Positions 1 through 64,000 of a DNA stretch of 64,000 nt are shown in pieces. Within the stretch, counting starts at the first letter, position 1. The number at the start of each line of letters is the position of its first letter. The notes beneath the pieces are model-generated. The model saw only the letters and a program-made list of their open reading frames with translations, did not search any database and was not told the DNA's origin. The stretch is from Bugulina stolonifera (Eukaryota; Bryozoa; Gymnolaemata; Cheilostomatida; Bugulidae): assembly GCA_935421135.1 (NCBI GenBank), contig OW285187.1, forward strand, positions 21,638,429 to 21,702,428, in the 5' to 3' direction. Made by a program: the position numbers and the translations under genes.

Positions 1-1902
1 TCTGTATATTCTAGTAATCAGGTATATTATCTGTATATTCTAGTAATCAGGTATATTATCTGTATATTCTAGTAATCAGGTATATTATCTGTATACTCTA
101 GTAATCAGGTATATTATCCGTATATTCTAGTAATCAGGTATATTATCTGTATACTCTAGTAATCAGGTATATCATCTGTATATTCTAGTAATCAGGTATA
201 TTATCTGTATACTCTAGTAATCAGGTATATTATCTGTATATTCTAGTAATCAGGTATATTATCTGTATACTCTAGTAATCAGGTATATCATCTGTATATT
301 CTAGTAATCAGGTATATTATCTGTATACTCTAGTAATCAGGTATATTATCTGTATACTCTAGTAATCAGGTATATTATCTGTATACTCTAGTAATCAGGT
401 ATATTATCTGTATACTCTAGTAATCAGGTATATTATCTGTATATTCTAGTAATCAGGTATATTATATGTATACTCTGGTAATCAGGTATATTATCTGTAT
501 ATTCTAGTAATCAGGTATATTATATGTATACTCTGGTAATCAGGTATATTATCTGTATATTCTAGTAATCAGGTATATTATCCGTATATTCTAGTAATTA
601 GGTATATTATCTGTATATTCTAGTAATCAGGTATATTATCTGTATATTCTAGTAATCAGGTATATTATCTGTATATTCTAGTAATCAGGTATATTATCTG
701 TATATTCTAGTAATCAGGTATATTATTTGTATACTCTAGTAATCAGGTATATCATCTGTATATTCTAGTAATCAGGTATATTATCTGTATACTCTAGTAA
801 TCAGGTATATTATCTGTATACTTTAGTAATCAGGTATATTATCCGTATATTCTAGTAATCAGGTATATTATCTGTGTACTCTAGTAATCAGGTATATTAT
901 CTGTATACTCTAGTAATCAGGTATATTATCTGTATACTCTAGTAATCAGGTATATTATCTGTATATTCTAGTAATCAGGTATATTATCTGTATACTCTAG
1001 TAATCAGGTATATCATCTGTATATTCTAGTAATCAGGTATATTATCTGTATACTCTAGTAATCAGGTATATTATCTGTATACTCTAGTAATCAGGTATAT
1101 TATCTGTATACTCTAGTAATCAGGTATATTATCTGTATACTCTAGTAATCAGGTATATTATCTGTATATTCTAGTAATCAGGTATATTATCTGTATACTC
1201 TAGTAATCAGGTATATCATCTGTATATTCTAGTAATCAGGTATATTATCTGTATACTCTAGTAATCAGGTATATTATCTGTATACTCTAGTAATCAGGTA
1301 TATTATCTGTATACTCTAGTAATCAGGTATATTATCTGTATACTCTAGTAATCAGGTATATTATCTGTATATTCTAGTAATCAGGTATATTATATGTATA
1401 CTCTGGTAATCAGGTATATTATCTGTATATTCTAGTAATCAGGTATATTATATGTATACTCTGGTAATCAGGTATATTATCTGTATATTCTAGTAATCAG
1501 GTATATTATCCGTATATTCTAGTAATTAGGTATATTATCTGTATATTCTAGTAATCAGGTATATTATCTGTATATTCTAGTAATCAGGTATATTATCTGT
1601 ATATTCTAGTAATCAGGTATATTATCTGTATATTCTAGTAATCAGGTATATTATTTGTATACTCTAGTAATCAGGTATATCATCTGTATATTCTAGTAAT
1701 CAGGTATATTATCTGTATACTCTAGTAATCAGGTATATTATCTGTATACTCTAGTAATCAGGTATATTATCCGTATATTCTAGTAATCAGGTATATTATC
1801 TGTGTACTCTAGTAATCAGGTATATTATCTGTATATTCTAGTAATCAGGTATATTATATGTATACTCTGGTAATCAGGTATATTGTCTGTATATTCTTGT
1901 AA
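1..1902. repeat. 29-bp satellite array A (about 65 copies)
   Basis: Head-to-tail copies of a 29-bp unit (CTAGTAATCAGG core followed by TATATTATCTGTATA). The window begins inside the array. Two monomer types mix, differing at TATATTCT versus TATACTCT, with rarer variants (ATCATCTG, TATATGTATACTCTGG, GTAATTAGG, TGTGTACT). Several rare variants recur exactly 928 bp apart (461/1389, 591/1519, 287/1215, 751/1679, 871/1799), which is 32 monomers, so a 32-unit block is duplicated. The last copy ends in TATATTCTTGTAATATTT. There are no spacers, so this is a minisatellite, not a CRISPR array. Confidence 0.97.
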
Positions 1903-2041
1903 TATTTACTTGATGGCGATATTATTACTCCAGGCATGAGAAGTAGACCTGTTCCAGCACTAACTAAATGAGTGGAAGAGATACATATATGTGATGGTAA
2001 TGAATCTCTCTCATGCCATCCAACCCGTCTTAAACCACCAG

Positions 2042-2250
2042 AATCTTCTGCTAACCGTTCTAATGGTTTCCTTATAAACAGACCCAACAAGAAACCATCA
2101 GACCCAAGCCAGTCTTCATCTCATGGATATGTTACACACCATAATAATGAATATCTATGCATAACTAACCCACAACCTATACCAGCTTATGATGAAACAA
2201 ACAATACCTCAGACAATATGGAGGAATTCGCCGGCCAATATAGAATTTAG
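2042..2250 (+). CDS. Possible terminal exon of a gene lying to the left
   Basis: An open frame ends with TAG at 2248-2250. It follows a fair 3' splice signal (pyrimidine-rich stretch ending CCACCAG at 2041). The peptide is hydrophilic and rich in Asn, Pro and Ser, with tyrosine motifs GYVTHHNNEYL and IPAYDE and the C-terminus EEFAGQYRI. It looks like a cytoplasmic tail of a receptor or adaptor. The same frame is open from 1972, just after a TGA, so an acceptor around 1977-1995 is also possible. I do not recognise the family. If real, the 29-bp satellite would lie in the preceding intron. Confidence 0.33.
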
Positions 2251-4519
2251 AAGTTGTTCTTCAAGATAATATCATACTTGTATTATAATTGGTGTTAAAT
2301 AGCAGTCTTATTTAGTAGTGTTGAAACTGTTATATATCGCGCATGTAGTTATTAGAACGTACACAACAATACTATACATTAAACTATGGACTATTTTATA
2401 TTATTATTATAGTTTTCACGGTAGACTGAGGTCTTATCAAAATAAACCATTTGAGAATGCCACCCGACAAGATCGTCCGTTCATACTCTTTTACTACTAT
2501 AACACAAATCCTAGCATCACATGATACATGTCAGTAACATGTATACCTCTACCTAGGATAGTCTACATTGCATACATGTATACATGTATATGAGGATGGG
2601 ATCTATAAGTATTAGTCTAGTGTTCTGGTGATTGACTTAAGAACTTGTGTCCAAGTACTAAACTTTTACCCATTCTATCTAGATATCTATAGACTTGGAA
2701 CTAAGGCTAGTCAAGATGCATTATTCTTTGGCTGTTCACCATAATTATTTTAGTTTGGTTAGAGTAGAACTACCTCCATTAATCTGAGAAAGTAATACTC
2801 AGAGTCCGTTCACACGGAGAAGTATTGTACATAATCATGATATTACATGTATATGAAATGTGAGAAGGAATTCATACATGTGGTATAACGGAATTTGGAT
2901 TAACCCTTTACAATATCAGGTATTTAGCAATCACCAGCTGTATGTATGTAATCCTTGGCAGCAGTACACTGTCTGTAGGTCCTGTTGTCAGCACCCTGAT
3001 CTCCAATGTTTGTAAGCTGTGTGGCGTAGATTCGGTTTCTGCGATCTATTCCGTGGTCTCGCAGGTATCCTTGCTCCTTAGTTTGCAATAATATGAGTTA
3101 CTTTGTAGCAAATATCTATCTACTCTCCACACGCTGTACACTGATGTATTTTAGTTTAGTAATTTAGTCTTTCCGCTTTATTGGTTTTTATTTTGTTTCC
3201 TGTATTGTGTTTTTTGTCAGATTCTCGTGTTCCAGTAGCTTATGTATGTACATATACACTCTTAGCTCTGTTCTCTGTATATCTATGTTTACAGTCTACC
3301 ACTGTCCATTTACTGCCCATTTCTTGCTCAGCACTACACCCTACTATCTGTACTAAACTCTACTCACCACTGTTATATGGTAATAGCTGGTTATTTAAAC
3401 AACTATATACATGTGCTCAATACGCAGTGTTAGTGAATGCAGTTAGGAGTTATGTTCTCTCTGCCACTAGTGGTAAAGAGTGGACAACTCTTCCTTATCC
3501 TACTTGTTACAAGCGTGTAGCACATGTACATGTAGGTGGCTTTGCCAATATTACAATGTATATTTGTACAGTACAGTTAGGTGTGAGTAGAGTAGACTAA
3601 TACAATACGTGCATATAATACCCAATAGGATGCCTAGATTGAAAAGGCTTGTTTTATTAACTGTAAAGTATCCCAGGTGTAACATGTACAGTCAATGTAG
3701 ATACACTTTTATGCTATGACAAGAACACTATACACAATTGGGTCAACTTACTGGTGAATATTTATTTTTAATGGACAATAATAATAGCAGTATAATAGTA
3801 CCTTGCCAATATAACTTACTAATCGAATTGAGCACCAATAGTAGAATAGAAGTAGACTACTAATGTATAAAAGTTAGCCAAATATAGTTTTTTACTACAA
3901 TTATTCTTCATACAGCAGCCTTAAAAATTATACATCCCTGTACAATATTATTTGTTGATTGTTATTGTAAGCCCAGCTAAACAAGAGGTTAAGCAAGAGA
4001 CTGTTTGCTCCACTTAAGTCTCATTATGGGCTCAAAGGTCAAGCCATCTGTCTATCAAAGCAGAGGATCAACGTGTCTGTCTTTTCAGGGTCCGGCGTCA
4101 CAGAACCCTACTGTAATTGGTTAATATAAAATACAAAGACTTCAATTATAAGATATCTATTGGGTGGATATTAATTGTTGGCATGTCACTACGCCTGGCA
4201 CCATACAGCTATGCCATTTTAAAACAGTTTGGAGTTGTCTTACTAAAAGGTTAGTAAGGGCAAATAGAAAACTAGACCTAGAAAAAAAAAGGTGTCTAGA
4301 CCAGTGGTTTCCAATGGAGACAGTGTGTGACCATCCGCAGACACCCTTGAAAAAATGGATGGCTACTAGGTATTTGATGACGCAACAGGCGCTGAGCCCA
4401 TGACTCTGGGCCATGAGCCGAGCATGTACCTTGCTTACACAAGAGAGAAGACAAATCTGGACAAGAAAATAAAAGAAACTAGGTGCTAGCAAATTCTAGC
4501 GTAGAGGTTGAAGTGACTA
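2251..4519. other. Intergenic, no gene recognised
   Basis: AT-rich sequence with TACATGTA-type motifs. A 139-codon open frame at 3181-3600 has no domain, no splice context and a composition like its surroundings, so I do not call it. Around 4303 there is a hAT-like end sequence (CCAGTGGTTTCCAATG), but I could not find a matching inverted end. Confidence 0.5.
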
Positions 4520-4549
4520 CAGCACAGTACCATATATGGTACTGTGCTG
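4520..4549. repeat. Perfect 30-bp palindrome beside the truncated LTR
   Basis: CAGCACAGTACCATA is followed directly by its exact reverse complement, with no spacer. The retroelement's shortened LTR begins 2 bp further on, at 4552. This could be a cruciform-forming breakpoint, a solo inverted repeat or a filler at a deletion junction. Confidence 0.9.
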
Positions 4550-4551
4550 CA

Positions 4552-5246
4552 GTTCATTAAAACCCGGGATCGGCCTAAGCCTAAGGGGTGGATGGAGATA
4601 TGCTTAGCCTAGGATAAGGTGAACTCGAGCCGTACTGAATCCAAAGGATTCTCAGGTGAAGTTACCCGCCTAAAGAGTAACCCTCTGTAGGTTGAGTTAG
4701 GAGATGTTGCTTTATTCAAGCGCAATCAACAACTGATTCACACCACGAAATGCACTGCCTTATATACATAACAAACTTCCGGCCAAAAGGGCCCGACATG
4801 GTGTCGGTTATCCGACATGGGGTCGGCTCCGGAGCTGACTCAACAATATGTCTGGTTCCGCCCGACTCGGCCACATAAAAGGTCGGCCTTTGCACAAAAT
4901 GTGCTTACAATAAGGAGAAACATGTCCTATATAATTATGGGCTAAATCTATAAGGTCGGCCACGAAGTTACTATATAAAGTGGCAAAAAGACTCTAATAA
5001 TTCACAATCAAGCAAGAACAGACAATTACTAAATAGGTATATAGATGTGGGAAAAACCAAGTTGCAATAGAACGTAATCCCAAGGCTTGATTGCTAGTAC
5101 ATATATGTATATAAGACACGCAGTAGATAATGAATGCATAGATGAATATGGATAACAATGCATGGATAAGATAATTGAATGTCAGCTAATAATATTGTCA
5201 GTGTGGTTGGCCTAGGTGCCATTACCACGGAGGCTGTTTCACCACA
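4552..5246 (-). repeat. 3' LTR, truncated
   Basis: It matches 10356-11050 over its whole 695 bp. It lacks the roughly 280 bp that correspond to 10076-10355, which is the end of the element in its own orientation (U5 side). The missing part either was never inserted or was later deleted. The break lies 2 bp from a perfect palindrome. Confidence 0.85.
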
Positions 5247-5262
5247 CAGCCCCCCGATTCTC
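5247..5262 (-). promoter_or_regulatory. Polypurine tract before the 3' LTR
   Basis: The minus strand reads GAGAATCGGGGGGCTG directly before the LTR start TGTGGTGAAACAGCC. A second ATCGGGGGGC stretch lies about 35 nt upstream (near 5281-5290), so the tract is partly duplicated. Confidence 0.65.
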
Positions 5263-5298
5263 AGTCCAGGGTAGGTGAGAGCCCCCCGATCCGCCATC

Positions 5299-6986
5299 TA
5301 CTCCCGGGGCTTGAGAATCTTGTGGGATAGCCTCTGGTGTAATTGTATCTTCGAGAGCACCTTCTTCGCTTCTGCTTGAAGTAGGTCGTGGTTAGTACCA
5401 GTGGAAATAAGGATTCTACTCTGAAGATCATATAGCTGGTGCCGCAGGCGTCCCAGTCGGTTATGGATGGTACTGCACAGCCTCTCTCTTTCTCTGAAGA
5501 ACTCCTCGCTGGGTGGAGGTCAGCCTAGTAACCTCTCGAGAGATAGGGCAGCACTACTGTGTGACTTGTCTGGTTTGGCTTGAGGTCGAGATCGCCTCTT
5601 TGGGATGTCATCTGTGTCGCTATCTCTGTGTGAGTGTTGTAGCTCAGGGAATCGGTGTATCCGTACTTTCGGACTACCAAGACGTTGCCATAAGGATTTC
5701 CTCTTAGTGGGTAAGGTCCTTGGTGCAGGAGGCGGCGTCAGTCGGACCAAGGCTGTCCGCGTCTCTGCAGTTGTTGGCTCCTTGGTTAAGGCATACGGCT
5801 TAGGCCCTACTTGCTCCGGCAAACAGGTAGGGTACTGGATGCGTCGATCCAACCGCATAGCTTGAAGGTAATTCAGGAAGGAAGGTTGGTCGACCTCGTA
5901 CTGGATACTTCCGTGGCCGACCTCCTTTTGATGAGTATAGACAGTTCTGGCTGTAGGTGCACTGTGTCCACATTGGCAGAAGTAGTGGGTGAAGTGCTGG
6001 CGGGCGTGTCGGGTCACCTCTGCCGCTGTGCCAGCCCAATGGCACAGACGGCAGTATGATGCCCGACCCCGTAACTTGGCAGTGGCTTGACTAATCTCCT
6101 GAGTCTCGGCCGAGACCCAACATACAGACGACCTGGGAGTCTGTGCTGAGAGATTAGTCGAGGAAGTTGCTACAACAGAAGGAAGTTGTAAGTTGTCTGA
6201 CAATATCGTCGAGAGATCTAGAGTGGCCGAGGCCGACTCAGATAAAGAAACAGTAGAAGATGCCGATGTAGGCATAAAGGTAGAGGCACCCGAGTCGGGA
6301 GACGCCCTTGAGAGGCGGTACAAGTCGAAGTCTTCTGCACCCCCCAATGCAGATGACACCAGGTCCTGGCCGACTGTGCCCCCCAACACAGCCGACGTTG
6401 GACTAGTGCCGATGTCAGACTTGACTGGTACGACCTCTGTCCTCGTAGGAGTCTCGAGACCCGTGTGTAGATCATCAGTGGCTAGCAACAATAGTGCAGC
6501 TTCCAAGTCGAAGTCCTCACCCGAAGTGTCCATTGGATGCCCGCCCGGCTGGCTCGGGGTACAAGAAGAAGAAGGAGACGAAGGCGAGTAGTAGAACTGC
6601 TGGTTACTTGGCTGTGTTGCTTGGCTGCTGGCTAACTGATCACTGACGATCCTGTGAAGATTTGGTGCCCTTATATATGGTTGAGCTGCCTGGGAACTTG
6701 GGTCACCTGATGTCCTGGAACTAGAAGTGGACAATAGTTTGTTGATCTGGTGGTTCTGCATCCCTTTGTGTCTAGCCACCTTGTCAACCGTTTTTAATTT
6801 AGTGCTGACCACAAGTTTGTCTGGCAAGCCACCTGATGGGCTTACTTTCGTGGGAATTACGTAACTGCCCCCCCCCCCCCGATTCCTCGGCCACGGGCAA
6901 GAAAGAAGGTTTCTTTCGTCGGGCAGTCTTCCTCTGGACGCTTGCTCGACGTCGGCTTTTGGCGACTTCATCTGGAGGTCGGCCAC
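5299..6986 (-). CDS. Retroelement zinc-finger protein frame of unknown function
   Basis: A 488-codon frame ends at a TGA at 5520-5522. It begins with a basic segment, then a long Ser/Thr/Asp-rich low-complexity part. Next are two zinc-finger-like units, CRLCHWAG...RHARQH and FCQCGHSA...THQKEVGHG (around 6080-5890), and a basic Pro-rich tail with KRRSRPQAKPDKSH. After the TGA the same frame stays open for about 73 codons to a TAG at 5299-5301 and reads like a charged helix (SEEFFRERERLCSTIHNRLG, QAEAKKVLSKIQLHQ). The TGA is therefore probably a decay mutation, and the real end is about 50 bp before the 3' LTR. The frame stands where RT and integrase would be expected. The spacing resembles C2H2 fingers but is irregular. 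It could be a captured host domain or a nucleic-acid-binding accessory protein. Confidence 0.6.
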
Positions 6987-7779
6987 ACATCCAACGGGCC
7001 TTCTTTTTCAGAATGATGGGCCCTTGTCTATTGGAGATGGACTTGATTGTTCTGATGAGAGGACTTGCTTTTGAAGCATCTCGGCCATTGGCCGCCTCGG
7101 AGGAACGTGTAGCCAGTCGTCCTCGGAGGCGAGATTTAGTCGTCTCTCTGGTCATTGGTGAAGGTAGCAATCCCTTAAGTGGACGAACAGCCGTCTTCAC
7201 AGACGCGGTCTGTCAGTCAGATTCAAGTTGCAAGATGTCGGGCGCAGAGATGTGCGCGGAGTCGCGGCCGTGTCCTGGTGTCGGCCCTAGGCTCCTAAAC
7301 CAGCGTGCTGGTGGATGGGAAGTTACCCCCTGTCTTCTCCATTGGGTCGTCTTGCTCTTAGCGGGATCTCAGGCATGTAACTTTACCCGTTTATTTGAAG
7401 CATTTGGGCCGCCTAGTAAGGTTGGCTCCTTGGTTTGGGATTGCTCCTGAGTCGGTTCAGCTTTTTGTGCTGTTGTCCATTGGTCGGACCGGCTTTTAGC
7501 TGGGTCCTGTGTGTTGGATATCGGACTTGGGCGTCCGTCGGCCTGATTCCTCCACTCGAGTGTAGGGCACTTCCCTCTTTCGACCAGTCGTCCCTCAAGG
7601 GACCAGGACTGTTTGGGCTGGTATAGGTCGTCAGCGTTGTCCTGTGGCGGAGTTGCACTAGATTGCCCTTCAGCCGTCTTACGTTCTAGTCTGGGCCAGT
7701 TCTGCGAATGAGTAAGAACAGGAGGCATCCTGGAAGGGTGTTGTATTGAATGTGGTCTCCCTTGTCTGTCGACACAGAG
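6799..7779 (-). pseudogene. Decayed middle of the retroelement polyprotein
   Basis: The protease frame continues leftward, broken only by TGA codons at 7369-7371 and 7213-7215, and ends at 6799. The peptide between stops is hydrophilic, rich in Gln, Pro, Arg and Ser (for example QSWSLEGRLVERG, and the basic run SRRRASVQRKTARRKKPSF), with no enzyme motif. At 6868-6880 a run of 13 C (13 G on the coding strand) separates this frame from the downstream zinc-finger frame; a one-base change in the run would join them. I infer one ancestral polyprotein. No family recognised. Confidence 0.55.
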
Positions 7780-8289
7780 TCATGTGTCTTGGCTCGTATA
7801 TACTCGGGCAGTGTTGCAGTTGATGGAACATCTGTGGGTAGTCAGGAAGGGCATGCCAAGCAAGCTGTCATCGGGTAGGCTGCTGATCAGGAAGAGAGTC
7901 TCACAGGAGGTTTGCCCGATGTGGATGGGCAATTGAACCATTCCTTCAAACTTCATCGTTGATCCGTCGGCCAGCTTACCATACGGCTGATGTACCGGTA
8001 GCACCTCTAGGTTGGGTAGTTGGAGTCTCTGGAGGGTTCCAGGAGAAATCAGGTTAGTGGTGCATAATGTGTCCAGGAGCATTCTGACCGATTGTCCGCC
8101 TATTTGTCCATGGAGGTACATGCTGAGCACATGTGGTTTCCTGTACGTTGTTAGAGTCACTGCTGGGATAGTGTTGGTGGTGTCGGCAGCATCCTCGGGT
8201 TGTCCTTCCAAGATGGCAACTGTATGTGAGTGAGGATGTTGATGGGCCCGAGATCCAGCCTCTACTGTCTCGGGCCTGGGCCATTTCCC
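7780..8289 (-). CDS. Retropepsin-like aspartic protease frame, active-site variant
   Basis: Entered by -1 frameshift from gag, the frame runs to a TGA at 7780-7782. The fold cues of a retropepsin are present: a strand around LHGQIGGQSVRMLLD, the loop LLDTLCTTNLIS, a flap-like segment (YGKLADGSTMKFEG) and the second conserved segment SLLGMPFLTTHRCSINC. The catalytic triad normally D-T/S-G reads D-T-L here (8065-8073), so activity is doubtful. In life this enzyme would cut the Gag-Pol precursor. The same frame continues past the TGA for 136 codons, suggesting that the stop is a later mutation rather than the natural end. Confidence 0.7.
   Translation of the reverse strand, partial: GKWPRPETVEAGSRAHQHPHSHTVAILEGQPEDAADTTNTIPAVTLTTYRKPHVLSMYLHGQIGGQSVRMLLDTLCTTNLISPGTLQRLQLPNLEVLPVHQPYGKLADGSTMKFEGMVQLPIHIGQTSCETLFLISSLPDDSLLGMPFLTTHRCSINCNTARVYTSQDT
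8245..8289 (-). promoter_or_regulatory. -1 programmed ribosomal frameshift signal (gag to PR)
   Basis: In the gag frame the minus strand reads G GGA AAT at 8289-8283, an X XXY YYZ heptamer. It is followed by a 6-nt spacer (GGCCCA, 8282-8277) and a perfect 9-bp stem, GGCCCGAGA (8276-8268) with TCTCGGGCC (8253-8245), around a 14-nt loop that contains the gag stop codon. The protease frame is the -1 frame and is open from the heptamer onward. Confidence 0.8.
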
Positions 8290-9128
8290 GGATTATGTTC
8301 ATGGTGCTCTGACTCCTTGGCTGGAGTAGGATTAGTCCTACTGTAGTTCTGAGGAAGCATGGGTCGTCCAGGTTTCTTTCCAGATTGCCAGGGAGGTCTT
8401 GCCTTGAATCCTGGGGCTGGAGAGTTCTGTATGAGTCCACGAAGCTGTTTAACCTCTTCACTGAGGCTGCGGATCGCCTCCTCGAGGTCATCCACCCATG
8501 TTGGGCTAGTGTCTACTTGACTAATGTGATTAGGCTCTGACTCTGGTTCTGCGACGACTCTAATGTTGTGTGTTCTTCCTCTATGAGAAGGTCCTTTGAC
8601 CAGCAGAAAATCATTGCCTGCTCTGACGGCTGCGTCGACATCTCTGGGATTGATCGCCAGTAGATGCCTCTGGAGTTGTCCGTCTTCTAGGGAATTGCTG
8701 AAGTTTTCAACGGCTAGGATTCGGCGCTGTGCATCGGGTACCTCAGGAAAAGATATGTTGACCAACCTCTGTATGATAGTGGCATGTTCTTGGAGAGAGA
8801 TTCCGGACCCCTCAAGTTGTCCTAGTTGGAGTCGGGCCTCCTTGGCCGTTAGTCCGAACCTGGCACGAAGGGCTTCAAAGATGCCTTCGGTTGTGCCGGG
8901 TCGGCCACACTCTTGGGCAGTGCCCTTGAGAGCTTCTCTTAGGTGTAGGTAGGTCGAGGCAGGGTTCCAGTCGTTAGCTTCTGCTACGGTCAGGAATTGC
9001 TCAATGAAGTATTCGACGTTGCCTTGACTGTCGAACTGAGGAGTCTTGAAGGAAGCCTGGGGAGGAGGTGGCCGAGCTTCGACCAAAAACCTCCCGAGGA
9101 CTTCTGCAAGACGATCGATGTCTGCCAT
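8262..9128 (-). CDS. gag: Retroelement Gag (capsid-like) protein
   Basis: The frame encodes 288 residues from the ATG at 9128 (MADIDRLAEVLGRFLVEARP) to a TAG at 8262-8264. It remains open upstream to 9212, but that part is MITE sequence. The body is mostly helical, with the Ty3/gypsy-style capsid features FDSQGNVEYFIEQFL, WNPASTYLHLREAL and QLEGSGISLQEHATIIQRL, then a basic, Pro/Gly/Asn-rich tail. There is no CCHC zinc knuckle, and the single cysteine (QECGRPG) is isolated. Gag would package the element RNA. The last codons carry a -1 slippery site that passes ribosomes into the protease frame. A hAT-type MITE lies 33 bp upstream of the ATG, in the leader. No stop or frameshift interrupts the frame. 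Confidence 0.85.
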   Translation of the reverse strand: MADIDRLAEVLGRFLVEARPPPPQASFKTPQFDSQGNVEYFIEQFLTVAEANDWNPASTYLHLREALKGTAQECGRPGTTEGIFEALRARFGLTAKEARLQLGQLEGSGISLQEHATIIQRLVNISFPEVPDAQRRILAVENFSNSLEDGQLQRHLLAINPRDVDAAVRAGNDFLLVKGPSHRGRTHNIRVVAEPESEPNHISQVDTSPTWVDDLEEAIRSLSEEVKQLRGLIQNSPAPGFKARPPWQSGKKPGRPMLPQNYSRTNPTPAKESEHHEHNPGNGPGPRQ

Positions 9129-9161
9129 CTTCAGTCTGGATGAGGAGGATGTAGTCGTCTG

Positions 9162-9892
9162 TAGAGGTGGAACGAGACAGCATTTTTGGATTCGAGACGA
9201 GATTCGAGACACTACTTCTAAAAAATTCGAGACGAGACTGGGTTTTAGGATTCAAGGGAATTTTCCTAAAAAGTTTGCCAAATTTTACACATCTACATGT
9301 TGGAACTCCAATAGTTTCAATTGCTACTCTGTAAACTCGGTATTTTATCAGTATGCATTTCAATAAAAGGTGAACAGGAGGCTGTGAAATATATTGCACA
9401 TGTATTCCATGTACATTGTACCATTATACTCCTTGATTGTACATGTACATTACATTGCATGTAATTTGACAAGTTAGTATGGAGTTATGTTTCCTTTAAT
9501 GAAATAATCTCACGAGTAGGCAACTTTTGGCAAGAACATCACATTGCATTATGGGAGTGGTGATTGACAGTCGCTAGTAATTCTGTATGACTTGTAGTGA
9601 TTGACTGGTAGCTCAGCGTTAGCTGCAATGCTATTACTAGGAAATCAGTGCTGGGAATGTACATGTAGGTAGTATTACTAAATAATTTGAGTAACAATTT
9701 TCTATTTTATAGATTTATTGTTGATTAGCAATTAATTGCATTATAATTATTAATTTATTATTATTATATATGAAAATTTTTAGCTGCTATTTGTTTTCCA
9801 GTCTCGAATACTAATTGCCATATCGAGACGACTTTCGAGACAAGACAAGTCGATACGAGACTCGAGAAATCTCGAGTCTCGTTCCACCTCTA
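9162..9892. mobile_element. hAT-type MITE nested in the retroelement leader
   Basis: Identical 17-bp terminal inverted repeats TAGAGGTGGAACGAGAC (9162-9178 and 9876-9892) are flanked by the 8-bp target duplication GTCGTCTG (9154-9161 and 9893-9900). Many CGAGAC-type subterminal repeats occur near both ends, as in hAT elements. The interior is AT-rich and non-coding. It inserted after the LTR element and sits between the primer-binding site and the gag start. Confidence 0.93.
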
Positions 9893-10056
9893 GTCGTCTG
9901 GTGTATGTAGAGCTGAGGACGACTGTAAGTCGTCTGACTGTTCAGTCTGTAGGGTCCGAGGTAAGGATCTGCAATTAAGGCCAATTGAAGGTCGAGGCTC
10001 GGTTTAGTGCCGAGGCCGTGGTGCCTTCCCTCTTACTGCAGATGCCGACCAAAGGT

Positions 10057-10075
10057 ATCCCACCCCTGCCACCAA
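10057..10075 (-). promoter_or_regulatory. Primer-binding site of the LTR element
   Basis: Minus-strand sequence directly after the LTR's terminal TACA reads TTGGTGGCAGGGGTGGGAT. A TGG start immediately inside the 5' LTR is the usual form of a tRNA 3'-end primer site. The matching tRNA was not identified. Confidence 0.7.
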
Positions 10076-11050
10076 TGTAATGTTTTTGAGTGCTATTGCA
10101 TACGAGAGCCGAGGGCTACAAGTATGTGAAGGGCTTGGAAGGTGGTAGAGGCCGACCAAGTGTACCTTCTGCTCATTACATAAAAGAGTGAAAAGTTATG
10201 GGTGCTCTTTATAGTGTAGATTGTAGATTATATCAGACGTAGGCCGATGCCGAGACTCATTGGAGCTCAGGACCGACGTAGGTCTTGTAGAGTTTATACT
10301 CCGAGGGAGTGTAGAGAAAGAATGTCTAACGTTGAGAACCTAAGTCCGACGCTAGGTTCATTAGAACCCGGGATCGGCCTAAGCCTAAGGGATAGATAGA
10401 GATATGCTTAGCCTAGGATGAGGTGAACTCGAGCCGTACTGAATCCAAAGGATTCTCAGGTGGAGTTACCCGCCTAAAGAGTAAGCCTCTATAGGTTGAG
10501 TTAGGAGATGTTGCTTTATTCAAGCGCAATCAACAACTGATTCACAACACGAAATGCACTGCCTTATATACATAACAAACTTCCGGCCAAAAGGGCCCGA
10601 CATGGTGTCGGTTATCCGACATGGGGTCGGCTTCGGAACTGACGCAACAATATGTCTGGTTCCGCCCGACTCGGCCACATAAAAGGTCGGCCTTTGCACA
10701 AAATGTGCTTACAATAAGGAGAAACATGTCCTATATAATTATGGGCTAAATCTATAAGGTCGGCCACGAAGTTACTATATAAAGTGGCAAAAAGACTCTA
10801 ATAATTCACAATCAAGCAAGAACAGACAATTACTAAATAGGTATATAAATGTGGGAAAAGACAAGTTGCAATAGAACGTAATTCCAAGGCTTGATTGCTA
10901 GTACATATATGTATATAAGACACGCAGTAGATAATGAATGCATAGATGAATATGGATAACAATGCATGGATAAGATAATTGAATGTCAGCTAATAATATT
11001 GTCAGTGTGGCTGGCCTAGGTGCCATTACCACGGAGGCTGTTTCACCACA
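10076..11050 (-). repeat. 5' LTR (full length, 975 bp)
   Basis: On the plus strand the LTR runs from TGTAATG at 10076 to TTCACCACA at 11050, giving TG...CA ends. The inner boundary is fixed by the adjacent primer-binding site and the outer one by where similarity to the other copy ends. Positions 10356-11050 are shared with the left copy; 10076-10355 have no counterpart there. The flank after 11050 (ATATAGCTAACC) gives no target duplication that can be matched, because the other end is truncated. Confidence 0.8.
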
Positions 11051-11342
11051 ATATAGCTAACCAGTGTTTCAACACTGACATCTTATTTCAATTGTTCCTT
11101 TGTATGGGTCCTAGTGAATCTACTCTCATGTAAAAAGTGGTCAATATACGTGGTGGTGAACTGAAACCATGAGAGCTGTGATAGAGCATAGTTATTAGAC
11201 AGACTACAGTTACCTTGGTATTGCATACTATATCGTATAGAACTGGTTGGCTACATTGACAGGCTATGATCAACAAGATATTAGGCTAATCTAGTTGACT
11301 TTTGGCTCACATGGGTATTGTATACGTTGCTGAGAATACTAT
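11051..11342. other. Spacer between retroelement and TRIM-like gene
   Basis: 292 bp of unremarkable AT-rich sequence. If the TRIM-like gene once had a RING exon it is not here; this stretch shows no cysteine-rich frame. Confidence 0.5.
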
Positions 11343-14300
11343 ATGTGTTATTATAATTGTAGTGAGATTTATGATGTGCCTATAGACAGTTTCCCTTCTG
11401 CTAGCCTTGAGGATGATTCCATGTCATGTGACGTCTGTATAAAGAGAGGGAAAAAGAACCAATCAGCTGTCACATATTGTACTTTGTGCCATAAACTATT
11501 CTGTGTGAAACACGAAGAGGTATGTAGCCTCTGTTGTATTGGACCTTGTTTAGTTTTGTATTTCACCATCTTTATGCTTGTAATGTATTCAGATGAAAAT
11601 TTTATTTTCCCAACTCCAATGGTAACAGAAGCTCATATAGGCCATGTGTCTTATGACCTTGACAAGCCCTTTTAATATTTCATGGATTATTATCATATTC
11701 TTTTGGTAATAGATATGGATCAACATATACATGTACATATTGGAAAGGTGCTCATCCATATATATTTTTATCTTCCAGATGTAGGTTTATACATACCCAC
11801 AGTAAGTTAAATGTATCATCTGTTGTAATTTAGCTCTTACTACCTCATTAGTACTTTAATAGTTTTATCTTGTTTAGTTGATTGAAGTCAGATTAAAGTA
11901 TGAAACACTAGAGACAGAGTTCTTAGCCAACAGAAGGAAGAATAGAACAGAACTGACCAAATATATGGAGGAGGAAGCAGGAACTCTCTGGTCTAGTCTG
12001 AGTAAGAGTAGAATGAAGATAGAAGCACAGCTTAGACAGAGTCATCAGGTGTGTATAGTGTGTAACATGCATATACATTGTAATAAGTCTAGTAATTGTC
12101 TTCTTTCTACATATACTTAGTAGAAAGAAGACAACTACTGGACTAACTGATTATGCGTTATATTGGAGCCACAGCAGGTACATGTATGTATAAGGTACCA
12201 AGAAATGTGGAAATAGCACACATTTACTGATTTTTACACTTACAATGTAGTTTGAACTTTTTTAATGATGTTAGCCAAGTAATACTATAATGTATGACTG
12301 TGGGTAACACACAGCCTACACACCACATGTCTCAAATGACTCCTACCAGTCTGAATAGGGTTATAACAGTTGTGTGTGTTAATTCAGATGTAGGCTATAG
12401 GGCTGAGATCTTACCCTAGACCCAACTGTCTATTCCACAACTAAACTTACGGAGCGAGGGGAAGGTGGGTGGGGTGACTAGGTTCAGGAACACACTCAGT
12501 ACTGTGGTGGAGTAGGCAGAAAAACTGCTGTCCTTGGCTTTTTAGTCACTCCCACCTGAGGGGAGACACGCTGGGGTAGGGGAAAAATGACTTGTTTTTC
12601 AATTTTTAAACTTCTAGTTCAAAATTAAAACATTTGCCTCAAGGATTCATTTTGCAGTTATATTGTAATTTTGGTAGCGTATTTAAAGGGTTAGTTATTT
12701 ATATATCATATACAGTATGTAATAAATCTTGTTATATTTTATTATCTATTTCAATAAGCAAATAATATGTGTCATTCAGAGGTTGCTTTTAAGCCGAGAC
12801 AACGTGGTTTTAACCCGTCTTTTAGGCAATCAGGGAAAAATTGGGCACCGCTTACCCTGCCCGACAAATGTTATGGTTTTTGAAACCCAGGTTATATAGT
12901 TTCTACTCCTTCCACCCTTTGCTTGAAGTTATAATGTACAGCATATACATGTTTGTTTATTTGTAAGATGGTAGGTTTGTTACCAGTGCTCAAAGTGTAC
13001 AGGCTCGCCCAGGCTCGGCAAGCCTGTAAGAAATCATTATGCCCGCACCCCAACCCACCCCATCTCAGAGCCTGTAAGAACTGCCATACACTTTGAGCAC
13101 TGTTTGTTACATACAGGTGGACATTGTACAAGGATATGCTGCGATTAAAGATAAAATACAGAATCTCTTGTCAGTTGAAATACCTAGACTAGAGCTGTGT
13201 GATGTGATGACTTTAGAGCTCAAAGGTATGTGTTTCATGGCTGTATGATTCATATTGTGATGTAGACATGCAATCCATACATTAGATACACATGTACATG
13301 GTACTTCATGTATTGTTTATATGACTTCATTAGACCATCATCAGAGGAAAAATAATTATTTTTCTTCTGATGATGATGCTTGGGCAAGCATCGAAATGTT
13401 AGGAATAAAATCAAAACAAACTATCAGAATGTGTCTTGCTTCATTATTTACATTGTATCATCAAATAATGGCCATACTCGCCTGGTATGGCCAACATCCA
13501 ATACTAAGAGTTCCAATACTGCTCTACTCTCTTTGATTAGAAGTTATACAATGAGTGTGCTGAAAGTGAGAGATTAAATGTTCAATTCCGATATCCTATA
13601 GTAATGTATTGGATGATAGTGTAGTGTCCAATGGTATTTTAATTGGTTTTTGACCCCAAACCTGGTCTATTTGCTACAATTTCGCATCATATATTATATC
13701 ATAACAGGAGAAAGGAGAGATATAGAAGTAGAAGTTGTGCCCACAACAGACATATCTATTAGTTTAGATAAAGGAATGGCTACTTCTATTCTATCTAAAT
13801 GTCTTGAACTGATACAAACTGTTGACGTATCTACAGGTTGCCCATCTGTATGCATGTATAAGGGTAAAACCTATGTTGGGTTGGATGGTGGAGATATAGA
13901 TAGGGTGAATGAGAATTACCGCCGTACAAAGTCATTTATTACTGCTGGGGATGCCATGGATTGTGTTACAGTATATAATGATCTAATGTATGCACTTGTG
14001 TATGACAATCCTTGGAGAGTAAATGTGTATGATCTTTCTGGGGATCTGATTACTAGCTGGAAACATGAAGATAGTAACACAGATATTAACAAACATGCAG
14101 TCATTGATGAGAAGGTTGTAGTACCAGACAGAGGCAATAAACAGCTTACACTTTACACTCTTACTGGGGAGGTAGTAAAGTACATTGCTTGTCCTTTACT
14201 TAGCAATAACCAGACAACTAGTATTTGTGCAGCAGACAGACATTGTGTTGTTGTTTCTGATTACGAGTCTTCTCAAGTGTTTAAGTTAGATTTGACAACG

Positions 14301-15463
14301 GAACAAGTCATCTGGATATCTAAAGTTGTACCCAATCCACAAGGTGTGACCTGCTATAGAAGTAAATATATCCTTGTGACTGGTGCAGGCAGTCAAACTA
14401 CTGTCTGGATTCTGGATATGAAAACAGGTTCGTAGAACAATTAAATATTTAGATTTCTGATTGATTAGCTTACAGCTGAGCTGAGTGCTTCTTTTGTCAC
14501 TTGTACCCATTTCTCACTGGCATTGGTAATTGTAATTTGCAATTAAAATTGTAGGCCTACTTATAATCTACTTTGTGATTTTTCCTACTCATACTTGTAC
14601 TTAAACTTGTACCTGCCCTAAATGTGGAAAATCTCTTGTACTTGTACTTCCCAGTGTAGGATTTGGTACTTTACTTGTACTTGGCTCAGTTATTAGAACA
14701 ACAGCACTGGCAACTAAAGTCAAAGTGTCATTCAATGCAGAGGGCACACATGTTGTCACCATACTTGCCAAGGAGCAACAGCAAAAAGTCAGAACAACTC
14801 TGGTCCTGTCTGCTCAAACTCCCTGGACAAGTACCATCATTCCTTGACATAGTTTAGGTGTATATTATTTGAATAAAACTCATCTCTAAAAAGTATCAAT
14901 TATTCATTTTAGTACTGCATTGTATTTAGTGTCTTTCCTAGTACTTTCGTCAATGTACATGTAAATGGGAGTATTTTAGGAATGTGTCTGGTGTTTTGTG
15001 AAGTTTGGTAACATTTGTGACATAGATAAAAAGCCAGGATGGCTGGAAAATTCGTTGGGACAGACAGAAAAACAGGGGGTGTTCTGACAGAATCTGGACA
15101 CTGGGCAAGTTTGGTGCTCATCTGTACTTATTTCACAACCTGTAATACAACCTGTATGGGAGATTCTTAATAAGCAGATTGTCAGCTGTCTGGTGAGGTG
15201 TAAGCACTACAAGATACTCCTCTATGGCTACCTTACTATAATATATAGGGCTTGGCCAATGCTGTTTTCTCATCCCACTACCTGATGATAGTAAAATGTT
15301 GCTGGTAAATCTTTCACTTGTTGCTACAGGTACACTGGTATTCAAGCTAGCTGATACTACAGTCAGAGAGAGCAGCAATGTTTACGACATACATATCTCT
15401 GGTGATGCACTGATTGTTCCAAGATTCAACAATGAGAAGGTTCTGTTCTATCAGATTAAATAA
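11343..15463 (+). CDS. TRIM-like protein: B-box, coiled coil, NHL-type propeller
   Basis: Five exons join in phase: 11343-11519, 11878-12048, 13117-13225, 13708-14427, 15330-15463, giving about 436 residues if the ATG at 11343 is the start. Exon 1 carries a B-box-like zinc site (CDVCIKRG...YCTLCHKLFCVKHEE). Exons 2-3 encode a charged coiled coil (LKYETLETEFLANRR, MKIEAQLRQSH). Exons 4-5 encode repeated beta-strand units of a C-terminal propeller (GCPSVCMYKGKTYVGLDGG, CVTVYNDLMYALVYD, YILVTGAGSQTTVWILD) ending VLFYQIK. This is the TRIM layout without a RING, so ubiquitin-ligase activity is not shown; a RING exon could lie upstream of the retroelement. A fair acceptor just inside exon 1 (ATTGTAG near 11362) means the ATG is not certain. 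The TAA stop at 15461 is also the first base of a satellite array. Confidence 0.82.
12984..13102. mobile_element. 119-bp hAT-type MITE in intron 2 of the TRIM-like gene
   Basis: Terminal inverted repeats CAGTGCTCAAAGTGTA are flanked by the 8-bp direct repeat TTTGTTAC (12976-12983 and 13103-13110). The right-hand duplication forms the pyrimidine tract immediately before the acceptor ATACAG at 13116. Confidence 0.92.
13331..13396 (+). ncRNA. Hammerhead-like motif next to a 40-bp palindrome
   Basis: 13331-13370 is a near-perfect palindrome (CATCATCAGAGGAAAAATAA and its complement, one mismatch). Overlapping it, CTGATGA (13367-13373) is followed by one extra T, a 7-bp stem GATGCTT/AAGCATC with loop GGGC, and GAAA (13393-13396). 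This resembles the hammerhead ribozyme core found in Penelope-like and other retroelements, but the extra base breaks the strict consensus and I could not define stems I and III. A diverged second copy lies at 36611-36640. Confidence 0.3.
14698..14847 (+). other. Orphan coding-like frame in TRIM-like intron 4
   Basis: Fifty codons to a TGA, following an AG (TTATTAG at 14696). The peptide has the alternating pattern of beta strands (ALATKVKVSFNAEGTHVVTI then KVRTTLVLSAQTPW), unlike the surrounding low-complexity sequence. It may be an alternative or decayed terminal exon. It matches no exon of the host gene in an obvious way. Confidence 0.3.
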
Positions 15464-17116
15464 TCAGGTATATTATCTGTATATTCTAGTAATCAGGTAT
15501 ATTATCTGTATATTCTAGTAATCAGGTATATTATCTGTATACTCTAGTAATCAGGTATATTATCTGTATACTCTAGTAATCAGGTATATTATCTGTATAT
15601 TCTAGTAATCAGGTATATTATCTGTATATTCTAGTAATCAGGTATATTATCTGTATATTCTAGTAATCAGGTATATTATCTGTGTACTCTAGTAATCAGG
15701 TATATTATCTGTATACTCTAGTAATCAGGTATATTATCTGTATATTCTAGTAATCAGGTATATTATCTGTATATTCTAGTAATCAGGTATATCATCTGTA
15801 TATTCTAGTAATCAGGTATATTATCTGTGTACTCTAGTAATCAGGTATATTATCTGTATACTCTAGTAATCAGGTATATTATCTGTATATTCTAGTAATC
15901 AGGTATATTATCTGTATATTCTAGTAATCAGGTATTTTATCTGTATACTCTAGTAATCAGGTATATTATCTGTATACTCTAGTAATCAGGTATATTATCT
16001 GTATACTCTAGTAATCAGGTATATTATCTGTATATTCTAGTAATCAGGTATATTATCTGTATACTCTAGTAATCAGGTATATTATCTGTATACTCTAGTA
16101 ATCAGGTGTATTATCTGTATACTCTAGTAATCAGGTATATTATCTGTATATTCTAGTAGTCAGGTATATTATCTGTATATTCTAGTAATCAGGTATATTC
16201 TAGTATATTCTAGTAATCAGGTATATTATCTGTATATTCTAGTAATCAGGTATATTATATGTATGCTCTAGTAATCAGGTATATTATCTGTATATTCTAG
16301 TAATCAGGTATATTATCTGTGTACTCTAGTAATCAGGTATATTATCTGTATACTCTAGTAATCAGGCATATTATCTGTATACTCTAGTAATCAGGTATAT
16401 TATCTGTGTACTCTAGTAATCAGGTGTATTATCTGTATACTCTAGTAATCAGGTATATTATCTGTATATTCTAGTAGTCAGGTATATTATCTGTATATTC
16501 TAGTAATCAGGTATATTCTAGTATATTCTAGTAATCAGGTATATTATCTGTATATTCTAGTAATCAGGTATATTATATGTATGCTCTAGTAATCAGGTAT
16601 ATTATCTGTATACTCTAGTAATCAGGTATATTATCTGTATATTCTAGTAATCAGGTATATTATCTGTATATTCTAGTAATCAGGTATATTATCTGTATAT
16701 TCTAGTAATCAGGTATATTATCTGTATATTCTAGTAATCAGGTATATTATCTGTATACTCTAGTAATCAGGTATATTATCTGTATATTCTAGTAATCAGG
16801 TATATTATCTGTATACTCTAGTAATCAGGTATATTATCTGTATACTCTAGTAATCAGGTATATTATCTGTATATTCTAGTAATCAGGTATATTATCTGTA
16901 TACTCTAGTAATCAGGTATATTATCTGTATATTCTAGTAATCAGGTATATTATCTGTATACTCTAGTAATCAGGTATATTATCTGTATATTCTAGTAATC
17001 AGGTATATTATCTGTACATTCTAGTAATCAGGTATATTATCTGTATATTCTAGTAATCAGGTATATTATCTGTATACTCTAGTAATCAGGTGTATTATCT
17101 GTATATTCTAGTAATA
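15461..17116. repeat. 29-bp satellite array B (about 57 copies)
   Basis: Same monomer family as array A, starting at TAATCAGG, which overlaps the stop codon of the TRIM-like gene. A 28-bp hybrid monomer (GTATATTCTAGTATATTCTAG) occurs at 16193 and 16511, with variants GTAGTCAGG (16153/16471), CAGGTGTATT (16101/16419) and TATGCTC (16261/16579) repeated at the same 318-bp distance. So an 11-monomer block is duplicated. It ends in TATATTCTAGTAATATTTT, the same monomer phase as the end of array A. Confidence 0.97.
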
Positions 17117-17987
17117 TTTTGCACCATATTTTAGGACTGGAAATATGCATAGATGAGGCCATGTGAGCAGCTCACGCTGTACACATCAACAAACAGGTGC
17201 ACATAACCTGCCAATATTGAATAGTCAAGACATATCCTGTTTCCTTTGAGAGTTGCCCACTCTCTAACTGTAGCGCTAGTATTGAATGTATATTGTGGTT
17301 CATTGGCCTATTCCACTTGCATTTGTGTTGATACCACCATTACATGATTGTCTATTATCCATATTGTTACCCAAATTACTGTTATGGTTAGTATATTTCC
17401 AATAGTGAGGAGTCTTGCATTGCTATTATCACTTGGTTTTATTTTACAACTGAAGCGTCTTATTGTGAGTTCAAAGCCATCATATTCAGTTTTTTCTTTC
17501 TCTCAGTATTAAAATAAACAATGTTGAAACAGAATGGTCATGATGTGATTGAAGGCTGCAGTAAATTATACATCCATCCATGTTGGCAAATGGCTTTACA
17601 GCCGCCTTTACTGTAGGTTGTTGCAACTAGAACACTGATTAGTACAACTCTGAGAGGACAACTTCTTGTTAGGGTCATATGATTATGGGTGCCTGCCCAT
17701 GCTTTTTGAGCCCATAATGGAATCAAATAATATGATGTCCACCGGCTACAATCTACCAACATGTATCTGTACTAGTGGAGCAAATTCTATGGTTCCATAG
17801 TACATATAATTCAAATTTCATCCACATGGAAGCAATGCTTTATTGTTTGTACTGATTCTGCTGTAGCGTATGTCAGCTATTAGAGTACCTTATTTAGCTA
17901 CTATATAACATGTAGTTCATTAATACAAATTTAAAGCATTTTGATGTTGTTATCAGGAAATGATTTGTTTGCTTGTAAATTCTATAG
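17117..17987. other. Intergenic, nothing recognised
   Basis: AT-rich sequence between the satellite and the Ly6-type gene. No open frame with splice context, no repeat structure and no RNA gene seen on either strand. A promoter or first exon (signal peptide) of the next gene is expected here but I could not place it. Confidence 0.4.
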
Positions 17988-19997
17988 ATGCATGTGTGAC
18001 ATCAATGAGACTGGAAACCAATAGTCTCTTAGCACAGTTATTACCAGTTGACACCTACTACACCATTACCTATAATATAATGTGTGTGTATAATAATATA
18101 TACCTTTGTATTATTATTTATGTTATAACACATTCTACTATGGGATATAATAATATCGCATGCATACCTGCTAGGATACTTACTACACAAAAATCAATAC
18201 AGGGAGCTTTGAAAATGCACATTTGACAGTGGAGATGAGATTGGATGAGAGTAGCTACTGCAAGAGCTTTATCTGCCAATATGAGACTAACACTCCAGTC
18301 AACAGCTTTAGTGGTACTACTTGTACAAGGTATGTGATATATGACGTGGTACTAGTGTACATAGTACTTGTACAAGGTATGTGATATATGACGTGGTACC
18401 AGTGTACATAGTACTTGTACAAGGTATGTGATATATGACGTGGTACTAGTGTACATAGTACTTGTACAAGGTATGTGATATATGACGTGGTACTAGTGTA
18501 CATAGTACTTGTACAAGGTATGTGATATATTGTACTAGTGTACATAGTACTTGTACAAGGTATGTGATATATGACGTGGTACTAGTGTACATAGTACTTG
18601 TACAAGGTATGTGATATATGACGTGCTACTAGTGTACATAGTACTTGTACAAGGTATGTGATATATGACGTGGTACTAGTGTACATAGTGCTTGTACAAG
18701 GTATGTGATATATGTGGTACTAGTGTACATAGTACTTGTACAAGGTATGTGATATGTGGTACTGGTGTGTGCAATAATTGGTGAATTCCAAAATGTGAGA
18801 AATCTAGCTTGGCAGTTGGTTTCCTCAGTTTCGAAAACCTTCGTCTGCCATTTGGAAAGCAATCTTTTATCATCAAGTTAATTCAGTAAGGTTATAGTCA
18901 CATAATATTATGCTACATATCACATGCTTTCCAGGTTTTATTTTACCTGTTGGCTGCTATTAACACAAGTACATCTACATGTACATGTACCTGCATGCAA
19001 ACTCCATTTGAACATTTTACCAAAATATGTAATCTATTTATTTATGTGTGTGCACTGAAACTAACAACCTGTGTCTTGACTAAAGGGTTTTTGCTGGAAA
19101 CTGTTGGAGGAATAGAAACAGGAGAAAATTTGACCTGCTATCACTGCAAGGATGATTTCAAACACATATATGTACATAATACACCTTGTCAGAGAAACCT
19201 GTCACAAGTTGACATTAGACCATGTGGTGCTAGTGACAACTATTGCAAGGTTAGTAAATGTAACAGAGGGCTGGCGGCCTACTTGTAGGGGGTCTTGTAC
19301 AGTATAGTAAGTGTGCATTTTGTACATGTGCAGCACAGTAGATGTTACATTAGAAATTATAACACCAGTATAGATAACAATGGACTCAATGACAGTCCTG
19401 TAATCACTTCAGTAATCCTTCAGTAATCTGTGATGGTGTCCAATATCTGATCCATACTATAAATTTACATGTTCGTTTTTCTTATTTTCAACCCAAATTT
19501 TTGTGTACTGAATCCCTTATTTTAAGAAGGAAATTTTACTCCTATCATACATACACTATATGATAAGGCTACCATACACAACGGAATTGATTGGATTTAT
19601 TACTTTCCATATTAAAAGTATCCAAGTAGGTTATGGATGATGTAGCACATGTCCATTATATTATTGATTTTCTAAGTCGGTTTATTTGAATTTATGTGAT
19701 ATAGGCCTACAAGTCAAACTGCTGGAATTATTTTGCATGACACTATTTTATACTTTTACATTGCAGACCACACGAGTAGAGAAGAAAGGGTTGACTGTCT
19801 CCTTAGAGAGATCCTGTGCAGGAGAATGTGACTATGGGTGTCGAAATGACAAGTTTGGGTTGACCACCCTGACATGTACGTCATGCTGTCAAGAGAAGGA
19901 ATGTAATACTGACAGCAGTGCAGAGCATCTCACCGCCTCTTATGTCATGGCTGTGTTACTTATTCTCATTAATACCATCTTCCAGCCATATCGATAG
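17988..19997 (+). CDS. Ly6/uPAR-type (LU domain) GPI-anchored protein, 5' end missing
   Basis: The two last exons are firm: 19086-19249 and 19767-19997. They give one three-finger domain starting LTCYHCKDDFKH, with CQRN, RPCGASDNYC, CAGECDYGCRND and the hallmark LTCTSCCQEKECN. A hydrophobic C-terminus follows (ASYVMAVLLILINTIF), as in GPI-anchored Ly6 proteins. Two upstream exons are likely: 17988-18083 (MRLETNSLLAQLLPVDTYY) and 18230-18329 (DESSYCKSFICQYETN...TTCT). They join each other in phase if the donor is at 18084. The second ends on a 5' splice site that is the first of ten tandem copies. Using copy 1 gives the wrong phase for the LU exon; using copy 2 (exon end 18376) gives the right one. 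A signal-peptide exon was not found. The protein probably sits on the outer cell surface; ligand unknown. Confidence 0.72.
18306..18765 (+). repeat. 47-bp minisatellite carrying ten copies of a 5' splice site
   Basis: TTGTACAAG|GTATGTGATAT occurs at 18321, 18368, 18415, 18462, 18509, 18551, 18598, 18645, 18692 and 18736. The spacing is 47 bp except for two units of 42 and 44. Copy 1 is the junction of exon 18230-18329 with its intron, so the array was seeded on an exon end. Each copy keeps a strong AAG|GTATGT donor. Confidence 0.95.
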
Positions 19998-20798
19998 CTT
20001 GTTAGTACCTTTAGGTGTCAGTGACCAATGACATGTGAGAGAATTGTGACGAAGAGTTTACAACATGTAATGTGCATCATTTATAGAGAAATTTATATTA
20101 GGTAATACAATATTGTGTATTTATTTAAATGTGCTGGTTACATTACATAGAAGAGTCTGTAATACCTTATATATACGAGTATATTTTATGTAGATTCAAA
20201 TACAAGTAAATGTGTGATGAATAAAGGGCTGACAAATTGGTTTCATACAATTTTCATGAGTTTGGTAGGGATTTACGTAGCCTGTTCTGAACCTCCCAAT
20301 ATAGTAAAATTACATAATATAATCCAACAGCATTCATTCAGCACTATAGTTACCACGGAGAATGTTGCATCAACTACTACCAGTATGTTGTTCAAGGTGT
20401 AGGTTCATTTTATATACATTCATGTACATGGAATTGTTAGACTTGTTCAGCTTTACGCTCTCTATATTATGCAGAAGAACTAAACAGAAGGGCACCAGAG
20501 GAAAGAGTAATGTATATGGTTCAGTGAATGATGGCAACACTTGTATATTCAACAAAGAATTGCATAAATATTATATATGGCTACAAGTCATGTACATGTA
20601 CATATAACAGAATGATATAGATATGATATTTTGGAACATGTTGGCCATGAACATTGCTCAAACAAACCACCTTTTTATGTTTATATGTCCAACTGTCTGC
20701 TTTCAGTATGACAATGTATGGCATCACCATAGCCTATAGCGTTAGATCACAGCTCTTATCTAACAGAGAGGATATCATGTCAATAGTTTTCTAACATA
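19998..20798. other. 3' flank of the Ly6-type gene and convergent spacer
   Basis: AATAAA at 20220-20225 is a likely polyadenylation signal for the Ly6-type gene, 223 bp after its stop. The rest is AT-rich spacer up to the 3' end of the minus-strand LRR gene. No other feature seen. Confidence 0.5.
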
Positions 20799-22272
20799 CT
20801 ATTTCTGTAGATTTTTACCACTCGGTGACTTATCTTCCTTGTAAGAATTACTTTGATGAAGGCTTAGAAACTTGTCAATTGCTTCAGGTCCCTGCTTAGC
20901 TACAGATAGAGGGGGGTACTCTAGAGGGTTCCCATCAAGAGCAGATGTCAGCATTAGATGAGACCAGTCTAGGTTTATGAGTTTACCCAAACCTCTGGGC
21001 AAAGCTGTTAAACAATTTCCACACAACCAGAGCATCTGCAGAGTCTTGAGATTGCAGATTGATTCAGGTAGACTCTGGATTTTATTGTAGGATAAGACTA
21101 GGCTTTCTAAACTATCCATTGATCCTATATCTACAAATATAACAATCTAAGGCTATAAGACAATGTTAGGATAAAATATAAATCACAGGTTTGCTCAGTT
21201 ACATGATTGTATTTCTATGTCTATGTCTATGTCTATGTCTATGTCTATGTCTATGTCTATGTCTATGTCTATGTCTATGTCTATGTCTATGTCTATGTCT
21301 ATGTCTATGTCTATGTCTATGTTACTTCTCAGCCTCGGAACCAAAAATACTAGTATTGGTAATACTATGGCTTGGAATTAAATATTATGCAAAATACATT
21401 ATGTTTTCTTGTCGCTTCGAAATTAGTCAGTGACCTGCGTTCCATTATTACTAAATGTACACTCGTCTCAACTCGGGGTTGGAACAAGGTATGATTATGT
21501 GAATGGCAGTTGGATATATGCCTACAATGCCTACATGCTCGTACATGTATGTATTTGGCAGCATAACAAGTTAACAACAAATCTTGGTTATATTAAAAAC
21601 CTATTTACTTCTACATTGTATAGCGTTCACAGAACAAGTAGTAAGATATAACAGAAGATAAATATACTGAACTGAGTGAATAATAAACATACCAGTAGGC
21701 AAATCGGTCAGGAAGTTGTCTGAGAAGTCTAGAAAAGCTAATGTCTTTAGTTGACAAACTCCAGCAGGGAGATGGTCAAACTTGTTATTAGAACAATATA
21801 GACTGCGTAGATTATGGAGATGGGGCAGAGCTGCCGGAAGGTCAGTCAGCTGATTATTACTAAGTGCTAAACGTTCTAACGAATACAAGTGACACAGTTC
21901 TTCTGGTAAACTTTCCAACTTGTTTGTATCAAGAGCTAATATAGTTAGATTGCTCAACTTGGCTATTTCCACTGGTATAGTCACCAGATGGTAGAACAAG
22001 CAGGCCTCTCGTTCAGGACTTAGATCTAAAACCTGCAGTTCCGTCAAGTTGAATAAGGAAGGTGGAAGATTAGAGAGTTCTTTCCCACTAAGTTTAATTT
22101 TCTTCATCCCTCGATATAATGGATCATCACAAGTGATTCGCATCCTCAGCTGTCTTGTAGATAATACAGTTTGCTTTGGCTGCAGTTTCCTATCCGTGGT
22201 TGCCATGCTACCTTCCTTCGCTGACAGTATCAAGCCTTCTGCGGATGATTTTAACACATTGTCGGTAATCAT
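20799..22272 (-). CDS. Leucine-rich-repeat protein, SHOC2-like repeats
   Basis: Two exons, 22272-21693 and 21130-20799, join in phase (codon GAT split 1/2) and encode about 303 residues. The start is the ATG at 22272 (MITDNVLKSSAEGLILS). After a basic N-terminal segment come about seven 23-residue leucine-rich repeats of the LxxLxLxxNxLxxLP type (KIKLSGKELSNLPPSLFNL, LALDTNKLESLPEEL, LALSNNQLTDLPAAL, LDFSDNFLTDLPTDIG, LVLSYNKIQSLPESIC). A closing unit LDGNPLEYPPLSVAKQG and a polar tail follow. It has no signal peptide or membrane segment, so it is an intracellular scaffold. The repeat class is that of SHOC2, ERBIN and LRRC proteins, but the exact orthologue is not clear. The 562-bp intron holds a hexanucleotide array. 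Confidence 0.87.
21214..21321. repeat. Hexanucleotide microsatellite (CTATGT)n
   Basis: About 18 uninterrupted copies inside the single intron of the LRR gene. The repeat is open in one frame (repeating Leu-Cys), which produces a false coding frame. Confidence 0.97.
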
Positions 22273-23409
22273 TTCAACAAACACGGTGTCTGTTATTCAA
22301 ATGTAATATTAGTTAAATTTAAATCGTTAGATTTTATTGATCAGACAATTTTTTCCAAAGAAATTGACTGAACTATTCACCACGATGATGGAGATTGAGC
22401 AATTCTTAAATGTACGAATTAAACATGAGTAATACTTGGTGTTTAGAAAATATCCTCTTAGTGATGGAGTATACACAAACCTAATTAGTTTGCTAAACAA
22501 ATGTTTAATTCGCTGTAAGTGTTGGACTAAGGATTACATTTCGTCAAGGTGTTAGACGACAGTTTATGGAGTACCTGCTATCACATTGACCTCTAGACTA
22601 TTCTATATTACATAGAGATCTCATTACAAGATAATGATTCATGTTTTTCTACCTCCCATGTTCTTCGCCAAACAATTTTCCAATTTTGACCTTTAAAAGT
22701 GAAATTTTAAGATAATTAAAAAACTTACCTGAAAATTTTAGTTTACTTAATTTACTTGATGTTCTACTGTTCTGCTTCCATTCTCTAATGAAAGACTGAT
22801 GCCTTGTAGTATATAAGTAGTAGAGAGACTGAAGCTGATCAAAGAGTATCCGTATCTCAAGAGTGAAACTTTGATCAATTGAGCAAAATGTTTCAACTAT
22901 TTAAATGCTTCAACGATCGATAATAAAGGCTTAAAATCCATCGAATATTTTATTACTATGCACACATTTGGTTTTTCTATTATGACTTGCGCTACAATAA
23001 CGGCATTGATTAAACAAAAATCATGCCCTGATCACATATTCAATTATTTCAGGTGTTAAGAATGATAGAGTTACCCAACAACACAACAAATGAAACATAC
23101 CTCTACCTAACATTAGTCACTGATGTGTACATTGCACTTAATCTAGTCAACAAAAACAATGACTTTGCTTACAATAGTATTTATTGAAATCACCAAAAAT
23201 ATAATATTAATAGTATATTCACATGAAAGGTAATTGAACCTGTACAGGGGAAACAAGTAAAAAGTTTATATCATAGAACAAAACCATTACATTAGGTAAT
23301 AATAAATAATAATAGTATAATACTGTACAACGGCGAAGTAGACTAACTTGTTTAGTGTTGTATAGGTACACTCAGTGGGTATATTAGCACACTCATGTTC
23401 TTAGTCCCT
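22273..23409. other. Spacer between LRR gene promoter and FRA10AC1 3' end
   Basis: AT-rich, no coding signal on either strand. It should contain the promoter of the LRR gene (next to 22272) and the 3' untranslated region of FRA10AC1 (next to 23410). No repeat or RNA gene seen. Confidence 0.4.
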
Positions 23410-26400
23410 TTACACCAACAACTCTTCGATAATATCCGTGATTTGTGGTACCCTGTAATAAATCAAGACTAGTTAGTCAATGCTTCACTTAGGAAAGGAT
23501 GACAGGCATCTATACACTTATGGTGAAATAAATCAATATAGTACAGTGATACTGGTTCACAAGTCGTTATTCTTCAGTTATTGGAGGTGTGGGTACAATC
23601 CGAATGGCCAGTGAAGGTGTGCACATACAATGCGAGTGGTCAGTAGAGCCACCATTGTAGAGGTCACATACACAAAATTTTATCTTAAAATGTTTAGATG
23701 GGAGAGGCACTGTTGGCGCTAGGTCTAATAACTAACTACAGTTTTCTTACAATAAATTATATCTCATCAGTGTTTACCCCCCCCCCTCCCCGCACGTCAT
23801 TCAAAGGTGATAAAATAAGCACTAAGCTAGACCAAGTTCAGAGAGGAGATAATCCGAGCATATTATATTACCAAAACGTCGGAGGTGGAAGTAAAGTATC
23901 AGGAAACCCATTTATTGGATAAAGAATTTTTAAAATCAAGGAATAGGGACCACTTTGGGTCAACCAACAAGCAGGTTTAAGATTTACCTACCACTTTAAG
24001 ATGCTACCACTTGAATAAGCTATGTGTAACATGGTACACTACTACCACTCTAGCAAACTCTTTATAACACCTTATTTCCAGTTATACACTATTGTAGATT
24101 CTTAGTACTTGGAGAGAGTTGGCTGAGATATAAAGGTAGATGTTGTGGACTGGAGATATAATATTGGGAAATATACATAGAGGAGTAGATAACTAAGTAT
24201 TACATAACGACTTGATGAGTTGTACACTGACTAGTGTGATGAAAGAGGCAGCAGTTCCATGTACATATTGATTTACCTGGCTATACATGTATATTGTAGT
24301 AGTGGGATGAGAGACATGGGATGATTATTCAGTATAGTGTATTATAGTAAGTATATACAGCTTTTGTAGGGCTATAAGAAATGTTGTTTTATAATAATAT
24401 TGTATTATTTAGAGCTTTGACTTGAACTCATTGGCTACCTAGACATAATGTACCTACTAATGGTCTATGGATGGGAGATATTGATTGGGTGATACCTTAC
24501 TGACAACACATTCTGATTGGCTATATTTGAACACAATGACCACACCAAAGAGAGTAAAAGGAAAGAGGGATCTCTCCAGTCAAAAACTGTCAAGATTACC
24601 GATCAAGTATGGAGTTGTGCTACCTTGTGCACAAATCCACTGGGACTAAATTACTAGGACCAATAAGAAGCCAAATTGGGCTTATTGAGCTTATTTAGTG
24701 TCAGCAGGCTGACTTACCAGTGTTAGTTAGTTGCCTCATCAAGGGTGTTAGGAAAATTAGAAACAAACACAACTACTTGTGTCGCTAAATTTTGAGGCCT
24801 ACTGCTACCAACGGGAGGTGATATATATAAAAGGACGGGAAACTGATTTCCTTGAACATACAGTACAGTGAACATGTTATAAAAAAGCACAGGCTCACCT
24901 TTTGCTTTTGTCCCTCTCTTTACCTTTAGACTTTGATGTAGAAGTTTCACCGTCTAAAAGAACAAGCGAGCACATTATCCTACAGCCTTGGATTAAAAAC
25001 TCCATTAAAGCAAAATTTCAAACATGGATGTGACCCTATCCTACATTTCAGTGTCCCCTGAAGCATGTGTTGATTGCTATCCACATGTTACTGGTTGGGT
25101 TGAAGTCAACAGACATACAGGTAAGTTCAATCAGCAAATAGATTATATGGACTCTCCATACCTCGTCCCTCGTCCCCTTTGGACAGCATGGAAACCAGGC
25201 CAAATCTAACACTTTCCGATATATCAGTACAACACTATTGGTAAAACCAATATTTCATCTCATTTCATTATTATTGGTTTTCAATAATAATATAATGATT
25301 ATAAACATGTACTATGTTTGACAATATATAACATGTACTTGTATACTACCCTAAAAGCAGATACATTTTGCGAGTTTTAACTTTTGCGAATTTCGCGAGT
25401 GACTCACTTGCAAATAATTTCTATCGCTATTAATATCTGCTTTCAAACTGATTTAAATAATTTCTGGTTTAAACAGACCATACATGCAGCTATATAGCTA
25501 TATGATACATAGTTGAATATTTTACAAAGCAGCAAGTATTTGCCGTAACATAATTGGTAAGTAGCCTAGAGTAGGAGCTTAATCAGAGGATTTTTTAACA
25601 AGCTATGGTAATTACTTTACCTCACAGGTGGGCTTACTGCACTATATAGGAGTCAGTTGTAGTTTTGTACTGTATGTAAGTGGGGTTTAAATCTGAGTAA
25701 ACATAGAGCTTAGCTAAGCTTGGTTTTAATGCTGAAATATGCTTAAACATCAATTTTGGGACTTAAACAAATTTCGCGATAGGCCAAACTCGCTAAATAT
25801 TTCTATCACAAATTGCTCCAGGATTAGCAAACTCGCGAAACTTTCTTCCGCCGAAATATTTCTGCTTTTAGGGTATACACTTTACCTAGATGGTATAACA
25901 AGTGGTAGTTACCTTTGTGTTTATCACTATCATGTCGAGTTTTAGGTTCTCTGGTTATTTCACGTCTTTTATGAGAGTAATTCAGTTTATCTGAACACTT
26001 TGGACACAGCCCTGTAATCCAAGCACATCATATATTATGTCTATTTTACTATATCAACATAAAGTAACTAGACGATGTGCACAATGTACAGGTTGTATAG
26101 CTTATTGAATGTAAACATTACATTGGTGTGATGTGTTATGAGGTTTGTGTGTTGGGGAAGTGGATTCTAACACTGAAATCTCTTAGCATTGGATAGCATT
26201 GGATAGCATTGGATAGCATTGGATAGCATTGGATAGCATTGGATAGCATTGGATAGCATTGGATAGCATTGGATAGCATTGGATAGCATTGGATAGCATT
26301 GGATAGCATTGGATAGCATTGGATAGCATTGGATAGCATTGTTACATGCATTCATAGAGCCAATACACTAATACTCATGTCACAGTAGTTAGGAACAGGC

Positions 26401-29400
26401 ACACATCTATGCCAGAGTTAGGAGTTACTCATTGATAAGAGGAAGACGATTTCAACAGGCCTTGATATAGCCTACACTGTTCAATGAGCAACTCTTTCTC
26501 TATATTGTATGATGGAATGACAACTTTTCCAAAATGTGTAGTCAATCTGGAGTTATCCCGCTTTAAATTTGTGGTACGTTGTAATTCATAAAACAATTTT
26601 TATAGTACCAAAGAGATGCTGTATTATACTATATGACTATTGGTTAATAACCAGAACCTGTCGTTATCTTTATTGCTACCGACTGTTTGAATGCTGATAA
26701 GCCAAAAGTGGAAACGAAGGCAAGATAACTCCAACCCAACTACAACCATGCTGTGATTCATTGTTATCAATGAGTGAATGCCATGCCATGCTATACTATA
26801 GCATAGTATGCCATACTATAGGCCTACCACACTATACTATACCACACTACACCATATATCATACATCGCATCATAGCCTACCAAATAATAAGTTGGTATT
26901 TAGTCGACACAAGCGCTTTAACTGAGTTAGACGGCTGAAATTTTGAGCTGTAGCAGACTCTCAAACACCAACTCAACTCAGCTCCTTGTAAGTATAGCAA
27001 ATAGTTGAGAATAACTTACTTAATTTGACCAGACAGTTCTTTTTAGTTCCTTGCTCTGTGTATGCAAAGTTTACTTCCCAACTTTTGAGTTCATCTTCTC
27101 TGTCACACTTCTTGTTACCACAGATAAATTGTCCTTTACCAGCAATTACTTCATTCTCTACCCTCCATCGCATTGCTATCTATTAGATGTAGAAACTTAT
27201 TATAACTTTGAAATCAGCATTATCTACTCACAAACTGAAGTATAGAGTGATACGTATATGGCAAAATTATGGTCACCCCATACTTTTAGGTTATTGGATA
27301 ATGTAATCACATGCTTACCAAAGATCCTAATCAAACATCTGCAGCAAACAGAATCTGATAGCTACAAATTATAATTAGGTCTGAATCAAACGCATAATTG
27401 AAACCTACACAGTTGATAACAGAGCATATGTGCAGCTCAACGGTATTATGGCGAAGTTCCAAGCAGAACGTCTGCAGAGGTATGGGGTTTTGTCACTAAT
27501 TAATCTACCGAGTGTATATGCAGACAACACTTTCACAGTATTTACATGCTGGCAGTGATTCATGAGATATAGTGTTTATACCGACAATTAACCAAGCAGA
27601 CGTGCCAGTCAGATATTGATATTTAAATTTAGCCAATCAGCTATCTGTTTGGAATCTCAAGATCATGCGTGAACGCCTAATAATGATACTAAATAGATTT
27701 ATAAATGTCCATAGTAACAGCCAACAAGTGAATACTTTGTGCAAGTGAATAGAAAAGGTCACCAGGGTATGTGGTTAGACTATGTATAACTACTGTACCA
27801 CCTTGTTCTCCTTGTACATGCTGAGGTCTGCCAGACAGTACTCCTTGTATAGTTTATCATAATATTTCTTAGCCAACCGCTTATCCCACGAGTCAGCATC
27901 CTCTCCATCTTCCCATACAAACTGGTGATTCTCCCGAATAACATCGCCATCAGTTTTATGAGTTGACCTATTAACAATCAGCAATACAAAATTCATATAT
28001 ATTTATATACAAGTACATCACATGCATTGAGAGGTAATGTAGCCATTTACTCCTGTAGAATGTAATATTTCAATGCTACCAAAATAATATTTAGACTGTG
28101 GAATCTGTAGTGCACTGGTACAGGATCCAGTTTGATGCATAATTATAGATGTACTTACTTATCCTGAAAGTCCGAGATCCTACCTCCGTAGTACATGAGG
28201 TAATTATTAACAAGTTCTTTGTGCCGTGCATACTGTGCTTTATGTTAAGGAACATCATAATATAGACATAAGTACCCTAAAAGCAGATACTTATTGCTAG
28301 TTTTAACTTTCCCGAATTTAGCGAGAGACAAACTTGGGAATAATTTCCATCGCCATCAAATTCTGCTTGCAAAATAATTTAAATAATTACTGGTTTAAAC
28401 AGACCATACAGCTACATGTATGTAAATGGGGTTTAAATCTGAGTAAACATACAGCTTAGCTGAGCTTGTTTCTAATGCTGAAATATGCTTAAACATAAAT
28501 ATTGGGACTTAACAAATTTCACATATTTTTATTGCAAAATGCTCCAGGATTAGCAAACTCACGAAACTTTCCGAAACTTTTTCTTCCGCTAAAAATTTCT
28601 GCTTTTAGGGTAATAGAACGCGCTACAGTAGGTTTTATCTGACAATGCACAGTTAACATCCATCATTCATATCTGAATTTGTAAATCACCAATATACGGG
28701 TCTATATATCTGCAGGTAAACCACCAATATACGGGTGTATATATCTGCAGGTAAGCCAACAATGTTTACTTGATTACTCTTTAGTTCATAAATATTAGTG
28801 AAAGCAGACCTTCGACTAGCTACCAATCACGCTGCAAATCATGTATATGTGGAGTTGTCCATCTATGTCAGGAGAAAAAACTCTCAAGTGGGATAGGGTG
28901 ACTTTTAATAGAGTAGGCAGCAACTGATAGCAAATATGAAATATAACACAAACAATACAGTCAATAATGTTACACACTAATAATTACTTATTCTTGAACA
29001 ACCTATTCTAGTTGATCTAAAAGTAGTGAAATGTTGATACAAGGCGAAAAGATGGTGAATATAAAGCCTGTGAGTATCATTGCTATATATATGTATAAAC
29101 TATTCAAAGGATACAGCATTAGTGCTAATATAATGATGTCTCATGTATCGGGCTTCATCTCTAGACCTTTCTTCAACAAAAGCTGTTTTTGATGGCTTGG
29201 CTTCACCAACACGCACTTCTTTAGTAGTTAGATCAAACCTCTTGGCTCTTTTCCTCTCTACATCACTATCAGGCTCAAATTCTGAACCATAGTCATACGC
29301 ATTATAAGCCTGCAATGTAAATATCGTAGTCATAATATAGGCCTACCTGCAGTATGAATACCTACCATGGTCATATAACTGCGGTATGAATATCATAATC

Positions 29401-31529
29401 ATATACCTGCAGTATGAATACCATAGTTATATAACTGCAGTATGAATATCATAGTCACAATATAGCTGCAGTATGAATATCATAGCCATATACCTGCAGT
29501 ATGACTAGCATAGTCACAATATACCTGCAGTATGAATACCATAGTCATATACCTGCAGTATGAATACCATAGTCATATAACTGCAGTATGAATATCATAG
29601 TCACAATATAGCTGCAGTATGAATACCATAGTCATATACCTGCAGTATGAATATCATAGTCATATACCTGCAGTATGACTAGCATAGTCACAATATACCT
29701 GCAGTATGAATACCATAGTCATATACCTGCAGTATGAATATCATAGTCATACGTAGGCTACGACGTATGACGTCATTGGAAGAGTCGCAAGTCTCTAAAA
29801 CAAATACTTAGGGGTTGAGTATAGCCATCAGCGCCATATTACTAAGCCATGGGTGACTGGACAATGGTTACAATTGCTACCAAACCAGACCCAATCTTTA
29901 AACTAGCAGAACAGAGACATGGGTTGGCATGCAGCCTCACTACATCACAGAAAAAAGACGTAGCATCTTGCTGACAATAGATTAAATGCAAACAATAGCT
30001 ACGCCCTAATTCACCTCCCAGTTGGCTCTCTTGCACAGTGTGGTATATTCTAATTTTTCATTCAATGCAAGAATCCTGAACCCTAGGTAAAACTTAAACT
30101 ACCCCACTGAATCACAACTGAAACAAGAGAGGCACCATGCGGCCCATTTGGTCAAATCAATTTTTACATGATTGAGGTTCTCTACATAGATAAGAGTTCA
30201 ATACCAGACACCGTCTATAAAAGAGAATAGACAGTTTTGTTGAAAATGTGAAGGGCTGTGTCCAAACACTTTGAACATGACTTTGGCCTTACTTGGAGAT
30301 ACTTATTGAGTCAGACAACCTGAGTGAGTGGATTGTCAATAATTTGGGCAGAACTTCATTGAACAGGCAACAAAATCGTGTATTGGCTTTACAGTAAGCC
30401 ACTGGCATGTTAAACCTGTGTTCCCTATAGTGGTCTCATCTGTAGCGTACCATATTTAAATTCGACCTTCACTCAACTAGGCTGGGTATAAGTCAGTTTG
30501 ATTATTATTTGCTGTTAGGCTGCATGTAGTACATTCTCAATGAAAGCTGTCCGTTTTTCCAGGCTTCAGTTCAGGCACTATTGAGCTTCGGCACAATAAC
30601 GATCCATTAGTAGGGGATTATAGTTTGTTGAGATTTACATTTGTATTCTTCAATTTTCAGTAAATTCTTTTACTGGCAAGGCCACTCAAATTGCTTGACA
30701 ATTAGCATTACTGTGTGCATTCATGTATTGTAGTTAAATACTTTATTTCTCTGTAGCCTACACTAGACTATGGACACCACTTTCTGCTTAAAGGTGTCGA
30801 GAAGTAATTTCCTAAAGAATTCAACCTAATTCACCTCCCAGTTGGCTCTCTTGCACAGTGTGGTATATTCTAATTTTTCATTCAATGCAAGAATCCTGAA
30901 CCCTAGGTAAAACTTAAACTACCCCACTGAATCACAACTGAAACAAGAGAGGCACCATGGGTAGCACATGAGTGTGCTAAAATGAAAACTTGAATACCTT
31001 CTAGTTACTAGTACGAAGTTAAAAAAATTAACATGGATTAGATTAGATAAGATAGTCTAGTCATAGGAAGGAGTAAGAAGCTTATAGTAATCATTATCAG
31101 AATCATTTGGGTTAGCATTTCATTTTACTCCTTCCTTGGCCGTAACTAAACTTTTTCAATTTGAATTTAAATAATTTTATCAGTCATTATCCATATCATC
31201 ATTATCACATCATACATTCAAAAGTTATTATAAAAACGCACATCATAATGATAATCATGAGTCGAGCTGATCATAACTGATTAAAATAAGTTACTAAGTA
31301 ACAAATAACAATAGAATTAAGAAAAGAATTAGAATAGGAATACATAAGACAACGGCTATGTTTGAAATTGAAATCCTTTTTTTTTGATGCTCCAGCATTT
31401 GGGTAGGTAACGCAAGTTTGAACAGGTTTTGGTACGTGTAATGGAATACTTCTATATAAAATAATAAATATTTATATTAGAGCATTGGTGCTCCTGTTCA
31501 CCTAAACTTACGTTTCGTTTAGCAGTCAT
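23410..31529 (-). CDS. FRA10AC1: FRA10AC1 homologue (spliceosome-associated nuclear protein)
   Basis: Eight exons join in perfect phase to about 269 residues: 31529-31512, 29309-29115, 28232-28159, 27967-27802, 27179-27020, 26011-25913, 24953-24899, 23452-23410. The first exon is only 18 bp (MTAKRN). Conserved blocks include YARHKELVNNYLMYYGG, DVIRENHQFVWEDGED, KRLAKKYYDKLYKEYCLADL, WRVENEVIAGKGQFICGNKK, KSWEVNFAYTEQG and LRLCPKCSDKLNYSHKRRE with its CxxC pairs. The tail is Ser/Lys-rich and ends acidic-hydrophobic (ITDIIEELLV). The human protein has this order and is found with splicing factors in the nucleus; a role here is inferred from that. Intron 1 (2.2 kb) holds an acceptor-derived minisatellite and a 135-bp direct duplication; other introns hold two related MITEs and a 10-bp repeat. 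It is head-to-head with EXOSC1. Confidence 0.93.
24541..24672. repeat. Dispersed repeat family 1, copy A
   Basis: Shares AGTAAAAGGAAAGA, CAAAAACTGTC, GGAGTTGTGC and ACCAAT blocks in order with 47222-47385. It lies in the last intron of FRA10AC1. Ends and class are not defined. Confidence 0.6.
25349..25873. mobile_element. TA-flanked MITE (mariner-like), copy 1
   Basis: Inverted ends CCCTAAAAGCAGA are flanked by TA on both sides, as for Tc1/mariner-type insertions. The interior is AT-rich with CGCGA-type short repeats and no coding capacity. It lies in FRA10AC1 intron 5, 40 bp from an exon. It is related along its length to 28275-28610. Confidence 0.85.
26184..26341. repeat. 10-bp minisatellite (GGATAGCATT)n
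   Basis: About 15-16 nearly perfect copies in FRA10AC1 intron 5, the one between exons 26011-25913 and 27179-27020. Because the unit contains no stop on the minus strand, it appears open in several frames; this is not coding. Confidence 0.97.
28275..28610. mobile_element. TA-flanked MITE (mariner-like), copy 2
   Basis: The same CCCTAAAAGCAGA ends and flanking TA, in FRA10AC1 intron 2. The interior (TTTAAATAATT, TGGTTTAAACAGACCATACA) matches copy 1 with an internal deletion. Confidence 0.85.
29303..29755 (-). repeat. 28/31-bp minisatellite built from a 3' splice site
   Basis: About 15 units of a 28- or 31-bp sequence; each minus-strand unit reads ATACTGCAG|GTATATGACTATGGT. The first unit is the real acceptor of FRA10AC1 exon 2 (TTTACATTGCAG|G, then TATGACTATGGT 12 nt into the exon). 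Variants such as GTATGACTAGC recur about 168 bp apart (near 29500 and 29668), showing a higher-order duplication. Confidence 0.92.
30005..30139. repeat. 135-bp direct repeat, left copy
   Basis: Identical by eye to 30825-30959, in FRA10AC1 intron 1. Inside each, GGCTCTCTTG near the left and CAAGAGAGGC near the right form an imperfect inverted pair. No TG...CA ends or primer site were found, so an LTR identity is not supported. Confidence 0.9.
30825..30959. repeat. 135-bp direct repeat, right copy
   Basis: Exact second copy of 30005-30139, separated from it by 685 bp of unrelated sequence. Similarity begins at CCTAATTCACC and stops at GGCACCATG in both. Confidence 0.9.
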
Positions 31530-31712
31530 CTTGATCACTAATAAACCGTAGTAGACGGTGTGTTTTCGCATATAACCACAGGGTTTCCTACGGTACCAAT
31601 AAGCCTGTGCTTCAAGGCTGCTAACCTGATTCGTCGGATTATTCATACAGTTACAACTCCGTTTTGTCTCAGTCGTTCAGAATATAAAAATTCTCAGGCC
31701 AAGCAATCCAGC
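31530..31712. promoter_or_regulatory. Bidirectional promoter region of FRA10AC1 and EXOSC1
   Basis: 183 bp separate the two divergent start codons (31529 minus, 31713 plus), and both first coding exons begin here. No TATA box is evident. The architecture is that of a shared housekeeping promoter. Confidence 0.75.
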
Positions 31713-34700
31713 ATGGCTGCTTCCACAAAAACTCCCGTGTTAAATAAAAGTAATAAAAAATCTAATAATGACATGAGCATTGTCATTCCAGGTAATAGCA
31801 ATATGATATAACGAAACTATGCATCAATATACACGTTGATGTGCAATGTAAATGGTAGTCAATTTAGCTTGAGTAAGAAAATTTATTCCTAACTTTAGCC
31901 AAACTTCAACTGTTGAAAGTCAAGTTAAGTGAGAACAGAGGTCAGAGGGAAGTGTCAGCTTAAAAATTCAATTTAAAATTCAGTTACTGATAGAGCTGGA
32001 CTAGCTAGAACTTGTGAGTGAGTTAAGTGTAATATCATTATGATATCAAATGCGGATTAGAAGAATAACCCTATGCCTATTAAACAATTAGAGCTGGGTC
32101 AACGCTCAACATTCAAGTTGAACTTCAAGTCAACCAGTTAAGTTATTTATAGAGTTTTTCTTTGGGTTGAGATTGAAGTCAAGGTCAATTCTGTACTACC
32201 TCAAGTCAATCAGTGTGCTGTGGTAGTCGGAAGTCGAAATCTAGTTAAGTGAAATGCAAACTAATGAGTAAACAACGCCACAAAATTCACATTCGGCTAA
32301 AAAGAAATTTTTTCTTTTCAGCCTGCTTCAGATGCATTTATTTGCAACTCATGCGTAGTCACACGAGAGTTGTGCTCTCACGTATCGTGCGACTTGGAGT
32401 GTTCACATGAATCGCTGTGCAGGCCCGATAGTGTAGGAAACGGTCACTGCGCATGACTTATTATTGGATGTTCCTTCATTTCCTGTTTGTTAGAATTCAC
32501 TGAGGAATGGGTTTGGCGTTGAGAAAAAGAAAGGTTTTGGTCGCTCATGTACGGCGCATCCGTTCACATGAATCACAGGTTTGCTAATGTTCGGGCGTGG
32601 TCGTAGGACAACTGTCCAGGACAGTTGTCTTGCAAAGTTTCCCGACTAGGGCCGATCGCAACTGCCACAGCTATTTTCTTTGATTCACATCAATCGCAAC
32701 AACGCACTGTACTTCGTACATCTGTGAACATGTTCGTGCAAGATATATGTGAAACAGGCTTTAGTAGACATTTCAATCCAAAACTTATTAATGTGGAAAC
32801 ATGCGAGCTGCCATATTGGCTTGTCAAAACACAAATCAAAGTCACAAGTTATTCAGTTGTCCACATCAACTCGCATTGATCCGCAAGTTCAAGTCAGCAA
32901 GTAAGTCCAAAGGCACATTGACTTATGACTTAAACTGACCCAGCAAATGGAGTCAAAACTTTGACTTGGACCAGTGGTGAAAGTGGAGCAAATAAAGTGG
33001 TTAAAATGCACTTGCAATTTCAGGGTAATAATAGGCTACTTATTACAGTGTATTGGCCCAAATTCAGAGGTGAGTACACACTGTGTACCTTTGTGTAACT
33101 TCACTTCTAACACTGATTAAACATAGCTCTGATTTTTACAGCTATAGGCCAAGGGCTAATACAGGTAACCCGTCTTTTATATTTTATGATTTTGTGCACT
33201 TGCCACTTGTGGGTGTGCTACAGCAGTCAATATATAGAACAGTGTCTGCTCTAACTTTACATATTGCACTTGACTTTTTCTGCCGACAAAGTTTATGTAT
33301 TGTTGCGCCTGTCTTTACTGGAGCAGGATTCAGGAGGGTGCTCCCACTCTCTACTCAGTCCCATCTGAAGTCTTATGTCTAGACTATATAATAACTTGTA
33401 CGTGTATAGTAGGCTCCCATAATACTGGTAAGGTGTCATGGTACTTTTTTGAGGTTGGGGGTTGCAAAAAAATTTCAAAAAATTCACAAGTGGAACTCTT
33501 TTTCTGTAGGCACATTAATGATAATAATTACCCAAGTCATTTTGTATGGCGTTACAGCATGTGTTTTGATGCTGTGCCTGGATTTTTAGATACCATAATG
33601 AGCTCCACTTAGATGTAGACTTTAATGTTTTCTACTATGCAATTAGCAAGCAATGGTTATTCTAATTAAGTTTGACCATTGTATAGATATGAAGAAGGAA
33701 ACAAGGGGCTTTCTGTGGTAACCTATTTTAAATTAGAATCGTCACTCTGTGATGTTGAAGCTACATAAGCTACATGTACTTGCTGCCTGAGATGAAAAGA
33801 TACAGAAAAGTTTAAATCTTTGCAAAAGTCACCCTTTACCAGTATAATTAACTGTGATCTTCTAAGCAATTTACTTGCACTTTTTCTTGTGAAACAGCTA
33901 AAATTTTGCATATACATGTAATGTGACTTTGCACGTCTTGATTTTCAATTTGCTTCTAGAACATCAACCAATAGTGTTATACTATTTAGTGTGAGCAGGA
34001 GAACACAACTCCACAAGTTTTAGACTATTTGCTACTAACGTGAATAACAGAGGCTGTACTGAATCTGCACATTAATCATATCACAACCTCTTCAACTCTC
34101 AGCAGCTAGAACCGAAGTGTGAATACAGAGTTGAATCTAGAATTAAGTGAGTCATGATGATGGTGACGAGACCCAAATAAATTTGTTCTAAAATCACCAT
34201 AGAAACCAAATCCTGATTAACATAGAGGAATCACCAATGTTTCAAATCCTGGCAGCATTTTTTACATTTTTAGATTAGCAAGAAAATTATGCTGATTGAT
34301 AATATTAGAATTACCAAGTCAGACTTTAATTCATAATGATGACCTTGTTGAAAACTGAACTTGTACCATTGTTTGGAGAAATGTGGCGTCTAATTCTAAC
34401 TGATGTTATGCTGTCATGCTCCCATTTTTCTGCAGCCTAAATAAATTTTGGGAAAAAGTTTAATCTAGGTGAAGTCCAGATGAACCAACTTGGTTTTTTA
34501 TGGTTCCGGGTTTCTGGCTAACAGATCTCAAATAATGTCCCATGTGTTTGGGGTGAGTGTAGATTTAGATTTAGCTTATCGGCACTGGTAGAAGTCTAGC
34601 AAGGCCAGCTTGGTTGTTTGACTGATACTTGACCTTGCAGACTGCAGATCTACCTGCCACCTCTTGATTCATGTACTGTTCCAATACTCAGCTGAAGCCG

Positions 34701-37292
34701 GTCAGATTTAGCATCAACTGGTGAATTATAAATTAATATAAGGTAAGTTTTCCAATTATCTACTTAATACGTACTCGAAACTGATTTATTAATATGTGAA
34801 GCCAAACACTACAACTCTACATTTTAAGGGCAAAAGCTGATGGATATGAATGAAGATGTAATATGTGGACATGGTGCTTATGAACGTGACGGTGTTCTAT
34901 ACTCATCCTTAGCTGGTTATGTAGACTTTGAAGAAACGGAAGATACAAATGGAAAGGTATGCAGTTTTGAATTCTGCTATGGTAATGAGTAGTGGCTTGT
35001 GCGTTGTGTAGTATATATACAACTGGTAAAGCTAGATATTAGGTAGACTGTAACAGATACACGTTCAACTACTGTGGTTTATTAATTCATATAATTATCC
35101 AGTGTTATGCAAGTTGCAGATGTACTCACAGTGGAACCAGCAGTTCAATTTTTCAACTGTTACTAGTTGCTAGTTTCATGATTTCTCTGTCATCACATGT
35201 TTGTTCTTGTCCTTTTACAGACTGTAGTCTCTGTTCTAACGACGAGGAGCAAGCATCTAGTCCCTGTGTTGGGTGGTCTTGTTACATGCAGAGTAAGTAA
35301 GCGATCACTATTGTTTTGCTATCCTTTGTTTTATATAGGCTACTGGTTGCCATTTAGTCATTTGGTCATTATAGCATAGCTCAAAAATTTCTGCTTTCAT
35401 TTCAAATGTTATTAGATTCTCTTGGGTTTCTTTTAACATGCTTCTGGTAAAGCTTTGTGGTCATGCTTTATACTAAATCGGTGGTGGTGGGGTTGCTCAA
35501 CTTATTAAGTTCAAGGCCACGCTCATGTTCCAAAATTTCAAAAAGCTGTATGAGATTTATATCTGTGGCACACCTAACATTGTTGTAAATTGTAGTTTAC
35601 ATGCCATCAGTAGTTGGAGAATATATTGGTACTTTCTTTGTGTTTGCAGAGAGGGGGTCACTCAATACAAAAGCATGAAAACAGTTTCCGTTAGTAATTA
35701 TTATCACAGCAGTAGTAATCACTTTATAGCAAAATATATTGGAAAAAATTGAAAGTTATAAAATTCTGTGTGTAAGCTAAAAAGGCCACTGTGGCCTTCA
35801 AGGCTTCAAGTTGTACTAAATACCCCTACATCTTGAAATTGCCTCATTTTTATCAGAGAAACTTGACTAGTATGTTTTTCCCATTGGCTATATTGGAACT
35901 TTTACCTGGTTTGATATAAATAGCGATTTTCTATCGAGCTGGGATAAATTTAGTAGTTTTTGTGCAAATAATATTACCAACTGCTCTTGCGAAGAATTTG
36001 AAATGTTCACAGGTAACTCAAGCAACTCCAAGATTTTGCAAGGTTGATATCATTGCAGTGGAGGACAGTATCTTTGAGATTCCATTTAGAGGATTGCTTA
36101 GGTATGTAATATATTATTATGTTGTATAGTACAGCTATTTATTACATAATGGGTACATAATATTATGTGTATGCTAATAGGCCTACAATAACATTGAACA
36201 ACATTGATTTTCTCAGCTTTTGATAGCTATAAGAAGTTGTCTTTTCTCAATTTTTCCCATGGGAGTTGTTCTCTCTAAACTTTTACTGTACTTGAGAGAG
36301 CACAACTTCTTCCTGTTATCACCAGCTTTTTATAGCACAAATGTATTACTAATGTACACATACAGTGTAAGTGCTGCTGACAAGGGGACAGCACCAAGCA
36401 GTGAAATTGCTGTGGACAATGTATCAGTTTACCACCATACACTAATGTGATTAGTTGTGGTATAGATAATATTTATATTTAATACAAAGGTGTTAGAGAT
36501 AATAACTCTACTACACTTCCTACAAACAATGTATGTTGAATAATGTTAGTGTGGGCTAGTATTTTTATTATGAATAGTAATACAAGAAGCATTTTTATTT
36601 TTTCCTAATATTTCAAAACTTATCCAAGCATCATCATCAGAGGATAAAGTTGCAGGCGTATCAGAGTTTCACATTACGCATAATATAAGCTTACTAATTT
36701 TGATGAAATATACAGGAAGGAAGATGTGAGAGCAACAGAGAAGGATAAAGTGGAAATACATAAAAGTTTCAAACCTGGAGATATTGTATTATGTAGAGTT
36801 GTATCCTTTTATTCAGTTCGTTCCTCAACACTTATATATTCTAAGTGTGCAGTCTATAATACAAGTATATAGTCTTACATGTATATGTTATGAATGTGTC
36901 ATCCGACTACATCAAGGTAAGGCTCAAGAACATGAACGTTGAACTCAAGCATGAGTATTACTTTATTTATCTGTAATATGATATATGACTGATTTATGCA
37001 TTCACAGTTTTACTTGTGAAATATTTACTGCATAGTGTTGAAATTTCCTTGACTCTTGTATCACCAGATATCAATAGGGGATTCACAATCATATATATTA
37101 TCCACAGCTGAGAATGAACTGGGTGTTATTGTTGCCTACAGTGAGGCTGGCACCTCAATGCTTCCTATATCTTGGAAAGAAATGCAATGTCCAAAGACTT
37201 CAACCATAGAGTTTAGGAAAGTAGCTAAACCTACAACTGATTACATAGACAAAGTGAAAGGATTGATTATTAGTAGGGAGACGACAAAGTGA
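31713..37292 (+). CDS. EXOSC1: Exosome subunit CSL4
   Basis: Six exons in phase encode about 225 residues: 31713-31791, 34829-34956, 35221-35292, 36013-36101, 36716-36800, 37068-37292. CSL4 is a cap subunit of the RNA exosome, which degrades and trims RNA in nucleus and cytoplasm. The N-terminal IPG...GHGAYERDGVLYSSLAGYV matches the family's N-terminal domain. The S1-like core follows (VTCRVTQATPRFCKVDIIAV, FRGLLRKEDVRATEKDKVE, SFKPGDIVLCRVISIGDSQS), then the C-terminal block ENELGVIVAYSEAG and EMQCPKTSTIEFRKVA. It is about 30 residues longer than the human protein, from a Lys/Asn-rich N-terminal exon (STKTPVLNKSNKKSNND). Intron 1 is 3 kb and holds repeat-like DNA; intron 4 holds a foldback MITE and a hammerhead-like motif. 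The exon 5 donor is the unusual GTT|GTATCC. Confidence 0.95.
32092..32947. mobile_element. Possible DNA element in EXOSC1 intron 1
   Basis: GCTGGGTCA at the left and TGACCCAGC at the right form short inverted ends, with related AAGTTGAACTTCAAGTCAA-type sequence inside both. The centre has a 23-bp hairpin (GACAACTGTCC at 32607) and two TTCACATGAATC copies. No target duplication was found, so the limits are uncertain. Confidence 0.35.
36220..36321. mobile_element. Foldback MITE, copy 1
   Basis: Imperfect inverted ends of about 30 bp around AAGAAGTTGT...CTCTCAA, in EXOSC1 intron 4. The ends match the longer foldback at 57653-57779. Confidence 0.65.
36611..36640 (-). ncRNA. Hammerhead-like motif, second diverged copy
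   Basis: The minus strand reads CTGATGA, T, GATGCTT, loop GGAT, AAGTTTT, GAAA, followed by TATTAGGA. The 7-4-7 layout and flanking sequence equal the motif at 13367-13396, but the 3' arm has lost pairing. It lies in EXOSC1 intron 4. Probably a remnant of the same retroelement family. Confidence 0.25.
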
Positions 37293-38248
37293 TCCTGCTG
37301 GAATGGAAGAACACCTTTTACTATTAACTACATTTCACTATCTTATATTGTGAAATAATGTTGACATGTATTTGGGCAAGGTTTTATTACCTTTATTCTA
37401 TTTTGAGCACTTTCTTTCTCTAATTAGACTCTATGACAAATATTAAATATGTAATTTTGCTCTTTAACTAGACACCAATAGCATCAAAAAGTAAATAACT
37501 CTGACCATAGCCAGTTTTTGACTAATTATTTTTGTAAATGTGTGCTCATTATAAAGAATAGATGCTGTAAATGTGCTATGGTATGATGAAAGGAAACATT
37601 GATCCAGTTCACTCAGTTTAGTCGTTGAAGATATAAACTTTCTCTTTCTGTTTGATGACATCAGTTATGTCATGCGGCTGGCTCAACATAAATGTGTTCT
37701 TGCTGGGAAATGGGGCAGCAAATGAAATAATATATAATGACCTGAAGAGTGAAAACACAAAATGGATACATCGTCACCAGCATATGAATTGATCACTGAC
37801 TAACTCAATGCATCCATTTGGTCAGTGAATTTTCACTTAGTAGTTTAATAATAAGTGTGAACTTTGTACTACAGTAAGGTGAACGCTATCGCTAGCAGCT
37901 CAAGTAGCCTAATATAATTATTATATACAAATTGCACATTGTACGTGATACTGCCACTACTTGAGAAGTTGTGCTACCTTGGTTAAAGTTGTCTCTACAA
38001 CAAAAAAGGCGTCACGAAATGTGAAATTGGAATCGTTGATTAGCCTCAATATAGCAACACCGGTATTAGACCGTAATTGGTTCTTTCTTGACAGCCGGTG
38101 AAGCTTATAAAGCCGTGTACCGCTTCACAAGTTCTTTTGCCAGGCTAATCTGCAAGCACGTAACGCAGGTGGGAACGCTGAAAGGACTTGAAGAAGGAAA
38201 GTTGCAGGGCTTGGACTTTTTGTAGAAGGTAAAGTCGGGTTGGTGATA
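37293..38248. other. Spacer between EXOSC1 and PURA
   Basis: Holds the 3' flank of EXOSC1 (ATTAAA near 37442) and the promoter and 5' leader of PURA. No other coding or repeat feature seen. Confidence 0.45.
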
Positions 38249-41200
38249 ATGTCGGGCGTTGAAGCAGATGGTAGCGTTAAGCAAGATGTTGGGCAAGGTA
38301 TGTAAACTTATGAACCTGATTTATTATAACATATGCCCATTAGACCAGAAAAACAGCGCCAAGAAGGTATCACTCGCACTGACAGTCTAACTCGATGATG
38401 GAGTCACTGCCAGAGGGGCTTTTCAATTTTAGCTTTTAATTCACTATGATGAGGAGACTGAGTGCTGTTCATAACAAATGGACTGTTTAGTGTCTCTGTA
38501 TGACGGTTTATTAGATTCGTAGCATACATAACATTACTTACTCTGCTGAAGTGAATGAGTTACTACTGTTTAGTGTTTGGCGATTTAGGCCTACCTCTGA
38601 TCTGATGAAATAGGACACTCCTGATCGCCATCGACGCAAGGAAAGTGCCTCACTTGTGTAACAGTGTGCTAGGTGTGGTTGGTTCGACTGAAAGTCGTGG
38701 TATCATACATGTACATCGTCATGATGATCAATTATTTTATGAGAGGAACATCTCGGAGACAATGGGAAAAAAATCGTAATATAAATATAATCACAAGACT
38801 TTCACTCAAACTTCACTTTCTTTATCTCAGCAGTTTTAGTTCAAACCAAACATAATGATAATAATTATAATAAACAAGATCGAAGATCAGATTTGAGATG
38901 AGGAAATTTGACGCTGATTCTATTTTCCATATTTTCAAAGCTAAGAATTAACAAGATTAAGACAATGATGATCAAAGCAGATGTCTGCATTATTTATAAA
39001 ATTTAGAATAAAAACCACGAGAAACCATTGTGAATTCACTTCTTGCATACAGGGTAGATGTTGTCTGTTGGTTTTTGCACCCACCATGTTGGAATTGCCC
39101 GTTTTGATCGGCAATAGGCTCTTGAAATTATTATTTGCATTACAGTATGCATTATGTAGGGTTTTATTTGGGAACAAGAGTACAGGTCACATCTAGCAAA
39201 ATAGCTGTGTGACAGAAGACTAGAGTCATGTTAGTAGAGTTTTTTGGTAGTAGGACCTTTTGCACCCCCATGTGATCGCCCAATATCTGTCCACAACCAA
39301 CATCTGACCACTCCTGGCAATTTGTTTTCATTTACTGTCACCTAGACCCTACTGTGTAGTAGGCCTAATACCTTATCTATTTTCAATGATCACAATTGAT
39401 TTTTATTCGTTTGTGAATGAGCAGGTATAGCAGCATATGGTTGGCCTACCTGACTTAATATCATTTGGGTAGAAAATAGTAAAAATACACCATTTTACAC
39501 ATTCATGGAAATGGTGTTTCTGTGATTCACCAGTCAAGTCCGCCTTCAACTGGTGTTCAAAGTTCCCCATCAAAACAGCAATCGGGTATAGTACATTTCT
39601 ACTGTGATGTCTCATTTTCTTGTTCATTCATCTTATTGTTACTCATGTCAAGGAGTACATATCTTTCGCAGACTAAATTTATTTGTTACAACTTCAAGAC
39701 TATTTTTGTGCAGTTGATCCTATGTTGATGTTTTAATCTAATATAGGTAAACAAGTATCACCACATCTGTAACTTACAGTTTTTTTATCTGTGGCTACCC
39801 ATAAATCGTATTGGAGATCTCTAAAGGCAGGAGGCATTAATTTTCATAGAGGAAAATATTTAATTTAAGGGCATAATAAAAGGTCTGCAAAGTGATGTGT
39901 CTTAGTTGCCGTAACCATGGGTAAAGTGATGACTTGATTGCTTCTAAGATTCATGGTTATTGGCACATTTATATACTTGAGATTTTATGGGCTACTGTAT
40001 CTAGGCCGGTGTGTTTCATGATTCTGTAGAGGACAACACAGTCATTTTGCAGACAATTGCAATGTAATACCATGGTAACTTCTACCTTACTTTTTTTGCA
40101 TAGAGTTTACGAATGGCAAAAGGGTGGCTCATGAAATTAATGGCAATGGTGTCATTCATGAAATTAATGGTAATGGTGTAGCCCACCAGCAGGGTCCACT
40201 TTTACCTGAAGTGGAAGGTACCTCTTCAAATGAGAAAAAGGGTATATCCAGAAAAAAACTTCTACTGTCGTTACATGTATTTTCCTGACTCACTATGTAT
40301 GTTGGCATGCATGGTTCAATTCTGGGTGCACTCAGATCACTGTCAAAAACTTAATTCTATTTTTTCATGCACAGTTATTGTAATTGCTATAGTTTACCTG
40401 CACTGGTTTTCATTGTATTTAATTGTAAACTGGATTTATACATGTACTACTTGTAATCTGCAACCACAAGGTTGTGGTGATGTAGTGGATGGTTTTAATT
40501 TGTAAAATTTTCTCCAACACTACTCAGCACTCACTCTTTTTATTGGTCATTGATTTCTTGTCAGGGTCCTAATTCTTCACTCATATTTTCATTCCTTGCT
40601 TGTATTTGTACCTTACCCAACCACTGGTTATTTCATCTATAATCTAATTTCCATGTCTACAGTGTTTTATAGACTTTAAAATATATTCATGATAGTTTCA
40701 TGTGGGCAGATCTAAATAATACTGCCTATGTGAAACTGAGATTACCAAATTTGAACCTACAAAGCCACTAACCTATAGCTGTAATACCTAAGTCAGTATA
40801 GCCTGTGGATGCATTCCTAGCTGTTACAAGCATATTTGTGCATACTGAATGCTCTAGGTTTGTGTATGGAAATCACTGTAGTAGACACCACATAAAATAT
40901 TAAATTTGTAAATGTTCGTCTCGATTTTCTGCAAATACTTTGGTGTTTTATGTGTCTACATTTGAATCTACAATGACCAATACTGCATATATCGTTTATT
41001 CATTTATCTCAATAGAGATTATGAATGGGAATGGTGTGGCCTATGAATCGAGTCCGCTGTCGCCTGGAGGTGACAGCTTCTCCTCCGAAACGGGTATAGT
41101 AAAGTCCCATGACCTACATGTATTATATGTTAATTCCTGGTGTTGGAATGCGTCATCTTGTCAGAGAACTATCTGCTGTCAGTCCAATCCAACGTCTCCA

Positions 41201-44200
41201 CTAACTACTAATTTCTACTTTCCTGTGTAGTGCCTATTGCATAAACCCTCTATAAAATGTGTAGCTTATCACATTGGTATATTGGTTGAATTGGTACCAT
41301 TATTTGTAATACCTCTTGTTTGTAACTGAGCTGCAGTGGGCCTACAAATTGATATGACTATTATTTTCTGGTGCAACCGGATCCCAAGAAAAAATTAGCT
41401 GCGATTTAAAATGAGTTCTACAATCTATTTGTCCATGTAGGTAGGCATCCACATCTTTCACTATATTATAGTACAAAAGCTTCCACGCTCTGAGCACAAG
41501 GCTTCCATATTTAACGAGTCTATGCCCAACAAGAATTTGTATTCTTCTGCTGAATGATCATGCTCTCTCAGTCTGTCTCTCTCCGGATCAGTTGATCCCA
41601 TATGCATTTTCTAATGTGACTGCTCTGTGCCACATTAGTCATACTCTATCAATTTTTCGTGTGTTAACCCATGCTTGTACCAGGTCTAACACCAATCCAC
41701 TCATAGCTCTTTCTATCTGTACTAGTGTGCTCATAATATTGTAGGACTAAGTAGTTGGACACAATATACCTCGGCCTATTAGGACCTCTGTATATTTTCC
41801 TTTAACATTCTATGTCTAATCGTATGTGTATGTACCTGTACATGTACATGCAGCATGATTAACTTTTAAATGTATACTTGACCTGCCAGTTTTATTCAGA
41901 TTGCATATTTCATTACTCAAAATATGGTGATGTAAGAACGGAAGTAGAGAAGGCAAATTATAGGTCCTGGTTGGCAAGGGGTTATGCCATGTTATGACTT
42001 CCCTTTCAGTATTTGAATATAGGGCCTATGTAGTAGTCTAAACTGCCAATTTTAGACCAACTGATATCACTATCCTTACTTTTCTCCTGCTTCCAGGTGA
42101 ACAGGAATTGGACAGCAAAATGCTGCAGATCCAGTCCAAAAGATTCTACCTTGATGTGAAGCAAAACAGAAGAGGGCGGTTTATAAAAGTAGCAGAGGTA
42201 GGCCCTACTTCTGGCTTGGGGGAGCGAGAGGGCGTAAGTAGTATAAGTGTAGGCCTCTCAAGCAAGTGTAAGGATGTCTAATGACTGTATTTGCATGGGC
42301 ATTTAATGGCCTGAAATTTTGATCAGTTGTGGTCATTGTTGTTAGTAAAAGCCTTAGAATACCTCCAAGTCTAAAATTGTATGAAGCAGAGATGGAGGTT
42401 TTGAATCGTTGGTTGAATTTGGTGGCATTTGATGAGTGATTGTTATTATGATTGGCTACAACTGATCCCCCCTCTTTAGGTCGGTGCTGGAGGTAGGAAG
42501 AGCCGCTTGCTTTTGTCCATGTCTAATGCTGCTGAGTTTAAAGAGCATTTGATTGAATTCAATGAGTTCTATGAATCTCTGGGTAAGTGTTGGAAATCAA
42601 TTGGTATAGTTATACAATAACTACAATCAATGTTTTTTTGCGAAAGTGTTAAAAATAGAAAATGCCAAGTAGCATTTGTATTGGGTATTAGATTGATGGC
42701 ATTGGGAGGCATTATTATTGGTATTGGTTTGGTTGTTATGACACCCCCTCAAGCCTGCTGTATTGTAGTAATAAATTTCTTGATTAATGTTTGAGCAGAG
42801 ATGCAAAGAACAACCCAATTACTTGTTGCTCGTATATTGGAAGTTAAGTTCTCTTTATATATTATTCTGCAAGTTCCTTACTGTGAATATCCTAGACGGC
42901 TCTGAATTATGTCACAGAATTTACTTTTAAAGGCCCACCAAACCCGGATAATGTGCCAGAAGATGGGAAGCTGAAGAGTTCTCACATTGTTGGTGGCACC
43001 AGACGGTACTACCTGGATTTGAAGGAGAATCAGCGTGGCAGGTTTCTAAGGGTCTCACAGACTCAGCCGAGAGGAGGTCCTCGCTCTCAAATAGCCATTC
43101 CAGCTCAAGGCATGGATGAGTTCAGAGAAACTCTCAGTGGACTCTTGGATACGTATGGAACGGATGATCACGGTACACTACATAAACCTACTCGTACAAT
43201 GTATCTATCCTATTGCTGACTGCTGTCCCAGACAGTGTAATACCTAACTTTTTTGGACTTGTTTAAGTTTTATTTTATGTGGCGAGATGTGTTCTTGAGT
43301 TAAATGGCATTTTTAATGTTCTGTGACCCCTAAAGTTAACCGTGACATCATTTTTAATTAGATGTTGTTTTCTCTTGAATTCAGCATATGCTATTTCAAA
43401 GTCCAAAAATTATTATTGTACGATACTAAGTTACAAGTATAAATATGAATCTCATTGTTGTACTGCTGTCAGTTCTAAACAACTAAGCTGCAGTGATATG
43501 ATGACTCAATTGTCTGTAGGATGACTCGAAGTACACTAGTTTTGTTGTAAGGATTTAATTGTTCTGTCTTCAGTAACTGTTAAAAACCTTGATACTTCTG
43601 GTCAAACTACTGAATGTTGACTACAATCAGCTAAGCCGGCAGGTTTCCTGATCTAGTACTACTCACGGGTCTTAGCAGGGTGTTGAATTGGTTTTACCTC
43701 TAAAATTTTGGTTAATCTAATCTGGAGGTAGTTATGTCTCAGTGTTGTATCCCCACTGTTCAGTGATTGTTAATATTCTGTAAACTTTATTGTCCATATT
43801 GGTTCGAATTATAGCACAATGTATACACTTATTTTAGAGACATCCATGGAGTTACCAGAAAGCAAATCCATGAGAGTAGAAAACAAAATGTTCTACTTTG
43901 ATATAGGGCAGAACAACCGTGGCACCTATATGAGAATTTCAGAGGTTAGTCTTGTACTCGGTGCATTTCAATGACCAATGTAATGTTAGATAAGATTGCT
44001 TTTACATGTTATCTAATAGTATAGTTGTAGATGTTACCCCATTGATTGCATTGATTCTAGTGTTAACAGGTGCAATAGTGATAGATTGAGCACACTACCT
44101 GTATGGAATGTACGCTAGTCTAGACATGCTAGTTTACTTAGTATACTTCTAGTATGGTTAGCATCTGCACTGGCTGGCTAAGTCATACAACACATGGTTG

Positions 44201-44560
44201 ACAGTAGGCCATCTTCCATTATAATGTGTAACTGTGTGCTTTGAGCTGGGAAGAGCCGGTATATAATTATACACTTACACTTGTATTTATTGTGTGGGAT
44301 AGACAACTCCTAAAGATAGACCTGTTGGCAGCCTTTGTACTTTTGGTTACGGTGTGATGTTAGCATGCAGATAATATGCCATGTGCAATTGTTTGTCTAT
44401 TTAGGTACGTAGCAACTTCAGAACAGCTATAACTATCCCTGAACGTGCCTGGAATCGACTTCGGGATATAATTGGAGAATATTTAGACAAGGTAGAAGAA
44501 GGACCAGCGGAGTCTGGTGATGCTCCTGCCAACGTGGAGGAGGTGCAGGCTGATCAGTAA
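38249..44560 (+). CDS. PURA: Pur-alpha family single-stranded nucleic-acid binding protein
   Basis: Eight exons join in phase to about 315 residues: 38249-38297, 40104-40217, 41016-41093, 42097-42197, 42480-42582, 42933-43172, 43838-43944, 44405-44560. Three PUR repeats are clear. Repeat 1 is [21 protein letters not shown]...[18 protein letters not shown]. Repeat 2 is [20 protein letters not shown]...[17 protein letters not shown]. Repeat 3 is [21 protein letters not shown]...[18 protein letters not shown] proteins bind purine-rich DNA and RNA and act in transcription, mRNA transport and replication. The N-terminus differs from vertebrate PURA: in place of a Gly-rich segment, exons 2-3 encode repeats of EINGNGV. 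The C-terminus is acidic ([19 protein letters not shown]). All N-terminal exons have phase 1-1 boundaries, so cassette exons can be skipped without frame loss. Confidence 0.95.
39534..39585 (+). other. Possible decayed or alternative PURA exon
   Basis: Between PURA exons 1 and 2 a frame reads [18 protein letters not shown] and ends on the donor TCGG|GTATAG, nearly the same as the exon 3 donor. The sequence before it reads [10 protein letters not shown], resembling the neighbouring EINGNGV repeats, but no acceptor exists in front of that part and a TAA lies upstream. The usable acceptor (CACCAG at 39533) gives phase 0, which does not fit exon 1. Confidence 0.3.
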
Positions 44561-45587
44561 ACATGATTTCATATAACCAGTAGGATCTACCATTAACAGA
44601 ATGAAAACTAGATAATGAGTAGCAAATGTGTCAGAAATACCCAAAACTTTTGTTGAGCTGTGCATTGGTTGTATGTTGATGAAATTGCTGCAGCAGCAAC
44701 AAGTTGTGTAACATAGTTAGCTAGTCACATAGTTCTTTATGGAATGCTTCATAGTAACACTTAGATATCTCTTCTCAAAATTCTTCTGTATTCTGCACAA
44801 GCTAGTTCTGTGCAATGTCATATATTACTCTACCCCCAAGAGAGATTTATATTTTTGGATATAATGACCACATTATACTCATTCATTAGATTTTGTTAAC
44901 CAATGTGTACCTACCTAGTGTATATTATTATCAATGTGTCGGTGTTAGCTATTATTCCATCCACTGAACACACCCGATTCTCATTTTCTAGAAAACTAGA
45001 CAGTGTTGCAAGTTTTACAATGGAAGCATTTTTTTGTTAATCTGTATGTGTAAATTCATAACTTCAAATTCACCATCAACTATGTTTTCTTTCATTGTTT
45101 TCATGTCAATCAATACTAGGAGCTTGGTTTTGCCAGTTCCTAAGTAGTACATACCCAGTGTACAATAATTTGGGTACAAGCTTTGCTCTCATCCACTACT
45201 TTTTTGTTATGTCAGTCAGCAGATTCTAACAATAAAATTCTTGGTTTTGTTAACTTCAAAATAGTTGATTCATTTCATAATAACTGCTATACAGATACAA
45301 ACCCAAAGTTATTCCATGATGCTGCCCAGTCACAGACACACACTGTTGGTTTACACCTCAATGTCTCACCTACCTGTATGCAACATTTACACATTTACGA
45401 TATTAGTATAAGAGAAATGTACAGTGAATAGCAACCTACATGTAGAACCTAACATGAAATTGTCTATATACAAGTGCAATGATTACATCATCAGCTGGGA
45501 GTAAGTTGAGGGACTAGCTGCAATGTCTCCTCGTAACCAGGGTTCGGGGTGTGCAATAAACCCTGGAAACAAACCGGAGTCGGTCAG
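44561..45587. other. Convergent 3' flanks of PURA and SNRPA
   Basis: PURA's 3' region, with AATAAA at 45231-45236, runs toward the SNRPA stop at 45588. No further gene recognised; an 82-codon open frame at 45183-45431 has no coding features. Confidence 0.5.
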
Positions 45588-48110
45588 CTACTTCTTGGCA
45601 AAGGTAATCTTCATGGCATGTGTGGGTGTAATCTTGAACCCTTGAAGTGCACTCTTGGCTGCTCCTGATTGAGTTTCATTTTCAAACTCCACAAATGCAA
45701 TGTCATGACGTCCAGGTACAAGACGCACTTCCTTAAAGCCAGGAAACCTGGAACAGCATAGAATGTTGTCAGCATGCTGTAAACATCGCAACACATGTAC
45801 AATGTATAAAATTGGATATATACAACGACCAATTGAATATATGCTTGTAAGTACATTTTATACAAAACGTACTGTGTTCAGGGGTTGGCACACTGTTAGT
45901 ATGCTTATACGCGCATATGTAACTTCACCCTTGCAAGAAAATTTGTTCCAACTTTGCGGAACTAGCTCATCCCCGACTGGGGTTTGAACCTGAAGCTCTG
46001 CAGCACCTAATTGGAGGCTTTACTGCATCTCATCAGCCTCTGATTATGTGCTGTAAATCTAGCATAGGAACTTTTAGATCTTGAGCTTTTTAACACAGCA
46101 ATACTAGTGGTGTTCAGTACCTAACAGTATTATTTGAGTCCAGTAGTGATAGACTCCGATATGAACATTGATTAGTTGATTCCAGCAAGTCGAAAACACA
46201 CTATCATTCAGTATAAACCAATGATCAGGAAGCCGTCTAGTAACAGAGAGATTTGCTAAAGCACTTACTGGTTAAACAACATTGAGAGCATCATCTCATT
46301 GGTCTCTTCAGGAAGGTTGGTGAGGAACAATATCTGGTTTGGTGGTTGCTCAGGTATGACAGCCGGTGGGCCAGTTGTTACTGGTGGGGCGGCCTGCATA
46401 GTTGTGTCATTGTTAGCAGCCTGAGCAGCGGCGGCAGCTGCGGCTGCAGCAGCAGCTCTACAAGTAGTAGCCCAACGGTAAAGCAGTGAATAGACTGTTT
46501 AACTGGTTTACGGATGTATGAATATTTCCAATAAAAGATGCACGTCAACAGCCACACGAATCACAAACAATCATTATTTGAGTATTGGGGTATGGGACAT
46601 AGAGTGACATATCGAAAGCACTGGACTCACTTCTTTTTCTTCTTTTTTGGCGCATGTTCTTCCACTTTAGAGCCCTTTTCTCTAGGCACAAATGTTCCTT
46701 TCATCTTGGCAATCACGTCAGAATCTCTTTTAGAATATGATATTCGCTGAAATCCACAATATAAGTATTCAATACATATGCGTATGTTCTTTCAGAGTGC
46801 CACCAAATATTTGCAACGTCAGGACAGAAGTTCTACTCTCGAACAGTCGGGTTGTGAAAAGCCGACTCATTCACTCGAAGCTCGACAGTAACAATAAATA
46901 CATTTTGCTACAAGATGTTCAACTATATATATACAAAAATGTACAATTATCGTGCGTTGCCTACCATGGGTTTGTCATAAAATGGAAATCCCTGCATAGA
47001 TTGCAGAGCCTTTGTGGCACTATTGATTTCTTTGAATATCACAAATGCTTGCCCTCTCATCTTCAGTGTCTTCAGAGCCACAATGTCCAAAATTTGACCA
47101 AATTGGGAGAATATTGCGTAAAGAGATTTCTTCAACTCTACAAAGCACAAGATCAGGATAAAGATAAAGAAGTTTGCAGTTCAAAAGATCTAGAGTACAG
47201 CATTTGATACAGCAGACATTTATGTCAAAGATAGTAAAAGGAAAGATGGTCTACTCCGGCCAAAAACTGTCCATTCTCCGCCTCCAAACCCGGTCTGGAT
47301 TAAGCAAGGAGTTGTGCCACTTTGCGTACAAATTCGCTATTACTATTGGTGCTCCGCGGACCAATCAGAGACACTTCCTTACAACAGCGCCGTATAAACA
47401 TTCCATTTAGAATTTAGATAAATGAGATCTTATTACAGGATAAGCAATTACAATCGTTAAACTGCGATGCCTGCTGAACAGGTATCCAAAAACTCAGTAG
47501 ATGGATGGAAAATGAATCACGGAACCTCGGGCCTCAAATTGGGCGTATTTGGTGGGACAGGGTATTATCATTGAGTGAACCATGTTTCCTTTTACCATCT
47601 GTGTCTGAGGATTCGCCAAGTCTCATCACCTCTCCCAGGATGTGGCAAAATTTTGTTATAATCTTCTCAATAGTCTCTTCTCAATACTAAACCATTAGTG
47701 CTAGCACAGGCATTTGAATGAGAGCTACATTGGGTACATATAGAACAGATATGCACGTTTGGTATACCCAACAAAGAAAAAGGAGACAATTTCTTGTTTT
47801 AATCAGGACTACATTGTGATAAAATGAAGAGAATGATGGCACTTCCAAATACTATTATATAATGCATGCATTGTAATAGAACGAAGGATAATAGGCAACA
47901 AGAAATATATTGACTAATGCCTAAATCGCCATCTATATTGGACTAATATAACCAAACATACACCTATCTAGATGTATATCCTCTACAAGAATTACAACTG
48001 ACCATTGTACAAACAGGAAGAGGAGCACGTATGTGTAATCACTTACCTTCCTTTTTAACCTTTTCATTTAAATTATTCACATAAATTGTATGGCTTGGTC
48101 TGATATCCAT
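45588..48110 (-). CDS. SNRPA: U1A/U2B''-type snRNP protein (snf-like)
   Basis: Five exons join in phase to about 233 residues: 48110-48047, 47137-46965, 46746-46631, 46457-46269, 45747-45588. RRM1 begins [20 protein letters not shown] and carries RNP1 RGQAFVIF and [20 protein letters not shown] short Lys-rich then Ala-rich linker follows (eleven Ala), then [20 protein letters not shown] and RRM2 with [17 protein letters not shown], ending KITFAKK. It binds U1 and/or U2 snRNA stem-loops in the spliceosome. The linker is much shorter than in human U1A. The MDIRP start resembles U2B'', while [10 protein letters not shown] and FYDKPM resemble U1A, so a single undivided ancestral gene like fly snf is likely. 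Confidence 0.95.
45955..46060 (-). repeat. tRNA-like SINE candidate in SNRPA intron 4
   Basis: The minus strand contains a B-box-like GGTTCAAACCC and, about 45 nt upstream, a weak A-box-like TGATGAGATGCAG. No A-rich tail or second copy was seen, so this is tentative. Confidence 0.22.
47222..47385. repeat. Dispersed repeat family 1, copy B
   Basis: In SNRPA intron 1, collinear with 24541-24672 (AGTAAAAGGAAAGA, CCAAAAACTGTCC, AAGGAGTTGTGCC, GACCAATCAGA). GC content is higher than around it. Class unknown. Confidence 0.6.
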
Positions 48111-48388
48111 GTTGATTGTGGAAGCGTTCAAAACTAAAATACAGCATTACAGCAATGTGAGTTTTAAATTTTTTAAGTTATTTTCACTGACAAGAGGTTG
48201 GCAACCACAATACTTTAGAAATTATTCGATTAAATCCTACAATAAAATGACTCTATACACCATTAATCTGGATACAGAAGCATCACGGTCATAGATTAAT
48301 TTAATATCTGTACAAGTACACTGAGGGTATAATCTATCTGCTTATTAACCATTATCTGCCATCAACATTACAGTGGGGAACCTTTGAT

Positions 48389-48610
48389 AGAATTTTCAAG
48401 CTCAGTTCCGTCACAGGGTCGCGCACTCACCTGCCTTTATCAAAAGCAAAATCCTCATTTTTGTGCGAAAAATCTAGGTGTGCCGATGAGCTAGGGATGG
48501 GTTTCTCTAACCGAGCAGAATCTCAGGCCAATAGCTCTTTTGGTCTAGGCCGGACAGCCATCTGGGGACTTTTGCTACCCAGATCGGTCCAAGAGGTCAT
48601 GAAGACACTA
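48389..48610. repeat. Dispersed repeat family 2, copy A
   Basis: Shares CACAGG(G/A)TCGCG, AAAGCAAAATCCTCATTTT, GGACAG...GGCCATC-type and CGGTCCAAGAGGTC blocks in order and orientation with 61410-61620. It lies 280 bp upstream of SNRPA. Confidence 0.75.
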
Positions 48611-49065
48611 ACAGTTTTGGACTAGCTCTATACCATAGATCTTGCTCTTAGTTAAAGAGTCCCATATCACAACTCATACCACATCCGCAATTTAATATTA
48701 AGTAGGCCTATAGTACTAGAATTAGTTTGAATAGACCCCACCACAAAAATAGAAAACAATGCAGATCTAAATAGAACAAGAATTGAATAGATCATATCAT
48801 TGCTTTCTTACCTGGGATGCTGGGAGAAATAGTCATAGTTCTAGTGGGAAGTAAAACTGGGAAGCTTGAAATAATAAGCCTATTAATAATTATAATTAAT
48901 AACATAATAATAATATTATAAATTAAATAATTTAATATAAAATAATATAAATATAATTATAATCGTTATCATAATCCCGGATTTTCATAATGGCATGATC
49001 ATGATGATAATCATTGTACATTTAGATTTATAATATTAAAATTATTATTATTATGTTTATATTAG
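48611..49065. other. AT-rich spacer
   Basis: Very AT-rich (TAATAATATTATAA-type runs at 48880-49060), ending at a LINE fragment. No gene seen. Confidence 0.5.
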
Positions 49066-49402
49066 TGTGCTGAGGTTCTCAACAAGTATTTCCAAGACCA
49101 GCTTTGTGAAGATCAACAGATTACGGACACCCACCAACTAGACGCAACAGACGCAAATCCCATACAGGTGACTACTGATGGTCTCATCAAGTTGATCAAT
49201 AGTCTTGCAAATGGTAAATCGCCTGGCCCTGATGGCATCCGCAAACTGGATCTTCTTGTTGATATCAACATGCCAGCAACGTGCCTCAAACATATTTTCC
49301 AAGCTTCCATTGAAACTGGGAAGCTGCCCACACAGTGGAAGCTCGCATGTCATCCCCGTACACAAAGGTGGTAATAAAAAGAATACGAAAAAATTAAAAT
49401 AA
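49066..49402 (+). pseudogene. Non-LTR retrotransposon RT fragment
   Basis: A frame encodes AEVLNKYFQDQLCEDQQIT then LINSLANGKSPGPDGIRKL, LKHIFQASIETGKLPTQWKL, the N-terminal part of a LINE reverse transcriptase (the KSxGPDGI and PxxWK signatures). A one-base frame shift follows near 49350, with VIPVHKGGNKK in the next frame. Both ends are missing and both flanks are AT-rich. Confidence 0.85.
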
Positions 49403-50131
49403 ATAATCATAATCTGAATCTCATAAGATTAGGCTATCATAATAAAAATTTCAATTTCATTTGTTATTGTATATAACATAATATTAATATTTATTTATAA
49501 TATAATTTTTAATTTATTTTCATGTTAAATTATTTAATTATTTATTTAACGGTGCAATTGTACAACGGCGCAATTATTAGCGTTTCTCGGGACTAAATAT
49601 TTATACTAAAATAAAATTTCTGGCGAGAACAACATTAATGATCCTATTAGGACAGGCAATCAACTATAACAAACAAAAACTCATCCATTCATTCTCTTGA
49701 GCATGAAAGAAGAGCCAGAAAAATTAAACATGGAGTGACGAGAAAATAATGACGATTCAAATCGTTTGCAAATTTTTCATAGACTCGGAAGAGGTATTAA
49801 CTGATAAAATTATAGAACTACATTTATCTCTGTAACATTAGTCTGTAGATTTAGGACTATCGCTTCTGGTAGTGTATACGCATACGCATAGTTTTACTTG
49901 TAACTGGAAGAATTCATTACTCACAGGCTAATGAGGTTTCACTCCCGGTTTTCGCTGAGCAAGTTTTGATTTCATCAGTTCAATGACTGGAAAAAAAGAT
50001 TTTTTATAGTTAGGAGTATTTGTCCTATTATTTTTTTGTTCGATTTGCATATTTATGCTGATATCAATTGAATTTTCATATTTCCTTGAATACAGTGGAA
50101 TAACATATGTGATATTTTTTAATCTATTCAG
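49403..50131. other. AT-rich spacer
   Basis: Strongly AT-rich (49440-49560), otherwise featureless. It runs to the orphan exon at 50132. Confidence 0.45.
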
Positions 50132-50273
50132 TGGTAAATTGACAGTCAGAGTAGAGAGTGAGAGTCTGTCAAACGTTAATGTTTTGTTATGTGATGATCA
50201 TGTTGTTGTGTACTCTAACTCTACTGAACTGCAGTTATCCAATCATTTTGATTTAGTTCACTTAATAAATTAA
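50132..50273 (+). pseudogene. Orphan terminal propeller exon
   Basis: After an acceptor (AATCTATTCAG at 50131) a frame encodes GKLTVRVESESLSNVNVLLC and DDHVVVYSNSTELQLSN and stops at TAA 50271-50273. Its pattern parallels the last exon of the TRIM-like gene (GTLVFKLADTTVRESSNVYD...ALIVPRFN...). No upstream exons are visible within several kb, so it is probably the stray end of a duplicated propeller gene, now between two LINE fragments. Confidence 0.4.
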
Positions 50274-50829
50274 AATAACTTATTAACTAATACTTGACTT
50301 ACTAGAAGTAATTATCACACTGGACCGCCCTAGACTAGAGGGAAGAGGGTGTCTACATATAGTTAATCAGTTAACGGTTTGAGTTTGTGGACAGTAGAAT
50401 TGCTCGTTACTGAATTAAGTAACAAATAGTCTGCATTGACTAAACAGGAGAGTCTAGCTTGTCTTTGTGGAGGCCGTGGTTGTAGACCTCCCTGTACGTA
50501 CTCCTTAATTGGGGCCAATCCTCATATTTTATACAGGCCTAGTCCTCGAGGGGAAACAAGATAGTGAAATATTTGCTGTTGTTCACCACTACTGACCAGG
50601 GTGTCGCATTGCCTGGGAATGTGTCTGCATAATTTTTATGGTTGGCTGGTTCAGAATATTACCGTAAGCTGTGCTGGGAGCAGAATGCTTTTCTTCTTTC
50701 ACCAAGATCTTTAGTAAAAGGCAAACACATCAGTTTTCCCCCTTAGTTTGAGCGGTTGCAAGTAAAGCTTCCCCGTGGCTTCCTCCATATCTCATCTGCC
50801 CTTGATGTTGGAGATAAATCATACAGAAT
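50274..50829. other. Spacer, nothing recognised
   Basis: Moderately GC-rich compared with its neighbours, which hints at old transposon sequence, but no frame or terminal repeats can be supported. Confidence 0.4.
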
Positions 50830-51320
50830 CTACCTACACCTTTATATCAGCAGCATCCTTTCCGCTTGTTGAATCCCATGCAGCGCTGGCGTACTCCAGA
50901 TGTGGCAGACACAGGCCCAGCAGCCCAGTAGAGGGCTTTCTTAATCATACATAATTGTTTTCGGCATGTGTTTCCCAGACGTGACTGTAGTTTTACACTC
51001 GGGTATTTTGCTGAATCAATATGGTGTAGTGCTGATCTGTTCCAAATGTACTTGGGACTAACTGTCAACCGAGTTGAAGCTTATGATCTTGCTCTTGGAA
51101 CGACATGCCTCATCTGTCTAACCATGCATCAAGTGAATCTCGGTTTCGGTAAAAGCTCCAGCTGTCATCAATTAAAGGGATTTCATGAAAGTTAGTGTGT
51201 CAAAAGCGCACAGGGCACATAATCAGTCAAGGCAGGCAAATTGTTGATGAAGATAAGGAGCGGTATTGGTCCCAAGAGCACTGTGGCAACTTGTAATGAG
51301 TTCGGGGTGTGGTCTTGCAA
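50830..51320 (-). pseudogene. Degenerate LINE RT fragment, opposite strand
   Basis: Reading leftward in shifting frames: VLLGPIPLLIFINNLPALTD (the QGSVLGPxLFLIYINDL region of non-LTR reverse transcriptases), then LGLTV...WNRSALHHID, then LLGLCLPHLEYASAAWDSTS (the thumb-region LEYxSxxWDP motif). Several frame shifts and stops. Orientation is opposite to 49066-49402, so they are separate insertions or an inverted copy. Confidence 0.7.
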
Positions 51321-52707
51321 TACCACACTCTTTATTCGAAAAGTGTAGGAGGTAGTCTAGACCGACAATATTTGGGAGCTTTCTCATTATGCTAAAGATA
51401 ATAAATCTAATTATAAGCTAAAAGAAAAAATTCAATTTGAAATTGTAATTACTATGCCATAACTTTTAACCTTATTTTAACTTGTCTAATTTCTATGATA
51501 ATTATATTTTTATTTATATTTTTATTTATTTTTATATTCCACTTTAATTTTAACTATAGGCCCAAGTCGTGATAAATTGCACTGGATTAACATTTTAATT
51601 AAATCGTTGTATGAATGATTTGATTAGGTTGCATTTGATTTTTGTCATGTAGAATATCCAGCTACTGGCTATCTTATGCCATCTCTTGAGTGCTTTTATA
51701 ACATCGAAATCACCTGGGACTGTCTCACCCACACTGCTCAACGTCGTTCTTCAGTTTAAAAGCGTCTTTGAATTACCTCATTCCACACTTCTGAGGAAAT
51801 AATTAATTCATCAAGCTAAGTTTGCTGAATTATCTGTATGATAAATATAAATATATTTTTGTTTGCCAGTCACACTCCCTGCTCCTTTGCTTCTTGTCAT
51901 GTCAACTATTATAATTAAATTATATTATAATCCATATATTAACTCTATATATTGTATTCTTTTTTTAGTTTTTCCTCCTCTCTTGGAACTTGTTCCTCAT
52001 AAACCCATATTTATCTTTGAGATAGAATATTATTCCTATCATAATCTCATACTCTCTTGGTTATCAAATAAGCTGGTAACATATCAGCTATTAGTAAACT
52101 CTTGTTCAATTATCACAAGTGCATGTCTGCTTGACACATGATATAAATAACTTTATGCTAATAGGACATTAAGCGCAGACTAATAAATTTCTCCTTTAAA
52201 ACTCTGGTAGATGTTGCACCATAGACCCAGTGTGTATGGGCTGAACCAACTAGATGGAGCATGAAATCTAAGGAATTTGTACTAAAAGGTGGAAAATAAT
52301 GAAGGCATCACAACATTTAGAACAACAAGTTGTACATGATGCTTCTGTATTACTGTAATAGGCTACAGAAATAAATTAAACTGTACAAGTATAACAAACT
52401 CTTATAGATTTACACTTTTTTCCAGGAAAATGGTCAAGTGTAGAATCTGATGAATCTTATTCAACCTATCATTAGATACTGGTGTCCTCTGGAGGTAGAG
52501 TACTCAACTCAACAACTCTGTCCTTACTGCTCCAACCAAACAAGTAGGTTTAGTATTGAAAATCTGACTTGAAGATGCCCATGCTGGTAAAGCCACTTTG
52601 ATATGCATGTTCATAATATTATGTAATGTACATTATACATAATATATATATATATATAGAATTAAGCACCAATTGAAACGGATACCATTTTATTACTAAT
52701 AGTTTCA
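51321..52707. other. AT-rich spacer
   Basis: No coding, RNA or repeat feature supported. A 92-codon frame at 51863-52141 has no splice context or domain. Confidence 0.4.
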
Positions 52708-52715
52708 TGTAAATG

Positions 52716-53054
52716 CAGTGGTAAAAGTTGGGGGGGTCGTGGGGGGACGGAGTCCCCCCACCAAAAATTTCAGGGGGTCTCTCAGACTGATAGACTCCCT
52801 GCAGATTACTATTATAATAATAATATTAATTGGACCATATTTTACCTTAAGATCTTGGACCATATTTTAACCTGAAGTTCTTAGGATTTTGCACCTTTTC
52901 GATGTCTAATTTTGACAAAGTTTCCAATTTCCGGGCGGGCGCTCAGGCGTCCCTCCCCATCGGCGTGCCGTTTGGACGCTTCGCGCCCTGAAGTAATTAT
53001 GTCTGCTACCGTAGAGACCCCCCCCCCACCTCTTTTCCTAGACTTTGACCACTG
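52716..53054. mobile_element. 339-bp hAT-type MITE
   Basis: Inverted ends CAGTGGTAAAAGT / CAGTGGTCAAAGT are flanked by the 8-bp duplication TGTAAATG (52708-52715 and 53055-53062). The interior has G-runs near one end and C-runs near the other (GGGGGGGTCGTGGGGGGACG, CCCCCCCC) and a GC-rich core unlike the host DNA. Confidence 0.9.
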
Positions 53055-53062
53055 TGTAAATG

Positions 53063-55446
53063 TATACAATTCTCAGATAAAATGCCATAAGTGTAATGGC
53101 ACTAAGAGTATTTGAATATACGCTGTATGTAGAACTGAAAACAACACAAGATAGGAAGGATCTACAAACATGTAAAGGGTATTGATACATATAATATGAT
53201 GTTTTTTGCAAGGAGTTTATCTTTTGAGCAGTAATGATACATGACTGAGATAGTGTCTACTTGAGCTGTTGGAGTAAAAACTTTCTGCATGAGCTTTTGA
53301 TGAGGCTTTCCTTGTCTGGCTCATATATATATCACATGTACTGGTATATTCCATCCAAATGGATTTAGTTATAAGGTAGTTAGTTGGTAAGCTCATCCTA
53401 AATTCTGTTGACCCCCTGATACCAGCCTCTATCTGCAAATATATTATCAGTTGAAGGTATGTGTATATCTCATCTCAGTCTACAGGGTTAAAAGTGGGTA
53501 TACACTCAGGTATACGGAGTGTACCCACGTCTATGCGCTGTAATAGGCACTGCCCTGAAATTGTAGGTGCAGTTCCACATCTAGCACTGGTTAACAGATA
53601 CATGTACCTGTATAATATGATATATACTCCCTATACATGAATGTAGGTGGGAGCTAATATACTAGTGAGTAGAGACCCTGAGACTATTATAATATGTAGT
53701 CATTGAATGGAAATTCCTGTGATTTTAATGTTTTAATTAAGTTGTACTATTTAGCAGTGACATTGTAGTAACATCAGACAGAATGTGTGTAATATGTAAC
53801 AAAATTGTCCACAGCTGAGACTGCATCCTCCCACACCCTGTTATTTACTATCAAACCAACTTACATGTACATGTATATTATTATTTTGTAACCTGTGTAT
53901 ACTGCTATAACATAACACTGATACATAGCTGCTGTTATTTCAGAGCCCACTGTATATTGCATTCTCAACTGCGAATTTCAAAATTTTGTTTTTTTTTCTG
54001 CTATCAGAGTGTTCGGAAGTGATCTGGTTCACGTACATGTAGATAAGCCTAGTACTAATCGTATACTTAAACTACATAATAGTATCCCCACAGTAGGTTA
54101 TCACTGAGTTTTTCCTGACTGATGTAGGTTTGGCAGCTCGCTGACACTTGGGTTAGTTCTTTGCAGTGACAAGCGTTAATATTTTGGCAGGTGCTGTAAA
54201 CGCCATAGGCAAGGTTTATTATGGCCCTCTGTAATACTACAAATGGCTGGCGGGTAATACTACAAATGCACTAGTTGTTACATACATGTACATGGTTTTG
54301 CTTTGTTGGATGTGATGTCAATTTACTACATGGTGGGTGCTTATCAATAATTGTGTTCACCAAACTTGTTAGACAAGCCAACAAGTAAATATTGAATTTG
54401 TTGTGCAGATATGCACTTAAATTATTGATTATTCTTTGCACACCTATAATTCTCTTATAATGTTGACTCTACCAGTGAGGCTGTCTAGTCGATTGCATTG
54501 GACAAGGCTCTCGTTTAACCCATTTGTTTGATGCATATTTAATGTGTAGTATATACGTAGTAAAATAACTCTCCCAATTACTCCTTTTGTAAGCACAATG
54601 TCCTAGCTATAAAGGGAAACATTGGATTGATAATCAATGTATTGGAGCACTTAATCTAGTATATAATATCTATATTGTACACAATGTATACATGTACATG
54701 TATATGTAGGCTATTTAGTGTGCATATATGTTGTAATTATCCAGGGAATGTCTTAGCAGCAGTGAAACTACATTCAGCTTGTTATGTCATAGTAATAGGT
54801 TGAACCTGGCTGAGTGCATTGAAATCATATTGTACTTTGCATAGAGTCTGTACAACTTATAGGCTATAATATATAGGTGTATACAGGCACCTACCAGTCT
54901 GAGTATAAGGTGAGTGTAGTAATTGGTAACTAGAATAGCCATTGAGTGTGCGACTGGGGGAACACCGAGTATTGGGCCCATAATAGCTAAAGAACATGTT
55001 GAACGGACTCAATGGGTCAGCGAGTTTGTAAGATATGTGATCGGTATATGATACACTAGCTTGCTGTCTTTGTTCAACTGCACAAGACTAATATCTAGAT
55101 ACATAAGGACTGAGACGTACCGTACATAATTATATAGACTTTAGTAATAATATATAATATAATATACAGATAAAGTCACATCAGTCTGTGAATATGCTGT
55201 TTCTATTCTCATCCGATATGAAGCATAAAAATGGATGGGTGCTGCATGTAAACATGGTTCAAAACTGACCAATTAAAAGTTTGTTTGATTACCTTCCATA
55301 ACTTAATCGGATGAATTATTCCTTACATTCGCTGTTTTGAGAATAAGCCTTGCCCACAGAACTGTGGATATACACTCTTGTATTTATTGTCTATCCTGAC
55401 TGTGTGCCTGCTCACTGCATATTACTTTATGGTATACTTATTGTAG
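53063..55446. other. Spacer upstream of the ATXN1-like gene
   Basis: No gene recognised. Upstream untranslated or coding exons of the ATXN1-like gene are expected here, because its first recognised exon has a clear acceptor (ATTGTAG at 55446) and an open frame at that edge. Confidence 0.4.
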
Positions 55447-57045
55447 GAACATGTTTGGAAAACACTGCTAGGCCTCCAAGTCTCCAGTGTTAATCAGATG
55501 AATGGACAGGAGAGACCCCATTCCTTAGCACCTTCTACTATACCCTCTACCGAGAATGGGGCACCTGCAAGCAGTGCCAGCAGTCGTAATAACTCATGGG
55601 TTAGAGATATGGTAACTAATCCGCTACAATCCGCACAGTTTGCTCTACAAAACTCTCGCAGAGATAATCTGAACTCTTCGGTCCCTCATTTCGATCCTTC
55701 TTCGTCAGCTCATCCTCGGCAACCTTTCCCAACAATTCCATTAAATTTCCAGCACCTATACAATGGATCCATGTCATCACTGGGTGCAATGATGCCTCCA
55801 ATGCAGCTAAGTACAGGTGACGAGGCTAATAATGCCACGTTATCTACAAACTCTACCCGTTTACTTGTTCCAGTTATGGCCACAACCTCTAGTAGCAACT
55901 TGGCGGGTCAACCGGTAACCCACCAGACAAGAACTCAAATTCTTGATCACTCTGCTGAAACTGATACTCCTGTTAAGAGATTAAAACCTGCGACAGCAAT
56001 GGATGCTAGCTCTAACTCAGCATCAGTTAGCCAGCATTACACTGCTAACAGTACACCTATCCCTCACAGACCAGAGTATTTCCATCAAGGCTCTGTTATC
56101 CAACTATCAGAGAACAGGCTGAAGAGAATAGAGGACTTGCAGACTAGTGACTTTGAGATGAGTGCTAGGCTTAGTCCCAATCTGAGTTTAGACTGTAGTA
56201 CAGTTACAAAGATCTCTGAGGATCCCATGAGAGGAACGGCATTCTTAACTTTCAGTGTCGGAAATCTCAAGCATAATCCGGTAAGTGTGTTAACATTAAT
56301 GCTAACTTTTTGTGTAGGAATAATAGCACTAATAGTGTTAATAATTTCAGCTTTTTGCAATTTGGTGTTTGATAGAAAGTACATGTATGCCATTTCTTGT
56401 GTAGCCTTCACTGGAGCAGTTAGGCCTATGTCCGACTGGTTATAAATATACTGGCTAAGGTATGACCAGCCATTCCTTCTCATAACAATATTGTGCACTG
56501 TAGGTTTAAGTCTATATAAAATATGCTGGGTCAATGCAGACGGCACCCTGATCTTTATTTTACTACAAGAAATGTGTAGGTCTAAATAGCCTGTGGAATT
56601 AAGTTTAAATGTGGCTTTTCTAACCCTCTCTGCATAGCAGCATATTGGAGACTTACTGAGATCTAGTACATAGTAATGATTGGACCAACATCTCTGATTA
56701 TTATATATCTTGGTATATCCCGCTGTTGAAAATTTTCTTACACCTTCTCTCTGAAAGCAAACAGTTTGCCTTCATGCTCACTCTGTCAATGTGTTACTAT
56801 GTTTATTTATATCTTAGGTTGATGCAACTGTTGAGGCCACTCTGGAACATCCGTTTTTCGTTTTCGATCAAGGATGGTCTTCGGTGAGTCCAGAGAGAAC
56901 TCTAATTTACTATAAGATGAAGTGTCACAAACTCAAAGTATATGATAGATGTATATCTATTACCTTCAAAGATAGACTACCAAGTAGTACAGCAGGATTA
57001 TCCCAAGCTAATAGCAACCACACTGCAGCAACAACTTCCTCCTAG
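55447..57045 (+). CDS. ATXN1: Ataxin-1-like AXH-domain protein
   Basis: Exons 55447-56280 and 56818-57045. From the ATG at 55498 the product is about 336 residues, but the frame is open back to the acceptor at 55446, so further N-terminal sequence is possible. The first 190 residues are Ser/Asn/Thr-rich and disordered, with a basic patch PVKRLKP. The AXH domain spans roughly residues 205-315: YFHQGSVIQLSENRLKRIED, EMSARLSPNLSLDCSTVTKI, TAFLTFSVGNLKHNP, then across the intron VDATVEATLEHPFFVFDQGW, SSVSPERT and CHKLKVYDRCISITFK. AXH mediates RNA binding and contacts with transcriptional repressors in ataxin-1. There is no polyglutamine tract. It is shorter than vertebrate ATXN1 and nearer ATXN1L in plan; orthology within that pair cannot be set. 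Confidence 0.93.
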
Positions 57046-58853
57046 CACTCCAGGTCCGATAGTAGAAGTGTTGCAGTCCAGGAGAGAGATATTTGACTTG
57101 TTTCAGTATGTTTACAATGCTCCGAGCATTCAAAGATCTGCTAGCTACAATGTGATAACATTTTACAGTGAATTATCAATTAAATTGTTAATGCATTTCA
57201 AGAAATGATCTATTTTCACAAATTGCTTTTTAAAGGCATTCAAATGAACAGTTTCTATGTTTGACTCTATCAGAGATTAATTGGTGAAGCTCCAGCTACA
57301 GGATATTGCAAATTCTAGATTTTTCTTTTTCAAAACAATTTTGGCCTTCAACTATATATGTTACATATACTAGTAATTTTTTACCTATTATTGTTTTATA
57401 CTACTCACACAGTGAGAGAGAGGAGCTTTTACAACTTTGCTATAATGTTCTTGCATTCAGAATAGAAATGTCTCACCATCGTGGATTATTTTTTGATATA
57501 ATGTTTCTACTAGCACTTTATACTGATTACTTTAGGTATCTGATTGTGGCAATTGTTACAAGTTCAATATAATTCTTCACAAAATTCTAAGAGCTGATCA
57601 TTTGCTACATTAGTCTCTTAGATTATAGACCAGATAGTAGACCTGTTATAGCCATGGGCACTCATAAGCTATTGATTATAATTAGAAGTTGTCCGCTCTC
57701 AATTCTTTAGAACAGAGGAGGGAGAGAAATTGAGAGAGGACAACTTCTAATTATAATCAATAGCTTTTGAGTGCCCATGCTTGTATCCATCCCTTTTTGA
57801 TGGTCTATTATGGACAGTACATGGGTACTTGTACATTACAGCCTATGACACTCGCCTACATCTAGTCTTATTTTATTAACCCTCCAGAATGAAGATTTAC
57901 TTGCTTCTATGACAGGGTCTTACAAATCAGTGCAACTGAGTAGAAATCAGCATCCTTTCCAGGAAGACTGGATATGTGATTTAGCCTTATAGATAACTGC
58001 TTTCATTAAGCCTACTTGTCATACAGGAGCGTTTTTGATACATGCACCAAAATTCATGCAAAGTATACTGCTTACAGAGCACAGTTTTATAATTGTAACA
58101 TGATTATGCTACATAGAGCTGACTTCCTGTGCAGCACTTTCAATACAAGCAAGGAGGCGACATGTATTGTTTGTCAAATAACTAAGTGTAGTCTACCTAC
58201 TAGTACATGTAAGTGGCAACATGGTGAAAGAGCTATGCCTATGCACTACAGATGGGGCGTATTATAGACTTTATAGTATCAGTATGCATGTATTCGGCAC
58301 ATGTACGTGTACATTGTATGTCTATTTTCTAAAAATGTACCACTACTACAACCTGTATGCTACATCAATAAAACTACTTCTAGAAATCTAGCGCACAACC
58401 TTTAATCTGGTCACACTGAAGAATAAATATATGTATATAATATATACATTATATCACTGCTGGGCCCTGCTAATATGTATAATTATGTACATGTACTGCA
58501 GTAGGTCCTCAAGCCTCAACACTTTCTTTTCTTATTTTGTAATTGTAATGAAGAATTATCTCCTCTTGACAATGTTTCACAGAGGAGGACAACTCTGAGG
58601 AAGCAAGACCAAAAACATTTCCGATAGCTTTGGTTCCAATAGTTACTATTGCAAAAATAATAATGCAACTGTTCAGTATTATTCTAAAACTGAGCTCAAC
58701 GCGTAGTATAGTGTCACAGGCTTACACAGTTTCACAAGGCCGGCCATTGTAATTTCATTCATAGCGATAGCGGGAAATCCTCTTTCTTCCCTATTCTATT
58801 TCTATTCACCACACATTCAAACCTGGTATTGGGGTTCACATAAAATTGCCATA
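57046..58853. other. 3' flank of ATXN1-like gene and lamin promoter
   Basis: AATAAA at 58367-58372 is the clearest polyadenylation signal, which would give a 1.3-kb 3' untranslated region. A foldback MITE lies at 57653-57779. The last few hundred bases before 58854 should hold the lamin promoter. No other gene seen. Confidence 0.5.
57653..57779. mobile_element. Foldback MITE, copy 2
   Basis: Inverted arms of about 50 bp (CATGGGCACTCA..AGCTATTG, ATTATAATTAGAAGTTGTCC, CTCTCAATT) with few mismatches and a short loop, so almost the whole element is a hairpin. The AGAAGTTGTCC..CTCTCAA core is shared with 36220-36321. No target duplication was identified. Confidence 0.8.
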
Positions 58854-61800
58854 ATGGCCACTAAACAGACAAAAATAAGCAGCTCATCAAGCTTTGCTGA
58901 AAAAGGGTCTCCTGCCCCAGACTCAACTAAACTTCGGAGTGCATCTCCACGAGTTAGCAGGTTACAGGAAAAGAAAGAGGAGCTTACTGGTTTGAATGAC
59001 AGACTAGCAGCTTATATTGACCACATTAGGTCTCTTGAAACTGAAAATCAAAAATTGCATCTTCAAATACAGACATTTGAAGAAACTAGTCAAAGAGAGG
59101 TGTCTAATGTAAAAGAATTGTATGAAAGAGAGTTGGCAGCTGCTAGAAAATTGATTGACGATCTATCGAAAGAAAACGCACAACTAACAGTAAATGTAGG
59201 AACTTATAAATCAGAAGCTGAAGAGTGGATGCGAAAGTAAGTTAGTGTTGATAGTTTGATCCTAATAGTAGCTAAACTGCACTGTTAGTGTTTTAAGCAA
59301 AACTTCCTTCGTTTTCGTATTATAGTATTATATTTATTTGGGGCATGGGCTAGGCTACTACCAGATAGGTCTAGGTGCAGTACTACAACTATAAACTTCT
59401 TGTTGGTTGTCAGGTTACCTAAAGTTGAATAAAGAAAGCAGCATCTTCAGCTTCAATTTTAACAAAGAACAAAGGCCATCTCATTTAAAATTTCTGTTCA
59501 GTCTTGCACCTTCGGTACCTCGCTACTACAGTTATCTACAATGAACATCAGCGATCTAGTGAATGCTGGCATTTGTGCATTTCCACTAGTAGTTAATTTT
59601 AGCTGACAGTCTCATGACAATCAAATCAATCTGAATTTTTGATTTTGTTTTAATTTAAATTTGGGCTAGACCTACAAAGTGTACATGTAGTAGACTGCTC
59701 AACAAGGCACAGGTCCACCTTGTCCTACGAGTGCATATGCCTGCATGTAGCCTAATGTTATACCAATACCCATGTATGGGCAACAAATTCAATTCAACGG
59801 GTGGAGGGTGGTGAAATCAGGATCAGAGGTGTCAACATACATGTATAGTGCATGGGCCTATAATAGATGAGACTTCCGAAGTTAAAAATTATTGCATCTA
59901 TGTCCAACAGTTGGGACTTTCTGTAAAATTGTCAGCACCTTACAGTCCAATGCATGTCCATGGTAGCACAACTCCTGATAGAAGTGTTGCCACATTGCAT
60001 TTATTGAATGGGAATTCTGTGTTATGGATCAATGAAACCAATCAATATAATAAACAATGGGCAGGTCTGTGAATCCATTCCGACGCTGTTATATCATATT
60101 GTATCAGGTATTCACTGAGAGACAGGGAGGTATCTGCCTTGCAGAAGAAAAATGCTGATGCCGATGGTAAAATTGCAGACCTTGAAGCTAAGCTCGCCGC
60201 AGCCTTAAGAGAAAATGAAAATTCCAAACAACAATACCAGGTAATGCATTTATTATATTATTTCTATACCAGATGTTTTAATTGTAGTAATATAAACAGT
60301 GCTTGAATGTGTAAAGTGTGAACTGATCTAAGTTATATGCAATAAAGGCTCACAGGAAACCAGCACTGAATGGGGTGTAATTTGAACAGTATATTTTGAT
60401 TTCAGTAATTGAATGAAAAGTAAAATAATGTGATCAATATAGTAGACCTAGTCCCCTTGAACAATGTCATTATACCAATATCAGATCAATGCAAGCCATT
60501 ATTGAATCCTATGCAGTATTTTGCACTGATAGTAAAAATGGTAACACTCCTTGCATTCCATTTGACTGATTACATTGTTCTCTATTATCAATACACAATA
60601 CATTGACTATTTATTTACTCTTTGTCTAGAAGGTGCTGAATGCATAACATTTTAGTCTGCATATGACATTTTCTCCTTTCATTTGGAGCCGGCTGTCCCA
60701 CAGTTCTCCATGTAAAATTAATTTTTTTAACTTAATTGAAGTTTTATTAACTTTTGATTAATTTTATTAACTTTTGGATTTGCTATCATGTATTTGAAAA
60801 AATCTCGGGTAAGTGAGTGTAATTATGTGTTTTATATTGTGTTAACTTTGTAGTGCATAGAGCGTGACAGTTGAAACGGTAAAATGAAAGCGAACTAGGT
60901 GTATAATTTATTAATATATTTCTTTATTCTGTTAATTATTGATTTGATTCTTTGTTTCATTTTTTTTATCATGGCCTATGATTGCTATACCTCATGTCGA
61001 AAAATCAGAGAAAAGTAATTCTGAAACACCATAATTGAAATGTTTCTGGATTCTAGTCGTCAGTCTATTATCGATAGAGTGAATGTAGCACAGCTTGAAA
61101 TTCGCTGCAGTTGCTACTCGCTAATAAGTCTACCACATTATGTTGTGCTGCTTACTATCATGTTTTATACTAAACACATGTGTAGTCCTACATGTACATA
61201 TTGTGTCTACACGAATTGTAGTCTCTTTGCCAAAGTCAAAGCACTGCTATTTACACCATATCCTGTTCCATATCCAGAAACGTTCACCTTGAGTTAATAC
61301 ATAGAGTTTCTTCATTAAACTTTATAGTTTTTAGTCAGTATCCTCTGCTTTAGGGCCTAGCAGCCATTTTACTTTTAGGCCTAAATTTTAGGCACAGGCT
61401 AACTTGCTCAAAAATTTTCTGGCCCACTTCTATCACAGGATCGCGAACACACCGACCAGGGCCAAAAGCAAAATCCTCATTTTCGTGAGAGAAACCTAGG
61501 TTTCTCCAACCAAGCAAAATCCCAGGTCTGTTGCCCTTTTGACCTAAGCCGGACAGGACGGCCATCTTGGGATTTTTATAATTTGCTACCCAGGTCGGTC
61601 CAAGAGGTCCCGAAAACACTATTTATCTTGAAAATTTGGGAAACACTCTCGTACCTTTTTATTGTATAACCATTGTAATTGAGGAAGCTGGCCTGGTGTG
61701 CTATGCGATTAAATTTTGCCGTAAAGCCTCGGGCTCAAGTCCTCGTCAGGAATGGGTTATCTTCACAGATGTAGAACCAAATTTTTTGTTGCCTATAAAT

Positions 61801-63839
61801 ACATTTCCTTGTAAGAAAAGTTGCATAATTTACTTACTGTTTCGTCTGTCATTTATAGCGAGCCAAGTCTGATATTGGTGACCTGGAGAGACAGCTAGCA
61901 TCAGCAAGGAAACAGCTGGAGGAGGAGACACTGGCTAAGGTAGACCTTGAGAACCGTATCCAAAGTCTCAAGGTACGTAATATAATGATATAGCTTGACA
62001 GTGTACAGCGTAACCGCTGTGGATCAGTGGGTATATATGTTATCAAATGCATTTTGTAGCCTCAGTACCCATATACAGTGTTGCTACTGCTATATTAGCC
62101 TGCGAGTTTAATGGGGGTTGTCACTTTACACATTTACTATTTAGGTCACGTCTGATACCCTGTAGCAGTAAGAATTGCTTGCTGTCAGTTAAACCAGGGA
62201 GGAACACCTTCGGATATATGTAAATGCCATGTTGTGTCAGATTATTTTGGTTAATATATTGTATAGAACAGTGGTTTTCTCTCCTGGTGTATCTTTGCTG
62301 TGGAGTTGTACGTAATCACTTGACTTTATTTTCCCTTCTACCCACAGGAAGAACTTGCGTTCAAAGAGCAGCTGCACCAGTCTGAGCTGGCCGAGACTCG
62401 CACACGACTCGAGATAACGTTAGACGAGGTAGACAGTCGGGCTGAGAAGGAGGCTGAGAGTAAACTACAGGATGCGCTGGCTGACCTACGCAAACAGCAG
62501 GAGCAGCAAACACAGTCATACAGGGAAGACCTGGAGAATATATACGAGTCTAAAGTATGTACCATTGTTCATCTTATGAATAATTCCATAATAATGTACA
62601 AGTATTATGCTTGGCAAGTAGTAACCGACTCTTATTACCAATGAATCTCTCCCTCAACTCCCGTGCTTTGGCACTCAGTATCACTTTACAAACCAATCTG
62701 CCCATGTATACAGTCTTGCAATCACATAGACACATGTAGGCCTACACATTTATGCAATCTTACAAGTACATAAGACATAATTATGTAGGTATGTATGTGA
62801 TCTTACAATCACATAGACATGCGTACACATGTACGATATACATGTGTATATACATGTACGTATTTTAGATCCAAGGACTACAGCAGGTGTTGGCAAACCA
62901 AGATGGTATGGATGAAACAGTGAGGAATGAGATTTCTACACACAAGAGTAGAATATCTGAGCTGCAGGGCCAAATTAAGAAGCTCACAAATCAGGTATTA
63001 TTACAGTCATATACATGTATATATGTGTGTATATAGGCTACAGTACTAGATGTAGCTTATTGTGGAGAGACCCAGGGCTAAAAACAATGTCTACTAGCCT
63101 ATATGAACATGTTGCTCAAAAAATAAAAAGGTAAATTCTTCATGAACTAACTTTTTTCAATAACTTTTTTCAACATTGGCTACTTCTTTTTCTTACAGTT
63201 TTTTGTAAGGGCATTGTGTAGGTCTGTACTGCGCGCCTTGTGATTGATTCTCCAAGAACTTATCATGTTGTGGTTATCATAGAATGGTGCTCTGGAGGCT
63301 AGACTGGCCTCACTGGAAGCTGATTTGGCTGCAGAGAGAGACCATGCTAACAAAGCTGCTGAGTCCAAGGAAAGAGAGGTCAAGTTCTTGAGGGACCAGA
63401 TGGATGATCGTATGAAGGAGTATCAGGATCTACTTGACATTAAGACCAGCCTTGACCTTGAGATAGCAGCGTACAGGAAGTTGATAGAGGGTGAAGAGGA
63501 GAGGTAAGTGTTGTAGACGACTACAATCAACTAATAATGGATGTGCTATAATACCTTGATGTAGCGAGACAGCGTTTGAAATCAATGTACTCATGTAACA
63601 GGATTATAATTATGGTATTGTACAGTCTATTGTATGGTGCTTGTAGACTAAATAGATCCCAGTCCTTCTCCCAGTCCAAACCTACGAGCCGTAAGAGGAG
63701 GAGGCCCGATGATGTAGCAGCTGAGGAAGCTGAGGCTCCTTCTGTCTATCTCTCCTCTGGTAGCGTAGCCGGTACCACGGAGATCTGCGATGTTAGTGAG
63801 GAAGGGAAATATATCAAGATAAGGAACATGGCCGATGAG
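58854..63839 (+). CDS. LMN: Nuclear lamin (3' end beyond the window)
   Basis: Seven exons in phase: 58854-59236, 60108-60240, 61859-61972, 62348-62554, 62869-62994, 63283-63503, 63647-63839; the gene runs off the right edge. The head is Ser-rich with [12 protein letters not shown], a likely mitotic kinase site. Coil 1A opens [20 protein letters not shown]. The rod ends with the intermediate-filament consensus [20 protein letters not shown] then IEGEEER. The tail begins with [20 protein letters not shown], a nuclear localisation signal, then [14 protein letters not shown], the start of the lamin-tail Ig fold. The CaaX end would lie outside the window. Lamins form the filament meshwork under the inner nuclear membrane. 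Intron 2 holds dispersed repeat family 2, copy B. Long coil 1B/2 segments of nuclear type indicate a lamin rather than a cytoplasmic filament. Confidence 0.96.
61410..61620. repeat. Dispersed repeat family 2, copy B
   Basis: In lamin intron 2, collinear with 48389-48610. Both copies end near GTCCAAGAGGTC(A/C). No terminal repeats or coding frame identify the class. Confidence 0.75.
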
Positions 63840-64000
63840 GTAAGCTGTGTTGGGTTATGCTATCTACTCTATGATTGTCCTTAAGTACATACTAGTACAT
63901 GTATATGTAATGTTGATCTACACATTCTCTCTATAGTTATTATAATTCATTGACTCAAGTAGTACATATCTATAAAAGGATACACACAGCTTGGATACGT

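Follow-up and report, generated by a model that had tools for sequence, protein, structure and literature searches.

The presence of ten copies of the same 5′ splice site in tandem, within a stretch of the Bugulina stolonifera genome of 64,000 nucleotides (the window), raises the question of which copy would be productive, and whether the multiplication of the site serves the gene or is simply tolerated by it. The sites lie on the forward strand at the predicted edge between the first exon and the first intron of a gene that can be assigned to the Ly6/uPAR (LU) family by its pattern of LU cysteines and by homology.

Joining 18281-18329, 19086-19249 and 19767-19997 gives a protein of 147 residues with a hydrophobic N-terminus, the LU cysteines and a hydrophobic tail. 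The coding part of exon 1 (18281..18329) would extend from the likely ATG to the donor of copy 1, encode a signal peptide and end in phase 1. Translation and homology assign the first half of the LU domain to exon 2 (19086..19249) and its second half, together with the hydrophobic tail and the stop codon, to the coding part of exon 3 (19767..19997), all on the forward strand. The inferred intron 1 (18330..19085, 756 bp) contains the array and has ACTAAC at 19060 and the acceptor AG at 19084-19085, the inferred intron 2 (19250..19766) begins at a donor in which AAG is followed by GTTAGT, and a candidate polyadenylation signal, AATAAA, is located at 20220..20225 on the same strand. The junctions were placed from frame, homology and splice motifs rather than from transcripts, and on these grounds the original prediction was apparently correct in setting copy 1 at the exon 1/intron 1 junction. 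The signal peptide and the hydrophobic tail were called by hydropathy, and the GPI-anchor region is a candidate on the same basis. An intermediate exon appears unnecessary, since copy 1 would join 19086 in frame and ACTAAC precedes the acceptor. Intron 1 has acceptors richer in pyrimidines than that at 19085 (11 of 20 positions), namely 18934 (14) and 18828, 18859 and 18886 (13 each); an intermediate exon entered through the 18934 acceptor was rejected, as joining it to copy 1 leads, by eye, to a TAA after nine codons.

A single-sequence search with the protein found one homologue, EB796_001426 of Bugula neritina (UniRef name LYPD6), at 55% identity and 83% query coverage. A profile built from three rows, one of which is an alternative product of the same gene, retrieved 11 proteins, including those from Watersipora, Patella, Lingula, Mytilus, Elysia, Penaeus and Biomphalaria. 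When the assembly was searched in six frames with the protein, both matches obtained belonged to the gene itself (exons 2 and 3). The Pfam family Toxin_TOLIP (PF00087) matched below its cut-off, at 17.6 versus 21.2 bits, and comparison of P0001 with solved structures by sequence returned Lynx1 alone, at an E value of 0.13. A structure model from three rows was poor (pLDDT 38.9). The model of the Bugula neritina homologue, which stands in here for the window's own protein, reached a pLDDT of 79.7, and Lynx1 was its best match in the PDB (E 2.2e-4) and the sole one at or below 0.001. GPIHBP1, C4.4A, Lypd6b and Lypd6 came next, and the further matches included TGF-beta receptor ectodomains and snake three-finger toxins. 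We take all of these to be three-finger folds, which supports this fold for the homologue. At the protein level, at which the relatives were compared, the LYPD6-like genes of Bugula neritina, Watersipora, Patella, Lingula and Mytilus likewise have a short signal-peptide N-terminus, TSCCQ...CNTD-like LU cysteines and mostly a hydrophobic tail. A typical Ly6 gene, as outlined in a passage of PMC4839075, carries its signal peptide in the first of three exons and the GPI-anchor region in the third, a layout that the present three-exon model with its signal peptide in exon 1 fits.

The array itself is clearly delimited. Exact copies of CTTGTACAAG followed by GTATGTG occur ten times within 18320-18751 on the forward strand, and Tandem Repeats Finder reports a minisatellite at 18318-18755 with a 47-bp consensus unit, 9.5 copies and 95% matches, an overlapping 183-bp row and a 13-bp sub-row being the same array. 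The claimed tandem of ten donors is thereby borne out. The last exonic base would be at 18329, 18376, 18423, 18470, 18517, 18559, 18606, 18653, 18700 or 18744, with the GT of copy 1 at 18330..18331 and those of copies 2-10 (18377..18746) starting at 18377, 18424, 18471, 18518, 18560, 18607, 18654, 18701 and 18745. The 47-bp unit that had been attributed to every copy is found in seven of the nine donor spacings, the other two being 42 and 44 bp. Among the nine full units, units 1, 3, 4 and 6 are identical, three have one substitution and two have a short deletion; unit 10 is incomplete. The array is also unique in sequence: all ten occurrences of the 17-mer CTTGTACAAGGTATGTG in the 235-Mb assembly are inside it, with none on the reverse strand and none for the reversed control, and a two-unit probe matched only this locus in a search from which simple repeats and very frequent words are excluded. 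The first 12 bp of the array (TACTTGTACAAG) are the end of exon 1, and the aligned units share this 12-bp tail. Homology between exon 1 and the unit beyond that tail (GTGGTAC occurs in both) was considered and dropped as not significant, scores as high being reached by 1030 of 20000 shuffles and by 503 of the 5367 37-mers taken from the window. The predicted pairing energy with U1 is -7.6 kcal/mol for each donor of the array versus -8.3 kcal/mol for the donor of intron 2, and 86 of 4247 forward-strand GT sites outside the array pair as well or better; these values are estimates of pairing energy and not trained splice scores.

Which copy would be productive depends on the start codon. Every ATG from 18200 on was combined with every donor, and full LU products arose only when copy 1 was paired with ATG 18281 or 18245 and when copy 2 was paired with ATG 18235, copies 3-10 giving a full LU product from none of the ATGs tried; a separate survey of the ATGs in 18100-18330 agrees. 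From ATG 18281, copy 1 leaves one base to which exon 2 adds two, and the frame stays open across the junction. With each of copies 2-10 the same start is read as ...LLVQGM, and a TGA follows after codon 18. The base at -3 is A for ATG 18281, G for 18235 and T for 18245, and a stop in frame with ATG 18281 lies upstream at 18236. The N-termini were compared with those of the eight of 11 homologues in which this part is apparently whole, P0007, P0009 and P0010 being omitted as partial or fragmentary. The first LU cysteine is preceded by 27-39 residues in seven of the eight, the shrimp protein having 78, and the most hydrophobic stretch starts at residue 6-14 in all eight. For ATG 18281 with copy 1 the corresponding values are 33 residues and residue 7, and for ATG 18245 with copy 1 they are 45 residues and residue 19. 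ATG 18281 is thus the likely start, and copy 1 is taken as the likely productive donor because of its frame and of an N-terminal length like that of seven of the eight relatives. The translations confirm the earlier statement that the frame varies with the copy chosen; a switch between productive forms is nevertheless unlikely, because from the likely start one donor would be productive and nine truncating.

These features are probably best explained by a minisatellite that expanded over the first exon/intron edge of a LYPD6-like Ly6/uPAR gene and multiplied its donor tenfold, with copy 1 remaining productive and the array being tolerated. The expansion would have copied a genuine 5′ splice site along, and U1 snRNP should be able to bind every copy. 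Copy 1 would yield the protein, perhaps being preferred as the nearest to the cap in a first exon, and transcripts spliced from copies 2-10, halted after codon 18, would be wasted or probably degraded. The array is most likely tolerated and not selected, and might at most lower the output somewhat, depending on its length. Among duplicated identical donors the intron-proximal copy is reported to be preferred; copy 1 would then be poorly placed and the array costly, and this counts against the explanation. Cap-enhanced recruitment of U1 is discussed in part of PMC4889658, and according to a passage of PMC5585400, which of several neighbouring donors is used depends on site strength as well as on an SR protein. 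About seven changes fall in the units, none of them in the donor core of any of the ten copies; the chance of this is 0.016 for a 21-base core, which was picked post hoc, versus 0.23 for the nine-base donor, and the constancy is evidence neither for nor against selection on the donors.

Compared with its dinucleotide shuffles, the segment 18281-18800 forms a more stable fold (z -3.36, with none of 100 as stable), but a special RNA structure of the array was rejected, since 79 of 150 arrays built from ten shuffled units equal or exceed ten perfect units in stability; the strong folding is due to the tandem repetition. Copy 1 is the most accessible of the ten donors with a folding window of 150 nt but not with one of 400 nt, and no inference was drawn from this. 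A search of 17000-21000 against Rfam gave nothing at the gathering score.

Arrays in which each unit holds a donor-like word are common in the genome. In 264 kb, made up of twenty 10-kb stretches and the window, there are 29 arrays with a period of at least 15 and at least four copies. Donor-grade sites number ten in the 9.5 copies of the studied array, eight in 5.8 and five in 5.3 copies of two others, and six in the 16.9 copies of a further one, and the remaining 25 arrays have none, one or two. Assembly-wide, three AGGTATGT words spaced by 26-56 were found 552 times on the forward and 557 times on the reverse strand versus 87 and 119 times for the reversed pattern, an about fivefold excess (1109 versus 206) in matches that overlap heavily within arrays and are dominated by long ones. 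Among the matches listed, on the window's contig up to 21.66 Mb, at least 17 separate AGGTATGT arrays were present, the studied one being the last, and the single word occurs 15 times versus six for the reversed word in 263.5 kb. The Bugulina stolonifera genome thus frequently generates tandem donor words, and with arrays this dense and donor-word arrays this frequent, the meeting of one of them with an exon edge needs no special cause. Seeding of repeats at splice donors may occur genome-wide, a bias that the counts neither show nor exclude. What appears to distinguish the present array is the coincidence of its first unit with the end of exon 1.

Several other features were noted in the window. 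Two long arrays at 1-1903 and 15461-17115 share a 29-bp unit in like orientation, 13.6 kb apart, and between them on the reverse strand are a retroelement-like ORF with an aspartyl protease (PF13975) at 7780-8211 and a neighbouring one at 8262-9212 that has no Pfam match and is gag-like by eye. A perfect 10-bp repeat of TAGCATTGGA (26184-26341, 15.8 copies, 100% matches) and a 6-bp repeat of TATGTC (21210-21322, 18.8 copies, 99%) suggest very recent expansion. Further ORFs encode leucine-rich repeats (21601-22284, reverse strand), an AXH (ataxin-1/HBP1) module (55498-56445, forward strand) and the start of an intermediate-filament protein, lamin-like by eye (58854-59240, forward strand).

A regulatory role of the array is possible, in which splicing would act as a rheostat: usage would be spread over the ten donors, one productive and nine poison, and a length-polymorphic array would set the output of the LU protein for each allele. 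The equal predicted U1 pairing at all ten donors agrees with this, as does the unproductive outcome of copies 2-10 from ATG 18281, and the several identical full units fit recent expansion or homogenisation. Such identity is, however, expected equally from a neutral minisatellite, and the rheostat is on balance unlikely.

A still less likely reading, and one that we rate as very doubtful, starts from ATG 18235 (18235..18237, forward strand), an upstream ATG in another frame and the sole start that puts copy 2 in phase. Splicing from copy 2 would then give a protein of 178 residues with a longer N-terminus, and copies 1 and 2 would form a frame switch. The earlier reader evidently worked in this frame: the claim that copy 1 is out of phase and copy 2 in phase is correct only from ATG 18235 and fails from 18281 or 18245, where copy 1 is in phase, and the placing of copy 3 beyond a TGA is right in the same reading. 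The frame is open, the base at -3 is G and the repeat would contribute a hydrophobic stretch (hydropathy 3.53), but the product, in which 64 residues precede the first LU cysteine and the hydrophobic stretch starts at residue 38, is unlike seven of the eight relatives, and nothing in the Bugula neritina protein corresponds to its extra residues. Finally, stepwise (recursive) splicing, in which the units would themselves be removed and late choices corrected to the copy 1 junction, is highly improbable: the full units do run from GT to AG over 42-47 nt, eight of nine contain a branch-like TACTAG (a raw count, uncontrolled for chance) and tandem AGGT duplication is a known source of introns according to part of PMC4974935, but an earlier AG (CATAG, for example at 18364) lies between TACTAG and the end of the unit, which also lacks a pyrimidine tract (10 of 20), itself a weak discriminator given that the accepted site at 19085 reaches no more than 11.

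Taken as a tolerated minisatellite at an exon edge, the feature is a further example of a donor minisatellite, for which human IFI6 provides a direct precedent. The human IFI6 minisatellite with its multiple splice donors was reportedly described by Turri, Cuin and Porter in 1995, and its unit is said to be of 12 bp and to keep the frame. The Bugulina unit differs in being mostly 47 bp long, and from ATG 18281 copy 2 meets a stop; extra units that keep the frame, a trait attributed to IFI6 and perhaps not a defining one, are not found here, where a TGA follows codon 18. As in IFI6, each tandem unit carries a donor-like site and the first appears to lie at the exon edge, but in IFI6 several donors are reported to be in use, whereas those of the Bugulina array are predicted donors. 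In human IFI6 (G1P3, 6-16), two downstream repeat units also serve as donors and give three mRNA species, as described in a portion of PMC4526556, and the work on this minisatellite is also cited in a passage of PMC3618361. Tandem duplication of AGGT-containing segments was put forward as a source of introns by Rogers in 1989, as cited in PMC4974935, the same excerpt of which mentions 24-bp tandem AGGT repeats in fission yeast genes. The present array resembles such duplications as a tandem repeat bearing AG/GT with units that extend from GT to AG, and differs from them in having presumably arisen at an existing exon/intron edge and in lying within the intron. In the open-access literature, judged by titles and the starts of abstracts, no bryozoan case of a donor-bearing repeat was found, which is weak evidence of absence.

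With ten identical donors in a first intron, one of which would be productive from the likely start, the array is a natural setting in which to test how the spliceosome selects among them. An RNA-seq run (ERR10123683) and an alternate-haplotype assembly (GCA_935421085.1) exist for Bugulina stolonifera, as mentioned in a section of PMC10213821, and donor use should therefore be resolvable without new sampling. If only copy 1 is used, a strong positional preference among equal sites would follow, and if several donors are used, the length of the array would be a simple heritable dial on the output of the gene. Should the rheostat prove true, how much of a surface LU protein a colonial animal makes would be set by the copy number of each allele, and the array would be one of a class of donor-seeded minisatellites that tune genes across a repeat-rich genome.
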